The notes beneath the pieces are model-generated. The model had not been told where the DNA came from and searched no databases. It saw only the letters and a list, made by a program, of their open reading frames with translations. Below, in pieces: positions 1-55,284 of a stretch of DNA of 55,284 nucleotides (within the stretch, counting starts at the first letter, position 1; each line of letters opens with the position of its first letter). The stretch is from Blastocatellia bacterium (GTDB taxonomy: Bacteria > Acidobacteriota > Blastocatellia > Pyrinomonadales > Pyrinomonadaceae). The position numbers were made by a program, and so were the translations under genes. Location of the stretch: contig JACCVY010000155.1 of the NCBI GenBank assembly GCA_013697915.1, positions 1-55,284 of the forward strand, read 5' to 3'.

Positions 1-57
1 GTAGTTCTTCAGCAGGTTGTCTATCAGCTCGTTGTCGATGCTTTTGTCTTTGGTCAT
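1..57 (-). CDS. IS256-family transposase, first 19 residues only
   Basis: The ATG is at 57-55 with a GGGAG ribosome binding site just before it. The 19 visible residues (MTKDKSIDNELIDNLLKNY) match the usual start of Mutator-type IS256 transposases, a short acidic helix ending in a D-x-L-L-K-x-Y pattern. The DDE catalytic core lies outside the window, so activity cannot be judged. The call rests on this short stretch together with the adjacent inverted repeat. Confidence 0.7.
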   Translation of the reverse strand, partial: MTKDKSIDNELIDNLLKNY

Positions 58-126
58 CTTTTCTCCCTGCCAACCCTATCGCAGTTGGCACTCGATGACC
101 ATTTACACAAAACTTTCTACACCCTC
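1..126 (-). mobile_element. End of an IS256-family insertion sequence
   Basis: The terminal inverted repeat is seen at 99-126; read on the minus strand it starts GAGGGTGTAGAAAG and runs into TTTTGTGTAAATGG, a pattern typical of IS256-family ends. It lies about 40 bases in front of a transposase start on the same strand, as expected for this family. The rest of the element lies left of the window, so the second repeat and the target duplication cannot be checked. The base after the repeat (127) continues an open reading frame, so the IS sits inside a gene. Confidence 0.75.
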
Positions 127-893
127 GAGCTGGCAGCTACGTTGTCACGCCACCCACAACCGGCTATGTTTGGACTACCCCTTTCGATAGATCCAACCTG
201 CTAACACTCGACCCAGTTGCTGCTGGCCTTAAAAAGGAAAAACACGCTACAACTCCTTTACCTCTTCAATTCTCTCAGTCCTCTTCTGTTCTCTCAGATC
301 TCTCAGTCCTCTCTGATCTCTCTGTTCTCTCTGTACAACAGATCATTGGTTTAGCGACCCCAACAGAACCGCATCAGAACCACAAATTGCTATTCCAGTT
401 AGCGCGGGGGGTTATCACGCTGGAAAAGGTGGAGAACCGCTCAATTTCTCTCAGCGAACGGCGGCTGATATTTGGGCAGTGGTATGAGCGCGCCAAACCT
501 TTCCTGCGGGCCGAGAAAACCTTTGATGATTACTTATTCGAGTTCTTAACGTCTTTTGACGGGGTAAGGCACTTACTTGATGAAGACGTGGTGGACGAGG
601 CATGGGTGCGAGCGAACACAGCTCCATTGCCGAAGGTCGCAGAATGTTTTGAGACGCAGAGCGTTCGGTTACTTGTCGGACTGTGTCGCGAGCTGCAACG
701 AATAGCAGGGCATCAACCGTTCCTACTGGCCTGCCGAACGGTGGCGCGGTTATTTGGGCACGCCACGCATACGACTGCGGCTAGTTGGCTTCGTGGTTTA
801 GCGTCGGCGCGGATTATCGAGGTAGTTGAACAAGGAAGCGCGCAGACGAACAGAGCGAGTCGCTACCGTTACATTGAACCGCTCGATGATTAG
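127..893 (+). pseudogene. 3' part of a prim-pol-like replication protein gene, cut by IS256
   Basis: One frame stays open from the IS end to the TAG at 891-893 (about 254 codons), so the true start lies beyond the IS. The first residues read GSYVVTPPTTGYVW, which fits the conserved G-G-Y-V-V-x-P-P strand near the end of bifunctional DNA primase/polymerase domains of plasmids and integrated elements. A low-complexity linker (about residues 50-70 of the fragment) follows, encoded by a 9-base tandem repeat. The rest (about 170 residues from LLFQLARGVITLEK) is a mostly helical C-terminal domain with a winged-helix look near ATHTTAASWLRGL. A TTG at 387 could start this domain alone, but it has no clear ribosome site. 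The gene most likely served replication or mobilisation of the integrated element. Family assignment is from memory of sequence patterns. Confidence 0.6.
272..335 (+). repeat. 9-base tandem repeat inside a coding region
   Basis: Seven units of CTCTCWGNN lie head to tail (272-280, 281-290, 291-299, 300-308, 309-317, 318-326, 327-335); the second unit is 10 bases long. In the frame of the surrounding gene the later units encode repeats of L-S-V and L-S-D. The 10-base unit shifts the phase of the repeat relative to the frame but leaves the frame open. Copy changes of 9 bases would keep the frame. Confidence 0.8.
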
Positions 894-1083
894 ACCCAAT
901 GGCCGAGAAGGTTTGCGAAAAGGCGAGACCATGATGAAACAGACCCTAGCCGCGCTGCCGCCGATCAAGTTCCTAGCGGTCATTGAAACATTAGCGCAGC
1001 GTTGCCCGCGTTGCCGTAAGCCAATCAACCAGGGCGACCGCTATCTATACAGCGGAGAATCAGCGAGGGGAGTAAATAGGTGA
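886..1083 (+). CDS. Small hypothetical protein with a CPRC motif
   Basis: The ATG at 886 overlaps the stop of the preceding gene by 8 bases, which suggests translational coupling; a second possible start is the ATG pair at 931. The product is 65 residues. The C-terminal third holds CPRCRKPINQGDRYLY, one C-x-x-C knuckle followed by a proline and a G-D-x-Y turn, resembling half of a zinc ribbon. No second cysteine pair is present, so a full zinc site would need a partner. The function is unknown; it belongs to the small-gene block of the integrated element. Confidence 0.5.
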   Translation: MIRPNGREGLRKGETMMKQTLAALPPIKFLAVIETLAQRCPRCRKPINQGDRYLYSGESARGVNR

Positions 1084-1093
1084 GGATGTAGCC

Positions 1094-1273
1094 ATGATTA
1101 GTGGCGAATTAACGCGGTACAGTCAGTCACTGGCTGAAGCAACCAACCAGTTTTCGGATGCTTGCCGTGACGCAGCCGAGAAGCGGTCTAGTTACGACGT
1201 GGAACGACTTGAGACGGAACGGAAAATATTGAGGGGCCGCATGAGCGGTGCTGCTGTATTGATTTTAGCTTGA
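1094..1273 (+). CDS. Hypothetical 59-residue helical protein
   Basis: The ATG at 1094 follows a GAGG site and the frame ends with TGA at 1271-1273. The protein is rich in Glu, Arg and Ala with no proline (SLAEATNQFSDACRDAAEKR, then DVERLETERKIL), so a single long amphipathic helix or coiled coil is likely. It is packed between the CPRC protein and the excisionase-like gene, all on one strand, as in the small-gene blocks of integrated phage-like elements. I do not recognise a family. Confidence 0.5.
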   Translation: MISGELTRYSQSLAEATNQFSDACRDAAEKRSSYDVERLETERKILRGRMSGAAVLILA

Positions 1274-1283
1274 GGTGAAGTAA

Positions 1284-1619
1284 GTGAGCCAACTAGAAGA
1301 AACACTACGAACCATTATTGATGAGCGTATAGCGGCGCATCTTGCCTCTCTGCCGCAGCCTAAGACCGAGCCGGTGGACAATGACACCGCGAAGCAGATA
1401 GCGCAATACGAACTTATTGCCCACAAACCCTATCTCAACAAAAAAGAGATTGCCTTGTATCTCGGATGCTCCGAGCGGTCGGTAGAGGAATGGGCGGCGC
1501 GGCAAGAAAACCTGCTGCCTGTTGGCTACGCCGGAAGCGATATGAGAGCCAAACGGGAGAATCTTGATAAGTGGGTTGAGCGCGAAGCGCAGCGGAAAAG
1601 GTTGAAACTTGCCAGCTAA
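1284..1619 (+). CDS. Excisionase-like helix-turn-helix protein
   Basis: A GTG start at 1284 follows a GGTGAAG site. The 111-residue product has an N-terminal acidic helix (about 1-45) and then a MerR/AlpA-type DNA-binding segment: LNKKEIALYLGCSERSVEEW (about 52-71) followed by a basic tail. The pattern of a helix-turn-helix that picks a target by 'column' resembles HTH_17 excisionase or AlpA regulators. It sits directly before the integrase, the usual place for a recombination directionality factor. A role as excisionase or element regulator is inferred from position and fold. Confidence 0.65.
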   Translation: MSQLEETLRTIIDERIAAHLASLPQPKTEPVDNDTAKQIAQYELIAHKPYLNKKEIALYLGCSERSVEEWAARQENLLPVGYAGSDMRAKRENLDKWVEREAQRKRLKLAS

Positions 1620-1682
1620 GGAATGTACAGTGCGGCCACTCTCTAATAGCCGCGAACGGGCCTAAACGAGAAAGGAGCATTC

Positions 1683-2772
1683 ATGCCCGTCTATCGCAGG
1701 AAAGACACGAAATCACGCCGCTGGTATTACAAGTTTGATATTAACGGCGAGACTTACAAAAGAAACATTCCTACAGCACGAACTCAGCGACAAGCTGAGG
1801 AAGCAGAACGTCGCGCCCGCGACGATGTTCACGCCGGAATTTACGGTTCACAAAAGGACATGCTGTTCACTAAGTTTGTTGAAAAGTATTACAAGCCATG
1901 GGCCGAGCAGCATCACAAAAACCAAGTCAACGATAAGACCATCCAAGATTTACTCTGCAAGCATTTCAAAGGCTTGATGCTTAGTAAAGTGTCTCGCTTT
2001 TCGGTCGAGACGTTCAAGCTCACACTCGCCAAAAGTCAAACAAGGTACGGAAACATCTACAAGCCAAACACGATCAATCTTGCGCTTGCTTATCTCTCGA
2101 TCATTATGAATCTCGCATTGGAATACAAGAAGGTGCGCGAGAATCCGGTCAAGAGGGTTAAGCGATTGCCGGTTGAAGAAGGCCGGCCACGCTACTTGTT
2201 GCCGGAAGAAGAAGCGATCCTTGTGCCAGCGTGTTATCAGGAAGCATCGTACCTGGGCGCGTTGGTTCAGTTGGCCGTGTGGACGGGGCTTTCGCAGGAA
2301 TGAATTGCTTGGACTACAAAAGCATCATGTTGACTTTAAGCGCAATCGGATTTTCGTTCCGTTTGCAAAGTACAAAAGAGATAAGCGAAAAACTGAGGGC
2401 AATCCGATGAGCGGAGAAACAAGAGAACTGCTCACGCGGTTATGTTCAGAGGCAAGGGACTACCTGTTTACCTACGATGGTAAGCGGGTATTGGTGGGCC
2501 GGGTGGACACGACTTATCGGAAAATCTGTCGCAGCGTTGGAATTTATGATCTGAATTTCCATGCGTTACGCCACACCTTCGGGACGCGATTAGGCGAGCG
2601 CGATGTCAACCTAAAGAAGATAGCGCGGCTCATGGGCCACACCACCACAAAACACACAGAGGTCTATGTTCACACGTCGGATGAGGGGCTGGCGCGGGCG
2701 ATTGAATGTGCGTCCTCGCAGTCCCAGATTCGTACCACGTACCCTGAAATAAGGATTGCGGAAAGCGCGTAA
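1683..2772 (+). pseudogene. Tyrosine-type integrase with a frameshift
   Basis: The gene starts at ATG 1683 after an AAAGGAG site and would encode about 362 residues. It has the N-terminal arm-binding domain (about 1-60), a SAM-like core-binding domain (about 60-165) and the catalytic domain. The first frame stops at 2301-2303; the second frame carries the rest to 2772. Removing one T from the CTTT run at 2289-2292 restores TGLRRNELLGL, so the break falls directly in front of the codon for the catalytic arginine. The HxxR box (HALRHTFG), the GHTT segment and the tyrosine (EVYVH) are all intact in the second frame. It may be a true loss-of-function mutation or a base-call error. Confidence 0.85.
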
Positions 2773-2865
2773 ATGGTTGATAATTCAATGGGTTGGCAGG
2801 AAATTGCGGCGGTAATGTTATATTACGGTTTTGTCAGAGTCATCCGCTCAACTAAAGCGAACTAA
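2773..2865 (+). CDS. Possible 30-residue peptide after the integrase
   Basis: An ATG starts on the base after the integrase stop and runs for 30 codons (MVDNSMGWQEIAAVML, then YYGFVRVIRSTKAN). The back-to-back stop and start would allow re-initiation. There is no independent ribosome site and no family I know. It may be chance; the stretch could also hold the attachment site, which I cannot identify. Confidence 0.2.
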   Translation: MVDNSMGWQEIAAVMLYYGFVRVIRSTKAN

Positions 2866-2912
2866 CCGCAGAAAGTTCCTTCCGCTGCGTAATTGAAGGA
2901 TCCAACATCGGC

Positions 2913-4418
2913 ATGTCCACCAACAGAACGCAAAAAGCAATGGATAACTATCGCAACTTCATCGACGGCAAGTGGATTGAATCAACTTCATCGCGAGCAG
3001 TCTCAAATATTAATCCCGCCAACACCGAAGACGTCATCGGCACGGTGAAACAAGCTAGCCGCGAAGAAGCTCGCGCCGCGGTTGAAGCCGCTGCCGCAGC
3101 ATTTCACGGTTGGCGCGCGACTCCGGCGCCGTCGCGAGGACGGATTGTCGGGCGCGCCGCTCGCTTGCTCGAGGAGAATAAGGAAGAGCTGGCGCAAATT
3201 CTGACTCGCGAAGAAGGCAAGACTATTGCGGAATCGCGCGGCGAGTTACAGCGCTCAATCAACGTCGCCGAGTTTTGCGCCGGCGAGTCCCGCCGCATGA
3301 ATGGTGAAACAATTCAGTCAGAGCTGCCGGCCAATTTCGCGTATACGATCAAGCAGCCGTTGGGTGTCGTCGCTTGTGTTACACCCTGGAATTTTCCGGT
3401 TGCTATTCCAGTCTGGAAGATCGCACCGGCGCTGGTTGCTGGAAACGCAGTTGTCTTTAAACCCGCGACGTTAACGCCGGCAACGGCAGTGCGCATCGTG
3501 GAAATTTTTGCAGAGGCAGGCATACCGCCCGGCGTTTTGAATTTGGTTTTGGGCTCAGGGTCGGAAGCCGGCGACGAAATCATAAATCACCCGGCGGTCA
3601 AAGCGGTTTCCTTTACCGGTTCAAATCAGGTTGGTATTCGTTTGTACGAAGAAGTTTCCCGTCGCGGCGCGAAGGTGCAATGCGAGATGGGCGGCAAAAA
3701 TCCGGTGGTAATTCTTGAAGACGCTGATTTGGATTTGGCGGTAGAGTCGACGGCGCAGGGCGCGTTCGGATCTTCCGGCCAGCGTTGCACCGCCACCAGT
3801 CGCGCAGTCGTAGTGAACGACGTCGCCGATGAATTTGTCGACCGGATCAGCAGGCGTGCTCAGTCAATGCGCATCGGCGACGGCATGGATCCGCAGACAG
3901 AGATGGGACCGACTGTTGACGAAAGTCAGTTTAATACCGTGCTGCAGTATATCGACATCGGCCGCGAAGACGGCGCCACACTCGTCTGTGGTGGCTCGCG
4001 CGCAACCGGCGACGGCCTGGACAAGGGGTTTTTTGTAAACCCGACGATTTTCGATCATGTTACGCCCGACATGCGCGTCGCCCGGGAAGAAATTTTTGGG
4101 CCTGTGCTGTCAGTGCTGCGCGTGAAGAATTTCGAAGAAGCGATGCAGGTTGCCAACGACACCGAATATGGTTTGTCGTCTTCCATTTTTAGTAACGACG
4201 CGGCGCGCATCTTTCGCTTTGTCGATGAAATTGAAACCGGAATGACGCACATCAACTCGCCGACCACCGGTGGCGAGGCCCACATCCCTTTTGGCGGAAT
4301 CAAGGGAACCGGCATCGGCGATCGCGAGCAGGGTTCGACCGCGCTGGATTTCTACACCGAACTAAAAGTTGTTTACGTTGATTACACCGGCCGTAAACGT
4401 GAAGGAAATTTGTATTGA
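2913..4418 (+). CDS. NAD(P)-dependent aldehyde dehydrogenase
   Basis: The product of 501 residues has all the family hallmarks: the oxyanion asparagine N160 (TPWNFPV), the general base E258 (CEMGGKNP) and the nucleophile C292 ([10 protein letters not shown]). The sequence style ([30 protein letters not shown]) is closest in my memory to alpha-ketoglutaric-semialdehyde/2,5-dioxovalerate dehydrogenases rather than to CoA-acylating malonate-semialdehyde dehydrogenases. Start at 2913 is preferred; ATG 2940 is also possible. It stands before the pyrimidine-degradation genes, so oxidation of a semialdehyde derived from beta-alanine is conceivable, but no transaminase is present here and the substrate is unknown. 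Confidence 0.85.
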
Positions 4419-4519
4419 AATAGTTCCTGCAATTCTCAGAAACACTGAGCCTCAGCTGCGCGTAAAAGTCTCTCGCTGCGTGAGTACCTATCCGTTTAAA
4501 TCCAGATGAAAGAGGTCTT

Positions 4520-7225
4520 ATGACACTTCTAAGTTTTCACCGCCGCTCGTTTGTGTTCATGTTTGCTCTGATTTTTGGCTTATTTTTAGCCGCCTCGCTG
4601 CATCCCGCGTTCGGGCAAGCAAACCCCTACCCACCGCTGATTGATCGCGAATTGTTCTTTGGCGACCCCGAGATTTCGGGTGCGCAGATTTCGCCTGACG
4701 GCAAGTTCATCGCCTTTATCAAGCCTTTTAAAGGCACGCGAAACATTTGGGTCAAGCGCACTGAAGAGCCATTTGACGCTGCTAAACCTCTCACCGCCGA
4801 CAGGGCGCGCCCTGTGACTCAATACTTCTGGAGCCGCGACGGTAAGTACATTCTCTTTTCACAGGACAAAGCGGGCGACGAAAATTATCTCGTCTATGCG
4901 GTGAATCCGGCAGACAGCCCGGCGGCTGGCCAGGACGTGCCGGCCGCGCGCAACTTGACGGACGTGAAAGGCGTGCGCGCTTTCATCTACGCAGTGCCGC
5001 GCACTGAACCCGATGCGATTTATGTCGGACTCAATGATCGTGATCCCGCCTGGCACGATCTCTACAAGATCAAGATTTCAACTGGCGAAAAAACTTTAGT
5101 GCGGAAGAACACGGAACGCATTACGGGCTGGGTGTTCGACCTCAAAGATAATTTGCGCATGGCCTCGCGCGCGGCTGCTAACGGGGATACTGAAGTGTTG
5201 CGCGTCGACGATAATGTGTTCACCAAAGTTTATTCGTGTAACGTTTTTGAGAGCTGCGGCCCGGTTCGCTATCACAAGGACGGCAAGCGCGTTTACTTCC
5301 TGACGAACAAAGGTGACATCGACCTTATCCGGCTGGAACTTTTTAATCCGGCTACCGGCAAAGAAGAGATGGTTGAATCAGATCCGAGGAATCGCGTTGA
5401 TTTTGGCAATGCTTCTTTCTCGGAGGTCACCGACGATTTGGTTGCCACCAGGTACGATGACGAGCGCGAAAGAATCTATTGGAAAGATAAAGTGTTCGAG
5501 GCGGATTACAAGTGGCTGCAGAAGAAGCTGCCGGGCCGCGAGATTGGTTTTGTTTCGGGCACCAAAGACGAACGGCTCTGGTTGATTGTGGCCAGCAGCG
5601 ATACTGAACCCGGCGAGCGTTATCTCTTCGATCGGCAAACAAAAACAATCACGCTGCAGTATCGTATTCGCGAAAAACTGAACCGCGATTACCTCGCGCC
5701 GATGACCGCGGTTCGTTACAAGTCGTCCGATGGTCTGGAGATTCCTGCTTACCTGACATTGCCGAAAATTACGGCTCCCGCGAAAAACCTGCCGGCGATT
5801 ATTCTCCCGCACGGTGGTCCCTGGGGCCGAGATTCGTGGGGCTACAACGGGCTTGCGCAGTTTCTCGCGAATCGTGGTTACGCGGTGCTGATGCCAAACT
5901 TCCGCGCGTCCACCGGCTACGGAAAGAAATTTCTCGATGCCGGCAACAAGCAGTGGGGCGAAAAGATGCAGGACGATTTAACCTGGGGCACGAAATACTT
6001 AGTCGCGCAGGGCATCGCTGACCCGAAACGCATTGGCATCATGGGTGGCTCGTACGGTGGCTATGCCACGTTGGCCGGCGTGACCTTTACACCCGACCTC
6101 TACGCTGCAGCCGTTGACATTGTTGGGCCTTCGAATTTGGTAACACTTCTCGAAACGATTCCGCCGTACTGGGAACCCATTCGCAAACTCTTCTACGCGC
6201 GCATGGGCGATCCGGCAACACCTGAAGGTAGAACACAAATGGAACGGCAATCGCCTCTCAACCATGCAAACAAGATCAAAACGCCGTTGCTTGTAGTTCA
6301 GGGCGCAAACGACCCACGCGTGAACAAACGCGAAGCCGATCAAATCGTGATTGCGCTCCGCGATCGCGGTTTTCCGGTCGAGTATTTGGTTGCACCTGAC
6401 GAAGGACACGGCTTTGCGCGTCCCGTAAACAACATGTCCTTGTTTGCCAGCGCGGAAAAGTTTCTGGCCAAGTACCTGGGTGGGCGCTATCAGGAGAGCA
6501 TGACGCCGGAAGTGACGCAGCGATTGAAAGAGATTTCAGTTGATGTGAAGACGGTATCGTTACCGAAGAAAATTGTAGCGACTGCCGATGCCAAGCCAAC
6601 AAGTGATCTTCAGTCAGGTACTTTCAATTACAAAGCATCCATCGCGCTGGGACCACAAACAATTCCGCTGACAGTCAAAACTGAAATTAAGGACGCAGGA
6701 GCAAACTGGTTGGTCACCGAGACAGCCGATACACCGCAGGGCAAGATTCTTGACGTGTCGACGATCGAGAAAGGCACGTTGACACTCCTGCATCGCTCCA
6801 TCAACCAGGGACCAACGGTCGTTGAGATCGATTTCAAGGACAACAAAGCCACCGGCACGATGACTATAAATGGTCAGGCGCGACCGGTGCTGGTCGATGT
6901 CGGCGGCGTTATCCTCGGCGACGGCGCGGGCGCGTTTGATGTAATTGCGCGACTGCCATTGGCCGATGGCTACACAACAACGCTGCGGAACTTTGATGTT
7001 CAAACGCAGAAAGTTCAGATGAAGCAGTTGAAGACGGTGGGGTCGGAATCGGTGACGGTTCCGGCGGGCACGTTTGACGCGTACAAAGTTGAAGTGGTCG
7101 CGGCAGATAACGAAGCTGACAAGCAAACTGTCTGGATAACCAAGGATACGCACAAGGTTGTCAAGATCGTCGCAACTATACCAAGTTTGGGCGGCGCAAT
7201 TTTGACCTCGGAACTGGCGGAGTAG
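4520..7225 (+). CDS. Exported S9 family prolyl-oligopeptidase-type peptidase with an extra C-terminal domain
   Basis: Translation starts at ATG 4520 after AGAGG. Residues 1-33 form a signal peptide ending near HPAFGQA. A beta-propeller region (about 40-410) precedes the alpha/beta hydrolase domain (about 410-670), with S511 in GGSYGGY, D598 in GANDPRV and H630 in DEGHGFA: a complete Ser-Asp-His triad. About 230 further residues (670-901) form a beta-rich domain with DUF3108-like features (for example VTVPAGTFDAYKVEV) that is not part of standard S9 enzymes. At 901 residues the protein is longer than the usual 600-700. It probably degrades peptides in the periplasm or outside the cell. A strong terminator follows. 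Confidence 0.85.
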   Translation: MTLLSFHRRSFVFMFALIFGLFLAASLHPAFGQANPYPPLIDRELFFGDPEISGAQISPDGKFIAFIKPFKGTRNIWVKRTEEPFDAAKPLTADRARPVTQYFWSRDGKYILFSQDKAGDENYLVYAVNPADSPAAGQDVPAARNLTDVKGVRAFIYAVPRTEPDAIYVGLNDRDPAWHDLYKIKISTGEKTLVRKNTERITGWVFDLKDNLRMASRAAANGDTEVLRVDDNVFTKVYSCNVFESCGPVRYHKDGKRVYFLTNKGDIDLIRLELFNPATGKEEMVESDPRNRVDFGNASFSEVTDDLVATRYDDERERIYWKDKVFEADYKWLQKKLPGREIGFVSGTKDERLWLIVASSDTEPGERYLFDRQTKTITLQYRIREKLNRDYLAPMTAVRYKSSDGLEIPAYLTLPKITAPAKNLPAIILPHGGPWGRDSWGYNGLAQFLANRGYAVLMPNFRASTGYGKKFLDAGNKQWGEKMQDDLTWGTKYLVAQGIADPKRIGIMGGSYGGYATLAGVTFTPDLYAAAVDIVGPSNLVTLLETIPPYWEPIRKLFYARMGDPATPEGRTQMERQSPLNHANKIKTPLLVVQGANDPRVNKREADQIVIALRDRGFPVEYLVAPDEGHGFARPVNNMSLFASAEKFLAKYLGGRYQESMTPEVTQRLKEISVDVKTVSLPKKIVATADAKPTSDLQSGTFNYKASIALGPQTIPLTVKTEIKDAGANWLVTETADTPQGKILDVSTIEKGTLTLLHRSINQGPTVVEIDFKDNKATGTMTINGQARPVLVDVGGVILGDGAGAFDVIARLPLADGYTTTLRNFDVQTQKVQMKQLKTVGSESVTVPAGTFDAYKVEVVAADNEADKQTVWITKDTHKVVKIVATIPSLGGAILTSELAE

Positions 7226-7252
7226 AAAGAGACCAATTGCAAATAACACTAA

Positions 7253-7290
7253 GGGCGGCTGATTCAGCTCGAATCAGCCGCCCCTTTTTA
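7253..7290 (+). terminator. Rho-independent terminator after the S9 peptidase gene
   Basis: GGGCGGCTGATTC at 7253-7265 pairs perfectly with GAATCAGCCGCCC at 7271-7283 over a 5-base loop and is followed by a T run at 7285-7289. The stem is 13 base pairs. It lies 27 bases after the stop codon at 7225. Confidence 0.9.
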
Positions 7291-7343
7291 TTTTCATTGG
7301 CCACCAACGAATTCTTTACCAATGTGAGATACAAGACTTCTTG

Positions 7344-7391
7344 CTTTCGGCTATGCCGCCTGATGTGCGGAATGGCTTTGCCTTTCCGTCA
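7344..7391 (+). repeat. REP-like palindromic repeat, left copy
   Basis: This 48-base unit contains two small hairpins (CGGCTATGCCG, and CGGAATGGC with GCCTTTCCG). It is an inverted copy of 7992-8039, differing at 4 of 48 positions. The two copies frame the decayed RAYT transposase gene. A further small hairpin, GAGGCTACGCCTC, lies at 7411-7423 just before the transposase start. Confidence 0.85.
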
Positions 7392-7423
7392 ACCCTTAAT
7401 CGAGAATCGTGAGGCTACGCCTC

Positions 7424-7958
7424 ATGCATACTATTTCAAGAGACACTCCCGCTCTTTATCTGACGACAGTCGCCAAAGACCGCCTTCCGGTTTTTCGCAC
7501 CGACTCTTTAAAATCGTCACGTGCAACGCTTTGAACGAAGCCCGAACCTCCGCAGGATTTTCGATATCTACGCATATGTAATAATGCTGGACCATCTACA
7601 TTTAATAACTGATGCCGAGCTCAAGCCGTCAAAGATCCTGCGCTTCGTAAACGGAATCACAAGCCGTCGGGTGATTGACCATCTCAAAAAGCACGGCCAT
7701 AATTCCTCACTTCAGAAATTGAGACATGAAGACAAAGAGCGCCGGTATCGCTATTCACTTTGGGACCACAATAACAACGTGTTCTCTATCGCCAGTGAAG
7801 ACATGTTCATGCAAAAAGTGAATTACATCCATCAAAATCCTGTTAGAGCTGGCCTTGTCGAGAAAGCGGAAGATTATCGCTGGTCGAGTGTTAGAATTTG
7901 GCAGCGTCGCCCGCTTCAAGATGAACCGTTGATGATGGATATTGGCCAAATCGCGTGA
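7424..7958 (+). pseudogene. REP-associated tyrosine transposase (RAYT), frameshifted twice
   Basis: The gene begins at ATG 7424 (MHTISRDTPALYLTTVAKDR) and reads in three frames in turn: the first to about 7510, the second to about 7565, the third to the TGA at 7958. Each switch fits loss of one base. Joined, the product is about 178 residues and matches the Y1/IS200-like RAYT family: the HUH pair in VIMLDHLHLI and the tyrosine motif VNYIHQNPVRAG. These enzymes nick and move REP sequences. The gene is flanked by inverted REP copies, as RAYT genes usually are. With two frameshifts it should be inactive, unless they are read errors. Confidence 0.8.
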
Positions 7959-7991
7959 AGAAGAGGCGCAGCCTGATGATATAGAGAGGCG

Positions 7992-8039
7992 TGACGGAAA
8001 GGCAGAGCCTTTCCGCACATCAGACGGCAGAGCCGAAAG
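7992..8039 (-). repeat. REP-like palindromic repeat, right copy
   Basis: This is the inverted partner of 7344-7391 (44 of 48 bases agree). It holds the hairpin CGGAAAGGCAGAGCCTTTCCG (one base longer when counted with its loop than the left copy's arms) and a second hairpin around CGGCAGAGCCG. It begins 33 bases after the RAYT stop. Confidence 0.85.
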
Positions 8040-8115
8040 ATGCTTGGAAATGTAAACGCAGAGATAACAGCGAAATCAAAAGACGCTATCAACCTTACTA
8101 AGACTCTAATCAACT

Positions 8116-9495
8116 ATGAAAACTCTAATCAAAAACGGCCGCATCATCACTGCGGTTGACGACTACCGTGCCGACATTCTGATCGAAGATGAACGCGTTT
8201 CCACCATCGGCGCCAAGCTGGAAATGGAAGTCGACAACGTGATCGACGCTTCCGACAAATTGGTTATTCCCGGCGGCATCGATCCACACACGCACATGGA
8301 ATTGCCATTCGGCGGTACAAAAGCGTCCGACGACTTTCTGACCGGCACACGCGCCGCGGCGCACGGTGGCACGACAACGATTATCGACTTTGCCGTGCAA
8401 TATAAAGGCGAATCGCTTATCCAGGGTATCGACAACTGGCACCAGAAAGCCGAAGGCAAAACTGCTATCGACTACGGTTTTCATTTGATTACGACCGAGC
8501 TTGAGGACAACCAGATCGAAGAACTGCACACCGCTATGGATGAAGGTGTCACCAGTTTCAAAATGTTCATGGCCTATCCGGGAGTGTTTCTGGTTGACGA
8601 TGCAACTATCTTCCGCGCCATGTCCGCAGCCGGCGAGCGCGGCGGCTTAATCTGCATGCACGCGGAAAACGGTATTGTCATTAACGAGATCATCAAGCAT
8701 GCGCTGGCCAAGGGTCATACCGCGCCGAAGTATCATGCGCTAACTCGGCCGACTATTGCCGAAGCAGAAGGCGTGCATCGCGCGATTGCGATTGCCGAGA
8801 TGGCGGAGTCGCCTGTTTACATAGTGCATCTCTCCTGCGCGGATGCTTTGAACCAGGTGCGCCAGGCGCGCGATCGGGGCATTCCCGCTTTTGCCGAAAC
8901 CTGTCCGCAGTATCTCTTCCTTTCCATTGATGATTATGGCGACGACTTTGAAGGCGCGAAGTATGTGATGACGCCGCCGCTGCGCGAAAAAGCGAACCAG
9001 GCGGAATTGTGGAAAGGTTTGAAGATGGATGACCTGCAGATCATCTCCACGGACCACTGCCCCTTCTGCATGAAGGAACAGAAGGAGCTGGGCAGGAACG
9101 ACTTCAGCAAGATTCCGAATGGCGCGCCCGGCGTCGAGAATCGCGTGCCGCTGATTTACAACGGTGGCGTCGTGGAAAATCGGATCAGCCTGAACCGTTT
9201 TGTGGAACTTACTTCAACCGCGGCTGCCAAGATGTTTGGCTTGTTCCCAAAGAAAGGCACTATCGCAGTTGGGTCGGACGCAGACATCGTAATTTTTGAT
9301 CCTGAAAAAGAGCAGACACTCGGCCTCAAAACCAGCCACATGAATGTCGATTACAACACCTATGAAGGTAAGAAGATCAAAGGCGTGGTTGAGACGGTTT
9401 TGTCGCGCGGTAAAGTTGTGATTCAAAATGGCGAGTACAAAGGCAAGCCGGGCGATGGACAATTCTTGAAGCGCGGCACCTGCGTGTCGATGTAG
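8116..9495 (+). CDS. hydA: Dihydropyrimidinase (D-hydantoinase)
   Basis: The 459-residue protein opens dihydrouracil or dihydrothymine to the N-carbamoyl-beta-amino acid in the cytoplasm. Metal ligands are visible: H58 and H60 (DPHTHME), the lysine that becomes carboxylated, K149 (SFKMFMAYPG), a histidine in CMHAENG, another in VHLSCAD, and D313 (STDHCPF). Length and motifs match the family. No good ribosome site precedes ATG 8116 (CTAATCAACT). It is followed by a nucleotidyltransferase pair, then by the permease, ureidopropionase and PreA genes of the same route. Hydantoinase side activity on 5-substituted hydantoins is common in the family and cannot be excluded. Confidence 0.93.
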   Translation: MKTLIKNGRIITAVDDYRADILIEDERVSTIGAKLEMEVDNVIDASDKLVIPGGIDPHTHMELPFGGTKASDDFLTGTRAAAHGGTTTIIDFAVQYKGESLIQGIDNWHQKAEGKTAIDYGFHLITTELEDNQIEELHTAMDEGVTSFKMFMAYPGVFLVDDATIFRAMSAAGERGGLICMHAENGIVINEIIKHALAKGHTAPKYHALTRPTIAEAEGVHRAIAIAEMAESPVYIVHLSCADALNQVRQARDRGIPAFAETCPQYLFLSIDDYGDDFEGAKYVMTPPLREKANQAELWKGLKMDDLQIISTDHCPFCMKEQKELGRNDFSKIPNGAPGVENRVPLIYNGGVVENRISLNRFVELTSTAAAKMFGLFPKKGTIAVGSDADIVIFDPEKEQTLGLKTSHMNVDYNTYEGKKIKGVVETVLSRGKVVIQNGEYKGKPGDGQFLKRGTCVSM

Positions 9496-9523
9496 AATAC
9501 AATCTCTTACGAGGAACGGCTTA

Positions 9524-9739
9524 ATGGAGCAGGACGAGCTGAAGGATTTTCGACAACAATGCGAGCGCAACCTCAAGCGCAGTGTCGCGGAGCGTATGCG
9601 CTACGGATTCTGCTACGTTTACAAGCCGGTTCTCGACGACGCCCCATGGCGCTCGTTTGATTCGACTGCCGCCTACCGCAAATGGTGCTGTGACAATCTA
9701 CCGAAGTACCTCGGTTACGGCGAACCTGATTCGGCATAG
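9524..9739 (+). CDS. Small conserved-looking protein upstream of a nucleotidyltransferase
   Basis: A GAGGAACGG site precedes ATG 9524. The 71-residue product has a basic helical first half (ELKDFRQQCERNLKRSVAER) and an aromatic second half (YVYKPVLDDAPWRSF, then YRKWCCDNLPKYLGYG). I recall similar small proteins encoded just before DUF6036-type nucleotidyltransferases, but know no function. Only 13 bases separate it from the next gene, so the two are surely co-transcribed. A regulatory or antitoxin-like partner role is speculation. Confidence 0.6.
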   Translation: MEQDELKDFRQQCERNLKRSVAERMRYGFCYVYKPVLDDAPWRSFDSTAAYRKWCCDNLPKYLGYGEPDSA

Positions 9740-9752
9740 GAAAAGGGCTTCG

Positions 9753-10229
9753 ATGCCTCGCGATCAATTCAACCCCGCACAAGCTCAGGAACTGGCCGCT
9801 GCATTCGCTGCGCAGGGGGTTGACTACATGTTCATCGGCAAGAGCGGTGCGATCCTGCTCGGCTACCCAGGCACCACCCAGGATGTCGATGTTTATCCGC
9901 GCAAGGACCGCGAAAATGGCCGCCGCATTGTTGCTGCTCTCAAAGACCTTGGCTTTGTGTTAGACAATGAACTCAGTGAAGAGATTCTCCGGGGGAAAGA
10001 CTTTGTGCAAATAAAATCCGGGCCGTTTGATATCGATCTGGTCTTTGCTCCAGATGGCATCGAAAATTATTCCGAAGCACGAGAACGAATGGATACATCC
10101 AGTGGCTTTCCAGTTCTGAATATTCGCGACATTATCGCGAGCAAGCGTTCGGCTAACCGACCAAGAGACTTAGTTGAGTTGCCATTGCTGGAAGCTTTTC
10201 GGGATGTGTATGAAAACCGCGAAAAGTGA
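9753..10229 (+). CDS. Nucleotidyltransferase-fold protein (DUF6036/AbiEii-like)
   Basis: ATG 9753 follows an AGGG site. In 158 residues the minimal polymerase-beta-type nucleotidyltransferase signature is visible: GKSGAILLGYPGTTQDVDVY with the D-x-D pair, and a third acidic residue in PFDIDLVFAPDG. The C-terminal part (VLNIRDIIASKRSANRPRDL) is a helical segment with the K-x-x-x-x-R-x-x-D-L pattern shared by DUF6036 and AbiEii proteins. The substrate is unknown. Such proteins are often the active half of two-gene toxin-antitoxin-like pairs. Its place inside the pyrimidine cluster is probably by insertion rather than by function. Confidence 0.7.
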   Translation: MPRDQFNPAQAQELAAAFAAQGVDYMFIGKSGAILLGYPGTTQDVDVYPRKDRENGRRIVAALKDLGFVLDNELSEEILRGKDFVQIKSGPFDIDLVFAPDGIENYSEARERMDTSSGFPVLNIRDIIASKRSANRPRDLVELPLLEAFRDVYENREK

Positions 10230-10385
10230 CGGCAAGAGGAAAACACTTGGCGCTCTTCCTGCGGTTGCCTTACTATGCGGCCTGTTTAAGACCTTTCAGC
10301 CAAGTCTTCAATCCAAATAATGCCGTCTTCCCTTTCCTGAGCGCTACGATCGCTACTGACCGGCGGCAGGAGATTCCAGAAAATA

Positions 10386-11987
10386 GTGCTTAGCAACCAC
10401 ACAAGCGAAACAATTCAACATTCAGATGGTCGCGTCGAACTGCGTCCCGAAGCAGCAGAGGCAATAAGGCGCAGTCCGCTATACAACAAAGACCTCGCGC
10501 CCGTGCCGGTGGAGCGTCGCAATTGGACAACCTACAACTACGCGGCGCTCTGGATCAGCATGGCGCACTGCATTCCGACTTACATGCTGTCGTCGGGGTT
10601 GATCAGTGCCGGCATGAACTGGTGGCAAGCGCTGATCACAATCCTGCTCGGAAACACAATCGTCCTGATTCCGATCCTGCTGAATTCCCATCCCGGCACG
10701 AAGTATGGAATTCCCTTTCCGGTGTTTGCGCGCGCGGCCTACGGAACTTACGGTTCGAATTTGCCGGCACTAATGCGCGCGATTGTCGCCTGCGGTTGGT
10801 TTGGTATTCAGGCATGGATCGGCGGTGAGGCGTTGGACACTTTCCTTGCCGCGATCATTCCGGGCTGGACCATTCTGCTTGGTGGCCCGATTGGCGGCCA
10901 TATGGTCACCGAGTGGCTGTCGTTCCTGCTCTTCTGGGGCTTGAATATTTACATCATCTATCGAGGCATGGATCTGCTGCGAAAAGTTGAGAACTGGGCG
11001 GCGCCATTTGTGCTGATCATGACCGCGCTGCTGTTAGGCTGGGCCATTTGGAAAGCGCACGGGCTTGGTTACTTGCTGACTCAACAAAGTAACTTTCATA
11101 GCTTCAGAGAGTTTTGGCCCATCTTCATAATTTCACTGACCGGCATGATCGGATTCTGGGCCACGCTGTCACTTAACATGCCCGACTTTACGCGTTTCGG
11201 TCACAGCCAGCGCGAACAGGCGATAGGACAAGTGGTGGCATTGCCAACTACGATGACCCTGTTTGCGGCAATGAGCGTGGTGATCACCTCGGCGGCATTA
11301 GTTATCTATCCGCATATGAAGATGGACGAGTTGTGGGATCCGATAAAGCTGGTGGGCCAGTTTCATAACGTCGCAGTGATTGCGATTTCGATGTTTACAG
11401 TTGTGGTGGCGACGTTGGCAGTCAACATCGCGGCGAACGTTGTTTCACCAGCCAACGATTTTGCCAACGCCTTTCCCAAATGGATCTCGTTTCGCACCGG
11501 CGGGTTAATAACAGGAGTCGTAGGGATCCTAATGCAACCGTGGCGGTTGCTCGCCGATCCCTCCGGATACATCTTTGCGTGGTTGGTAGGTTATTCGGGC
11601 GGCCTTGGTTCAATTGCCGGCGTACTGATCGCCGATTATTGGTTTGTAAGGAATAAACGGCTCGAGCTCGGCGACCTTTATCGGACAAAAGGGAGTTATA
11701 CTTACAGCAGCGGTTGGAACTGGCGCGCCGTGTTGGCAACTCTGATTGGTTGCACCCTTGCCTGGATTGGTTTGGTAGTACCACTGCTCAGGCCACTTTA
11801 TGATTATGCCTGGTTCGTAGGTTTTGGCGCGGCGGCAATCACATACTTACTGTTAATGAAGATTGCCCCGCCACAATCACCGGAGGCGTTGGAGAACCGC
11901 CATGGCAAAAGCCGCGTAGTGGGAGAAGCGTTTTACGCGCCTGGTAGCGATAGCGACAAAGCAAAGGTTGTCGAACAAATTAGCTAA
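10386..11987 (+). CDS. NCS1-family nucleobase/hydantoin/allantoin permease
   Basis: The start is a GTG at 10386 with AGGAGA 12 bases before it. The 533 residues form about 12 membrane segments. The N-terminal cytoplasmic segment with RRNWTTYNYAALWISMAHCI and the motif GWFGIQAWIGGEAL are typical of NCS1 symporters such as Mhp1, where this W-x-x-x-Q region lines the substrate site. It should couple proton or sodium entry to uptake of uracil, dihydropyrimidine, hydantoin or allantoin. Because dihydropyrimidinase and ureidopropionase flank it, a pyrimidine base is the likeliest cargo. The ureidopropionase gene starts 12 bases downstream. Confidence 0.88.
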   Translation: MLSNHTSETIQHSDGRVELRPEAAEAIRRSPLYNKDLAPVPVERRNWTTYNYAALWISMAHCIPTYMLSSGLISAGMNWWQALITILLGNTIVLIPILLNSHPGTKYGIPFPVFARAAYGTYGSNLPALMRAIVACGWFGIQAWIGGEALDTFLAAIIPGWTILLGGPIGGHMVTEWLSFLLFWGLNIYIIYRGMDLLRKVENWAAPFVLIMTALLLGWAIWKAHGLGYLLTQQSNFHSFREFWPIFIISLTGMIGFWATLSLNMPDFTRFGHSQREQAIGQVVALPTTMTLFAAMSVVITSAALVIYPHMKMDELWDPIKLVGQFHNVAVIAISMFTVVVATLAVNIAANVVSPANDFANAFPKWISFRTGGLITGVVGILMQPWRLLADPSGYIFAWLVGYSGGLGSIAGVLIADYWFVRNKRLELGDLYRTKGSYTYSSGWNWRAVLATLIGCTLAWIGLVVPLLRPLYDYAWFVGFGAAAITYLLLMKIAPPQSPEALENRHGKSRVVGEAFYAPGSDSDKAKVVEQIS

Positions 11988-11999
11988 CGAGGATTCAAC

Positions 12000-12869
12000 A
12001 TGCCACGAACAGTTAAATGCGGACTCATCCAATGCACGAATGCCGCGCCGACCGATCTGCCGATCGACGACATCAAGCGGCTGAACCTTGAAAAGCATTT
12101 AGGTTTTATCGAGCAAGCAGCGCAGCAAGGCGTGCAAATAATCTGCATGCAGGAAGTTTTCACCACGCCTTACTTTTGCGCTGAACAACAGACACGCTGG
12201 TACGAAGCGGTGGAAAGAATTCCCGATGGACCAACTGTGCGCCTGATGCAGGAAGTCGCCAAAGCGCACGGCATGGTTATCGTGGTGCCGATTTACGAAG
12301 AAGAGATTACGGGCGTCTACTACAACACCGCGGCGGTTATCGATGCTGATGGAAAGTATCTCGGCAAGTATCGCAAGAACCACATTCCGCACGTCAATCC
12401 CGGGTTCTGGGAAAAGTTTTATTTCAAGCCCGGCAATCTTGGGTATCCGGCGTTTGATACCGCCTTTGCGCGCATCGGAGTTTACATTTGCTACGATCGG
12501 CATTTTCCGGAGGGCGCACGCGCGCTGGGTCTGAATGGAGCCGAGATAGTTTTCAATCCCTCGGCGACGGTCGCCGGGCTTTCCGAATACCTCTGGCGCA
12601 TAGAACAACCGGCGCACGCTGTTGCTAATGGATACTTCATCGGCGCGATCAATCGCGTGGGCCATGAACAGCCATGGGACATCGGGGAGTTTTACGGGCA
12701 GAGTTACTTCTGCGATCCGCGCGGACAGTTTATTGCAGAAGCGCCCCGCGATCAGGATGCATTGATAGTCGCCGACCTCGATCTCGATCAGATTCGTGAA
12801 GTGAGAAACACCTGGCAGTTCTTCCGCGACCGCCGGCCGGATACGTATGGGGCTCTAGTCGCCGACTAA
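12000..12869 (+). CDS. Beta-ureidopropionase / N-carbamoyl amide hydrolase (nitrilase family)
   Basis: ATG 12000 has GAGGA six bases upstream. The 289-residue protein is a C-N hydrolase with the full Glu-Lys-Cys triad: E52 (MQEVFTTPYF), K126 (KYRKNHIPH) and C164 (YICYDRHFPEG). The RKNHIP and CYDRHFPE wording is that of bacterial beta-ureidopropionases and N-carbamoylputrescine hydrolases. In this cluster it most likely splits N-carbamoyl-beta-alanine to beta-alanine, CO2 and ammonia, the last step of reductive pyrimidine degradation. It is in one operon with the NCS1 gene. Confidence 0.88.
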   Translation: MPRTVKCGLIQCTNAAPTDLPIDDIKRLNLEKHLGFIEQAAQQGVQIICMQEVFTTPYFCAEQQTRWYEAVERIPDGPTVRLMQEVAKAHGMVIVVPIYEEEITGVYYNTAAVIDADGKYLGKYRKNHIPHVNPGFWEKFYFKPGNLGYPAFDTAFARIGVYICYDRHFPEGARALGLNGAEIVFNPSATVAGLSEYLWRIEQPAHAVANGYFIGAINRVGHEQPWDIGEFYGQSYFCDPRGQFIAEAPRDQDALIVADLDLDQIREVRNTWQFFRDRRPDTYGALVAD

Positions 12870-12875
12870 TGCTTG

Positions 12876-12976
12876 GTCCAATGTCCAAAGTCCAAAGTCT
12901 TCGTTGGGTAATTTTCTGGCTTCAACCCTGAAAGTCTCGTGCCGTCACACAGACATTGGACCTTGGACTTTGGACT
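12876..12976. repeat. Inverted repeat of TCCAAAGTCCAA-type units
   Basis: GTCCAATGTCCAAAGTCC begins at 12876 and its near-inverse GGACCTTGGACTTTGGAC ends at 12976, about 50 bases apart. The units are built from 10-base GTCCAAAGTC blocks. The repeat lies between ureidopropionase and preA and ends 5 bases before the AAGGAG of preA, so it could form a hairpin in the operon message. Confidence 0.7.
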
Positions 12977-12992
12977 TCTTAAGGAGTAATTC

Positions 12993-14093
12993 ATGGATCT
13001 ATCGATTACCGTAAACGGCATAACCTTTCCGAATCCGTTTTTGTTGGGCTCAGGCCCGCCGGGAACAAACGCGCGCGTCATCGCAAAGTCGTACGATGCA
13101 GGCTGGGGCGGCGCCGTCGCCAAGACAGTTAGTTTGGAATCAGCCAAGGTCGTCAATGTCGTTCCTCGCTACGGCAAGCTGCGTTCAAGAACTTCGGGCG
13201 AAGTCATCGGCTTCGAAAACATCGAGTTAATTTCCGATCGCCCTATCGATGTCTGGCTGGAAGAATTTCGCCAGGTTAAAAAAGATTATCCTAAGCACAT
13301 TCTGATCGCTTCGATCATGGAGGAGTACGAGAAGAGTCGCTGGCAGGAACTGACGCGCATGGTTCAGGACACCGGTGTGGACGCGTTTGAGCTCAACTTC
13401 TCGTGTCCGCACGGCATGACCGAACGTCGCATGGGATCAGAAATGGGCGAGCACCCGGATCTCTGCGAAGAGGTCACCAGTTGGGTGACGGAAGTTTCTA
13501 ACATTCCGGTTTGGGCCAAGATGACGCCAAACATCACAAACATAAAAGAGCCTTCGCTTGCCGCGGTGCGTGGCGGTGCGGTCGGAATCTCGGCCATCAA
13601 CACGATTCTTTCGGTGATCGGCGTAGACTTGAACACGCTGCGTCCCATGCCGACTGTTGAAGGTCACACAGTTCCCGGCGGTTATTCGTCACAAGCGGTT
13701 CGTCCTATTGCTTTGCGCATGGTAAGCCAGCTCGCGTTGGGTTTGCCGCAGGACGTTTCGATCAGCGGCATTGGCGGAATCGAAAATTCTCACGATGCGC
13801 TGGAGTTTTTCCTGTTGGGCTCTTCGACGGTTCAGCTTTGTACGGGTGTCATGCTTCACGGCGTAAAGATGATTGACGAGCTGAAGGAAGGACTCGAAAA
13901 GTTTATGACTGATAAGGGTTTCAGTTCGGTGCAGGAAATCGTGGGCAAGAGTCTCGGTTATTTTTCCACTCACATGGAACTGGTGCAAAAAATGAAAGCA
14001 GCGAAACGCGCCAAGGCCGGTGAAGCTAGCCGCGACAACGAGTGGGCACAGAAAGATATTACCGAAAAGACGGCCGAATTGACGTCCAACTGA
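12993..14093 (+). CDS. preA: Dihydropyrimidine dehydrogenase subunit PreA, without ferredoxin domain
   Basis: ATG 12993 follows AAGGAG. The 366-residue protein is the FMN-binding TIM barrel that reduces uracil or thymine at the 5,6 double bond. The opening (NPFLLGSGPPGTN), the lysine of AKTVSLESAK and the active-site cysteine C138 (ELNFSCPHGM) match PreA and the pyrimidine-binding domain of DPD. After the barrel (about residue 310) there is only a charged helical tail; the cysteine clusters for two 4Fe-4S centres found at the C-terminus of E. coli PreA are absent, and no preT gene lies in the window. A dihydroorotate dehydrogenase role is less likely given the SCPHGM wording and the neighbours. 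Confidence 0.87.
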   Translation: MDLSITVNGITFPNPFLLGSGPPGTNARVIAKSYDAGWGGAVAKTVSLESAKVVNVVPRYGKLRSRTSGEVIGFENIELISDRPIDVWLEEFRQVKKDYPKHILIASIMEEYEKSRWQELTRMVQDTGVDAFELNFSCPHGMTERRMGSEMGEHPDLCEEVTSWVTEVSNIPVWAKMTPNITNIKEPSLAAVRGGAVGISAINTILSVIGVDLNTLRPMPTVEGHTVPGGYSSQAVRPIALRMVSQLALGLPQDVSISGIGGIENSHDALEFFLLGSSTVQLCTGVMLHGVKMIDELKEGLEKFMTDKGFSSVQEIVGKSLGYFSTHMELVQKMKAAKRAKAGEASRDNEWAQKDITEKTAELTSN

Positions 14094-14160
14094 TTCCGCG
14101 GCTGAAGCATAAAACTCCAGTTAGAAGAAAAATTAGTCATTCGCGCCGACCTGCTATAGA

Positions 14161-14613
14161 ATGCCGCGCGCTATGCTGCCCCAACACGTATTTCCCCCAA
14201 TCTCGCCGGTTTTACGTGATCGCAAATTTGCTCTTGCCCTGGTGGGGGCGACCGGACTTCATGTCGCACTTGTTTCACTCAGCCTGCCTTCGTGGGAGTG
14301 CCCTCTATTCCGCTTAACCGGAATTCCTTGCCCCGGTTGCGGTTTGAGCCGGGCTACCGTGCTGCTGTTGAAAGGTGACCTAGCCGGCTCGTTCCGATTT
14401 CACGCATTCGCGCCGCTCTTCTTAATTGCGATCGTCGCTTTGATTCTTTCCGTCCTCTTACCTAAATCGATAATCCAGCCTGCAATTGCCAGATCAGAGC
14501 TGACAGAACGTAAAACGGGATTAACGGCTCTGATTCTTGCTGGTCTGATTCTTTACTGGCTGGCGCGCTTGATTTTTCTGCAAGCGGCTTTCGTCCAGCT
14601 CATTCGCGGTTAA
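14161..14613 (+). CDS. DUF2752 membrane protein
   Basis: A 150-residue protein with about three membrane helices (28-46, 86-105, 122-146). The segment CPLFRLTGIPCPGCGLSRA carries the C-x-x-x-x-x-G-x-x-C-P-G-C-G-x-x-R-A core that defines DUF2752; a helix with a Gly/Phe/His-rich turn follows. The function of this family is unknown. No clear ribosome site precedes ATG 14161; ATG 14173 is an alternative. It is the first of two small membrane genes. Confidence 0.75.
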   Translation: MPRAMLPQHVFPPISPVLRDRKFALALVGATGLHVALVSLSLPSWECPLFRLTGIPCPGCGLSRATVLLLKGDLAGSFRFHAFAPLFLIAIVALILSVLLPKSIIQPAIARSELTERKTGLTALILAGLILYWLARLIFLQAAFVQLIRG

Positions 14614-14654
14614 CCTTGACATGTTCTACTACCAAATAACTGGAGGACAATAGA

Positions 14655-14951
14655 ATGTTGGCTGGAGGATTGATAGGAATAATTGCGCTGCTCGTATTTC
14701 TGGGCTGTGCAATCTCTTTTATCGTCGTGCTAATCAAGTTATTCCAGAATGAAGGTCTTCTCAAGGGAATTCTTGGGATAATTTGCGGACTCTACACCTT
14801 TGTTTGGGGCTGGATGAATGCAAACCGCTACGGAATCAAAAACGTCATGATGATCTGGACTCTCTTGCTCATTATCTCGATCATCCTAAACTTTGCCTTT
14901 GGGGTTTCAATGATTCCTGGCTATCCAAGACCCGCGCCAGTTGTCCCTTAA
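14655..14951 (+). CDS. Small integral membrane protein
   Basis: ATG 14655 has a good GGAGG site. The 98 residues form three hydrophobic stretches (about 3-28, 36-55, 63-83) and a short proline-rich tail. I do not recognise a family beyond a general likeness to small uncharacterised membrane proteins. It follows the DUF2752 gene by 41 bases and is probably co-transcribed with it. The 250 bases after it (14952-15201) hold no gene I can support; the only structure seen is a short hairpin GATGAC/GTCATC at 15124-15141. Confidence 0.6.
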   Translation: MLAGGLIGIIALLVFLGCAISFIVVLIKLFQNEGLLKGILGIICGLYTFVWGWMNANRYGIKNVMMIWTLLLIISIILNFAFGVSMIPGYPRPAPVVP

Positions 14952-15201
14952 CTTCATCGCACAGCACTTCAAGATCTGGCGGCGTCAGGCTCTATGCAAA
15001 CGCCGCTGAATTTTTATGCTTAGCCCTTTTTGGAGAAAGCGGCGATAAACCTTTTTTCGAGAAGAGAGGTTGTGGTACAAATAGCGCCAGAGCAGAGGCA
15101 AGAAAAACCATCCGGTAAATCATAGATGACAGCCCCGTCATCTCGTGCGCCAACCTCCCGCTCTTAGTTCTTTTGCCCGAAAACAAAAATAGGAGCCCCC
15201 C

Positions 15202-16899
15202 ATGCAGCAGTCCTCTATCCAATCGACCGCACCGAAATCCCGAGGCAGGCGAAAGTTCATTGGCCAGTTTGGCATCAGCGGAGCTGCCGCGCTCGCGGCC
15301 GGAGTTGTCGGCGTCGAGCCATTGCTTCAAAGCGAACGTTCGCAGATCCAGGCTGCGCCAGCCGCAGGATCGAATCGCCGCGCAAACGATTGCGCGAAGT
15401 TGCGACGCGATTCCGCGCAGGCGGGTTTGCAAAATACGCCACAGAATTTGCAGCACCTGTCAAATGGAGACGAAACTCTCTACGCAAACAAGATTGCGAA
15501 CTATTCAAAAGGACTGCCCCACAATAGCGATGGCACCGTAGTCTTGAGCGCCTACAATTCGCTGATACAGGCCTTGAATAGTGGGCGCCCCGCCGACTTT
15601 GACGCTGTCCCGCTCGGCGGTAATCGCAGGCTTACAAACCCGCAAGCAGGTCTTGCCTTTGATATGGAAGGACCGGACGCGCACGCGTTGGTCCAACAGC
15701 CGGCGCCGGCTTTCGCAAGCCGCGAGCAGGCTGCCGAAATTTCTGAAAACTACTGGATGGCGCTGCTTCGCGACGTGCCTCACTCACAGTATTCATCGCA
15801 TCCGACCGCTAATGCTGCGGCTGCCGATCTGACGCTTTATGGTTCTGACTTCAAGGGCGGCAAGGCCGGCGGCGTAGTGACGCCAGCCACGCTGTTTCGG
15901 GGCCTGACGCCGGGCGACATCGCGGGTCCATACCTCTCGCAGTTTTTCTATCAGCCGTGCAACCTTGGCGCGAACAAGCTGGAGCAAAAAATAAGGACGA
16001 CCATGCCTGGTGTCGACTACATGACGAACTTCAATATCTGGCTCGCCGTGCAGCGCGGCGTTAGCCAGCCGGGAGACGCTTTTGATCCGACCGCGCGATA
16101 CATGCGAAACGGTCGCGACATCGGACAGTGGGTGCATATCGATGTGCTTTTCCAGGCTTACTTCCACGGCTTCCTTATCCTGGCGGGACTTGGCGCACCC
16201 GTCGACGATGGCAATCCCTACATTGGCAACCCGAGTCAGGATGGCTTCGGAACTTTCGGCGGCCCGCACATCGCTGCTCTGCTTTGCGAAGTTGCAACGC
16301 GCGCCCTCAAGGCTGTGTGGTTTCAGAAATGGTTTGTGCACCGCCGCCTGCGTCCGGAAGTTCATGCGGCCCGCGTTGACCGCACGCTCAACCACGGCGC
16401 CGGCTATCCTGTACATCCGGAGATTCTCAATTCACTTGCAAGCGGCACGCGGCTCGGCGGTTACATGCCGGCTGGAAATTCATTGCTGCCAATGGCTTTT
16501 CCCGAAGGCTCACCAACACATCCGGCCTACGGTGCCGGGCACGCAACTGTCGCCGGGGCTTGTGTCACGATTTTGAAAGCATGGTTCAAAGAGTCGACGA
16601 AACTCGTAGACCTGGGTGTGACTCCGTCGCAACCGTTGGATGACGGCACGGCGGTGGTGCCTTATGTTGGAGCGGACGCTGGAGAGTTAACTGTCGGCGG
16701 GGAGCTTAACAAGCTAGCATCGAACGTGGCGTTAGGCCGCAACACGGCTGGTGTTCACTGGCGATCAGACGGCACTGAATCAATGAAACTTGGCGAGCAA
16801 TTGGCAATTGGAATCTTGAGCGACCAGAAGGCTTGCTATAACGAAACGTTTACTGGGTTTTCGCTCACGAAATTCGACGGCACACAGATTACTGTTTAG
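15202..16899 (+). CDS. Vanadium-dependent haloperoxidase, probably Tat-exported
   Basis: ATG 15202 follows AGGAG. Residues 1-50 hold SRGRRKFIGQFGISGAAALA, an R-R-K-F-I segment like a Tat signal. The 565-residue protein shows the vanadate pocket of algal-type bromoperoxidases: K376 and R384 (KWFVHRRLRPE, spacing 8), the SPTHPAYGAGHAT segment with H440 and H447, and R513/H519 (GRNTAGVHWRSD, spacing 6). These spacings equal the Lys/Arg and Arg/His pairs of algal enzymes. Vanadate enzymes of this fold oxidise halides with peroxide, giving hypohalous acid. Halide choice cannot be read from sequence. The gene stands alone, converging with xthA. Confidence 0.85.
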   Translation: MQQSSIQSTAPKSRGRRKFIGQFGISGAAALAAGVVGVEPLLQSERSQIQAAPAAGSNRRANDCAKLRRDSAQAGLQNTPQNLQHLSNGDETLYANKIANYSKGLPHNSDGTVVLSAYNSLIQALNSGRPADFDAVPLGGNRRLTNPQAGLAFDMEGPDAHALVQQPAPAFASREQAAEISENYWMALLRDVPHSQYSSHPTANAAAADLTLYGSDFKGGKAGGVVTPATLFRGLTPGDIAGPYLSQFFYQPCNLGANKLEQKIRTTMPGVDYMTNFNIWLAVQRGVSQPGDAFDPTARYMRNGRDIGQWVHIDVLFQAYFHGFLILAGLGAPVDDGNPYIGNPSQDGFGTFGGPHIAALLCEVATRALKAVWFQKWFVHRRLRPEVHAARVDRTLNHGAGYPVHPEILNSLASGTRLGGYMPAGNSLLPMAFPEGSPTHPAYGAGHATVAGACVTILKAWFKESTKLVDLGVTPSQPLDDGTAVVPYVGADAGELTVGGELNKLASNVALGRNTAGVHWRSDGTESMKLGEQLAIGILSDQKACYNETFTGFSLTKFDGTQITV

Positions 16900-16935
16900 G
16901 TTTCCTAATGTCGGACTGCTGACCCACGAAATGAT

Positions 16936-17703
16936 TCATTCAAATTCGGCAACTACGGGCGCGTGATCGGATGGCCGCTCCCAGGTGCGGGGCTCAATGT
17001 CGATCCATGTATTCCGGCTGCGCGCGATCAGCGGTTTTGTTGCCCACAGGTGATCGATGCGCAAGCCGAGATTGCGGCGAAAAGCGCCGGCGCGGTAATC
17101 CCACCAGGAAAACTGACCGCCCTCCTCATGATGAAGACGAAATGAATCGGTAAAGCCCCAAAGCTTTATTTCATCGAGACCCGCCCGTTCGCCGGTGCTG
17201 CACATGATTCGTTCCTGCCAAAGCTTGGGATTGTGTATGTCGCGATCCTCAGGCGCCACGTTAAAGTCGCCGCAAAGCAACACCGAAGTATCTGGTTGGT
17301 AATTGTGATCAAAGAAACTGCGCAGGCGCTTCATCCAATCAAGTTTGAATTCATATTTCTCCGAACCAACTGACTGCCCGTTAGGAATATAAACGTTAAC
17401 GACCTTTACGCCGTCAATCGTCGCCGCCAGTAAACGCGCGTGCGCGCCTTCCTGATCTTCGTAATTGCCGTGCTGCACTTCTGCGCATTCCTGGCGCGAA
17501 AGAATCGCCACGCCGTTATAACTCTGTTGGCCAAACACGCTCGCGCAATAACCGATATTTGAAAGTTCCGCAAAAGGAAACTTGTCATCGGTGCACTTGG
17601 TTTCCTGAAGACAAAGCACGTCGGGTTCGACCGCCTGAAGCCAGCGAATTAGGTGCGGCAGCCGCGCGAGAATTGAGTTAACGTTCCAGGTTGCGATTTT
17701 CAT
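16936..17703 (-). CDS. xthA: Exodeoxyribonuclease III / AP endonuclease
   Basis: The 255-residue protein starts MKIATWNVNSI, the typical start of the family, so ATG 17703 is chosen over a GTG four codons upstream. Metal and catalytic motifs are all present: LQETKC with the metal-binding glutamate, the tyrosine near VVNVYIPNGQ, LCGDFNVAPEDRDIHNP and, near the end, RPSDHAPVVAEFE with the Asp-His pair. The enzyme cuts DNA at abasic sites and degrades 3' ends in base-excision repair. It is complete and unremarkable. Confidence 0.93.
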   Translation of the reverse strand: MKIATWNVNSILARLPHLIRWLQAVEPDVLCLQETKCTDDKFPFAELSNIGYCASVFGQQSYNGVAILSRQECAEVQHGNYEDQEGAHARLLAATIDGVKVVNVYIPNGQSVGSEKYEFKLDWMKRLRSFFDHNYQPDTSVLLCGDFNVAPEDRDIHNPKLWQERIMCSTGERAGLDEIKLWGFTDSFRLHHEEGGQFSWWDYRAGAFRRNLGLRIDHLWATKPLIARSRNTWIDIEPRTWERPSDHAPVVAEFE

Positions 17704-17712
17704 AGGAGGTAG

Positions 17713-17790
17713 CACAGACTTTAGTCTGTGATGATAACGTGCGCTACATTGAAGTATGTGGAGCTAACCTGCACAGACTCAAGTCTGTGC
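17713..17790. repeat. Two perfect hairpins of the CACAGACT/AGTCTGTG type
   Basis: CACAGACTTTAGTCTGTG at 17713-17730 and GCACAGACTCAAGTCTGTGC at 17771-17790 are each self-complementary and lie 40 bases apart in front of xthA. Half-copies of the same word occur near 30443-30493 (GGACTTTAGTCTGTGCC and ACAGGCTAAAGTC). They look like a dispersed REP-type family of this genome. Confidence 0.7.
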
Positions 17791-17798
17791 CACTAACC

Positions 17799-18959
17799 TC
17801 AAAGCGAAGCGATCAGAGCTGCGATTAATGCGCCGCGTCGTGGAATGTCGTCAAGAATAATATGCTCGTGGGTTGCGTGTGCGCCGTCGCCGGCTATTCC
17901 AAGTCCATCAAGCACTGCTGCTCCGACTGCAGCGGCGAAGTTTCCATCTGAAGCACCGCCTACCTGCGTTTCTTCCAATTCAAAATCCAACGCGCGCGCA
18001 ATCGCTCTGGCTTGTTCATACAATTTGAGAACTTTTTCCGTGCGCTCGAGTGGTGGACGGTTAATTCCGCCTTTAACTGTAAGCCCCACGCGTTCATCAA
18101 ACGCACGCAGGTTCATGATTTCGTGTTCGACGCGAGCGGCCTCGGCGGCGTTGCTGAAGCGCACGTCAACTTCGGCCCGAGCCTCCGACGCAACCACATT
18201 TGAAAGCGTGCCTCCATTGAACACACCGACGTTAACGCTAATACCATCCGACCATCCGTTTAGCGTATGCAGATGTTCCGTTTGACGAGCCAACTCCAGA
18301 ATCGCGCTGGCGCCTTTCTCAGGATCGAGGCCGGCATGCGCAGCGATTCCGCGTGCCTCAATCGTGAACATGCCGGTCCCCTTTCGGCCCGTCTTGACGC
18401 GGCCACCGCTGGCAGGCGGTTCGAGCACTAAGACGGCATGCGATTGACGGGCTTCGGTTTCTACCAGTGCGCGTCCGCTGGCACTTCCTGTTTCCTCGTC
18501 GCATGTCAACAGCAAAACAATTGGATGTTGGTGATGGAAACGATGTGCGACGCAGGCGCTTAGAACCTCCACCGCCAAAGCGCAGTTTGCCTTCATATCA
18601 AAAACACCCGGACCATACGCGCGATTGGCCTCGACGCGCCAGGGCCGTTGTGCCAGAGAGCCGCGCGGATGGACTGTATCCGTGTGTCCCAGAATCATTA
18701 TCGGTGCGGCGTGGGGTGCGTCGCCAACGGCGGTCACGCGCAGATGTTGCCCGTAATTGTTCGTCGCCAACAGTTCCACCTCGACACCATCGATGGTTTG
18801 CGCAGCAGCAGCCAGCAACCCCACGACGGCTTTACTTCCGGCGTCATCGCCCGACGGTGACTCAGTTTCCACCAGCGCCCGCGCGAAAGCGACAATGCTT
18901 TCCTGCCGGCGAGAAAAGTGATTGCTCAGGCTCTTAAGATTGGAAATGGATAGTTCCAT
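17799..18959 (-). CDS. M20-family metallopeptidase/deacylase (carboxypeptidase G2-like)
   Basis: The 386-residue protein has the two-zinc M20 site: a histidine and aspartate in LGHTDTVHPRG, the bridging aspartate in GVFDMKAN, the Glu-Glu pair in TCDEETGSASGRA, and a late histidine in HATHEHIILD. The lid domain (about 175-285) is present. The family hydrolyses amide bonds of N-acylated amino acids or short peptides. The enolase-type racemase gene ends only 11 bases before this start, so the pair is an operon; this suggests an N-acyl- (for example N-succinyl-) amino acid hydrolase. A glutamate carboxypeptidase role is the alternative. Confidence 0.85.
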   Translation of the reverse strand: MELSISNLKSLSNHFSRRQESIVAFARALVETESPSGDDAGSKAVVGLLAAAAQTIDGVEVELLATNNYGQHLRVTAVGDAPHAAPIMILGHTDTVHPRGSLAQRPWRVEANRAYGPGVFDMKANCALAVEVLSACVAHRFHHQHPIVLLLTCDEETGSASGRALVETEARQSHAVLVLEPPASGGRVKTGRKGTGMFTIEARGIAAHAGLDPEKGASAILELARQTEHLHTLNGWSDGISVNVGVFNGGTLSNVVASEARAEVDVRFSNAAEAARVEHEIMNLRAFDERVGLTVKGGINRPPLERTEKVLKLYEQARAIARALDFELEETQVGGASDGNFAAAVGAAVLDGLGIAGDGAHATHEHIILDDIPRRGALIAALIASL

Positions 18960-18970
18960 AGCGATGTTGG

Positions 18971-20080
18971 CTAATTGACGATTTCTTTTCTAACAGCGTG
19001 CGCTTCGATTCTGGACAGCGCGATATCGAAACCAATTCCCGGCTGATCCGGAGCAATGATGGTGCCGTTTGCAGAGACGGACACCGGCGGATCGATGATG
19101 TCTTCTTCCCAATATCGCGAGCTCGCCGAAACATCGCCCGGCAAGGTAAATCCGGAAAGCGTCGCCATCGCGATGTTGTGCGCGCGGCCAATGCCGGACT
19201 CAAGCATGCCGCCGCACCACACCGGAATATTGCCGGCGCGACAGACTTCCTCAACTTTTTTCGCCTGCGCGTGCCCCCCGACGCGCCCCAGTTTCACATT
19301 GATAACGCGGCAAGCACCAATCGCGAGCGCGTGTGCTGCATCGGCGCTTGAGCGAATTGATTCATCGAGACAGACCGCAGTCTTAATCTGTTTCTGCAAC
19401 TCGGAGTGATTGACAATATCATCATGCGCCAATGGTTGTTCAATCATCATCAGACGAAACTGGTCCAACTCGCGAAACAGAGCCACGTCGAACAACGTGT
19501 AAGCAGAATTCGCGTCGACCATCAACTGGATGTCAGGAAAAGTCTTGCGCACGAGCTCAACAATTTCGGCATCCCAGCCGGGTTTAATCTTAATCTTTAT
19601 GCGTTGATAACCGGCCGCTAATTCCCTCGCAATCTTCTCGAGCAAATCTTGAGGCGTGTTTTGAATGCCAATCGAAACACCGCATGGTATTTCACGACGT
19701 TCACCACCTAAATGCTGCCACAGGGGCAGGCCGAGTTGTTTGGCGTCAAGATCCCAACAGGCTGTTTCAATTGCTGCCTTGGCCATGCGATTCCCGCGCA
19801 CTGGCTGCATCAGCTCCCAGACACTGGCCGCGTTTTCAATCTCCTTTTTAAGGACTCTCTGTGCGAGAAAAGTTTTGAGCGTGGACCACGCACTTTCTGT
19901 CCATTCTTCGCAATAGAATGGGCCCTCGCCCGCCGTGCACTCGCCCCAACCTTCCTGCCCATTCTTATCAATCACACGCACAAGGATAATACGGCGCTCG
20001 GTGGTACGACCAAAGCTCGTTTCGAACGGATGCACCAAGGGCAGACGAATTTCGCGCAGCTCGACGGAAGTTATGAACAC
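18971..20080 (-). CDS. Enolase-superfamily N-acylamino acid racemase / o-succinylbenzoate synthase-like enzyme
   Basis: A GTG at 20080 begins the 369-residue protein. It shows the muconate-lactonising subgroup site: the K-x-K pair in [11 protein letters not shown], metal ligands in [17 protein letters not shown] and CLDES, and the second-side lysine in [10 protein letters not shown]. Length and wording fit the MenC/NSAR family whose members either make o-succinylbenzoate for menaquinone or racemise N-succinylamino acids. No other menaquinone gene is nearby, whereas an M20 deacylase follows directly, so N-acylamino acid racemase is the better guess. A transcription terminator of the suf operon lies upstream. 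Confidence 0.82.
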
Positions 20081-20149
20081 TCTTTGAATGCCTTACCGGA
20101 TTTAATGGAGCGGAAATATTATTGCACGCGTATTGAGGTTTTCCGCAGC

Positions 20150-20184
20150 CGCAAAAAATGAAAAACGGCCGCCAGGGACCGTTT
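20150..20184 (-). terminator. Terminator of the suf operon
   Basis: On the minus strand AAACGGTCC pairs with GGCCGTTT (8 base pairs with one bulged T, loop CTGGC), corresponding to 20163-20184, and a T-rich tail follows (20150-20162). It lies 24 bases after the sufU stop and separates the suf genes from the racemase/deacylase pair. Confidence 0.65.
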
Positions 20185-20207
20185 GTGATTTACATTTTGC
20201 CGAAGGT

Positions 20208-20657
20208 CTATTCCGTGGAAGCGAGGGCTTCGTTATTCAACGCCGCGTGCATCGTGTGCCACGCGAGCGTAGCGCACTTCACGCGCACCGGAAATTCACG
20301 CACACCTGAGAAAACCTTCAGGTTTCCCAAACGCTCCGCTACGTTCTCTTTATCCGAGTCGCTGGTCACCATTTCATGAAAAGAACTGAAAAGCTGTTCG
20401 GCGTCCTGCTTGCTCTTTCCCTTCACCGCCTGCGTCATCATGCTGGCGGCAGCTTTGGAGATAGCGCAACCTGAACCTTCGAAACTTATTTCCTTTACCG
20501 CATCGTCTTCGAGGTTTAGATAGACCGTCAGGTGGTCGCCGCAAAGCGGGTTGAATCCTTCCGCCGAATGGTTCGCGCTCTCGAGCTTGCGAAAATTCCG
20601 CGGCTTCTTATTGTGATCCAGGATGACCTGTTGGTATAGCTCGCTGAGTTCAGACAT
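20208..20657 (-). CDS. sufU: SufU-type iron-sulfur cluster assembly protein
   Basis: The 149-residue protein has the three cysteines of the IscU/SufU fold: NPLCGDHL, GSGCAISKAAASMM and RVKCATLAWH. The insert between the second and third cysteine (about 85-115) and the RVKCATLAWH ending mark it as SufU rather than IscU. SufU passes persulfide from SufS through a zinc-bound cysteine site. It is the last gene of the suf operon, 116 bases after sufS, followed by a terminator. No sufE or sufA gene is present, which fits a SufU-type system. Confidence 0.92.
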   Translation of the reverse strand: MSELSELYQQVILDHNKKPRNFRKLESANHSAEGFNPLCGDHLTVYLNLEDDAVKEISFEGSGCAISKAAASMMTQAVKGKSKQDAEQLFSSFHEMVTSDSDKENVAERLGNLKVFSGVREFPVRVKCATLAWHTMHAALNNEALASTE

Positions 20658-20773
20658 ATCGAAATCCGTGAACCGTGAACTGTGAACTGTGAACCGTAAA
20701 TCGTAGGGGCTTCGCGATGGGCGATCCCGCTTAAGCGTTCCCGGTTTCCGGTTGACGGTTCCCGGTTCCCCGT
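20658..20773. repeat. Degenerate repeats of GTGAAC and TTCCCGG units between sufS and sufU
   Basis: The stretch holds GTGAACCGTGAACTGTGAAC-like units at about 20668-20697 and, in the opposite sense, units such as CGGTTTCCGGTTGACGGTTC around 20740-20765. Together they can fold into an imperfect stem within the operon message. No coding potential is seen. Confidence 0.55.
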
Positions 20774-22036
<1,263 letters not shown>

Positions 22037-22040
22037 GAGA

Positions 22041-23378
22041 TTACGCTTCGAGCCGCGCATTCAGCCGATGCAGCACTGCTTTGTCCAGCTCATTACGGAT
22101 CGAATCAAGTTTGATTTTCGCGATAACTTCTTCAGCGAAACCGTAGGTCAAAAGATTCCGTCCCAGGTCGGGATGAATACCGCGCGTCTCAAGGTAAAAC
22201 AGTTCGTCTTCGTCAATTTGTCCTACCGCTGCGCCGTGTGCGCACTTGACGTCATCCGCCAGAATCTCCAACTGCGGCTTCGTATCTACCCGCGCATCGT
22301 TTGAGAGCAGCAAATTCTTATTCGTCTGCATAGCGTCAGTCTTCTGCGCGTTGTGCCGCACAAAAACTTTGCCATTAAAAACGGCGCGCGACTTGCCGTC
22401 CAGAATGCCTTTGTAAAGTTGATGGCTGGTGCAATTCGGCTGACGATGATCGATTACTGAGTGCGTGTCAGCGTGCTGGTCGCCAGTAACAAGATAAAGA
22501 CCATCAACCCAGCACTCCGCTCCTTCGTGGTCCATTGTCACCACAATGTCATGCCTGGAAAGCTTGGCGCCAAACGTTATTGTCGTTGTGTCATAGCTCG
22601 AGTTTCGCCCCAGTCCAACCGCTGTGGTGGCGATGTGAAAAGCCTCGACGCTTTCACGCTGCACCTTGTAATGTTCCAACCGCGCGCCTTCTTCGAGTAC
22701 AACTTCGACCACGCCATTCGTTAAGTACTCTGATGCTGGTCCGCTCACATAGTTTTCAATGATGGTAGCCGTGCTGTTTTCTCCGGCAATAACCAGCACG
22801 CGCGGAAAGTTTGCAATGCGCTCGCTTTTGGCGATGAACAGGAGGTGTATGGGCGCTTCAACTATTACGCCTTTGGGAATGTAAAGAAATGCGCCGTGAT
22901 CGATGAATGCCGTGTTGAGCGCAGTGAAACCGTTTACGACGTAGTCGGCCTGACGCGCCAGATGAGTGCGCACAATGTCACTATAACGTTCGTCGGCCAT
23001 CGCCTGGCCCAAATCGATTGCGACGACTTGGTGTGGAAGCCCAGCCAACGCTGACAGATCGCTTCGCAAGGCGCCATCGACGAAAACCAATTGACTCGCA
23101 CTCGTCTCAGGAACAGCAACGCATTGTTCAAGTTCCGGCTGCGAACTCGGGACCAATTCGGATGAGACTAAGGGTTGGAAGTCAGCCCTGGCGATTGCTG
23201 CGACGTTTGTATATTTCCATTCCTCTTCCTTGACGGAGGGAAAGCCTAGCTCTACAAACCGCGCCATAGCGCCCTGGCGCAACTGGCTTAGTCGCGACGA
23301 GCCCTCAGCAAATTCGCTCTCTTGCAGGCCACGGAACGCCTGCTGATAAGAATTCTCTTTTTGTAGTTCGGTAACCAT
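22041..23378 (-). CDS. sufD: Fe-S cluster assembly scaffold protein SufD
   Basis: ATG 23378 is chosen; a GTG at 23393 would overlap sufC by 11 bases. The 445-residue product has the right-handed beta-helix core of SufB/SufD and the family wording LVFVDGALRSDLS, EVVLEEGARLEHYKVQRES, LDGKSRAVFNGKVFV, and the conserved C-terminal CAHGAAVGQIDEDELFYLETRG. The histidine of HGA corresponds to the cluster-related SufD histidine. SufD forms the SufBC2D scaffold with SufB and SufC. Confidence 0.93.
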   Translation of the reverse strand: MVTELQKENSYQQAFRGLQESEFAEGSSRLSQLRQGAMARFVELGFPSVKEEEWKYTNVAAIARADFQPLVSSELVPSSQPELEQCVAVPETSASQLVFVDGALRSDLSALAGLPHQVVAIDLGQAMADERYSDIVRTHLARQADYVVNGFTALNTAFIDHGAFLYIPKGVIVEAPIHLLFIAKSERIANFPRVLVIAGENSTATIIENYVSGPASEYLTNGVVEVVLEEGARLEHYKVQRESVEAFHIATTAVGLGRNSSYDTTTITFGAKLSRHDIVVTMDHEGAECWVDGLYLVTGDQHADTHSVIDHRQPNCTSHQLYKGILDGKSRAVFNGKVFVRHNAQKTDAMQTNKNLLLSNDARVDTKPQLEILADDVKCAHGAAVGQIDEDELFYLETRGIHPDLGRNLLTYGFAEEVIAKIKLDSIRNELDKAVLHRLNARLEA

Positions 23379-23382
23379 TTCT

Positions 23383-24159
23383 CTAGTTTGCACCTGCGCC
23401 CGCGCCGTTATTTTCCGGTGCTGCCTTCAACCAGTCATAACCCTTCTGTTCGAGTTCAAGCGCCAACTCTTTGCCACCCTCTTTGGCGATCCGGCCATTA
23501 GCCAACACGTGAACAAACTGCGGCACAATGTAATCGAGCAGTCGCTGATAGTGCGTCACCAGGATCACGGCGTTGTTCGCGTTGTGAAGTTGATTGACGC
23601 CGCCGGCTACGATTCTTAAGGCGTCGATGTCCAGGCCCGAATCGGTTTCATCAAGCACCGCCAACTTTGGTTCGAGCACCGCCATCTGCAGAATTTCGTT
23701 GCGCTTCTTCTCGCCACCGGAGAATCCTTCATTGACTGAACGCGTCATGAAACTAGCGTCCATTTCCACTACCTTGGCACGCTCCTTTAATAAATCTTTA
23801 AACTCGAGCGGATCGAGTTCCTCTTCGCCGAGGTGCTTACGCTTCTCGTTATACGCGAGCCGAAGGAATTGAGCGTTTGAAACGCCCGGGACCTCGATTG
23901 GATATTGAAACGCCATGAAGATGCCCTCGCGCGCACGTTCGTCCGGGGCCAACTCGAGTAGGTTCTTGCCCTCGTAAAGCACTTCACCTTTTGTGACTTG
24001 ATACGCCGGGTGCCCCGACAGGACTTTCGCCAGCGTCGACTTGCCCGAGCCGTTCGGCCCCATGATGGCGTGAATCTCGCCTTTGTTTACGGTGAGATTG
24101 ATCCCTTTCAGGATTTCATTCCCATCGATTCCCGCATGTAAGTTTTTGATTTCTAACAT
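23383..24159 (-). CDS. sufC: Fe-S assembly ATPase SufC
   Basis: A 258-residue ABC-type ATPase with Walker [15 protein letters not shown], the Q-loop MAFQYP, signature [12 protein letters not shown], Walker [17 protein letters not shown] and the H-loop VTHYQRLL. The DETDSGLD wording is characteristic of SufC. It powers shape changes of the SufBC2D complex. A slightly long C-terminal tail ([13 protein letters not shown]) is seen. The gene is 103 bases after sufB, a gap filled by a hairpin. Confidence 0.95.
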
Positions 24160-24199
24160 GAAAATAATTTACTCCGTAAATTCTTTGGTCATAGGAATC

Positions 24200-24244
24200 G
24201 GGTGCCAGGCGCCGGTCAAGCAATCTTTCCGGCACCTGACACCC
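24200..24244 (-). repeat. Hairpin between sufB and sufC
   Basis: GGGTGCCAGGCGCCGG (24200-24215) and CCGGCACCTGACACCC (24229-24244) pair with two mismatches over a 13-base loop. No T run follows in the minus-strand sense, so it is not a classical terminator. It may be a repeat copy or an mRNA stability element that sets sufB against sufCDSU levels. Confidence 0.5.
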
Positions 24245-24262
24245 GACACCCAGCACCTTCAG

Positions 24263-25699
24263 TTATCCAACGCTGCCTTCCAGCTTCAAGCCAAGTAACC
24301 GCTGCGCTTCGACCGCAAATTCCATCGGTAACTGCAAAAACACATCCTTGCAGAAACCGTTGATGATCAGGGAAACCGCGTCTTCCTGCGAAATGCCGCG
24401 CTGCTGAAGATAGAACAATTGCTCCTCGCTGATCTTCGAGGTGGAAGCTTCGTGCTCAACACTAGAGCTGTTGTTCATTACCTCAATATAGGGAAACGTA
24501 TTCGCGCCACAATTCGATCCAATCAGCATCGAATCGCACTGCGTGTAGTTGCGCGCGCCTTCCGCTTTCGGCATCACCTTAACCAACCCGCGATAGCTGT
24601 TGTTCGACTTGCCCGCGGCAATTCCTTTCGAGATGATCGTCGAGCGCGTATTCTTGCCGAGATGGATCATCTTTGTGCCGGTGTCGGCCTGCTGCGCGTG
24701 ATTGGTTAACGCCACCGAATAAAACTCACCAATCGAGTTGTCGCCCTGCAGTATGCACGAAGGGTACTTCCACGTTATCGCCGAACCCGTTTCAACCTGC
24801 GTCCAGGAAATTTTCGAGTTGTGACCGGCACACTTGCCGCGCTTGGTCACGAAGTTATAGATACCGCCGACGCCTTCTTCATCGCCCGCATACCAATTCT
24901 GCACGGTTGAATATTTGATTTGCGCATCGTCGAGCGCTACCAGCTCGACTACCGCCGCGTGCAACTGGTTCTTATCAAACTTCGGAGCAGTGCAACCTTC
25001 GAGATAAGAAACGTGAGAGCCCTCTTCGGCTACTATCAGCGTTCTTTCAAACTGTCCCGACTCGGAATTATTAATCCTGAAGTAGGTGGACAGTTCCATA
25101 GGACAGCGCACGCCCTTGGGGATGAAACAGAACGAGCCATCGGAAAAGACTGCGCTGTTAAGCGCTGCAAAAAAGTTATCGTTCGTCGGCACCACGGAAC
25201 CGAGATACTTCTTAATGAGATCGGGATAGTCGCGAATCGCTTCCGTAAATGAGCAGAAGATCACCCCGTGCTTCTTCAGCTTCTCTTTATAGGTTGTGGC
25301 TACCGAAACCGAGTCAAACACAGCATCCACAGCTACGTTGGCAAGTTGTTTCTGCTCGGTCAAAGGGATGCCTAACTTCTCGAACGTGCGCAACAATTCG
25401 GGATCAACTTCATCAAGGCTGGCTAAGGCAGCCTTTCGCTTGGGCGCGCTGTAGTAGATAACGTCCTGGTAGTTGATTTCGGGATAGGAAATGTTCGGCC
25501 AGTGTTTCGGCTCGGTCATGGTCAACCAATGACGATAAGCCTTGAGACGAAACTCCAACATCCAGTCCGGCTCATTTTTCTTCGCTACGATCAGACGAAT
25601 CGTGTCTTCCGACAAACCACGAGGGATAACATCGGATTCGATGTCAGTTACGAAACCGTATTTGTATTCCTGCTGACTTAATAGTTCTGCTGTGCTCAT
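24263..25699 (-). CDS. sufB: Fe-S cluster assembly scaffold protein SufB
   Basis: The 478-residue protein begins [20 protein letters not shown] and follows the SufB pattern throughout: [68 protein letters not shown] and [20 protein letters not shown] near the end. The cysteine of the [20 protein letters not shown]-like segment here reads [13 protein letters not shown]. SufB is the core on which clusters are built. It is the first structural gene after the rrf2 regulator, 27 bases downstream. Confidence 0.95.
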
Positions 25700-25726
25700 T
25701 TGTATTATGACCGCATCCAGCGGCTG

Positions 25727-26215
25727 TCACGCTTGCACGTGACTAGTCTCCAATTTGGTTCTTGAACTCTGAATTTTATGTAAGACCGCGTCGACGTTGG
25801 CTTCTGTTCCCAACAGTTGCGACAGCGTGATGTCGGACAATGCGTTGTCGACAATCTGGTGCAGCTCAACGATGACTGGCCGGATGCCGCAATCACCGGT
25901 GTGCACACATGAATCCAAAACGCCTGCATAACTCTTGCAATGCGTTTCGACGCGCTCATCGTCGAGCACGCTGATAACTTCGTTCAAATGAATATCCGCC
26001 GCAGAACGCGCAAGTCGATACCCACCCTTGGTGCCCCGCTGCGACTGGACCAAGCCGGCCTTGTTTAAAATCCACATCAGCTTGCCGGCATTCGCAACTG
26101 AGATCCCTTCCAGCCGCGCAATCTGCGCGAGGGTCAGCGACTCGTCCTGCACATCGGCACGCGCGAGCTGCAGCAAACAGCGTAATCCATATTCTTCTTG
26201 TGCAGATATCTTCAT
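25727..26215 (-). CDS. Rrf2-family transcription regulator of the suf operon
   Basis: ATG 26215 (MKISAQEEYGLRCLLQLA) is the family start; an upstream ATG at 26251 is rejected because it would lie inside the promoter. The 162-residue protein has the winged helix-turn-helix (about 1-70, including ISVANAGKLMWILNKAGLV and GTKGGYRLAR) and three cysteines near the middle, C-x9-C-x5-C (HCKSYAGVLDSCVHTGDCG), suited to holding an Fe-S cluster as in IscR and SufR. It most likely senses cluster status and represses its own operon through the inverted repeat at 26244-26279. Confidence 0.88.
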   Translation of the reverse strand: MKISAQEEYGLRCLLQLARADVQDESLTLAQIARLEGISVANAGKLMWILNKAGLVQSQRGTKGGYRLARSAADIHLNEVISVLDDERVETHCKSYAGVLDSCVHTGDCGIRPVIVELHQIVDNALSDITLSQLLGTEANVDAVLHKIQSSRTKLETSHVQA

Positions 26216-26240
26216 CGGTTTGTTCACTGGGAACAGAAGC

Positions 26241-26279
26241 AGTTTAACCAATCCTTACTTTTAAGTCAACATTGGTTAA
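26241..26279 (-). promoter_or_regulatory. suf promoter with an Rrf2-type operator
   Basis: On the minus strand a -35 box TTGACT (26269-26264) and a -10 box TAAACT (26246-26241) are exactly 17 bases apart. A perfect 9-base inverted repeat brackets the promoter: ATTGGTTAA at 26271-26279 and TTAACCAAT at 26244-26252 on the plus strand. One arm covers the -10 edge and the other lies just behind the -35 box. The position fits autorepression by the Rrf2 protein encoded directly downstream. Confidence 0.8.
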
Positions 26280-26327
26280 GCGCTTTTACTTGTTGGAGAT
26301 GCGCCAAACGGTCGGACCAATTTGGGG

Positions 26328-27491
26328 TTAGAGTGTGAAGTTAAAGTCGATGTAGCCGCTGACGCGAACCGGCTGGCCTTCGCTAAAAGAGGGGGCAAAG
26401 ATCCATTGCTTCGCGGCACCTTCGGCGGCAGGGCGGAGTAGAGCGGGTCCGTCCGATTTCGGCACTTCGATGACCTTGCCGTGCTCATTGAGAATCACGT
26501 ACACGCGCACCAGGCCCGCCATTCCCATCTGCCTGGCGACCGTTGGATAGTGAGGCAGGACTCTCTTGGCTGCAATTGAGTTTAGTGAACCCTTATCGAC
26601 AGGTTTCGCCAGGTCCTCTGGAACGACCGATGTTGGACTGACGTTAGGTCCCGCAACCTCTTGATCGGGTTGCTGTTCAGCAGATGTGGTACTAACCCGA
26701 TTGGATCCGGTTTGCGGCTGCGCCACAGCGCCCGTTTTCACGATCGTCGTGGAGGTTGTTGGGGTTTCTGATTTACGCGCCGGCAGCACTGGCATGGCGC
26801 CAAGCGAAGCAACCTGCGTTTCTGAAGATGCCAGCACCTCGCGCACACCCGAGTATTCGCGGGACCAGACTGCTTGGTCGTCGGCGTCTTTTGCCAACGC
26901 TAGCCGCAGTCCCAGTACATCTTCCAACAACGACAAAGAGTCGTACGCCTTGCGGCCCGCGGATATCGTTTTAGCCTGCGCAACCATGCGCTCGAGCAGC
27001 GCTCTCAGGCGATTCAAGTCGTTCGCCGCTTCGGGCTGGAGGTTTGCATCCGCGACGTTGATGCCAAAACTACGATAACGCGCGAGGTGACCACGAGCTC
27101 CATTGATCGCCTGACCGGCAAGTGCAAAATAAGTTCGCAGCGAATCTTCATTACTGCCCGCGTCGGATTTGAAGCTTTCGTCGAGCAGCGCCTCGGCCCG
27201 CGTGTAATTCCCGGCTTCCAGATAGACGTTCATGAGCATGACCGAAGTGATATTGCGAAGTGCAGGTTCTTTGGTCGCAGCTCTAACCGATTCGAGCTCA
27301 GTGGCTGCGGTTTCCAACTGGTGAGCGGCCATCAACGCCTTAGCGCGTTCGATGCGACCCTGATCCACCTCCGCAGACTTTGCGGCATCAATGAAGGATT
27401 GGGCCTGTAAGCTTGCACAGCAAAGAAGAAAAACTACCAGGATGGGAACAGTTCGCAGCACTCGAGGGGCGAAGGACAAGATTCGGTTCAC
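26328..27491 (-). CDS. Exported protein with a TonB C-terminal domain
   Basis: A GTG at 27491 follows AGGAGA. The 387-residue protein has a signal sequence (1-30, cleavage near SLQAQS), a helical region (35-210) with TPR-like spacing, a Thr/Ser/Pro/Gln-rich linker (about 225-290), and a TonB_C domain (about 300-387; AKRVLPHYPTVARQMGMAGL, then VYVILNEHGKV and WIFAPSFSEGQPV). Classical TonB keeps an inner-membrane anchor; here the N-terminal hydrophobic stretch could be anchor or cleaved signal. No exbB/exbD lies nearby. Proteins of this type are common in Acidobacteriota. Confidence 0.8.
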   Translation of the reverse strand: MNRILSFAPRVLRTVPILVVFLLCCASLQAQSFIDAAKSAEVDQGRIERAKALMAAHQLETAATELESVRAATKEPALRNITSVMLMNVYLEAGNYTRAEALLDESFKSDAGSNEDSLRTYFALAGQAINGARGHLARYRSFGINVADANLQPEAANDLNRLRALLERMVAQAKTISAGRKAYDSLSLLEDVLGLRLALAKDADDQAVWSREYSGVREVLASSETQVASLGAMPVLPARKSETPTTSTTIVKTGAVAQPQTGSNRVSTTSAEQQPDQEVAGPNVSPTSVVPEDLAKPVDKGSLNSIAAKRVLPHYPTVARQMGMAGLVRVYVILNEHGKVIEVPKSDGPALLRPAAEGAAKQWIFAPSFSEGQPVRVSGYIDFNFTL

Positions 27492-27509
27492 TAATTACTC
27501 TCCTAATAT

Positions 27510-27540
27510 AAATGCAAAAGCGAGCGTAAAACGCTCGCTT
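27510..27540 (-). terminator. Terminator between the TonB-C gene and the amidohydrolase gene
   Basis: AAGCGAGCG (27518-27526) pairs with CGCTCGCTT (27532-27540) over a 5-base loop. In the minus sense the stem is followed by TTTTGCATTT. The 9-base-pair stem is perfect. It lies 19 bases upstream of the TonB-C start and 70 bases after the amidohydrolase stop, so it should end the nucleoside block transcript. Confidence 0.65.
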
Positions 27541-27608
27541 ACCAGTTTCACAAAATTTTCGCGGTTATTATGATCAGATCAGGACAATATCGCAAGTCTC
27601 CATGCAAG

Positions 27609-29051
27609 CTATGGCTGCGCTCCGAGATTTCCCAGGCTCCTGGCTACCTGGTCGCGGAATCTTCGCGCGCTCGCCTTAATTTCCTGCTCATTAAGCGTCA
27701 GGAGTCGCCGGTCGCGCATCACGATGCGACCGTTAATTATTACCGTTTCTACATCATTTGCTTTGGTGGCATAAACCAGATCGGAATAGACGTTATATAG
27801 CGGGATTTGGTTCAGCGAATCGCGTTCGACAATCACCAGGTCCGCGCGCTTCCCCTTTTCGATCGAACCAATTTCGTTTTCCAGATGCAATGCCTGCGCG
27901 CCGCGAATGGTGGCCAATTCAAAAGCTTCTTGCGCCGACATTACCTTGGGATCGCCACTGAAAACTTTATGAAGTTTGGCTGCCGTATCCATCTCTTCCC
28001 ACATGTTTAGGTCGTTGTTCGACGCCGCTCCGTCCGTTCCCAGGCCCACCAGCAAGCCGCGCTTTAGCATCTGCGGAACTGGGGCCACACCTGAAGCGAG
28101 TTTCATATTCGATTGCGGGTTATGAACAATTCCGACGCCGATTTTCTTCAGAAGATCGAGTTCTTCTTCGCTTGGCCAAACAACGTGCGCCGCGATTACC
28201 TTGTTGCTGAGAAAGCCAATGCGCGCCAGATAGTCGATAGGACTGGCTCCTTTAGCCTTGATGCTGTCGTCGATCTCTCGCTTGGTTTCGGAAATATGAG
28301 TAACGATAGGTGCGCCGGTGCGATCGGAAAAGGCGCGCACCGCCTTCAGGTGTTCTTCAGAAACTGTGTAAGGCGCATGCGGCGCAATAGCCGGAACAAT
28401 AAGTTCGTGCCCTTTCCACCGTTGTACAAACTTTGCTACGTAGGCCATCCCTTCAGCGTTCGTCTTGTTGTCGGCAACCGGAAAATCAATGATTGTTTCC
28501 CCGAGAACCCCGCGAACGCCTGCCTTTGCAGTTTCATCCGCAATCGCGTCTTCGAAGTAATACATGTCGCAGTAAGTCGTCGTCCCGCCGCGAATCATTT
28601 CTGCCAGGCCCAGTCGAGTTCCTGCGCGCACAAATTCTTCTGAAAGATTTTTCGCTTCGGCCGGAAACATATATTTCGTCAACCAATCCTGCAGATCGAG
28701 ATCGTCCGCCAGACCGCGAAACAAAGTCATCGGAATATGCGTGTGGCCGTTAATTAGCCCGGGAACGATTAGCTTTCCGTCCGCCTCCACTGTTTGCGCG
28801 GCCGTATATTGGGCTGAAATTTCCTTGCGCGTGCCGACGGCGACGATGCGCCCGCCTGCAACCGCGACCCCTGCGTCCTGAATGACACGACGATCCTGGT
28901 CCATCGACACGAGCGTCCCACCCAACACCAAAAGCTCAACTTGCTTCATGCGGCGGCCCCTCCGCTGAGCGCTGACAGGCAAAAAATAGGCAAAAACAAC
29001 GGCAGCTAGCGTGATTGCAACAATGGTTTTCTTTGACATGCGACTAAACAT
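27609..29051 (-). CDS. Exported amidohydrolase, cytosine/S-adenosylhomocysteine deaminase-like
   Basis: ATG 29051 is chosen (AAGG 11 bases upstream); ATG 29039 is also possible. Of 480 residues the first 30 are a hydrophobic signal (KKTIVAITLAAVVFAYFLPV, then SAQ). The metal site of the MtaD/SsnA/deaminase class is visible: NGHTHIPMTLFRG, IAPHAPYTVSEEHL, THISETKREID and GTDGAASNNDLNM. The family deaminates adenine-like or cytosine-like rings. Beside cytidine deaminase and nucleoside phosphorylases, a nucleobase or nucleoside deaminase acting outside the cytoplasm is plausible, though the substrate is not decided by sequence. Confidence 0.82.
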   Translation of the reverse strand: MFSRMSKKTIVAITLAAVVFAYFLPVSAQRRGRRMKQVELLVLGGTLVSMDQDRRVIQDAGVAVAGGRIVAVGTRKEISAQYTAAQTVEADGKLIVPGLINGHTHIPMTLFRGLADDLDLQDWLTKYMFPAEAKNLSEEFVRAGTRLGLAEMIRGGTTTYCDMYYFEDAIADETAKAGVRGVLGETIIDFPVADNKTNAEGMAYVAKFVQRWKGHELIVPAIAPHAPYTVSEEHLKAVRAFSDRTGAPIVTHISETKREIDDSIKAKGASPIDYLARIGFLSNKVIAAHVVWPSEEELDLLKKIGVGIVHNPQSNMKLASGVAPVPQMLKRGLLVGLGTDGAASNNDLNMWEEMDTAAKLHKVFSGDPKVMSAQEAFELATIRGAQALHLENEIGSIEKGKRADLVIVERDSLNQIPLYNVYSDLVYATKANDVETVIINGRIVMRDRRLLTLNEQEIKASARRFRDQVARSLGNLGAQP

Positions 29052-29075
29052 AATGGAATGCCTTGCCAAGTTTTT

Positions 29076-29492
29076 CTAATCTTTCTGCGCGCCGCTCAGA
29101 AAGCGTGCGTCGAAAGCAAGTGGTAACAATTCTTTGATTGAACACTCTTGAGTTTCGCCCTTAAGGTTACCGAGTATGATTTTCGCGTGCTTGGCAAACT
29201 CCCAAATAATCTGCCGGCACGTGCCGCATGGCGGTGTCAGCGATTCCGTATCCGCAACTATTGCCAGTTCCGCAAAGTCACGCTCGCCTTCTGACAATGC
29301 TTTCCAGATGGCTACGCGTTCACCGCACACGGTCAGACCATAACTGGCGCTTTCGACGTTGCAGCCAGTATAGATTTTTCCAGCTTCAGTTCTTACTGCG
29401 GCCCCCACCAGGAAATTTGAAAAAGGAGCGATGGAATGTAAACGAGCTGTTTTTGCTATTTCAACTAATTCCTGCAAACTCTCTTCACTCAA
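29076..29492 (-). CDS. cdd: Cytidine deaminase
   Basis: A 138-residue protein of the small tetrameric type. The zinc site reads TVCGERVAIWKA (first cysteine and catalytic glutamate) and PPCGTCRQII (two cysteines), the three-cysteine form. NFLVGAAVRTEAG and GCNVESASYG form the nucleoside-binding edge. It turns cytidine and deoxycytidine into uridine and deoxyuridine. Its start overlaps the end of udk by 4 bases, so the two are translationally coupled. Confidence 0.93.
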   Translation of the reverse strand: MSEESLQELVEIAKTARLHSIAPFSNFLVGAAVRTEAGKIYTGCNVESASYGLTVCGERVAIWKALSEGERDFAELAIVADTESLTPPCGTCRQIIWEFAKHAKIILGNLKGETQECSIKELLPLAFDARFLSGAQKD

Positions 29493-30130
29493 GATTGGCC
29501 TCCAACTGAGGTTAAAGCGCCCGCCAACCTCTCGCGAATTTTTCCACTTATCAAATCAATGCTCACTATATTATGTCCACCTTCCGGAATGATGACGTCA
29601 GCGTAGCGTTTTGATGGCTCGACAAACTGCATGTGCATTGGTCGAACCGTTCCAATGTATTGTTCGATAACCGATTCTACCGTGCGACCGCGCTCGGCTA
29701 TGTCGCGGCGCAAACGGCGGATGAAACGAATGTCGTCAGGAGTATCAACGAAAACCTTGATGTCCAACTGCTCCAGCAACCGCGGATCCGCGAAGATCAA
29801 AATACCTTCAACAATCACAATCGGCTTTGGATCGACCGCGCGCGTTTCGTTCAGGCGCATGTTTGAACGGAAATCGTAAATCGGCAGGTCTATCGCTTCG
29901 CCGGCTCTCAGTTTGCGCACATGATTGACCAGCAGATCATTATCGAGCGCGTCGGGGTGATCAAAGTTCGCGACTTGCCGGTAGTCGAGCGGCAGATCTT
30001 TTAGGTTGCGGTAATAGGAGTCCTGCTGAATGAAGACGACTTCGCTCGCCCGCACCGTCTCTAAGATACGATTCGCTACCGTCGTCTTGCCTGAGCCGGT
30101 TCCGCCGGAAATGCCGATGATTAAGCTCAA
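29489..30130 (-). CDS. udk: Uridine kinase
   Basis: The 213-residue protein has the P-loop GISGGTGSGKTTVANRI, the uridine-site segment FDHPDALDNDLLVNHV and the lid region RRLRRDIAERGRTVESVIEQY. It phosphorylates uridine and cytidine for salvage into nucleotides. It overlaps cdd by 4 bases. It provides the recycling branch opposite to the phosphorolysis branch encoded upstream. Confidence 0.93.
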   Translation of the reverse strand: MSLIIGISGGTGSGKTTVANRILETVRASEVVFIQQDSYYRNLKDLPLDYRQVANFDHPDALDNDLLVNHVRKLRAGEAIDLPIYDFRSNMRLNETRAVDPKPIVIVEGILIFADPRLLEQLDIKVFVDTPDDIRFIRRLRRDIAERGRTVESVIEQYIGTVRPMHMQFVEPSKRYADVIIPEGGHNIVSIDLISGKIRERLAGALTSVGGQS

Positions 30131-30152
30131 AAAAACTCTTCTCCAGTAGCAT

Positions 30153-30488
30153 AGACTTTAGGAAGCTCTGATTAAGTTAATCGGGCTTACCTTTCCAAAA
30201 CCCGCGTAGCGGGCGAAAGTACAGAGCCTGGGGTGGAGCGAAGCGGAACCCCAGGTTAACGTCAGGTAATAGGACCGAGCGCGCGAAGCGTGCGATAGCG
30301 CTAAGGCTACATTTATTGGATCATTTACCGCAGTCGCCCGCTTCGCGGGCTTTTGCATCATATTACAATGATCCTGGGGTTCCGCTTCGCTACACCCCAG
30401 GCTTGATGCCGACGCCGCGCTTCGCAGGCTGATTACAAACTGGACTTTAGTCTGTGCCAGCTTTGGTTGCCTGAACCACAGGCTAAAG
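30153..30488. repeat. Intergenic block of palindromic repeats
   Basis: The gap between the purine phosphorylase gene and udk holds no gene but several repeats. Two 29-base hairpins that begin CCTGGGG and end CCCCAGG (30227-30255 and 30373-30401) are inverted copies of each other with one mismatch. Between them lies GCCCGCTTCGCGGGC with TTTT (30338-30356), a possible plus-sense terminator. AGACTTTAGGAAGCTCTG (30153-30170) and a CTTTAGTCTGTGCC piece (30446-30459) match repeats elsewhere in the window (48170-48200 and 17713-17790). Confidence 0.75.
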
Positions 30489-31352
30489 TCAGTTCTTCGA
30501 CGGCAGTTTGGCAATGATTCGTCTCAGCAACTGCGCAAATGTGGCCCGCACGCGCTCGCCAGTCTCCATTACTTCCGCGTGATTGATTAGTTGTTCACTG
30601 ATGCCGGCGGCCATGTTTGTGATGCATGAAATGCCAAGCACGTTGATGCCCATTTGCCGCGCCACAATTGCTTCAGGCACCGTGCTCATGCCGACGGCAT
30701 CAGCGCCAAACGCGCGCAACATGTGTATCTCGGCGGGCGTTTCGTAGCTGGGTCCGGCCAGTCCTGCGTAGATGCCGCGTCGAAGACTCACCCCCAATTC
30801 GCGCGCTTCTTCAATTGCCAGCTCCTGCAATTCACGCGAGTACACTTCCGTCATGTCGGGAAAGCGCGGACCAAAACGCTCGTCATTCGGGCCGCGCAGC
30901 GGGTTTACTCCCATCAGATTCAGGTGATCGCTGATAACCATCAACGCGCCCTGATTAAGTTGCACGTTGACCCCACCCGACGCGTTCGTAAGTATCAACG
31001 TATCGATACCCAGCAGTTTGAAAGTTCTAATCGGAAACGTGACTTGCTCGAGTGAGTAGCCTTCGTAAAAGTGTACGCGCCCCTGCATTGCGACCACGTT
31101 ATTTTCTTCAACCTTGCCGATAACCAAACGGCCCGCATGTCCCTGTGCTGTTGAAGACGCAAATCCGGGAATCTCCTGATAAGGAATCGCGATAGCGTCT
31201 GCAAAGTCATCTGCAAAGCCACCCAGTCCGCTTCCCAACACCAGGGCCACCCGAGACTTGGCGCTGGTGCGCGCGCGAATCTCCTTTGCCGCACGCTCAG
31301 CGCGTGCATACAAATCCGTTTGGGCCCTGGCTTCAGACACGTTTCCATTCAT
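30489..31352 (-). CDS. punA: Purine nucleoside phosphorylase (trimeric type)
   Basis: ATG 31352 (MNGNVSEARAQ) with GGTGAG eight bases upstream is chosen over a TTG at 31370. The 287-residue protein shows the trimeric PNP pattern: VLGSGLGGFADDF (phosphate loop), MQGRVHFYEGYS, TNASGGVN, GLAGPSYETPAEIHM and DAVGMSTVPEAIVARQMG. It splits inosine, guanosine and deoxy forms with phosphate to base and (deoxy)ribose 1-phosphate. It lies 29 bases after the permease gene and belongs to the nucleoside uptake operon. Confidence 0.92.
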   Translation of the reverse strand: MNGNVSEARAQTDLYARAERAAKEIRARTSAKSRVALVLGSGLGGFADDFADAIAIPYQEIPGFASSTAQGHAGRLVIGKVEENNVVAMQGRVHFYEGYSLEQVTFPIRTFKLLGIDTLILTNASGGVNVQLNQGALMVISDHLNLMGVNPLRGPNDERFGPRFPDMTEVYSRELQELAIEEARELGVSLRRGIYAGLAGPSYETPAEIHMLRAFGADAVGMSTVPEAIVARQMGINVLGISCITNMAAGISEQLINHAEVMETGERVRATFAQLLRRIIAKLPSKN

Positions 31353-31381
31353 CAGTTCACTCACCTGCAATACGCTGCGCG

Positions 31382-32326
31382 TTATTTTTCCTTTTGGTAT
31401 GGAATGCCCAATGCGCGCGGCGGTCGCGACGAGCCGATGAAGCCCGCGAGCACAATGATTGTCAAAAGGTAGGGGACCATTTGAATAAACTGGACGGGAA
31501 TATCATCACCCGGAGTTTGCCGCAACAGGGTTGCAAAGAACGCCGGCAGTTTTATCGCGCCCTGCATCTGAATCGAAACGGCTTCGGTGAAACCAAACAA
31601 CAGGCAGGCGAGCAGTGTTTGAACCGGCCGCCACTTGCCGAAGATCAACGCCGCTAAAGCAATGAAGCCGCGGCCTGACGTCATGTTTCGGGTGAACAGA
31701 GACGACTGACCAATTGACAGATACGCACCGCCCATACCAGCCAACGCGCCGGCGATCAAAACTCCCGAATAGCGAATGCGACTAACACTAACGCCGGCCG
31801 CGTCCGCCGCTTCCGGGTTTTCACCAACCGACCGGAGTCGCAATCCAAAAGGCGTGCGATACAAGACGTACCACGTGATCGGAACCATCGCGAAAGCAAT
31901 GATTATTGGCGCCCAGGGAATAAGTTGTTCTTTCGGAATCTGCGGCGTCGAACCGGAAGACAGAAATAATGCGCCACTGAGAAAACCCGGCACACCAATC
32001 ATCAGAATATTGATCGCGGTTCCGCTGACTACCTGGTCGGCTTTGTAGCGAATACAAACGATTGCGTAGATTGCAGCAATGAAAATTCCTGCGCTCATGC
32101 CGGCAAGCAAACCTATCCAGGGACTCGCCGCGCCCAGATGCAGCTTCGAGTCCGCAGCGTAGGTGACCGCCGCCGCAGTAAACGCGCCCGCCAACATTTT
32201 TCCTTCGAGCGCGATATTGATGATGCCCGAGCGTTCAGAAAACAGACCGCCAAGCGCAGCCAGGATCAAAGGCGTCGCCAGGCGCACCGTTGACCAAATC
32301 AAAGCTATGGTGAAAAGGTCTCTCAT
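31382..32326 (-). CDS. Nucleoside ABC transporter permease (NupQ/YufQ-like)
   Basis: A 314-residue BPD_transp_2 permease with about nine membrane segments. The opening ATPLILAALGGLFSERSGII followed by NIALEGKML is the signature of the second permease of BMP-dependent nucleoside transporters. GYPNIA-type and EAA-like loops appear as DAAGVSVSRIRYSGVLIAGA. It pairs with the permease encoded 5 bases upstream to form the membrane channel. Confidence 0.9.
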   Translation of the reverse strand: MRDLFTIALIWSTVRLATPLILAALGGLFSERSGIINIALEGKMLAGAFTAAAVTYAADSKLHLGAASPWIGLLAGMSAGIFIAAIYAIVCIRYKADQVVSGTAINILMIGVPGFLSGALFLSSGSTPQIPKEQLIPWAPIIIAFAMVPITWYVLYRTPFGLRLRSVGENPEAADAAGVSVSRIRYSGVLIAGALAGMGGAYLSIGQSSLFTRNMTSGRGFIALAALIFGKWRPVQTLLACLLFGFTEAVSIQMQGAIKLPAFFATLLRQTPGDDIPVQFIQMVPYLLTIIVLAGFIGSSRPPRALGIPYQKEK

Positions 32327-32331
32327 TTGAG

Positions 32332-33399
32332 TTACACCTTTGAGCGTTTGAGCAAACCAAATCTGCCGAACGGACCACGAAACAATGCTTCCGCAGCAAC
32401 GAAAAGAATCACCACGCCCTGGAGCACGTCCACGAGATCTTTGGTTACGTTGTTGGTGAAGGCATCAACAAAGATGCCGCCGCGAATCAGCATGCCAAAC
32501 AAAATTGCCGATAACAGAACTCCCACCGGATGATTGCGACCCAGCAACGCCACGGCAATACCGGTAAATCCATAGCTGGCGGAAAAACCGTCGTAGTAAC
32601 GATAACGGTAGCCCAGCACTTCGTTAATGCCGACCATGCCGGCCAGCGATCCGGAAATAGTCATCGCGATTATTATCTGCTTGCGAATCGAGATGCCGCC
32701 ATATTCGGCCGCGGTTGGATTCGACCCCGTCGCTCGCAACTCGTAGCCCCACTTTGTGCGCCAGAGAAAAAGGTAGACCAACACACAACAAACCAGCGCC
32801 AGGATGAATGCCAAATTGAGCGGGATGCGTTCCGGAAACCCGGGCAGAAATTTTCCCATGCGCGCGATGTGTGCGCCGCCACCGATCTCGGTCGTTTCCA
32901 TAATCGGATCGCCGGGCGTTTTGTAGTGGTACTGCGTGAAGTAACTGACCAGTGCGACAGCGATAAAGTTCAACATGATGGTGTTGATGACTTCATGCGA
33001 ACCAAACCGCGCCTTTAACACTCCCGGAATTGCGCCCCAGGCCCCGCCGGCGATAATTGCCGCTAAGAAACACAGCGGCAGCAGCAGCCAGGCTGACATG
33101 TGCACGAAGGTGATGCCCACCCATGCGGTTGCAAACGCCGCGACATATAGCTGCCCTTCAGCTCCGATGTTTAGCAGGCCACAACGAAAGGCAACCAAAA
33201 CGGCCAAGCCGGTAAAGATTAACGGCGTCGCATAAAAGAGTGTGTAGCCAATGCCGTCCGGCCACGACAAGGCGCTGCCGATCAGCAGCTTATACGCGAC
33301 GATTGGATCATCGCCGATGATTAGAATCAGAATTCCACCAACGATGAAAGCCGCGATGACGGCAATCAGTGGAAACATCAATTCACGCAAAAGTTTCAT
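32332..33399 (-). CDS. Nucleoside ABC transporter permease (NupP/YufP-like)
   Basis: A 355-residue permease with about ten membrane segments. FRCGLLNIGAEGQLYVAAFA and NPTAAEYGGISIRKQIIIAM are typical of the first permease of the family. It lies between the ATPase gene (66 bases away, with a short GCAATCGG-type repeat in the gap around 33431-33461) and the second permease. With BMP, ATPase and the second permease it forms an importer for ribo- and deoxyribonucleosides. Confidence 0.9.
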   Translation of the reverse strand: MKLLRELMFPLIAVIAAFIVGGILILIIGDDPIVAYKLLIGSALSWPDGIGYTLFYATPLIFTGLAVLVAFRCGLLNIGAEGQLYVAAFATAWVGITFVHMSAWLLLPLCFLAAIIAGGAWGAIPGVLKARFGSHEVINTIMLNFIAVALVSYFTQYHYKTPGDPIMETTEIGGGAHIARMGKFLPGFPERIPLNLAFILALVCCVLVYLFLWRTKWGYELRATGSNPTAAEYGGISIRKQIIIAMTISGSLAGMVGINEVLGYRYRYYDGFSASYGFTGIAVALLGRNHPVGVLLSAILFGMLIRGGIFVDAFTNNVTKDLVDVLQGVVILFVAAEALFRGPFGRFGLLKRSKV

Positions 33400-33465
33400 T
33401 TGTTGTCAGATCTCACGCTTGACCTTTTTTAATTGGCAATCGCAAATCGGCAATCGGAAATGGCT

Positions 33466-34974
33466 TCAGTGTCCGCCTGCCATTAGCAGGCCAATCTGTT
33501 CAATCGTCGCAACTTTCGGATCAACGTCGCCGACTATGCGGCCCTCGTGAATGATCAGCAAGCGATCGGCGAGCGCGGTTACTTCTTCCAACTCTGCCGA
33601 GACAAGCAATACTGCGCAACCAGCATCACGCAGGGCGACCAGCTTGCGGTGAATAAACTCGATCGCGCCGATATCAACACCGCGCGTCGGTTGCGAAACG
33701 AGCAAAAGTTTCGGATGTAGCTCAAACTCGCGACCGATGATCAACTTCTGCTGATTGCCGCCTGATAACGCGCGCGCCGGCAATTCCTGATTGGTGGGCC
33801 GCACGTCGAAGTCTTCAATTATTTGTGCCGCGCGTTTGCGGATGGCCTGGTCGTCGAGAAATACACCGGCCGTCGAAACTACAGGTTTGCGGTAATGGAC
33901 GCCCAAAATCGAATTTTCTGCAAGACTGAAATCCAACAACAAGCCGCGCCGATGTCTATCTTCGGGAATGTGAGCAATGCCAAGTTCGCGTCGCGCCCGC
34001 GCGTTAACGCGGGTGATGTCGCGGCCTTCCAGTCGAATTGCGCCGGTCAAATGCGCCGCGAGTATGAGGCCGGCAAGCGCCTCAATCAACTCCGTTTGTC
34101 CATTACCCTCGACGCCGGCGATGCCGAGGATTTCGCCTTTACGTACTTCAAAAGAAACGTCATTCACGCGCTTGGTACCGTTGCTGGTCGACACAGAAAG
34201 ATTCTTTACCGACAGCTCGGCAGTCCCAACATCTGCATCCGGCTTTTCAACCCGTAGCAATACTTCACGGCCAACCATCATGCGCGCCAGCTCCGCTGCA
34301 TTGGTATCTTTTGTCGCCACCTGACCGACGACGCGACCGTCGCGCATTACCGTTACTTCATCAGAGATGGCCAGAACCTCAGAAAGCTTGTGCGTAATGA
34401 TGACAACAGTTTTTCCCTGCTGGCGCATGCCGCGCAGGATGGCGAAAAACTCGTCAACCTCCTGTGGCGTAAGCACCGCGGTCGGCTCATCGAGAATCAA
34501 CACCCGCGCATGACGATACAAAGCTTTTAACAATTCGACGCGCTGCTGCTGACCTACCGAAAGATGTTCGATAACCGCATGTGGATTAACGGCGAGCTTG
34601 AATTCTTCTGAAAGCCCCTGAATATCGGTTGTCGCCTTGTGCAGGTCAAGCGCAATTTCGCTGCCCGGCTCGGCGCCAAGCACAATATTTTCGGCTACGG
34701 TCATCGTGCTGACGAGCATGAAGTGCTGGTGGACCATGCCAATGCCAAGGGCGATGGCATCATGAGGGCTGTTAATCTGGCGCGCTTGGCCATCGACTAT
34801 GATTTCACCGCTATCGGCTTTGTAAAAGCCGTAAGCAATACGCATCGCGGTGGACTTGCCCGCGCCGTTCTCGCCAACAATGGCGTGAATAGTGCCCGGC
34901 TTAACGACAATGTTTACGTTGTCGTTTGCAAGCACGTCACCAAATCGCTTTGTTATGTTTCTTAACTCGAGCAC
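33466..34974 (-). CDS. Nucleoside ABC transporter ATP-binding protein with two nucleotide-binding domains
   Basis: The 502-residue protein is a fused two-domain ATPase of the NupO/RbsA type. Domain 1 (1-240) has Walker [12 protein letters not shown], signature [15 protein letters not shown] and [12 protein letters not shown]. Domain 2 (255-500) has a degenerate P-loop ([14 protein letters not shown]), as usual for this class, and [14 protein letters not shown]. It energises uptake through the two permeases downstream. The gene before it in transcription order should be the BMP gene, but a decayed four-helix-bundle gene is wedged between. Confidence 0.92.
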
Positions 34975-34980
34975 TGGTGT

Positions 34981-35014
34981 TGTCAGTCGTCAGTTGTCAG
35001 TTGTTAGTTGCTGG
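34981..35014. repeat. Left inverted repeat beside the four-helix-bundle gene
   Basis: Units of the form GTCAGTTG and GTTAGTTG run from TGTCAGTCGTCAG to TTGTTAGTTGCTGG. An inverted, related copy lies at 35418-35456 beyond the other end of the four-helix-bundle gene. The left copy overlaps the last codons of that gene. Confidence 0.6.
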
Positions 35015-35396
35015 TGCCTGACGAATTCGAAGTCGACTGTCGTGGCCGATGGAATTCAGATAAGCATTTAGTTTTGGCCCAAGCTCATCAATGAGAGGCT
35101 TTAGGTCTCTGACCTGTTTGGCGGACAACAGATCGCGTTTGAACGCACGTCTCAACCAGTGCTTTGACTCGTTCAGTGAACCTCTTGCGATTCGCACAAA
35201 GCGTTTATTGTCAGCGAAAGTGCCTCGGCCGGTCCCTTCTGCAATATTTGCGCCGATGCTATCTACAGCTCTCACAAGTTGTTTGCCTACGGTGTCACGA
35301 GCAAAAGGGCTCCATGCAAGCACTACGATCGAAATCATCGGAAAGTTCTTCCGACAACTTATACACCCTTAAATTCTCAAAATTGGTCCGAGCCAT
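34997..35396 (-). pseudogene. Four helix bundle protein (S23/IVS-type), frameshifted
   Basis: With AGGAG eight bases upstream, ATG 35396 opens MARTNFENLRVYKLSEELSD, the usual start of the four-helix-bundle family related to proteins encoded in 23S rRNA intervening sequences. The frame then shifts by one base at about 35330-35345, and the second frame gives IVVLAWSPFARDTVGKQLVR, DSIGANIAEGTGRG and so on to 34997. Joined, about 132 residues result, the normal family length. The gene is bounded by related inverted repeats and sits between the ATPase and substrate-binding genes of one transporter operon, which suggests insertion. Function of stand-alone members is unknown. Confidence 0.8.
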
Positions 35397-35417
35397 AATG
35401 AGTCTCCTAAGGGTGAA

Positions 35418-35456
35418 CAGCAACTGACTACTAACAACTAGCGACTAGCGACTGAC
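35418..35456. repeat. Right inverted repeat beside the four-helix-bundle gene
   Basis: CAGCAACTGACTACTAACAA followed by two CTAGCGA units and CTGAC is the inverted counterpart of 34981-35014 with a few differences in unit number. It lies 21 bases before the four-helix-bundle start (in its own sense) and ends 5 bases from the stop of the BMP gene. Confidence 0.6.
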
Positions 35457-35461
35457 CGATT

Positions 35462-36532
35462 TCATTGAATCATCTTATCCGTAACCTTAATCTCGCCGCC
35501 GATGATCTTCTTTTTCGCTTCTTCAATTTGTTGAATCATTTCCGGCGTAACCAGATTCTGGTTGTTCTGGTCCATTGCATAACCGACGCCATCCTTGTCC
35601 AATCCATAAACGTGGATGCCGGCTTGAAACTGTCCCTTGACCACGTCCTCGACAATTGAATAGACCGCGTTGTCGACCCGCTTAACCATGCTGGTGAGCA
35701 CAAAGCCCGGCTTAACCATATTCTGATTTGAATCAACGCCGATTACGAAGTGGGTGGCGGCGCCATTTTGTGTGCCGGCTTGTTCAACCGCATCAAACGC
35801 TCCCAGCCCGGAATTGCCGGCGGCAGTAAAGATCACATCGGCGCCTTTGCCGATTTGCGCCAGCGCGAGTTCCTTGCCCTTGCCCGGATTGTTCCAGGCA
35901 GAGTCAGTGACGCCTACATAGTTTTGAATAACCCTGATGTTAGGATTGACGGCGCGCGCGCCTTCTTCGTATCCGCCTTCAAACCGGTGAATGAGACCAA
36001 TGTCCATCCCGCCCAAAAATCCTATCGTGCCGGTTTTGGATTTTTTCGCCGCCAGCATGCCGACCAGGTACGAACCCTCGTGTTCCTTGAACACCAGCGA
36101 AGCGACATTTGGCAGCTCGCTTACGCCGTCAACAATCGCGAAATGAATGTTTGGATATTCTTTAGCCACGCGTTCCATGATCGGCGCCTGGGCAAAACCC
36201 ACGCCGATGATCAAGTCGTAGCCGCGCTCGGCAAACGCGCGCATGGCGGGCTCAATTGAGGTTGGGTTGCCGGGTTCGATGTCGCGCAACACAATGTTGA
36301 GCGCGGGCTTGCCGCAGGGAGTTCCGTCCGGCCAGTTACCTGTCTCGGCACACTTCACACCGGCAAAAGCAGCGGCGTTGAAAGAACGATCGTCTTTGCC
36401 GCCAATATCGAACACGATGCCGACATGAATTTTCGATTTGTCGTCGGCGCTATAACTAGTGCGGTTGCAGGCTGAACCAAACAGCGCGAGCCCTAACAAG
36501 ATTGAAACGATTAACCAAAGCGCCAACTTCAT
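35462..36532 (-). CDS. BMP-family nucleoside-binding lipoprotein
   Basis: The 356-residue protein opens with a lipoprotein signal whose lipobox is LFGSAC, making C22 the lipidated residue. The mature part is a PnrA/BMP-type binding protein: GIVFDIGGKDDRSFNAAAF, GVGFAQAPIMERVAKEYP, GFLGGMDIGLIHRFEGGYEE and VIGVDSNQNMVKPGFVLTSM. The family binds purine and pyrimidine nucleosides in the periplasm and feeds the ABC importer. Its start overlaps the pdp stop by 4 bases. Confidence 0.92.
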   Translation of the reverse strand: MKLALWLIVSILLGLALFGSACNRTSYSADDKSKIHVGIVFDIGGKDDRSFNAAAFAGVKCAETGNWPDGTPCGKPALNIVLRDIEPGNPTSIEPAMRAFAERGYDLIIGVGFAQAPIMERVAKEYPNIHFAIVDGVSELPNVASLVFKEHEGSYLVGMLAAKKSKTGTIGFLGGMDIGLIHRFEGGYEEGARAVNPNIRVIQNYVGVTDSAWNNPGKGKELALAQIGKGADVIFTAAGNSGLGAFDAVEQAGTQNGAATHFVIGVDSNQNMVKPGFVLTSMVKRVDNAVYSIVEDVVKGQFQAGIHVYGLDKDGVGYAMDQNNQNLVTPEMIQQIEEAKKKIIGGEIKVTDKMIQ

Positions 36533-37848
36533 TCGTTTATTACTTCCTTCACCAACAATAGTTCGTTAAAAGACTCGTCGCCGATTTCGTAAGCGGCTTG
36601 AATGGTTTGCACCGCCTCTTTTGCCTTCGCTTCATCGCCACAGTAAATGGTGCCGAGACGATCGTGGACGTTAATGTGACTGCCAATTTTTACGTCTGTT
36701 ATGAACCCGACTGAGGGATCTATTTCATCGTCGATGCGCACGCGTCCCCCGCCGATTGCCGCAATGGCATGACCAATTTCGGCCGTCTTAACGCCAGTAA
36801 CAAAACCTGAACGCGGCGATTCTACCTTAAACGATTCTGTCGCCAAAGGAAGAAACTTAGCAGGCTCATCGCATACGCGCGGGTCTCCACCTTGCGCGGC
36901 GACGTTCGCACGAAAACTCTCCAACGCTTTGCCTGACGATAGAATATTTTGGAGACGATCCCGCGCGGCAGCCAACGAGTCATCGACGTGCGCCAGCACC
37001 AGCATGTGCGCCGACAGTTCGATTGAAAGATCCCGAACCGGACGGGCTCCCTCGTCAACCTCGCCACGCAAGAGTTGGATGCACTCTTTAACTTCAACTG
37101 AATTCCCCACGGCGCGACCAAGTGGCTGATTCATGTCGGTGAGCAAGGCGCGAGTGCGAATGCCGCAGGAGTTTCCGGTTTTGACAAGCGCATGCGCCAG
37201 TTTTTGCGCGCGCGGTTCATCGCGCATGAATGCTCCCGAACCAACTTTGACATCAATCACCATTGCATCCAGGCCGGCCGCGCCTTTTTTCGAGATTATC
37301 GAAGCGACGATGAGCGGAATGGCTTCGACCGTTGCGGTGGCGTCGCGCAGCGCGTACATCTTTTTATCCGCGGGCGCCAGCTCAGCAGTTTGACCCGACA
37401 TTGCATAACCAACGGTTTGCAGAACTTTTTCGAATTCAGAAGCGCTTAGGTTTACACGATAGCCGGGAATCGATTCCAACTTATCAAGCGTTCCCCCGGT
37501 ATGGCCCAATCCGCGTCCTGAAATCATCGGCACGCAAACTCCGCAGGCCGCAACCATTGGCGCGATCAGCAACGACGTCTTATCGCCGACTCCTCCGGTT
37601 GAATGCTTATCAGCTTTTGGTTTTGCGATCGACGAGAAATCAAGAACGTTGCCCGAGTGCAACATCGCCTCGGTGAGGATTTCCTGTTCGGCATCGTTCA
37701 TCCCATTAAGGTAGATCGCCATCAGCAAGGCGCTGATCTGATAGTCGGCGATGGAGCCGCTCGTGACGCCGTCGATGAAGAAAACGATCTCTTCGCGCGA
37801 GAGCTGCGCGCCATCGCGCTTTTTTCTGATGACGTCCTGTGGTCTCAA
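36529..37848 (-). CDS. pdp: Pyrimidine-nucleoside / thymidine phosphorylase
   Basis: A TTG at 37848 with AAGGA seven bases upstream (MRPQDVIRKKRDG) is chosen; a TTG ten codons earlier lies in an intergenic repeat and is rejected. The 439-residue protein has the glycosyltransferase family 3 pattern: SADKHSTGGVGDKTSLL-type text here reads PKADKHSTGGVGDKTSLLIA, then MISGRGLGHTGGTLDKLESI, and a C-terminal pyrimidine-phosphorylase domain (about 345-439). It splits uridine and (deoxy)thymidine to the base and sugar phosphate, giving uracil for the degradative cluster upstream. It is the first gene of the nucleoside operon. Confidence 0.9.
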   Translation of the reverse strand: MRPQDVIRKKRDGAQLSREEIVFFIDGVTSGSIADYQISALLMAIYLNGMNDAEQEILTEAMLHSGNVLDFSSIAKPKADKHSTGGVGDKTSLLIAPMVAACGVCVPMISGRGLGHTGGTLDKLESIPGYRVNLSASEFEKVLQTVGYAMSGQTAELAPADKKMYALRDATATVEAIPLIVASIISKKGAAGLDAMVIDVKVGSGAFMRDEPRAQKLAHALVKTGNSCGIRTRALLTDMNQPLGRAVGNSVEVKECIQLLRGEVDEGARPVRDLSIELSAHMLVLAHVDDSLAAARDRLQNILSSGKALESFRANVAAQGGDPRVCDEPAKFLPLATESFKVESPRSGFVTGVKTAEIGHAIAAIGGGRVRIDDEIDPSVGFITDVKIGSHINVHDRLGTIYCGDEAKAKEAVQTIQAAYEIGDESFNELLLVKEVINE

Positions 37849-37865
37849 TTCGTTTTCCTTCGCTC

Positions 37866-37985
37866 CACCGTAAAGCAAACTGTTAGTTTGCGGTCGTCCG
37901 TTGGCTCAAACTTGAGAGTTCACCCACCAACGCAAACTAACAGTTTGCTTTACAGTTCAACGCAAACAAATTGTTTGCTTTACGA
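37866..37985. repeat. Repeats of CAAACT(G/A)xxAGTTTG units between ispF and pdp
   Basis: The words GTAAAGCAAACTGTTAGTTT (37870-37889), CGCAAACTAACAGTTTGCTT (37930-37949, then TAC) and GCAAACAAATTGTTTGCTTT (37962-37981, then AC) are copies of one palindromic unit in both senses. The last copy overlaps the stop codon of ispF (37980-37982). Confidence 0.75.
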
Positions 37986-38453
37986 CTCGATTAGGACAAC
38001 TGCCTGCGCAGAAACGGCCAGCCCTTGTCCGACAGCATCAAGGCCTTCACCTGTCTTTGCCTTAACACTGACGCAGCCGATATCAACAGCCAGCGCCTCG
38101 GCCAAACGCTCACGCATTGAAAAAATGTAAGGCCGCAAATGCGGCGCTTCGAGCATGATCGTCGCGTCTACGTTTACAATGTGAATGTTTCGTTCGTGTG
38201 CCAGCCAGACGACGCGCGACAGCAGTTGGAGACTGTCGGCGTCTTTCCATTGCGGATCGCTGTCCGGAAAATGCATTCCCAGATCGCCTTCACACAACGC
38301 GCCGAGAATGGCATCGCTGACAGCGTGCAAGAGCGCATCAGCATCTGAATGTCCTTCAGCGCCGCGCTCAGAAGCGACGTGCACGCCGCCCAACATGAGC
38401 GGCCGACCTTCGACGAGGCGGTGCGTATCATTACCAATGCCGATGCGGAACAT
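37980..38453 (-). CDS. ispF: 2-C-methyl-D-erythritol 2,4-cyclodiphosphate synthase
   Basis: The 157-residue protein makes the cyclic diphosphate of the MEP isoprenoid pathway. The zinc ligands are in GNDTHRLVEG (D-x-H) and the H of AEGHSDADALLHAVSDAI; the substrate-binding FPDSDPQWKDADS and the C-terminal VSVKAKTGEGL are intact. It follows ispD by 12 bases, the normal order. Its stop codon lies in an intergenic repeat. Confidence 0.95.
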   Translation of the reverse strand: MFRIGIGNDTHRLVEGRPLMLGGVHVASERGAEGHSDADALLHAVSDAILGALCEGDLGMHFPDSDPQWKDADSLQLLSRVVWLAHERNIHIVNVDATIMLEAPHLRPYIFSMRERLAEALAVDIGCVSVKAKTGEGLDAVGQGLAVSAQAVVLIES

Positions 38454-38458
38454 AAGAG

Positions 38459-38488
38459 ACAGAAGTCAGAAGTCAGAAGTCAGAAGTC
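38459..38488. repeat. 7-base tandem repeat at the end of ispD
   Basis: Four head-to-tail copies of AGAAGTC (one imperfect first unit) span the ispD stop codon and the gap to ispF. In the minus sense the unit reads GACTTCT and supplies the last ispD codons (LLTSDF) and the TGA. Confidence 0.75.
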
Positions 38489-39149
38489 GTTCGGCAAGAA
38501 CCAGATCTTCGGGCCGAGTAATCTTGATGTTGCGCGCGCTGCCCTCAACGATAGCTACTCTTTCACCCAGGCGTTCGACCAAAGAACTTTCGTCAGTCAA
38601 CTCAGGATCGAAAACATCTGCCTGCTCGTAAGCGCGACGGAGAAGTTTGTATCGAAAGCACTGCGGCGTCAGCGCGTTCCTTAGATCGTCACGTCTCAGA
38701 GTTCTTACGACAGCGCCATCGCGAATTTCTTTAACTGTGTCTACCGGCGAACTAACCAGGATGGCGGCGCCATCAACCTGCGCGGCGGCGATGGTGCGCG
38801 CTATCTCCTCGGCAGTCACAAATGGGCGAACTGCGTCGTGGACTGCGACAATCTCTACCGTTGTTTCTCGCACGGCCTGCAATCCACGCAGCACTGACTC
38901 AGCACGCGTTGCGCCGCCCGGCACAACCTTCCGGAGCTTTCGCAGCTCGCGTTTGCCTGCTAAAGATAAAAAACCAGCCGCTTCGGCGGCTGAGATTACG
39001 ACGATGATTTCTTGAATGGAATCACACTGCTCGAATGCTTGCAGTGTGTGAAAAATGATAGGCGTGCCCGCCAGCTCGAGAAATTGTTTTGGCCGCTTGC
39101 CTGCCATCCGGAGGCCTTGCCCGGCGGCGGCTATGATTGCGACGTTCAT
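38466..39149 (-). CDS. ispD: 2-C-methyl-D-erythritol 4-phosphate cytidylyltransferase
   Basis: The 227-residue protein has the CTP-binding AAAGQGLRMAGKRPKQFLEL, the VHDAVRPFVT segment and the late K-I-T-R-P-E-D-L text (NIKITRPEDLVLAE). It couples MEP to CTP in the MEP pathway. The final residues come from a 7-base repeat. It is followed by ispF and preceded in transcription by the PIN-TRAM gene, an arrangement also found in Firmicutes (yacL-ispD-ispF). Confidence 0.94.
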   Translation of the reverse strand: MNVAIIAAAGQGLRMAGKRPKQFLELAGTPIIFHTLQAFEQCDSIQEIIVVISAAEAAGFLSLAGKRELRKLRKVVPGGATRAESVLRGLQAVRETTVEIVAVHDAVRPFVTAEEIARTIAAAQVDGAAILVSSPVDTVKEIRDGAVVRTLRRDDLRNALTPQCFRYKLLRRAYEQADVFDPELTDESSLVERLGERVAIVEGSARNIKITRPEDLVLAERLLTSDF

Positions 39150-39232
39150 AAGTAATGACCGGTGACGGAAGACCGGGGACGGAAGAAAGCCAGACTTTCT
39201 TTCTCGGTCGTCGGTCGTCGGTCACCGGTCCG

Positions 39233-40336
39233 CTAAGATTCCGTTATTGGCTCGCCGTCGGTTATCCGCACGGGCCCCCGCGCTTCTCGGGAGGGGCGGC
39301 GAGTTGTGCCGTTGGCGCGGTGTTCGCCGCTAAATCCGTTTTCCGGCTCTTCCCAAAGACGTCCAAAAATCATCTTGCCCGCAGTGGTTTGCAGGACACT
39401 GGTGACGGCGATGTCCGCGTTCTTGCCAATCAAACGTCGCGCGTTGTCGACCACAACCATAGTGCCGTCGTCGAGATAGGCGACGCCCTGGTTGTATTCT
39501 TTCCCTTCCTTCAGGATGAACACACGCATCGCTTCGCCGGGAAGGACGACCGGCTTTAGAGCATTCGCCAGTTCGTTAATGTTCAGCACGCTGACGCCGC
39601 GCAACTGCGAAACCTTATTTAAGTTGAAGTCGTTGGTAACAATCACCGCATCGAGTTGCTTTCCCAGCTCGATCAATTTCAAGTCCACTTCGCGCACCGA
39701 CGGAAAGTCAGTTTCTACAATCTGGATATCAAGCGAGCTGTTGTTCTGCAAGCGGTTAAGCATGTCGAGCCCACGACGGCCGCGCTGGCGTTTGGAAGAG
39801 TCGGGCGAGTCAGCGACCTGTTGCAGCTCACGCAAAATGAATTGCGGAATGATCAGCGTGCCTGTCAGAAATCCCGTCTCGGCCACGTCGGCGATGCGGC
39901 CGTCGATGATTACCGAAGTGTCGAGAATTTTCAGGTCGCGCCGCGAAGCTTTGTCGGTAAGTATGCCGCCAAGCGCCGATAACTCGAGATAGTCACCCTT
40001 GGCGGCTCCGACCATTAACCCTACGTAGCCCATAAAAAAGACCAGGCCGAGCGTAAGAAAGGTGCGCACTTCGTGGGCGATCGATTCCTGCCTCATGATT
40101 AGCGAGCCAATCAGATAAGCGCCGACGATCCCGAGGATGGAACCCACGGCCGCCCCGATCAGTGTCTTCAAAGATGCGCGTCGGATTCTTAATTCGAAAA
40201 GAATAATGCAGATTGCAACCAGGGCGCCCACACCTGCGGACATCCACGGATCACCGCCGACAGGTTTCAGAATGTATCCGGCGGCGATAAGAAAAGCAGT
40301 AAAAATTAAGCGGATGATGACGACATCCCCATGCAT
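39233..40336 (-). CDS. YacL-like membrane protein with PIN and TRAM domains
   Basis: ATG 40336 is chosen; a GTG at 40360 is an alternative. The 367 residues begin with four membrane helices (about 1-120), then a PIN nuclease domain opening KILDTSVIIDGRIADVAETG with the acidic residues D, E and D (IIDGR, DVAETG, VTNDFNLNKV), and a TRAM domain (about 275-335). PIN-TRAM proteins of this type are conserved next to ispD, but their RNA target is not known. A basic, Arg/Gly-rich tail follows, which may bind nucleic acid. Confidence 0.87.
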   Translation of the reverse strand: MHGDVVIIRLIFTAFLIAAGYILKPVGGDPWMSAGVGALVAICIILFELRIRRASLKTLIGAAVGSILGIVGAYLIGSLIMRQESIAHEVRTFLTLGLVFFMGYVGLMVGAAKGDYLELSALGGILTDKASRRDLKILDTSVIIDGRIADVAETGFLTGTLIIPQFILRELQQVADSPDSSKRQRGRRGLDMLNRLQNNSSLDIQIVETDFPSVREVDLKLIELGKQLDAVIVTNDFNLNKVSQLRGVSVLNINELANALKPVVLPGEAMRVFILKEGKEYNQGVAYLDDGTMVVVDNARRLIGKNADIAVTSVLQTTAGKMIFGRLWEEPENGFSGEHRANGTTRRPSREARGPVRITDGEPITES

Positions 40337-40424
40337 AATGGCGAATCTTATCACGGCCACCCTACGCCGTCACCAAAAACCTCGGGCAAACAGCCTTAAC
40401 AAACGGCTCGACAGCGGTCCTGAC

Positions 40425-40454
40425 AACAAAAAGGACGGACACCCGGGTCCGCCC
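40425..40454 (-). terminator. Terminator after the PA-IL-like protein gene
   Basis: In the minus sense GGGCGGAC pairs with GTCCGTCC (one G-T pair) over a CCGGGT loop and is followed by TTTTTGTTG. It corresponds to 40433-40454 plus the tail 40425-40432. It lies about 30 bases after the stop at 40484. Confidence 0.8.
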
Positions 40455-40483
40455 TACTTTGTCTTGTTGTAATGCTTCAGAAT

Positions 40484-41689
40484 TTAGCGGTTGTCTGGAT
40501 ATTGAATCCGCACACTAAAGCTGCCGCTGTTATCGCTGTAGTTGTCGTCGTTAACCAATAGGAATAAGCGACCGTCGCTTGGAACCGTTAAGGTCATTTG
40601 ATTTCCAACCAGGAATGGCTGAGTCGTCTGACCATTCTGTAGAAGAATGTAACCAATGAGCGCTCCAACTCCCGCAGTGGGAACGGGTCGTGTGCCGAAG
40701 ATCGACGCCGCGCCTGGCGTTGCGCCGTTTGGCGAAACCACCCCTACGCGTCGTCCCGCCGTAATGTTTCCGCTCGCCGTAATCATCACCTGATCACCTG
40801 CGCGCAAATCGATGCCTGTATCAGCGCCGCGAGATTCAGTTCCCTGAACGGCGATGATTCGTTCCAGCATGCGACCGGTGCGGCGACCATCGCGATTCGG
40901 ATCATACCCGGGCTGTCGCGAACGGACTGGCGCTGTTCCAGCACCTTCACCCGGCAACTCGAAGGGATCGTACGCATCGTCTGTAGGCCGATTGTTATCG
41001 TCTGATGTGCGGGCCATCGCCGAAAGATCAACTTCCTTGCGAATGCGAACATTAAAAGCGCCGCGAGCATCGGTGTAGGAACTACGATTGGCAGTTAGAT
41101 ATAAACGACCGTCACGATCGGCGGTAAATTCCCTGCCCGCGCCTAGTTCGATGATCGGCGAATCAAACTCGTTTCCGATTACGCCAATGAGAGCGCCTTC
41201 TGCAACGCGCGGCAGCGGCGCGTATTGATCGGTGCTGCTCAAGCCGGCAGGCGTAATACGCGAACGGCCTGCGTAGATCGTGCCGGTCGCGTCAACCCTG
41301 ACTCGTTCGCCGCGACGAACATCGACGCCACTATCAATCCAATTTGCACCAAGTGTCACGTCGACGGTTTGCGTTTGATAACGAGCATCATCCAGCGACC
41401 GGCCGTCAATCTCAATATGATCAATATCGCGCGGGCGCAGGAAGATCACTTCGCCCTGGCGCACTGTTCGGGTGGTCTGAGAATAGGTTGGCTGCGTTGA
41501 GTTTGAGTTCCGGTTATCAGTTCGTACCGGCAATGTTGCCGGCGCCGTTAACTGAATAGCGAATCGCCCATTTATGTAGCCCAGCACATTGCCTCGCAAC
41601 GTCGTGCCACTGCGCAAGTAGATGGTGTCGGCGGCGGCAATCGAAACAGCCGCCAGAGTAATCAGTAAAGCAAAAACGATCTTTTTCAT
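40484..41689 (-). CDS. Secreted protein with two PA-IL-like (LecA-type) domains
   Basis: ATG 41689 (MKKIVFALLITLAAVSIAAA) follows a perfect AAGGAGG site; the frame is open further upstream but that extension is not supported. After a signal peptide (1-21) comes a small beta segment (22-95: TIYLRSGTTLRGNVLGYING), then two similar domains (about 108-215 and 275-400). Each has the order GxDxRxGxxVxxxAxGxI, GALIGxI and DGRLxLxxNxxxYxDxxGxFxVRI, as in PA-IL galactose-binding lectins. An Asp/Pro-rich linker joins them. Sugar or metal binding is possible but not proven by the sequence. Confidence 0.75.
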   Translation of the reverse strand: MKKIVFALLITLAAVSIAAADTIYLRSGTTLRGNVLGYINGRFAIQLTAPATLPVRTDNRNSNSTQPTYSQTTRTVRQGEVIFLRPRDIDHIEIDGRSLDDARYQTQTVDVTLGANWIDSGVDVRRGERVRVDATGTIYAGRSRITPAGLSSTDQYAPLPRVAEGALIGVIGNEFDSPIIELGAGREFTADRDGRLYLTANRSSYTDARGAFNVRIRKEVDLSAMARTSDDNNRPTDDAYDPFELPGEGAGTAPVRSRQPGYDPNRDGRRTGRMLERIIAVQGTESRGADTGIDLRAGDQVMITASGNITAGRRVGVVSPNGATPGAASIFGTRPVPTAGVGALIGYILLQNGQTTQPFLVGNQMTLTVPSDGRLFLLVNDDNYSDNSGSFSVRIQYPDNR

Positions 41690-41854
41690 TAGTGGTCTCC
41701 TCCTTGGTCCTGGCCAAAGAAATTCCATATTGTGGGAGAGATCTAAGAGATAAAGAGGCTATTTGTCAGCTCAAGGGGTTCATTAAAGATACATCGAACT
41801 GGAATTGAGAGCAAACACGCTGATTTTTACTGGGCAACCAGTGATGTATTCCCT

Positions 41855-42031
41855 CAGTGACATGAGGTCAGTACCACCTCGCGATAGCGGGTGGGTCTCA
41901 TGATTGCCAATTGTCAATTGCCGATTTTCGATTGGCACCTGACGAAAAAACCAACCGGCAATCGGCGATCGGAAATCAAAAATCCCAAGGCCCACCCGCT
42001 ACCGCGAGGTGGTACTGACCTCATGTCACTG
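41855..42031. repeat. 177-base palindromic element with 41-base arms
   Basis: The arms 41855-41895 and 41991-42031 are inverted copies with a single mismatch; the left arm begins CAGTGACATGAGGTCAGTAC. The 95-base centre is itself partly inverted (GCCAATTGTCAATTGCC and GGCAATCGGCGATCGG). It fills the gap between the VPS10/BNR gene and the lectin-like gene. The remaining part of the gap (41690-41854) shows no further structure. Confidence 0.9.
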
Positions 42032-42040
42032 TGTCGTGTT

Positions 42041-45000
42041 CTAAGGCTTCGCTTCCGCGGCCGGCGGCTTAACCGTTACCGCAGGAATATTTTGATCGCG
42101 CACCAGTTGATTAAACACCGGCACGTCGGTGTTCATGATCTGTGCCAACCGAGCCAACTGCGCATCGATCTGTACAACCAGTTCGTCATAAACGACGTAT
42201 GTCTGTTCGGTGGGCGCCGTGTCAGCGCTCGATAGCACCCCGGTTAACGAAGCGAGTTTGTCGTTCAGCCGAATGGGAAAGTTCAAAGGATCCTGGCTGC
42301 TTTGATTTTTTGTTTGATAAAGACTTTCTTCAACTGAAGTCAAATTCTTCTTCAACGCCGAAGCTGAGTCGTTGATGGCTTTGAACCCGGGCTGGCCCGC
42401 TACCCGCTTCAACAGATCGTCAACCTGCTTGCGCACATCCCGAATCTGAATGATCGCGTTGTGCGTTTCCGTTACCTTATCGCGAATTTTCAAACCAAAT
42501 TCCAACTGCTTCGCATAGTCGCTCGGCGTTGTTGTCAAACGCGGATCGGGTTTCACTTCAAAGTTTTCAGAAAACGTTTTGCCGTCGACGGTCAGCCGCA
42601 CCTGATACATTCCGGGCACAACCCGCGAACCGCGCAAGTCACCGCCCCACAAAATCATTCCCGGAAACCGAACCGCGTCCGCGTAACGCAAATTCCAAAC
42701 AAAACGATTCAAACCGACGTCGGTCGTCAGCCGCGGTTGGCGGCCGCCGCCTCCAAAAGATTCTGATTCTTCGCCCGACGGCGCCTGCGGTTCTTCAGGA
42801 GGAGTCGTCACTTGAGCCGCGCCCGGCGCCGGAGATGCGGACGGAGATGGAGATGCTGATGAGGATGGTTGGACACCCGGCGAAGCGCCGGCAGTGGGTG
42901 AAGGCTGCGCGCTTGGCGCTTTCGCGGTGAACTTCTGAATTGATTTCCCTGACGAATCCAGGAATTCCAAAACTACATCGCTTGCCGGTTTGGATTTGAG
43001 TGAATAATAAACAACCGCACCGTTCGGCGGGTTCTTACCAATCGTCGCCGTAGGCGGAAGTTGAACGCCGCCGCCGCCCTGCATCCGGTAGGCATCTTCA
43101 GGGTGAAACAGCCGAGTGTCCTTGACCGCGTTCGTGCCACCAGCTCCCACCATTTGCCGCAGCAACGGCAGGTCATCAAAGATCCAAAACGATCGTCCCT
43201 GCGTCGCGGCGACCAGATTGCTTTCGCGTTTATGAATCGCAAGGTCGGTTACAGGGACCACGGGCAGATTGAATTGCATTGATTGCCAATTCGCGCCGTC
43301 GTCGAAAGAAACATACAGACCGGTTTCGGTTCCCGCGTACAGCAGGCCGCGCTTGTTTGGATCCTCGCGAATCACGCGTGTGAAAGTCGTATTGGGAATA
43401 GAATTCGTGATCTTCTTCCACGTCTTGCCATAATCGCTCGTTTTATAAAGATAGGGTTTGTAGTCGTCCCACTTGTACATCGTGGCAGCGAGATAAGCGG
43501 TGGCTGGATCATTCGGTGAAGCTTCTATCGAATTGATCTGGATCCATTCCGGCATGATTGATTTTGGCGGTGTCACATTTTCCCAGCTCTTGCCGCCGTC
43601 ACGTGTTAGTTGGACCAGGCCGTCATCCGAACCCGTCCAGATCACACCCTTCGCTACAGGCGATTCCATAACCGTGAAGATCGTGTCGTAGTATTCAATG
43701 CTGGTGTTGTCTTTCGTAATTGGACCACCCGACGACGCTTGCTTTGATTTGTCGTTGCGCGTCAGGTCTGGACTAATGATTTCCCAACTTTGCCCTTCAT
43801 TCAGCGATCGGAACAGGACGTTGCCCGCCGCGTAAAGCGTGTTCGAATCGTGTGGCGAGAAGAGAATCGGAAAATTCCACTGAAAGCGATACTTCAAAAC
43901 ATCGGCGCCGGCGCCCATCGGATTATTCGGGTAAGGCGATACATTTCGCAGTTGGCCGGTATGACGATCGTAGCGCGTTATCAAACCGCGGTACGATCCG
44001 GCATAAACAATTTGTGAATCTTTCGGCGAAGGCGCGATCCAGCCCGATTCGCCACCCCCCACGTCGTACCAGTCCTGACGCGTAATTCCGGAATCGACTG
44101 TGCGGCTGGCGATGCGAACAGTCGAGTTGTCCTGCTGGGCGCCATAGACGTTGTAGGGAAAATCGTTGTCGAGCGCGACGCGATAGAATTGGGCCGTGGG
44201 CTGGTCCTGTTCGGTCCAACTCTTTCCGCCGTTGAACGAAACATTCGCGCCGCCATCGTTGCTATTGATCATGCGATTGGGATCTTCGGGAGCAATCCAG
44301 AGATCGTGATTGTCGCCGTGCGGCACCGGCATCGAGGTAAACGTTTTTCCGGCATCGTTCGATTTATAGAAACCGGTGTTCAAAACATAAACCGTGTCGG
44401 CATTTTTCGGATCAGCGTAAATGCGCGAGTAATACCAGGCCCGCTGTCGCAGCCTTCTATCTTCGTTAACCTTCGTCCAGTTCTTGCCGCCGTTCTCTGA
44501 ACGGAAAACACCGCCGTCTTCAGCTTCGACAATCGCCCACAGCCGATCGGGCGTTGCGGGTGAAGCCGTGATGCCGACGATTCCGATCATGCCCTTAGGC
44601 AAGCCCGGGTTGCGCGTGATTTCAGTCCAGGTGTCGCCGCCATCGGTTGATTTGAAAATGCCGCTGCCCGCGCCGCCGCTCTCCAGCGTCCAGGGCTTGC
44701 GATAAACCTCCCAGAAGGCTGCGTAAAGAATGTTTGCATTGGTCGGATCGAGAATCAGATCACAGGCGCCGGCTTTGTCGCTGCGATACAAAACCTTCTG
44801 CCAGGTCTTGCCGCCATCTTTCGAGCGAAACACTCCGCGCTGTTCGTTGGAAGCCCAGACATGACCCTGCGCCGCGACGAAAACAATGTCCGGATTTTTT
44901 GGGTTCACGCGAATGCGCGAAATCTGTCGCGTGTCTTCAAGGCCCATGCGTTTCCAGGTTTTGGCCGCGTCGGTGGATTTGTAAACGCCATCGCCGTGCG

Positions 45001-45493
45001 ACACGTTGCCTCGGATTGGCGACTCACCCATCCCCACGTAAATCGTGTTCGGATCAGAATCCGACAAACCAATCGCGCCGACTGAGCCGGTGCCAAACAC
45101 CGAGCCGTCCGTGATTGGTTCCCAGTTGATGCCGCCATCCGTTGTCTTCCAAACGCCGCCGCCTGTGCCGCCAAAGTAATAAACGAGTGGTTGCGACGCG
45201 ACGCCGCTGACTGCCGTCACGCGCCCGCCGCGGAACGGACCAATCAAACGCCATTGCAAAGGTTTGAGCGGATTGTTATCCGGCGTCGGCGCGGGTGAAG
45301 GTTGCTGCGCGTTGACGTTGGTTGAAACTGAAATTAAAAATGCGACAGCGAGTAAAAAGGCGAACAAACAAGCTAAGTGTGAACTCAGCCTTCGAAAACA
45401 AATCAGGCTTCCGAAACAACTCTGGCTTCGGAAAGAAACCCTGCTTCGGAAACAACTCACGCTTCGGCGCGACGCGAGCGAAATCGGCGGCAT
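42041..45493 (-). CDS. Giant exported VPS10/BNR-repeat protein
   Basis: ATG 45493 with AAGGAG eight bases upstream gives 1150 residues; a GTG at 45550 is rejected. The N-terminus is odd: a Ser/Arg/Cys/Phe-rich extension (about 5-38), encoded by an 18-base repeat, before the signal peptide core LACLFAFLLAVAFLISVS. The body is a sortilin-type ten-bladed propeller with many S-x-D-x-G-x-T-W Asp-box motifs (TTDGGINWEP, SKDGGKTWQK, STDGGDTWTE, SDYGKTWKKI). A Pro/Ser/Ala linker (about 880-930) leads to a beta domain and a helical C-terminus. Such proteins are annotated as glycosyl hydrolases but their activity is unknown. A paralogue lies at 50829. Confidence 0.85.
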   Translation of the reverse strand: MPPISLASRRSVSCFRSRVSFRSQSCFGSLICFRRLSSHLACLFAFLLAVAFLISVSTNVNAQQPSPAPTPDNNPLKPLQWRLIGPFRGGRVTAVSGVASQPLVYYFGGTGGGVWKTTDGGINWEPITDGSVFGTGSVGAIGLSDSDPNTIYVGMGESPIRGNVSHGDGVYKSTDAAKTWKRMGLEDTRQISRIRVNPKNPDIVFVAAQGHVWASNEQRGVFRSKDGGKTWQKVLYRSDKAGACDLILDPTNANILYAAFWEVYRKPWTLESGGAGSGIFKSTDGGDTWTEITRNPGLPKGMIGIVGITASPATPDRLWAIVEAEDGGVFRSENGGKNWTKVNEDRRLRQRAWYYSRIYADPKNADTVYVLNTGFYKSNDAGKTFTSMPVPHGDNHDLWIAPEDPNRMINSNDGGANVSFNGGKSWTEQDQPTAQFYRVALDNDFPYNVYGAQQDNSTVRIASRTVDSGITRQDWYDVGGGESGWIAPSPKDSQIVYAGSYRGLITRYDRHTGQLRNVSPYPNNPMGAGADVLKYRFQWNFPILFSPHDSNTLYAAGNVLFRSLNEGQSWEIISPDLTRNDKSKQASSGGPITKDNTSIEYYDTIFTVMESPVAKGVIWTGSDDGLVQLTRDGGKSWENVTPPKSIMPEWIQINSIEASPNDPATAYLAATMYKWDDYKPYLYKTSDYGKTWKKITNSIPNTTFTRVIREDPNKRGLLYAGTETGLYVSFDDGANWQSMQFNLPVVPVTDLAIHKRESNLVAATQGRSFWIFDDLPLLRQMVGAGGTNAVKDTRLFHPEDAYRMQGGGGVQLPPTATIGKNPPNGAVVYYSLKSKPASDVVLEFLDSSGKSIQKFTAKAPSAQPSPTAGASPGVQPSSSASPSPSASPAPGAAQVTTPPEEPQAPSGEESESFGGGGRQPRLTTDVGLNRFVWNLRYADAVRFPGMILWGGDLRGSRVVPGMYQVRLTVDGKTFSENFEVKPDPRLTTTPSDYAKQLEFGLKIRDKVTETHNAIIQIRDVRKQVDDLLKRVAGQPGFKAINDSASALKKNLTSVEESLYQTKNQSSQDPLNFPIRLNDKLASLTGVLSSADTAPTEQTYVVYDELVVQIDAQLARLAQIMNTDVPVFNQLVRDQNIPAVTVKPPAAEAKP
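45388..45467 (-). repeat. 18-base tandem repeat in the 5' end of the VPS10/BNR gene
   Basis: Units GCTTCGGAAACAACTCAC-like run at 45388-45406 (19 bases), 45407-45424, 45425-45442, 45443-45460 and a partial unit to 45467. In the minus sense they encode six-residue repeats (S-F-R-S-Q-S, C-F-G-S-L-I and similar). In another minus frame the same DNA would read PKxELF-type repeats, also open, so either frame tolerates the unit. Confidence 0.75.
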
Positions 45494-45580
45494 ACAATGA
45501 CTCCTTGATATCGACACTTGATGGCTTAGAGGGGAGCGGGATAATACCACCGAACTCGTCCTTGCGCCGCAGATGCGCGG

Positions 45581-45601
45581 TATAATACCTAGTTGGGCGT
45601 C
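45581..45601 (+). promoter_or_regulatory. -10 box and cassette-like start sequence before the HEPN-like gene
   Basis: A consensus TATAAT stands at 45581-45586 inside the palindrome GGTATAATACC, so it can serve either strand. No -35 box at normal spacing is clear. GTTGGGC at 45592-45598, the core-site pattern GTTRRRY of integron cassettes, comes directly before the ATG. Confidence 0.4.
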
Positions 45602-46069
45602 ATGAAACGTAAGAAGTCACCAAAGCAACCGGTCTTGAGTCCGCGCCAGGTTTCAGCTCGAGTGTTTCGAAGGCTCAAGAGGTATGAAAAATTAAGCAGT
45701 CTTGAGGAATTCGCCATGTTCATGGGCAAGGCCCAGGTGCTGGAACTTGGTCTTAAATCACTGCTAATTCGTCTCTTCAATTACGATCCCGACCGTATTC
45801 AAAGGTGGACTCTTGGCCGAACAACCCGCGAGTTGAAGGACAACGGCCTTCGGGCCGACTTCATCGCTTTGCTAGAGGACTTCGTCGATTACCGGAACTA
45901 CATCGCTCACGAATACCTTGCAAACGAGGCGCTCCTCCGCCGCATTCTCCGCCGAGATATCGGCCGACTTGCACGAAAACACTTGGAGCGAGGAATATTT
46001 AAAGTTGAAGAGGCGATAGTCATTTACGATTGGCTTGAACAACACCGTGCTTGGGTGGCTACAGACTGA
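45602..46069 (+). CDS. HEPN-like protein
   Basis: ATG 45602 gives 155 residues. The middle has YRNYIAHEYL, which contains the R-x4-H motif (R-N-Y-I-A-H) of HEPN ribonuclease domains, set in an all-helical protein with helices at about 36-60, 70-85, 85-105 and 120-145. HEPN proteins often act as RNases in toxin-antitoxin pairs, but no MNT-type partner gene is adjacent. The gene is bounded by the 11-base inverted repeats GTTGGGCGTCA (45592-45602) and TGACGCCCAAC (46067-46077), like a single integron cassette. Function is inferred from one motif. Confidence 0.6.
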   Translation: MKRKKSPKQPVLSPRQVSARVFRRLKRYEKLSSLEEFAMFMGKAQVLELGLKSLLIRLFNYDPDRIQRWTLGRTTRELKDNGLRADFIALLEDFVDYRNYIAHEYLANEALLRRILRRDIGRLARKHLERGIFKVEEAIVIYDWLEQHRAWVATD

Positions 46070-46077
46070 CGCCCAAC
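46067..46077 (+). other. Half attC-like site after the HEPN-like gene
   Basis: TGACGCCCAAC starts within the HEPN stop codon and is the exact inverse of 45592-45602. GCCCAAC fits the RYYYAAC core of attC sites. The downstream GTTRRRY partner expected within about 150 bases is not seen, so the site is incomplete or the likeness is chance. Confidence 0.4.
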
Positions 46078-46110
46078 AAATCATTGGACTGCTTCAGGAA
46101 TTATAGAAAC

Positions 46111-46365
46111 ATGAGCTTAAAGAGAATAGAGCTAAAGGGACTGCGAGGGTTCGCTACAGTCCAGCATATGGCATCCACCCGATGCCCCTCCACTGTGCCT
46201 CTCATGGAATTTGAACGGCGGCGCGGGGGAGTGCCGGGCGTTCTCTTGCTTTTTCTGCACTTGGCTTCATTCTTAATTGGCACGCCGTTGGAATCGATTT
46301 ACATACTTCGCATGGAATACGACAAAGACAAAGTTGACGACCTGGTTCTTGCTATCCTGAGCTGA
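46111..46365 (+). pseudogene. Composite of gene remnants
   Basis: The frame of 84 codons begins MSLKRIELKGLRGFATVQHM, which resembles the first strand and helix of OLD/AAA15-type ATPases, but the P-loop that should follow is absent. Its end, MEYDKDKVDDLVLAIL, resembles the start of DUF6429-type proteins, cut short by a stop. The piece between is not recognisable. I read it as fused debris rather than a working gene; expression cannot be excluded. Confidence 0.35.
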
Positions 46366-46487
46366 CGGCGCAATTAGCATGTATCTCCTCCAAGGCTTGT
46401 CGCTGGCGGCGGTTCGTGCGTGCGCCCGTTGAAGGCCATCGTTCGGTGCTTCTACTGAATCAATTCTATGGTAAATTGTTAGTCATC

Positions 46488-46676
46488 ATGAGTACCGCAA
46501 AGCAGGAAGTCGAATCGTTGCTAAGTAAGTTGCCCGATGATTGCTCGCTTGAAGACATTCAGTATCATCTCTATGTGATCGAGAAGGTGCGTAAGGGGTT
46601 GGAGTCTGCAGATTCTCAGGGCACAGTCTCGCAGGACGAGGTTGAGCGGCGGGTTGGGAAATGGCTTACCGAGTAG
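46488..46676 (+). CDS. Antitoxin-like partner of ParE
   Basis: ATG 46488 gives a 62-residue acidic protein (EVESLLSKLPDDCSLEDIQY, HLYVIEKVRKGLE). It belongs by look to the short antitoxins that precede RelE/ParE toxins, with a C-terminal EVERRVGKWL helix likely to bind the toxin. It overlaps the toxin gene by 16 bases. No DNA-binding fold is obvious in so short a protein, so self-regulation may be weak or absent. Confidence 0.75.
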   Translation: MSTAKQEVESLLSKLPDDCSLEDIQYHLYVIEKVRKGLESADSQGTVSQDEVERRVGKWLTE

Positions 46677-47005
46677 CGTGGTCTCCACGAGCTGTCGAAG
46701 ATCTGGAAGCAATAGCAGAATACGTTTCCGCTGACTCTGCCGCCTATGCTAGCGCAGTATTAAGGACGATTCTCAACACCGCACGCAACCTTTCCAATTT
46801 CCCACACTCGGGTCGCGTAGTTCCTGAAATAGACGATGAAAGCATTCGAGAGTGGTTCGCTTACAGCTATCGAGTCATCTACAGGATTGAAGAAGAGGGA
46901 ATTACAATCGCTGCAGTAGTGCATGGCCGACGGCTTTTAGATTTGTGCTGCGATGTCCTCGCCATCGGCGCCCCGAGCAACGACTTGCAGCTGACGGCGG
47001 GATAG
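46661..47005 (+). CDS. parE: RelE/ParE-family toxin
   Basis: ATG 46661 overlaps the antitoxin gene by 16 bases. The 114-residue product is a typical ParE-like fold: AYRVAWSPRAVEDLEAIAEY, LSNFPHSGRVVPEIDDESIR, then YRVIYRIEEEGITIAAVVHGRRLL. Stable maintenance and growth-arrest roles are known for the family. The normal fold should end near residue 98; the tail DVLAIGAPSNDLQLTAG is extra and is encoded by a palindromic sequence that also holds the stop codon. The pair stands in an accessory patch. Confidence 0.85.
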   Translation: MAYRVAWSPRAVEDLEAIAEYVSADSAAYASAVLRTILNTARNLSNFPHSGRVVPEIDDESIREWFAYSYRVIYRIEEEGITIAAVVHGRRLLDLCCDVLAIGAPSNDLQLTAG

Positions 47006-47064
47006 CATTCTTCCCAAGTGACCTTGTTCGTTATTGCCTGAATGCTAATCGCGCGCGGCAGCTG
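46988..47064 (+). repeat. Imperfect palindrome overlapping the parE stop codon
   Basis: CAGCTGACGGCGGGATAGCA (start 46988, continuing TTC) and its imperfect inverse at 47040-47064 (GAATGCTAATCGCGCGCGGC, then AGCTG) flank a 29-base loop. The parE stop (47003-47005) lies in the left arm. The word GCTGACGGCG recurs at 46361-46370, before the toxin-antitoxin pair, again followed within a few bases by TAGCAT. The form resembles a recombination or cassette tail but lacks the classic attC cores. Confidence 0.5.
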
Positions 47065-47112
47065 AACGCCAGCGTCAGACGAAAATGGAAGATTAACCGG
47101 AAAGGGCTTGGA

Positions 47113-48033
47113 ATGAAGAGAAGTAGAATCGTCGGTGTAGCCGTTAGTATTATGTTGGCTCTTGCAACAGCGAGCGCCCAGGAAATCACTATCGTCAGCA
47201 ATGTGCTTGGACCGGAGGGTCCACTGTCTGTTGATGGCAATCTTTACTATGTTGCGTGGACCACTAGCACGTTGTCGAAGTGGGATGGCAGAACGACCAC
47301 GGTGCTGAACCACACTCCCGGTTGCGGACACAATGGGTTGGCGCTCACGAAACAGAAGACTTTCCTGCTGGCGTGTGACGACGAACACGGCGCAATCCTT
47401 GAACTCGACCTGGCGGGAAAAGAACTGCGCCGCTGGGAGGTTGACAGCAACGGTCACAAGCTGGACGGTGGCATAAACGATATCGTCATAACAGCTAACG
47501 GCGGCGCATACGCCACGCTTTCTGGTCCCTTCGTCAATCCTCCGGTCGCCGTGATGGGAAAGATTCTCTATCTTGCGCCCGGCAGTCAGAAATGGGTCGA
47601 GGTGGCGGACGATCTCAACTACGCCAACGGCCTCGGTGTTTCACTTGACCAGAAGACTCTATATGTCAGCGAAACCGTGGGAAACTGCATACTGAAGTTC
47701 ACGATAAACGGCGACGGCTCTTTGAGTCGTAGATCGAATTTTGCTCTGCTAAACCTTCTCACACCGAATAAGATCAATTCCTGGTGGATTGGACCTGACA
47801 GCATGAAGATCGACAGCAACGGTAATATGTATGTTGCCCAATTGTATGGCGGCAAGATATTGAAGCTATCGCCCGCTGGAAAGCTGCTACACATATTTGA
47901 AATCGCTGCGGGTACCGGCACGACAAACGTCGCATTCGGTGAAGGCGAGAGAGATTTATACGTGACCGTAGTAAGGGATCTAAATGACCCGGAGGCAAGG
48001 GGCAGTATCGTTAAGATCCGAAATACCAAGTAA
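47113..48033 (+). CDS. Exported SMP-30/gluconolactonase-like beta-propeller protein
   Basis: ATG 47113 is taken as start, giving 306 residues with a signal peptide (1-22, MKRSRIVGVAVSIMLALATA). The body reads as a six-bladed propeller of the SMP-30/LRE type: EGPLSVDGNLYYV, GHNGLALTKQKTFLLACDD, DGGINDIVITANGGAYATLS, ANGLGVSLDQKTLYVSETVG and DSMKIDSNGNMYVAQLYGGK. The family holds calcium-dependent lactonases; the glutamate, asparagines and aspartate of the metal site (EGP, ND, NG, D-S-M-K) are present. The substrate is unknown. Confidence 0.8.
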   Translation: MKRSRIVGVAVSIMLALATASAQEITIVSNVLGPEGPLSVDGNLYYVAWTTSTLSKWDGRTTTVLNHTPGCGHNGLALTKQKTFLLACDDEHGAILELDLAGKELRRWEVDSNGHKLDGGINDIVITANGGAYATLSGPFVNPPVAVMGKILYLAPGSQKWVEVADDLNYANGLGVSLDQKTLYVSETVGNCILKFTINGDGSLSRRSNFALLNLLTPNKINSWWIGPDSMKIDSNGNMYVAQLYGGKILKLSPAGKLLHIFEIAAGTGTTNVAFGEGERDLYVTVVRDLNDPEARGSIVKIRNTK

Positions 48034-48046
48034 TCTAGTGAGCCTG

Positions 48047-48200
48047 TTGTCCGATAAGCTTCAGCTTGTCGCTGGGGAAGAACGACAAACTAAAGGAGTC
48101 TCTGAACAAGTTGGTGAAAAGTTTGCACTGAGCCCGCTTCGCGGGCTCAATACAAATTATTCATTGCCTTAACCAGAGCTTCCTAAAGTTTATCGGACAA
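48047..48200. repeat. Palindromic intergenic element
   Basis: TTGTCCGATAA (48047-48057) and its exact inverse TTATCGGACAA (48190-48200) bound a 154-base piece. Inside, GAGCCCGCTTCGCGGGCTC (48130-48148) is a perfect hairpin, and CAGAGCTTCCTAAAGT (48175-48190) repeats, inverted, the text at 30153-30170. The rest of the gap to 48305 shows no gene. Confidence 0.7.
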
Positions 48201-48305
48201 TTCATGCCGCTCGTCGACGCGAACCCAATCTGAAAAACATTCGCCGCAAACACAAGACAACGGCGAGACAAACGACTGTTACCTTCAAGTGAAGGAATTC
48301 AAATA

Positions 48306-48715
48306 ATGGACATCAAGAGAAGCGGCTCACAGCCTTTCGGCAAGGGCCCTGCCGAGTATTTCACCGGCACTGTACGGCTTGACCCCACTGAACCAGGCGC
48401 CCGCTCCCGCGCGCGTGCTCGCCGTCAGTGTCACGTTCGAGCCCGGCTCTCGGACGGCGTGGCAACACACATCCGCTGGGGCAGACCCTGATCGTCAAGT
48501 CGGGGTGTGGATGGGTTCAAAGCGAGGGCGGTCCAAAAGAGGAGATTCGGCCGGGCGACGTGGTTTGGTGCCCGCCGGGTGAGAAGCATTGGCACGGAGC
48601 CACGGCAACCACAGCGATGACGCACATCGCCATTGTGGAACAGCTCGACGGCAACACCGTCGAATGGATGGAAAAAGTCAGCGACGAACCAGTATCAAGC
48701 CTAATTGAATGTTAA
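48306..48715 (+). pseudogene. Cupin-domain protein, frameshifted twice
   Basis: ATG 48306 opens MDIKRSGSQPFGKGPAEYFT in the first frame. Near 48381 the reading passes to a second frame ([20 protein letters not shown]), and near 48463 to a third ([20 protein letters not shown], then [18 protein letters not shown]) that ends at 48715. One extra C in a CCCC run and one extra A in GGCAAC explain both shifts. Rejoined, the protein is about 136 residues with both cupin motifs and their histidines (H-T-H and K-H-W-H). Small cupins of this kind include hydroxynitrile-lyase-like and decarboxylase-linked enzymes. As read, it is not functional. Confidence 0.8.
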
Positions 48716-48774
48716 ATAGGAAGACGCGGGTTCAAGTTTTGAAGTGAACTGGTGTGGAAATCTACCCGCTTTTT

Positions 48775-48950
48775 ACCGCGAAGCGGTTGAGCCTAATAGC
48801 CCAGGGTTGACGCGCGACAGCGGGGCTACCCTGGGATCGGTGGTGCACCACGACGCAACCCCAATGGGGGTTGTGTCCTCTTTGTAACTCCTTACCCAAC
48901 GTACCCGCTACGCGGCAACGTTGGGCTATAGGGGGTAACCGCTTCGCGGT
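48775..48950. repeat. 176-base palindrome-rich element with 14-base inverted ends
   Basis: ACCGCGAAGCGGTT (48775-48788) and AACCGCTTCGCGGT (48937-48950) are exact inverses and each is itself a hairpin. Internal inverted pairs include AGCCCAGGGTTG with CTACCCTGGG, and CCCAACGT with AACGTTGGG. In the minus sense one frame reads QPWAIRLNRFAV, a text often seen in spurious proteins of bacteria that carry this repeat type. The gap around it (48716-49069) has no gene; nothing else was seen. Confidence 0.75.
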
Positions 48951-49069
48951 ATAGTCTCGAAAAATGACCTCTTGCACTTCTAATCTGAATTCAGGAAACA
49001 CGAATTATGAGCAGAGTTTGTTTTATTACCCCGCATGGTTGTTTGTTCTAAAAATAGGAGCATAAATTC

Positions 49070-50128
49070 ATGTGCAACGCAAAAGCCTACTCTGCTGCGA
49101 GCGAGAGATCTCCGATGGCTCCAGCCACGATTCCGCGGCGCGATCCGACCGAACACGACGTTCAGATTGAAATCCTGTTCTGTGGTATCTGCCACTCCGA
49201 CCTCCATTCGGTGCGTAACGAGTGGAGTGAGTTCATGCCAACCGTCTACCCGATTGTCCCGGGCCATGAAATCGTCGGTCGTGTTACGAAGGTCGGCGCG
49301 GCAGTTACCAAGTACAAACCCGGCGACCAGGCCGCTGTTGGCTGCATGGTCGACTCAGACCGGACCTGCGCCCAGTGCCGAGCTGGCTTTGAGCAGTTCT
49401 GCGCGAATATGACTCTCACCTTCAACTCGGCGGACAAGCATCTCGGAGGCGTCACTTATGGTGGATACTCCGAGAGCATCGTCGTCGATGAACGGTTTGT
49501 GCTGCGTGTGCCGTCGAACCTCGATCTCGCCGGAGCGGCGCCGCTGCTTTGCGCCGGTATCACAACCTACTCCCCCCTACGTCACTGGGGCGTCACAGAA
49601 GGCAAGAAAGTTGGCGTCGTCGGTCTCGGCGGATTGGGTCACATGGGCGTGAAGTTTGCTCATGCGTTCGGTGCCCACGTCGTCGTCTTCACTACTTCAC
49701 CTGAAAAGAAGGAAGATGCGCTACGCCTCGGCGCGGACGAAGTCGTCGTTTCTCGCAACGCCAACGAGATGGAGAAGCACGCCGGCAGCTTCGACTTCAT
49801 TCTCGACACTGCCTCAGCAGTCCACGACATTAATGCCTATCTCAACCTGCTCGCGCGCGACGGCAACATCACGCTTGTCGGCGCGCCGCCAAAGCCTCTC
49901 GCAGTTTTGGCATTCGCGCTAATTGGAGGGCGGCGCAGTCTGTCCGGATCGAACATCGGCGGCATTGCCGAGACCCAGGAGATGCTCGATTTCTGCGGCG
50001 AACACAACATCACCGCTGACGTGGAAGTCATCCCGATCCAGATGGTCAACGAAGCCTACGAGCGACTGCTCAAGTCTGATGTGAAGTATCGCTTCTGTAT
50101 CGATATGGCCTCGCTAAAATCTGAGTAG
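49070..50128 (+). CDS. Zinc-dependent alcohol dehydrogenase, cinnamyl-alcohol/YahK type
   Basis: ATG 49070 follows AGGAG. The 352-residue medium-chain dehydrogenase has the catalytic zinc ligands in FCGICHSDLH and PGHEIVGRV, the structural zinc cysteines in CMVDSDRTCAQCRAGFEQFC, and the Rossmann motif VGVVGLGGLGHMGVKFAHAF with a following TTSPEKK that suggests NADP(H). Wording matches the CAD/YahK subgroup, which reduces a wide range of aldehydes. It stands alone between repeat-rich gaps, so no pathway is implied. Confidence 0.92.
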   Translation: MCNAKAYSAASERSPMAPATIPRRDPTEHDVQIEILFCGICHSDLHSVRNEWSEFMPTVYPIVPGHEIVGRVTKVGAAVTKYKPGDQAAVGCMVDSDRTCAQCRAGFEQFCANMTLTFNSADKHLGGVTYGGYSESIVVDERFVLRVPSNLDLAGAAPLLCAGITTYSPLRHWGVTEGKKVGVVGLGGLGHMGVKFAHAFGAHVVVFTTSPEKKEDALRLGADEVVVSRNANEMEKHAGSFDFILDTASAVHDINAYLNLLARDGNITLVGAPPKPLAVLAFALIGGRRSLSGSNIGGIAETQEMLDFCGEHNITADVEVIPIQMVNEAYERLLKSDVKYRFCIDMASLKSE

Positions 50129-50317
50129 TCGGAACGCCAGGGGCTCGGAAAGCGAATCACACTGAGCGATGCGGAGCTATGAATGAGGCGTTGCGCGTTG
50201 CGCGTTCAGCGTTCATCATTCACACTTGGTTTTAAGCCGTCCCAGCAAGCCGGGCGTTCGGCGTTCCACTGAAATCAAAAGTCGAGTTGTTAACCCTAAA
50301 CAAATGGACAAAAAACT

Positions 50318-50677
50318 GTGAAAATTGTGGGAGCTCTCTTAATTGTCGTTGGCGTTGTGGCCTTGCTGATAGGCGTGGTCGCCTGTGTCAGTACTTTTAC
50401 CTCGGATTACGCATCATCAACTTGCGAGAAAGCCGCGAACGATAAAAAAGCGTTTGCCGAAGCAAGAGAGAAATGCGGCAGTACTGCGTCAGAATGTTAC
50501 AAACAAGCGACTTTAGGGTTGGCTACTGAGGACGATTGCGACAATAAAAAGGCGTTCATGACAAAACAATTAGTCATGAGTATTGTGCCTGTGGTAATCG
50601 GGGCTTTACTGTTTATGGTGGGAGCGCTGTTGCTGATCGTCGGCTTTTTCAGGGGGCGCAAAAAAGCAATAGCTTAA
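50318..50677 (+). CDS. Small membrane protein with a cysteine-rich periplasmic loop
   Basis: A GTG at 50318 begins a 119-residue protein with two membrane helices (about 3-30 and 86-112). The loop between them has five cysteines or near-cysteine positions (STCEKAANDKKAFAEAREKC, GSTASECYKQ, EDDCDNKK), enough for disulfides outside the membrane. A basic end (FRGRKKAIA) points to the cytoplasm. I do not recognise the family. The gaps before and after it hold short GCGTTGCGCGTT and GTTCCGCGTTCCGC repeats. Confidence 0.55.
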   Translation: MKIVGALLIVVGVVALLIGVVACVSTFTSDYASSTCEKAANDKKAFAEAREKCGSTASECYKQATLGLATEDDCDNKKAFMTKQLVMSIVPVVIGALLFMVGALLLIVGFFRGRKKAIA

Positions 50678-50740
50678 AAGCGTTTTCCTGAAACAGTAAC
50701 GTCGAACAAATCGTTGAACCGGAGGGAAAAAGCAACGATG

Positions 50741-50788
50741 AAGGCGGAACGATGAATCGCGTGTTCCGCGTTCCGCATTCATGATTCA
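50741..50788. repeat. Short inverted repeat before the second VPS10/BNR gene
   Basis: ATGAATCGCG at 50752 and GCATTCATGATTC near 50775-50787 surround GTTCCGCGTTCCGC. A related form (ATGAATGAGGCGTTGCGCGT to CGTTCATCATTCAC) lies at about 50180-50223. Because the repeat reaches past an in-frame ATG at 50781, that ATG is an unlikely start for the following gene. Confidence 0.5.
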
Positions 50789-50828
50789 CTTGCTTTCAGC
50801 CGCCCGTTCTAAATCGAATTCATCCCCC

Positions 50829-53800
50829 ATGAATCGTCGTATGAAAAACTGCTGCATCCTTTTCGCGATCGCCATTCTCGCGTCTCCAGTTTTCGCACAA
50901 CAACGCATAGCCGACAATTACTTCTCCGCCATGCAGTGGCGCTGCATCGGGCCTCATCGAGGCGGGCGCGTACTCGCAGTTTCAGGAGTGCGCGGCCAAC
51001 CGAACACATTTTATTTCGGAGCTGTAGGCGGCGGCGTTTGGAAAACTACCGACGCTGGTCAAACATGGCTGCCAATTTTCGATAGCCAACCAGTCGCCTC
51101 GATTGGCGCACTCGCTGTTTCTACTTCAAATCCGGAAGTAATCTACGTTGGTAGCGGCGAGGCCGACATGCGTTCGGACATCTCGCTCGGCAACGGTGTT
51201 TATAAGTCAACCGATGCCGGCCAAACCTGGAGCTATCTCGGGCTTCACGACACGCGCCAGATCGGCCGCATTCTAATTGATCCAAAAAATCCGAACACTG
51301 TTCTGGTAGCTGCGCTCGGCCATGGGTTTGGTCCCAACACTGAGCGCGGTGTTATTCGTTCGACTGATGGCGGGAAAAGTTGGACCAGGGTCCTATACAA
51401 AGATGAAAACACCGGAGCAATCGATCTTGTATTCGATCCTGACAACTCGCGAACAGTTTATGCGAGCCTTTGGAATGCGCGCCGAGTTGCGTGGAATGCG
51501 TATCCGCCGGTGACTGGACCGGGGGGTGGACTCTACAAATCAACTGACGGCGGCGAAACCTGGAAACAAATTACTGGAGCCGGCTTTCCCACCGGAAAAG
51601 TCGGACGGATCGGTATCGATGTACCTGCGGGACAACATGGCAAACGCATCTATGCACTCGTCGATGCCGGCGCAGAAAGTGGTTTGTACGTTTCTGACGA
51701 TGCGGGACAAAGTTGGACGCTCGTCAGCGTCGAGCCACGCATTCTCAGCCGCGGTTGGTATTTTGGTGAAGTGCGCAGCGACCCAAAGAACCCGGATGTC
51801 GTTTACGTTTCCAATGTTTCACTTTACCGATCACTCGACGGCGGTAAAACATTCAAGGCCTTTCGCGGCGCGCCGGGCGGCGACGATTATCATTCGCTCT
51901 GGATCGATCCTGAAAATCCGCAGCGCATGATTTCGGGCGTGGACCAGGGGACAATTATTACTCTGAACGGTGGTCAGACGTGGAGCAGTTGGTACAACCA
52001 ACCAACGGCGCAGTTTTATCACGTCGCTGTTGATAATCAATTTCCCTATTGGGTATACGGCGCCCAGCAGGACAGCGGCTCGGCAGCGGTCGCCAGCCGT
52101 AGCGACTATGGCCAAATCACATTTCGGGACTGGCATCCGATCGGCGCGGACGAAAGTGGTTACATTCTGCCCGATCCGGTGAATCCGCAAATTGTCTACG
52201 GCGGCAGCACAGGTCGCAACCTTTCGCGTTTTGATACGCGCACCGGGCAATCTCAGGACATCTCGCCGACGCCGGCGGAGATTGGCAACTGGATCACGCA
52301 TCGATATCCGTGGACCTCGGCGATCGCGATTTCCTTTCAACCGCCGCGCGCACTCTATCATGCGTCGCAATTTCTCTTTCGCAGCGCCGATGGCGGACAC
52401 AGTTGGAAAATGATTAGCCCTGACCTGACTCTGCGACCTGGCGAAAAAGAAGCAGAGGCTAAGGGCGTCATTTACACAATCGCTCCTTCGCCGCGGGCTG
52501 CAGGAACAATCTGGATCGGAACGGACAACGGCCTGGTCCATTTAACGCTTGACGAAGGTAAGACGTGGAAGGAAGTATCACCGAAAGGACCAGGGCCGTG
52601 GAGCATGATCAGTTTGATCGATGCGTCTCCACATGATGCGGCAACCGCTTATGTGGCGATCGATCGGCATCAGATGGACGACATCAAGCCATACGCTTAT
52701 CGCACGCGGGATTTCGGCAGGACCTGGACGAAGATTACGAATGGAATTCCCGACAATACTTATGTTCATGTCGTGCGCGAAGATCCGGTGCGCAAAGGTT
52801 TGCTGTTTGCCGGCACTGAAACCGGGGTCTTTGTCTCATTCAACGACGGAGACGACTGGCAACCATTGCAAATGAATCTGCCGGTAGCTTCTGTGCGAGA
52901 CCTGGTAATCAAGGATAACGATCTGGTCATTGCAACGCATGGGCGCTCATTCTGGATCCTCGACGACATTTCGCCATTCCGAGAACTTAACGCGGCGGTG
53001 TCTGCCGAAGTCGCACATCTTTTTCGACCGGCTGCCGCAATTCGCATAAGAAAAAATGTAGGACACGACACGCCGTTACCGCTGGAAACGCCTGCCGGAA
53101 AGAATCCGCCTGCCGGCGCAGTCATCGACTTCAGTTTGAAGTCCGTACCGGCGGGCGAGGTTACGCTCGAAATTCTGGATGCGCGCGGAGTCTTAGTTAG
53201 AAGATATTCAACCAATGATCAGCAGCGAGCGCTTGACGAGTCGCAGCCGTTTCCGACTTACTGGTTTCGACCGCCGTTTCCATTGTCAAAGAAGATTGGC
53301 ATGAACCGTTTTGTGTGGGACCTGCGTTATGAACGACCTCCCGCGCTGCGTTACGGCTACAGCATTAGCATAGCCTACGGTGAAGACGCGATCATGGTCC
53401 CGGAAGGACCACTCGTTTCACCCGGCAGCTATCAAGTTAAACTCACTGTTGCCGGGCGCAGTTACACGGCGCCAATCGAAGTTAAAATGGACCCGCGAGT
53501 CAAAGTTGCGCCGCTCGCGCTGACTCAACAGCTTGTTCTTGAAAAGCAAATCGTCGAGGCAATGAATCAGAACTTTGCGGCTGTCCAGCAGATTCGCAAC
53601 TTGCGCGATCAATTGAAAACGATACTGAGTCAGACAAAACCGGGAACCGCCGATGCGGCAATCGCTGAAGCCGCCGGCACGCTCGACAAGAAAGCTGCCG
53701 GGCTGATCGCCGTCGAAGAACAGTATCCGCCGGTGGGAGTTGTTTCGGTAGCATCAGTCAATGGCGCGCTCGGCTCGCTGTTGGGGTCAGTTGAAAGTGC

Positions 53801-53966
53801 CGATGCTGCGCCGACTGGGCAGGCGAATGAAACATTTATTACTTACAAGCGTTTGCTGGATCAGCAATTGGCAAAGTGGTCGGAGTTGCAAGCGAAAGAT
53901 ATTCCGGCGCTGAATGAATTGTTGCGGCAAGGGCAGGTGCCGGCTATCAAGGTTGCGGCACAATGA
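50829..53966 (+). CDS. Second giant exported VPS10/BNR-repeat protein
   Basis: ATG 50829 (MNRRMKNCCILFAIAILASP) puts a normal signal peptide at the start; the in-frame ATG 50781 lies in a repeat. The 1045 residues form a sortilin-type propeller with repeated Asp boxes (TTDAGQTWLP, STDAGQTWSY, STDGGKSWTR, STDGGETWKQ, SADGGHSWKM) and a C-terminal part that again matches the paralogue at 42041 (KIGMNRFVWDLRYERPPALR versus VGLNRFVWNLRYADAVRFPG). It lacks the Pro/Ser linker and the odd N-terminal extension of that paralogue. Function is unknown; a role in binding or trimming surface polymers is only a guess. Confidence 0.85.
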   Translation: MNRRMKNCCILFAIAILASPVFAQQRIADNYFSAMQWRCIGPHRGGRVLAVSGVRGQPNTFYFGAVGGGVWKTTDAGQTWLPIFDSQPVASIGALAVSTSNPEVIYVGSGEADMRSDISLGNGVYKSTDAGQTWSYLGLHDTRQIGRILIDPKNPNTVLVAALGHGFGPNTERGVIRSTDGGKSWTRVLYKDENTGAIDLVFDPDNSRTVYASLWNARRVAWNAYPPVTGPGGGLYKSTDGGETWKQITGAGFPTGKVGRIGIDVPAGQHGKRIYALVDAGAESGLYVSDDAGQSWTLVSVEPRILSRGWYFGEVRSDPKNPDVVYVSNVSLYRSLDGGKTFKAFRGAPGGDDYHSLWIDPENPQRMISGVDQGTIITLNGGQTWSSWYNQPTAQFYHVAVDNQFPYWVYGAQQDSGSAAVASRSDYGQITFRDWHPIGADESGYILPDPVNPQIVYGGSTGRNLSRFDTRTGQSQDISPTPAEIGNWITHRYPWTSAIAISFQPPRALYHASQFLFRSADGGHSWKMISPDLTLRPGEKEAEAKGVIYTIAPSPRAAGTIWIGTDNGLVHLTLDEGKTWKEVSPKGPGPWSMISLIDASPHDAATAYVAIDRHQMDDIKPYAYRTRDFGRTWTKITNGIPDNTYVHVVREDPVRKGLLFAGTETGVFVSFNDGDDWQPLQMNLPVASVRDLVIKDNDLVIATHGRSFWILDDISPFRELNAAVSAEVAHLFRPAAAIRIRKNVGHDTPLPLETPAGKNPPAGAVIDFSLKSVPAGEVTLEILDARGVLVRRYSTNDQQRALDESQPFPTYWFRPPFPLSKKIGMNRFVWDLRYERPPALRYGYSISIAYGEDAIMVPEGPLVSPGSYQVKLTVAGRSYTAPIEVKMDPRVKVAPLALTQQLVLEKQIVEAMNQNFAAVQQIRNLRDQLKTILSQTKPGTADAAIAEAAGTLDKKAAGLIAVEEQYPPVGVVSVASVNGALGSLLGSVESADAAPTGQANETFITYKRLLDQQLAKWSELQAKDIPALNELLRQGQVPAIKVAAQ

Positions 53967-53989
53967 CTTTGCGCGGCTTCCGGGTCACT

Positions 53990-54135
53990 AAGAGCGGGGG
54001 CATGCCCGCCTTCCTGACCTCGAGGCTGCGGGACTTGCGCCGTTTAATTACCATCTTGAGAGCCCTTCCGGCAGCGATACGAACATCAAGCCTGATAAGC
54101 TCGAGGTCAGGAAGGTGGGCATGCCCCGCTCTTTT
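53990..54135. repeat. 146-base palindromic element with about 38-base arms
   Basis: The arms at 53990-54027 and 54098-54135 are inverted copies with one substitution and two single-base gaps; both contain GGGCATGCCC and CTGACCTCGAG or its inverse. Both strands stay open across the element, so it inflates reading frames on either side without being coding. Confidence 0.85.
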
Positions 54136-54166
54136 TTCCACAAAGTGGCAATCTGATTCAAACATT

Positions 54167-55093
54167 ATGCTCATAGGAACAGTAGAACAAATCTGGCGCT
54201 ACCCGGTGAAGTCGATGGCCGGTGAACAACTCGCTGAATGCACGGTCGGCATTCTAGGTCTGCCCGGCGATCGCGGTTGGGCTGTTAGAGATGAAGAAAA
54301 GAGCGAGATCAAAACCGGTACGCGTATCCCGGTGTTGATGCAGTGCGCGTCGCAGTATTGCGATCAGCCAAGCGACGACCACATACCGCACGTGAATATT
54401 ATTTTTCCGGATGGATCGAGCGTTACTAGTGACAACCCCGAAATCAATACCAGACTCTCTTCGGTCCTCGGCAAACAAGTGAGGTTATGGCCGCGCCAAC
54501 CGGCGAGCAATAAGGAGCACTATCGTCGTCCCGGCGTAGCGGCGCGCATCATTGCATCGCTTGCAAACGTCCCCGGATTTCGCGCCTTGCTGCCGGCGAT
54601 AACTAAACTTCCCAGCGTCGACGCGACTCTGCGAGCAGCGTTCAGTCGCACTGCAGATGAACCGACTCCCGATCTTTCGCAGTTGCCGAAAGAGCTATTC
54701 GAATTCACCTCGCCGCTCGGCACTTACTTTGACGCGTTTCCCATCCACGTCCTGACAAGCGCATCGCTCGCGATGATGTCGCAATCAAACCCGGCGGCGA
54801 CTTGGGACGTGCGCAGGTTTCGCCCAAACTTCTTTGTCAAAACAATCGATGGCATTCAGGGATTGGTCGAATCAGAATGGGCCGGAAAGACTTTGCGAAT
54901 TGGAAATGTTGAAGTGAAGTGCGAGATGCCAGCGGTGCGTTGCGGCATGACGATTAATGCGCAAAAGGAACTGGCAAAAGATCCTTCAGTGCTGCGCACG
55001 ATAGTAAAAGACGCGAACCAGAATCTTGGGGTTTACGCGAGCGTCGCGAAAAACGGAGCAGTGCGCGAAGGTGATCGCGTTGAGTTGGTTTAA
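54167..55093 (+). CDS. MOSC-domain protein (molybdenum cofactor sulfurase-like)
   Basis: ATG 54167 (MLIGTVEQIWRYPVKSMAGE) is the family start; the frame is open upstream only because of the palindromic element. The 308 residues have a MOSC_N beta-barrel part (1-95, RYPVKSMAGEQL and GLPGDRGWAVRD) and the MOSC domain (about 170-308) ending in CEMPAVRCGMTINAQKELAK, where the cysteines match the C-x-x-x-x-x-C of mARC/YcbX-like proteins. Members bind sulfurated molybdenum cofactor or reduce N-hydroxylated compounds. No molybdenum gene lies nearby. Confidence 0.85.
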   Translation: MLIGTVEQIWRYPVKSMAGEQLAECTVGILGLPGDRGWAVRDEEKSEIKTGTRIPVLMQCASQYCDQPSDDHIPHVNIIFPDGSSVTSDNPEINTRLSSVLGKQVRLWPRQPASNKEHYRRPGVAARIIASLANVPGFRALLPAITKLPSVDATLRAAFSRTADEPTPDLSQLPKELFEFTSPLGTYFDAFPIHVLTSASLAMMSQSNPAATWDVRRFRPNFFVKTIDGIQGLVESEWAGKTLRIGNVEVKCEMPAVRCGMTINAQKELAKDPSVLRTIVKDANQNLGVYASVAKNGAVREGDRVELV

Positions 55094-55197
55094 CTAGAGA
55101 CACTCGTCGATGATGCGTTGATTCAAATTCCCTCAAGAACCATTCGCCGGTCGGCGAAGCAAGCGTCGTCATAAGCCAGAAACGGTAGCGATTCCTG

Positions 55198-55284
55198 GCT
55201 CCTTTAGGAGCCAAATGTTTATAGAACCCCGCAAATACAATGAATCCTGGTTTTCGCGATCAAGAGTTGCGCGCAACTCTTGAT
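55198..55284. repeat. Repeat-rich right end of the window
   Basis: GGCTCCTTTAGGAGCC at 55198-55213 is a perfect hairpin. The last 26 bases (55259-55284) are a perfect palindrome centred on GCGCGC: ATCAAGAGTTGCG is followed by its exact inverse. The window therefore ends on a fold-back sequence. No gene is seen after 55093. Confidence 0.8.

Follow-up and report, generated by a model that had tools for sequence, protein, structure and literature searches.

REPIN/RAYT systems comprise many intergenic inverted repeat pairs that are free of genes and few with a gene. The intervening sequence in the 23S rRNA of Coxiella burnetii carries an S23 gene, measures 428-444 nt and has terminal inverted repeats that form a 28-bp stem; tandem GACAGAT heptamers stand just before the start codon, and RNase III cuts at their beginning (PMC4990558). 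S23/IVP proteins (PF05635/TIGR02436) are four-helix-bundle (4HB) proteins, and 18 4HB genes have been listed in cas operons, apparently without mention of repeats (PMC3936711). Tandem heptamers dispersed between genes have been described as TAACTGA (PMC4679880) and as GGGAATC of Xanthomonas and GGGGA(C/T)T of Nostoc, of which GGGAATC forms 70-75 close inverted pairs (PMC4692102). A word search of these two papers for a four-helix gene found none. XCC0516, from the same Xanthomonas species, is a 4HB relative of solved structure (2GSC) and forms a pentamer. We searched the open-access literature for an association between 4HB genes and heptamers and found no description of it.

The DNA analysed here, referred to as the window, is a stretch of 55,284 nucleotides (contig JACCVY010000155.1) from the genome of a Blastocatellia bacterium (G000). 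Between two genes of a transporter operon it contains a feature that we consider likely to be a degenerate copy of a widespread small insertion unit, in which a 4HB (S23/IVP) gene stands between inverted heptamer arrays. The features concerned are the following.

33466..34974, minus strand: downstream operon gene, ABC transporter ATPase (PF00005), by profile match.
34979..35010, minus strand: downstream arm, in gene orientation CAACTAACAACTGACAACTGACGACTGACAAC, inverted heptamer array (Tandem Repeats Finder).
34981..35456, minus strand: putative whole insertion unit of 476 bp, 4HB gene and both heptamer arms; this slot is empty in G015 and G003.
34997..35396, minus strand: four-helix-bundle (S23/IVP, PF05635) gene, frameshifted, from ORFs and profile matches.
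35421..35456, minus strand: upstream arm, in gene orientation GTCAGTCGCTAGTCGCTAGTTGTTAGTAGTCAGTTG, heptamer array (Tandem Repeats Finder).
35462..36532, minus strand: upstream operon gene, BMP/PnrA-like substrate-binding lipoprotein (PF02608), by profile match.
12872..12979, no strand: gene-free inverted heptamer pair GTCCAAA / TTTGGAC, like the window unit but without a gene.
20660..20778, no strand: gene-free inverted heptamer pair of CCGTGAA type, from the period-7 array search.

The window gene matched PF05635 with 79.5 bits (E 2.6e-22, cut-off 33.8) and TIGR02436 ('four helix bundle protein') with an E of 1.9e-22, which bears out the IVS-type 4HB family assigned in the first-pass annotation. 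The gene starts at the ATG at 35396, preceded by TTAGGAG. This first frame is closed by a stop at 35295, and the conserved PF05635 part lies in another frame, in the ORF 34997-35338. The frameshift claimed earlier was thus confirmed, as was the position of the gene between the BMP and ATPase genes, since 34981-35456 falls in their junction and all three genes lie on the minus strand. We concluded that the window copy is decayed and, because of the frameshift, seems no longer able to supply protein. A general rule stands behind this single case, and the interest lies in this rule rather than in the decayed copy.

As read, the two arms are GTTGTCAGTCGTCAGTTGTCAGTTGTTAGTTG at 34979-35010 and CAACTGACTACTAACAACTAGCGACTAGCGACTGAC at 35421-35456, and Tandem Repeats Finder called period 7 for both arrays. 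Their heptamer is GTCAGTT with variants, inverted on the two sides of the 4HB gene; the related flanking arrays that had been noticed at first are therefore real, and of period 7. The longest inverted pair of the unit (34985-35013 with 35418-35446) has a length of 29 nt, is 83% complementary and has its halves 404 nt apart. In the predicted RNA of the unit the arms were base-paired, with a z of -3.06. Searched genome-wide with at most 2 mismatches, the pattern GTCAGTTGTCAGTTGT gave 116+90 matches and the reversed control 7+5, and hence the window arrays are beyond chance. Additional heptamer arrays in the window were seen at 33431-33461 (AATCGGA), 38460-38488 (CAGAAGT, four copies), 39157-39230 (TCGGTCG, with a 14-mer array) and 41903-41977 (ATTGCCA / CAATCGG). 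Several of these lie at or near gene junctions, and one of them adjoins the ATPase gene in the same operon.

The BMP/ATPase junction was compared among relatives and was empty or nearly so in two of them, with 15 bp in G015 and 33 bp in G003. A GTCAGTT-armed 4HB gene was present in G000 and G007, a TTGGTCT-armed one in G012, G001, G005 and G006, and one with CTTTGTA-type arms in G002, G010, G011 and G018, while G019 held a non-orthologous 4HB gene with GGTGTCG arms. An internally deleted copy was left in G017, where the arms persist and the gene is reduced to its first codons, and a 68-bp gene-free pair was found in G021. The pairing matrix of the slot members showed that both arms change jointly. 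The search for relatives lacking the unit was thus successful, and the gene does not stand at the same place in all of them: since little or nothing occupies the slot in G015 and G003, and about ten others are filled, mostly by other-armed units, the gene is not fixed there. G017 also carries a GTCAGTT-armed 4HB gene elsewhere in this operon, at the next-but-one junction, where two permease genes meet. In the tree of the window subfamily, which is poorly resolved because the 4HB protein is too short, the window gene grouped with this permease-junction gene, and the second GTCAGTT-armed 4HB copy of G000 (L016, 321-1901) grouped with the G007 gene. Repeated insertion into the BMP/ATPase operon would be the simplest reading of these comparisons; for some slot members the arms may have been replaced under a resident gene. 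In G004 and G014 (L074 and L081) the junction contained an unrelated GC-rich palindrome of 126-152 bp, and short repeats of several kinds seem able to occupy the slot.

The genome contains 12 PF05635 genes, nearly all of them beside short tandem arrays, mostly inverted heptamer pairs. Each locus has its own repeat unit, nearly always a heptamer; the units include GAGTGAT, GAGTACT, GGCAGAC, GTTTCAG, GTATCAG, GATTTCG, GATTGCC and GTCAGTT. The exceptions are L010, which is weak, L014, which has another period, and L020, which is cut by the contig end. At L016 the upstream array is about 1.2 kb away, and the end of a transposase-like gene separates it from the 4HB gene, as though an IS had inserted into the unit.

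Across phyla we obtained 80 4HB loci, spread over more than a dozen phyla, in a scan of species genomes. The query was built from three closer 4HB proteins, an alignment of seven diverse ones being too divergent, and the set therefore represents one broad subfamily. Period-7 arrays were present on both flanks at 38 of 78 4HB loci, compared with 7 of 1449 control positions elsewhere in the same loci (Fisher p 9e-47), and on at least one flank at 68 of 78 compared with 126 of 1449 (Fisher p 4e-55). When periods 3-21 were scanned, the enrichment was at 7, 14 and 21 alone. Matching inverted flanks (score at least 14) were found at 162 of the 188 4HB loci in the complete collection from many phyla, and a minority (among them L014, L105, L258, L259 and L271) had inverted arrays of 8-9 base units. 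The first-pass annotation had suggested collecting other 4HB genes to look for shared repeat ends: the kind of end and its period are shared, the heptamer itself is specific to the locus. One arm sequence common to all units was consequently rejected as a candidate. Flanking arrays of the same kind were also found at plasmid-borne 4HB genes of cyanobacteria and Riemerella; a search of a phage collection for 4HB genes gave no match.

The neighbours were co-directional on both sides for 56 of 74 4HB units and in 17 of 41 control triplets. Most of the units occupy junctions where the adjoining genes run in the same direction, near stop and start codons. In six Nitrospira the 4HB unit occupies one slot, and several units stay put for long. 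At L138 and L142 the downstream GAGTGCT array apparently lies within the first part of the coding region that follows.

The two arms of a unit match each other. Own arms paired with a score of at least 14 in 95 of 109 loci; when arms were swapped between loci with different heptamers, this score was reached in 8 of 586 combinations. A control by mismatched left and right flanks inside the cross-phylum set was dropped as unusable, because its loci share similar heptamers. Heptamer similarity was correlated with the identity of the 4HB proteins (Spearman 0.455, permutation maximum 0.117), and the correlation held for the same orientation only. Pairs sharing at least 6 of 7 heptamer bases made up 0-2% below 50% protein identity, 36% at 60-70% and 56% at 70-90%. 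Common descent of a single site accounts for some of the high-identity pairs, but pairs from different phyla also occur in the 60-70% band. Judged by these comparisons, the heptamer goes with the 4HB protein lineage, and gene and arms form one unit. This coupling points to the 4HB protein as the likely specificity factor of the unit.

Filled and empty sites were found on Nostoc plasmids. Three plasmids (53789_a, C052_D and N6) carry a unit at site A, which is empty in five; site B is filled in 53789_c and empty in seven. The flanks of filled and empty sites are about 90-99% alike, and each of the two insertions is found at a stop/start junction between consecutive genes, both of its arms being new. 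A 4HB unit was likewise present in the cas6-cas4 junction of Pseudanabaena galeata and Anabaena sp. 90 and absent from that of Pseudanabaena ABRG5-3, where a short heptamer array is seen, and of Dolichospermum. In cyanobacterial CRISPR operons on plasmids, units between cas6 and cas4 were located at 1757-2478 of L209 and 774-1551 of L325. Since such units are missing from relatives, the 4HB genes published from cas operons may have arrived there by insertion. As far as sequence comparison goes, some sites hold a complete unit where the homologous sites of relatives have none, and insertion as a unit is well supported by this.

At site A the sequence TTCTA is repeated in two of the three filled copies, possibly as heptamer sequence, and site B shares ATG. 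A gene-free AGAAGTC unit of 182 bp with unrelated filling lies inside the 4HB gene of the Nostoc N6 plasmid; the homologue of the interrupted gene is intact elsewhere, and no target duplication was evident at this unit. A duplication common to the Nostoc events (site A, site B and N6) was also sought, and none was reproducible. The expectation that relatives would reveal both the insertion and a target duplication therefore held for the filled and empty sites; a clear duplication was not found at the three Nostoc sites. The main point of the first-pass annotation, a small mobile unit, is supported, with movement read from presence and absence.

Array densities were determined in sampled stretches of genomes. 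Period-7 arrays numbered 13.5 per 100 kb in G000 and 17 in G004, with other periods there at 0-1. Close array pairs in the sampled DNA were nearly all inverted and gene-free, and in G000 gene-free pairs were several times commoner than gene-bearing ones. The gene-free heptamers matched a 4HB-arm heptamer exactly in 13 of 17 cases (1.2 expected, maximum 5 in 300 shuffles). For several gene-free units, a near relative has a gene-bearing unit at the same site, of which they are internally deleted versions; in such pairs G012 retains the gene end and G010 the gene leader. From these pairs, genes appear often to be lost by internal deletion, giving arm-only units, which would partly explain why gene-free copies outnumber gene-bearing ones. 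Because of the gene remnants and the 13 of 17 heptamer matches, the gene-free units look derived. Repeats just as frequent without the gene had been named at the outset as an argument against a mobile unit; gene-free pairs are indeed the commoner kind, in part through internal deletion of gene-bearing units. In G016 (88% complete) many arrays were found, at the highest density in the sample (L298-L302), and no PF05635 gene was detected, whereas G024 has 13 PF05635 genes and few arrays. Array number and gene number are therefore not tightly coupled.

The abundance of gene-free pairs in G000, the many pairs of G016 and the gene-free AGAAGTC unit inside the N6 4HB gene are what one would expect if the inverted heptamer pairs themselves were the mobile or self-multiplying unit, REP- or MITE-like and served by an unrelated transposase, with the 4HB gene as cargo. 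We regard this as possible, though rather doubtful, as the same gene family is found inside the pairs in many phyla, the heptamer follows the 4HB lineage across phyla, and several gene-free units hold 4HB remnants besides sharing their heptamers with 4HB arms. It is quite improbable that the 4HB gene is an old gene of the operon, around which arrays accrue by replication slippage and template switching between inverted repeats. The same slot is occupied in about ten relatives and one slot in six Nitrospira, and the arms change together, as correction of inverted repeats would have them do; against this stand the empty slot in G015 and G003, the non-orthologous gene in the G019 slot, the reciprocal filled and empty Nostoc plasmid sites with both arms new, the order cas6-4HB-cas4 in two cyanobacteria compared with cas6-cas4 in relatives, and similar proteins with similar heptamers in different phyla. 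We concluded that the filled and empty pairs largely refute a resident origin.

Arms and gene could also be kept because the stem regulates the operon through RNase III cutting or stability, movement being rare and incidental. The predicted pairing of the arms in RNA and the preference for co-directional junctions are in accordance with this, as is the cleavage of the Coxiella 23S intervening sequence by RNase III within the terminal stem (PMC4990558). Close relatives, however, gain, lose and replace units at one junction, which is not like a conserved regulatory site, and as the main explanation we find RNA processing unlikely; it can hold together with insertion. For the inserted unit itself, we see an even chance that S23/IVP 4HB genes are the specificity factors of an unrecognised class of mobile units without a transposase, each with a heptamer of its own lineage inverted at both ends, in which case 23S intervening sequences would be the members of this class that inserted into rRNA, and arm-only debris would make up much of the dispersed heptamer content of bacterial genomes.

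In such an insertion unit, the 4HB protein would recognise the heptamer arrays of its own unit in the form of a folded single strand, either a DNA hairpin or an RNA stem, and bring the unit ends together. A strand-transfer or transposase-like enzyme was looked for in the unit and none is present, the 4HB gene being the only gene; strand transfer would therefore need an unlinked or host enzyme, acting without target duplication. The unit would insert whole, mostly between co-directional genes, where an RNA hairpin may be tolerated. After transcription the arms would pair into a long mRNA stem, as in 23S rRNA intervening sequences, and with the arms so paired the unit could be cut out of the mRNA or tolerated without stopping the operon.

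Intervening sequences, dispersed heptamers and 4HB genes in cas operons are already known from the open-access literature; joining 4HB genes with heptamer arrays appears to be new with respect to that literature. It ties together three loose ends, namely the spread of 23S intervening sequences, a large 4HB family without known function and the dispersed heptamers of bacteria, and it predicts a preference of every 4HB protein for the heptamer of its own unit. The presence of 4HB genes in cas operons, where they had been taken for functional partners (PMC3936711), would have a simple reason as well. Dispersed heptamer repeats resemble the arms as intergenic tandem heptamers and differ in having been described without a gene. 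With REPINs and RAYT (TnpA-REP), the window unit shares short intergenic inverted pairs of which many are gene-free and few gene-bearing; it differs by the lack of a Y1/HUH transposase, by its tandem heptamer ends and by the 4HB fold. Avd of diversity-generating retroelements has a related four-helix-bundle fold (PMC10053308). The window 4HB protein scored 18.6 bits against NF033474 (Avd), where the cut-off is 80, so that the equivalog score was not reached, and unlike Avd the window unit has no second gene and hence no reverse transcriptase. The likeness to the 23S intervening sequences lies in an S23/IVP gene inside, terminal inverted repeats able to form a stem, and tandem heptamers. The window unit lies between the BMP and ATPase protein genes and its heptamers differ; by analogy it would work like a 23S intervening sequence, and it is not classed as one because it is not located in a 23S rRNA gene. 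The inverted heptamer brackets thus provide a handle on how 23S rRNA intervening sequences spread.
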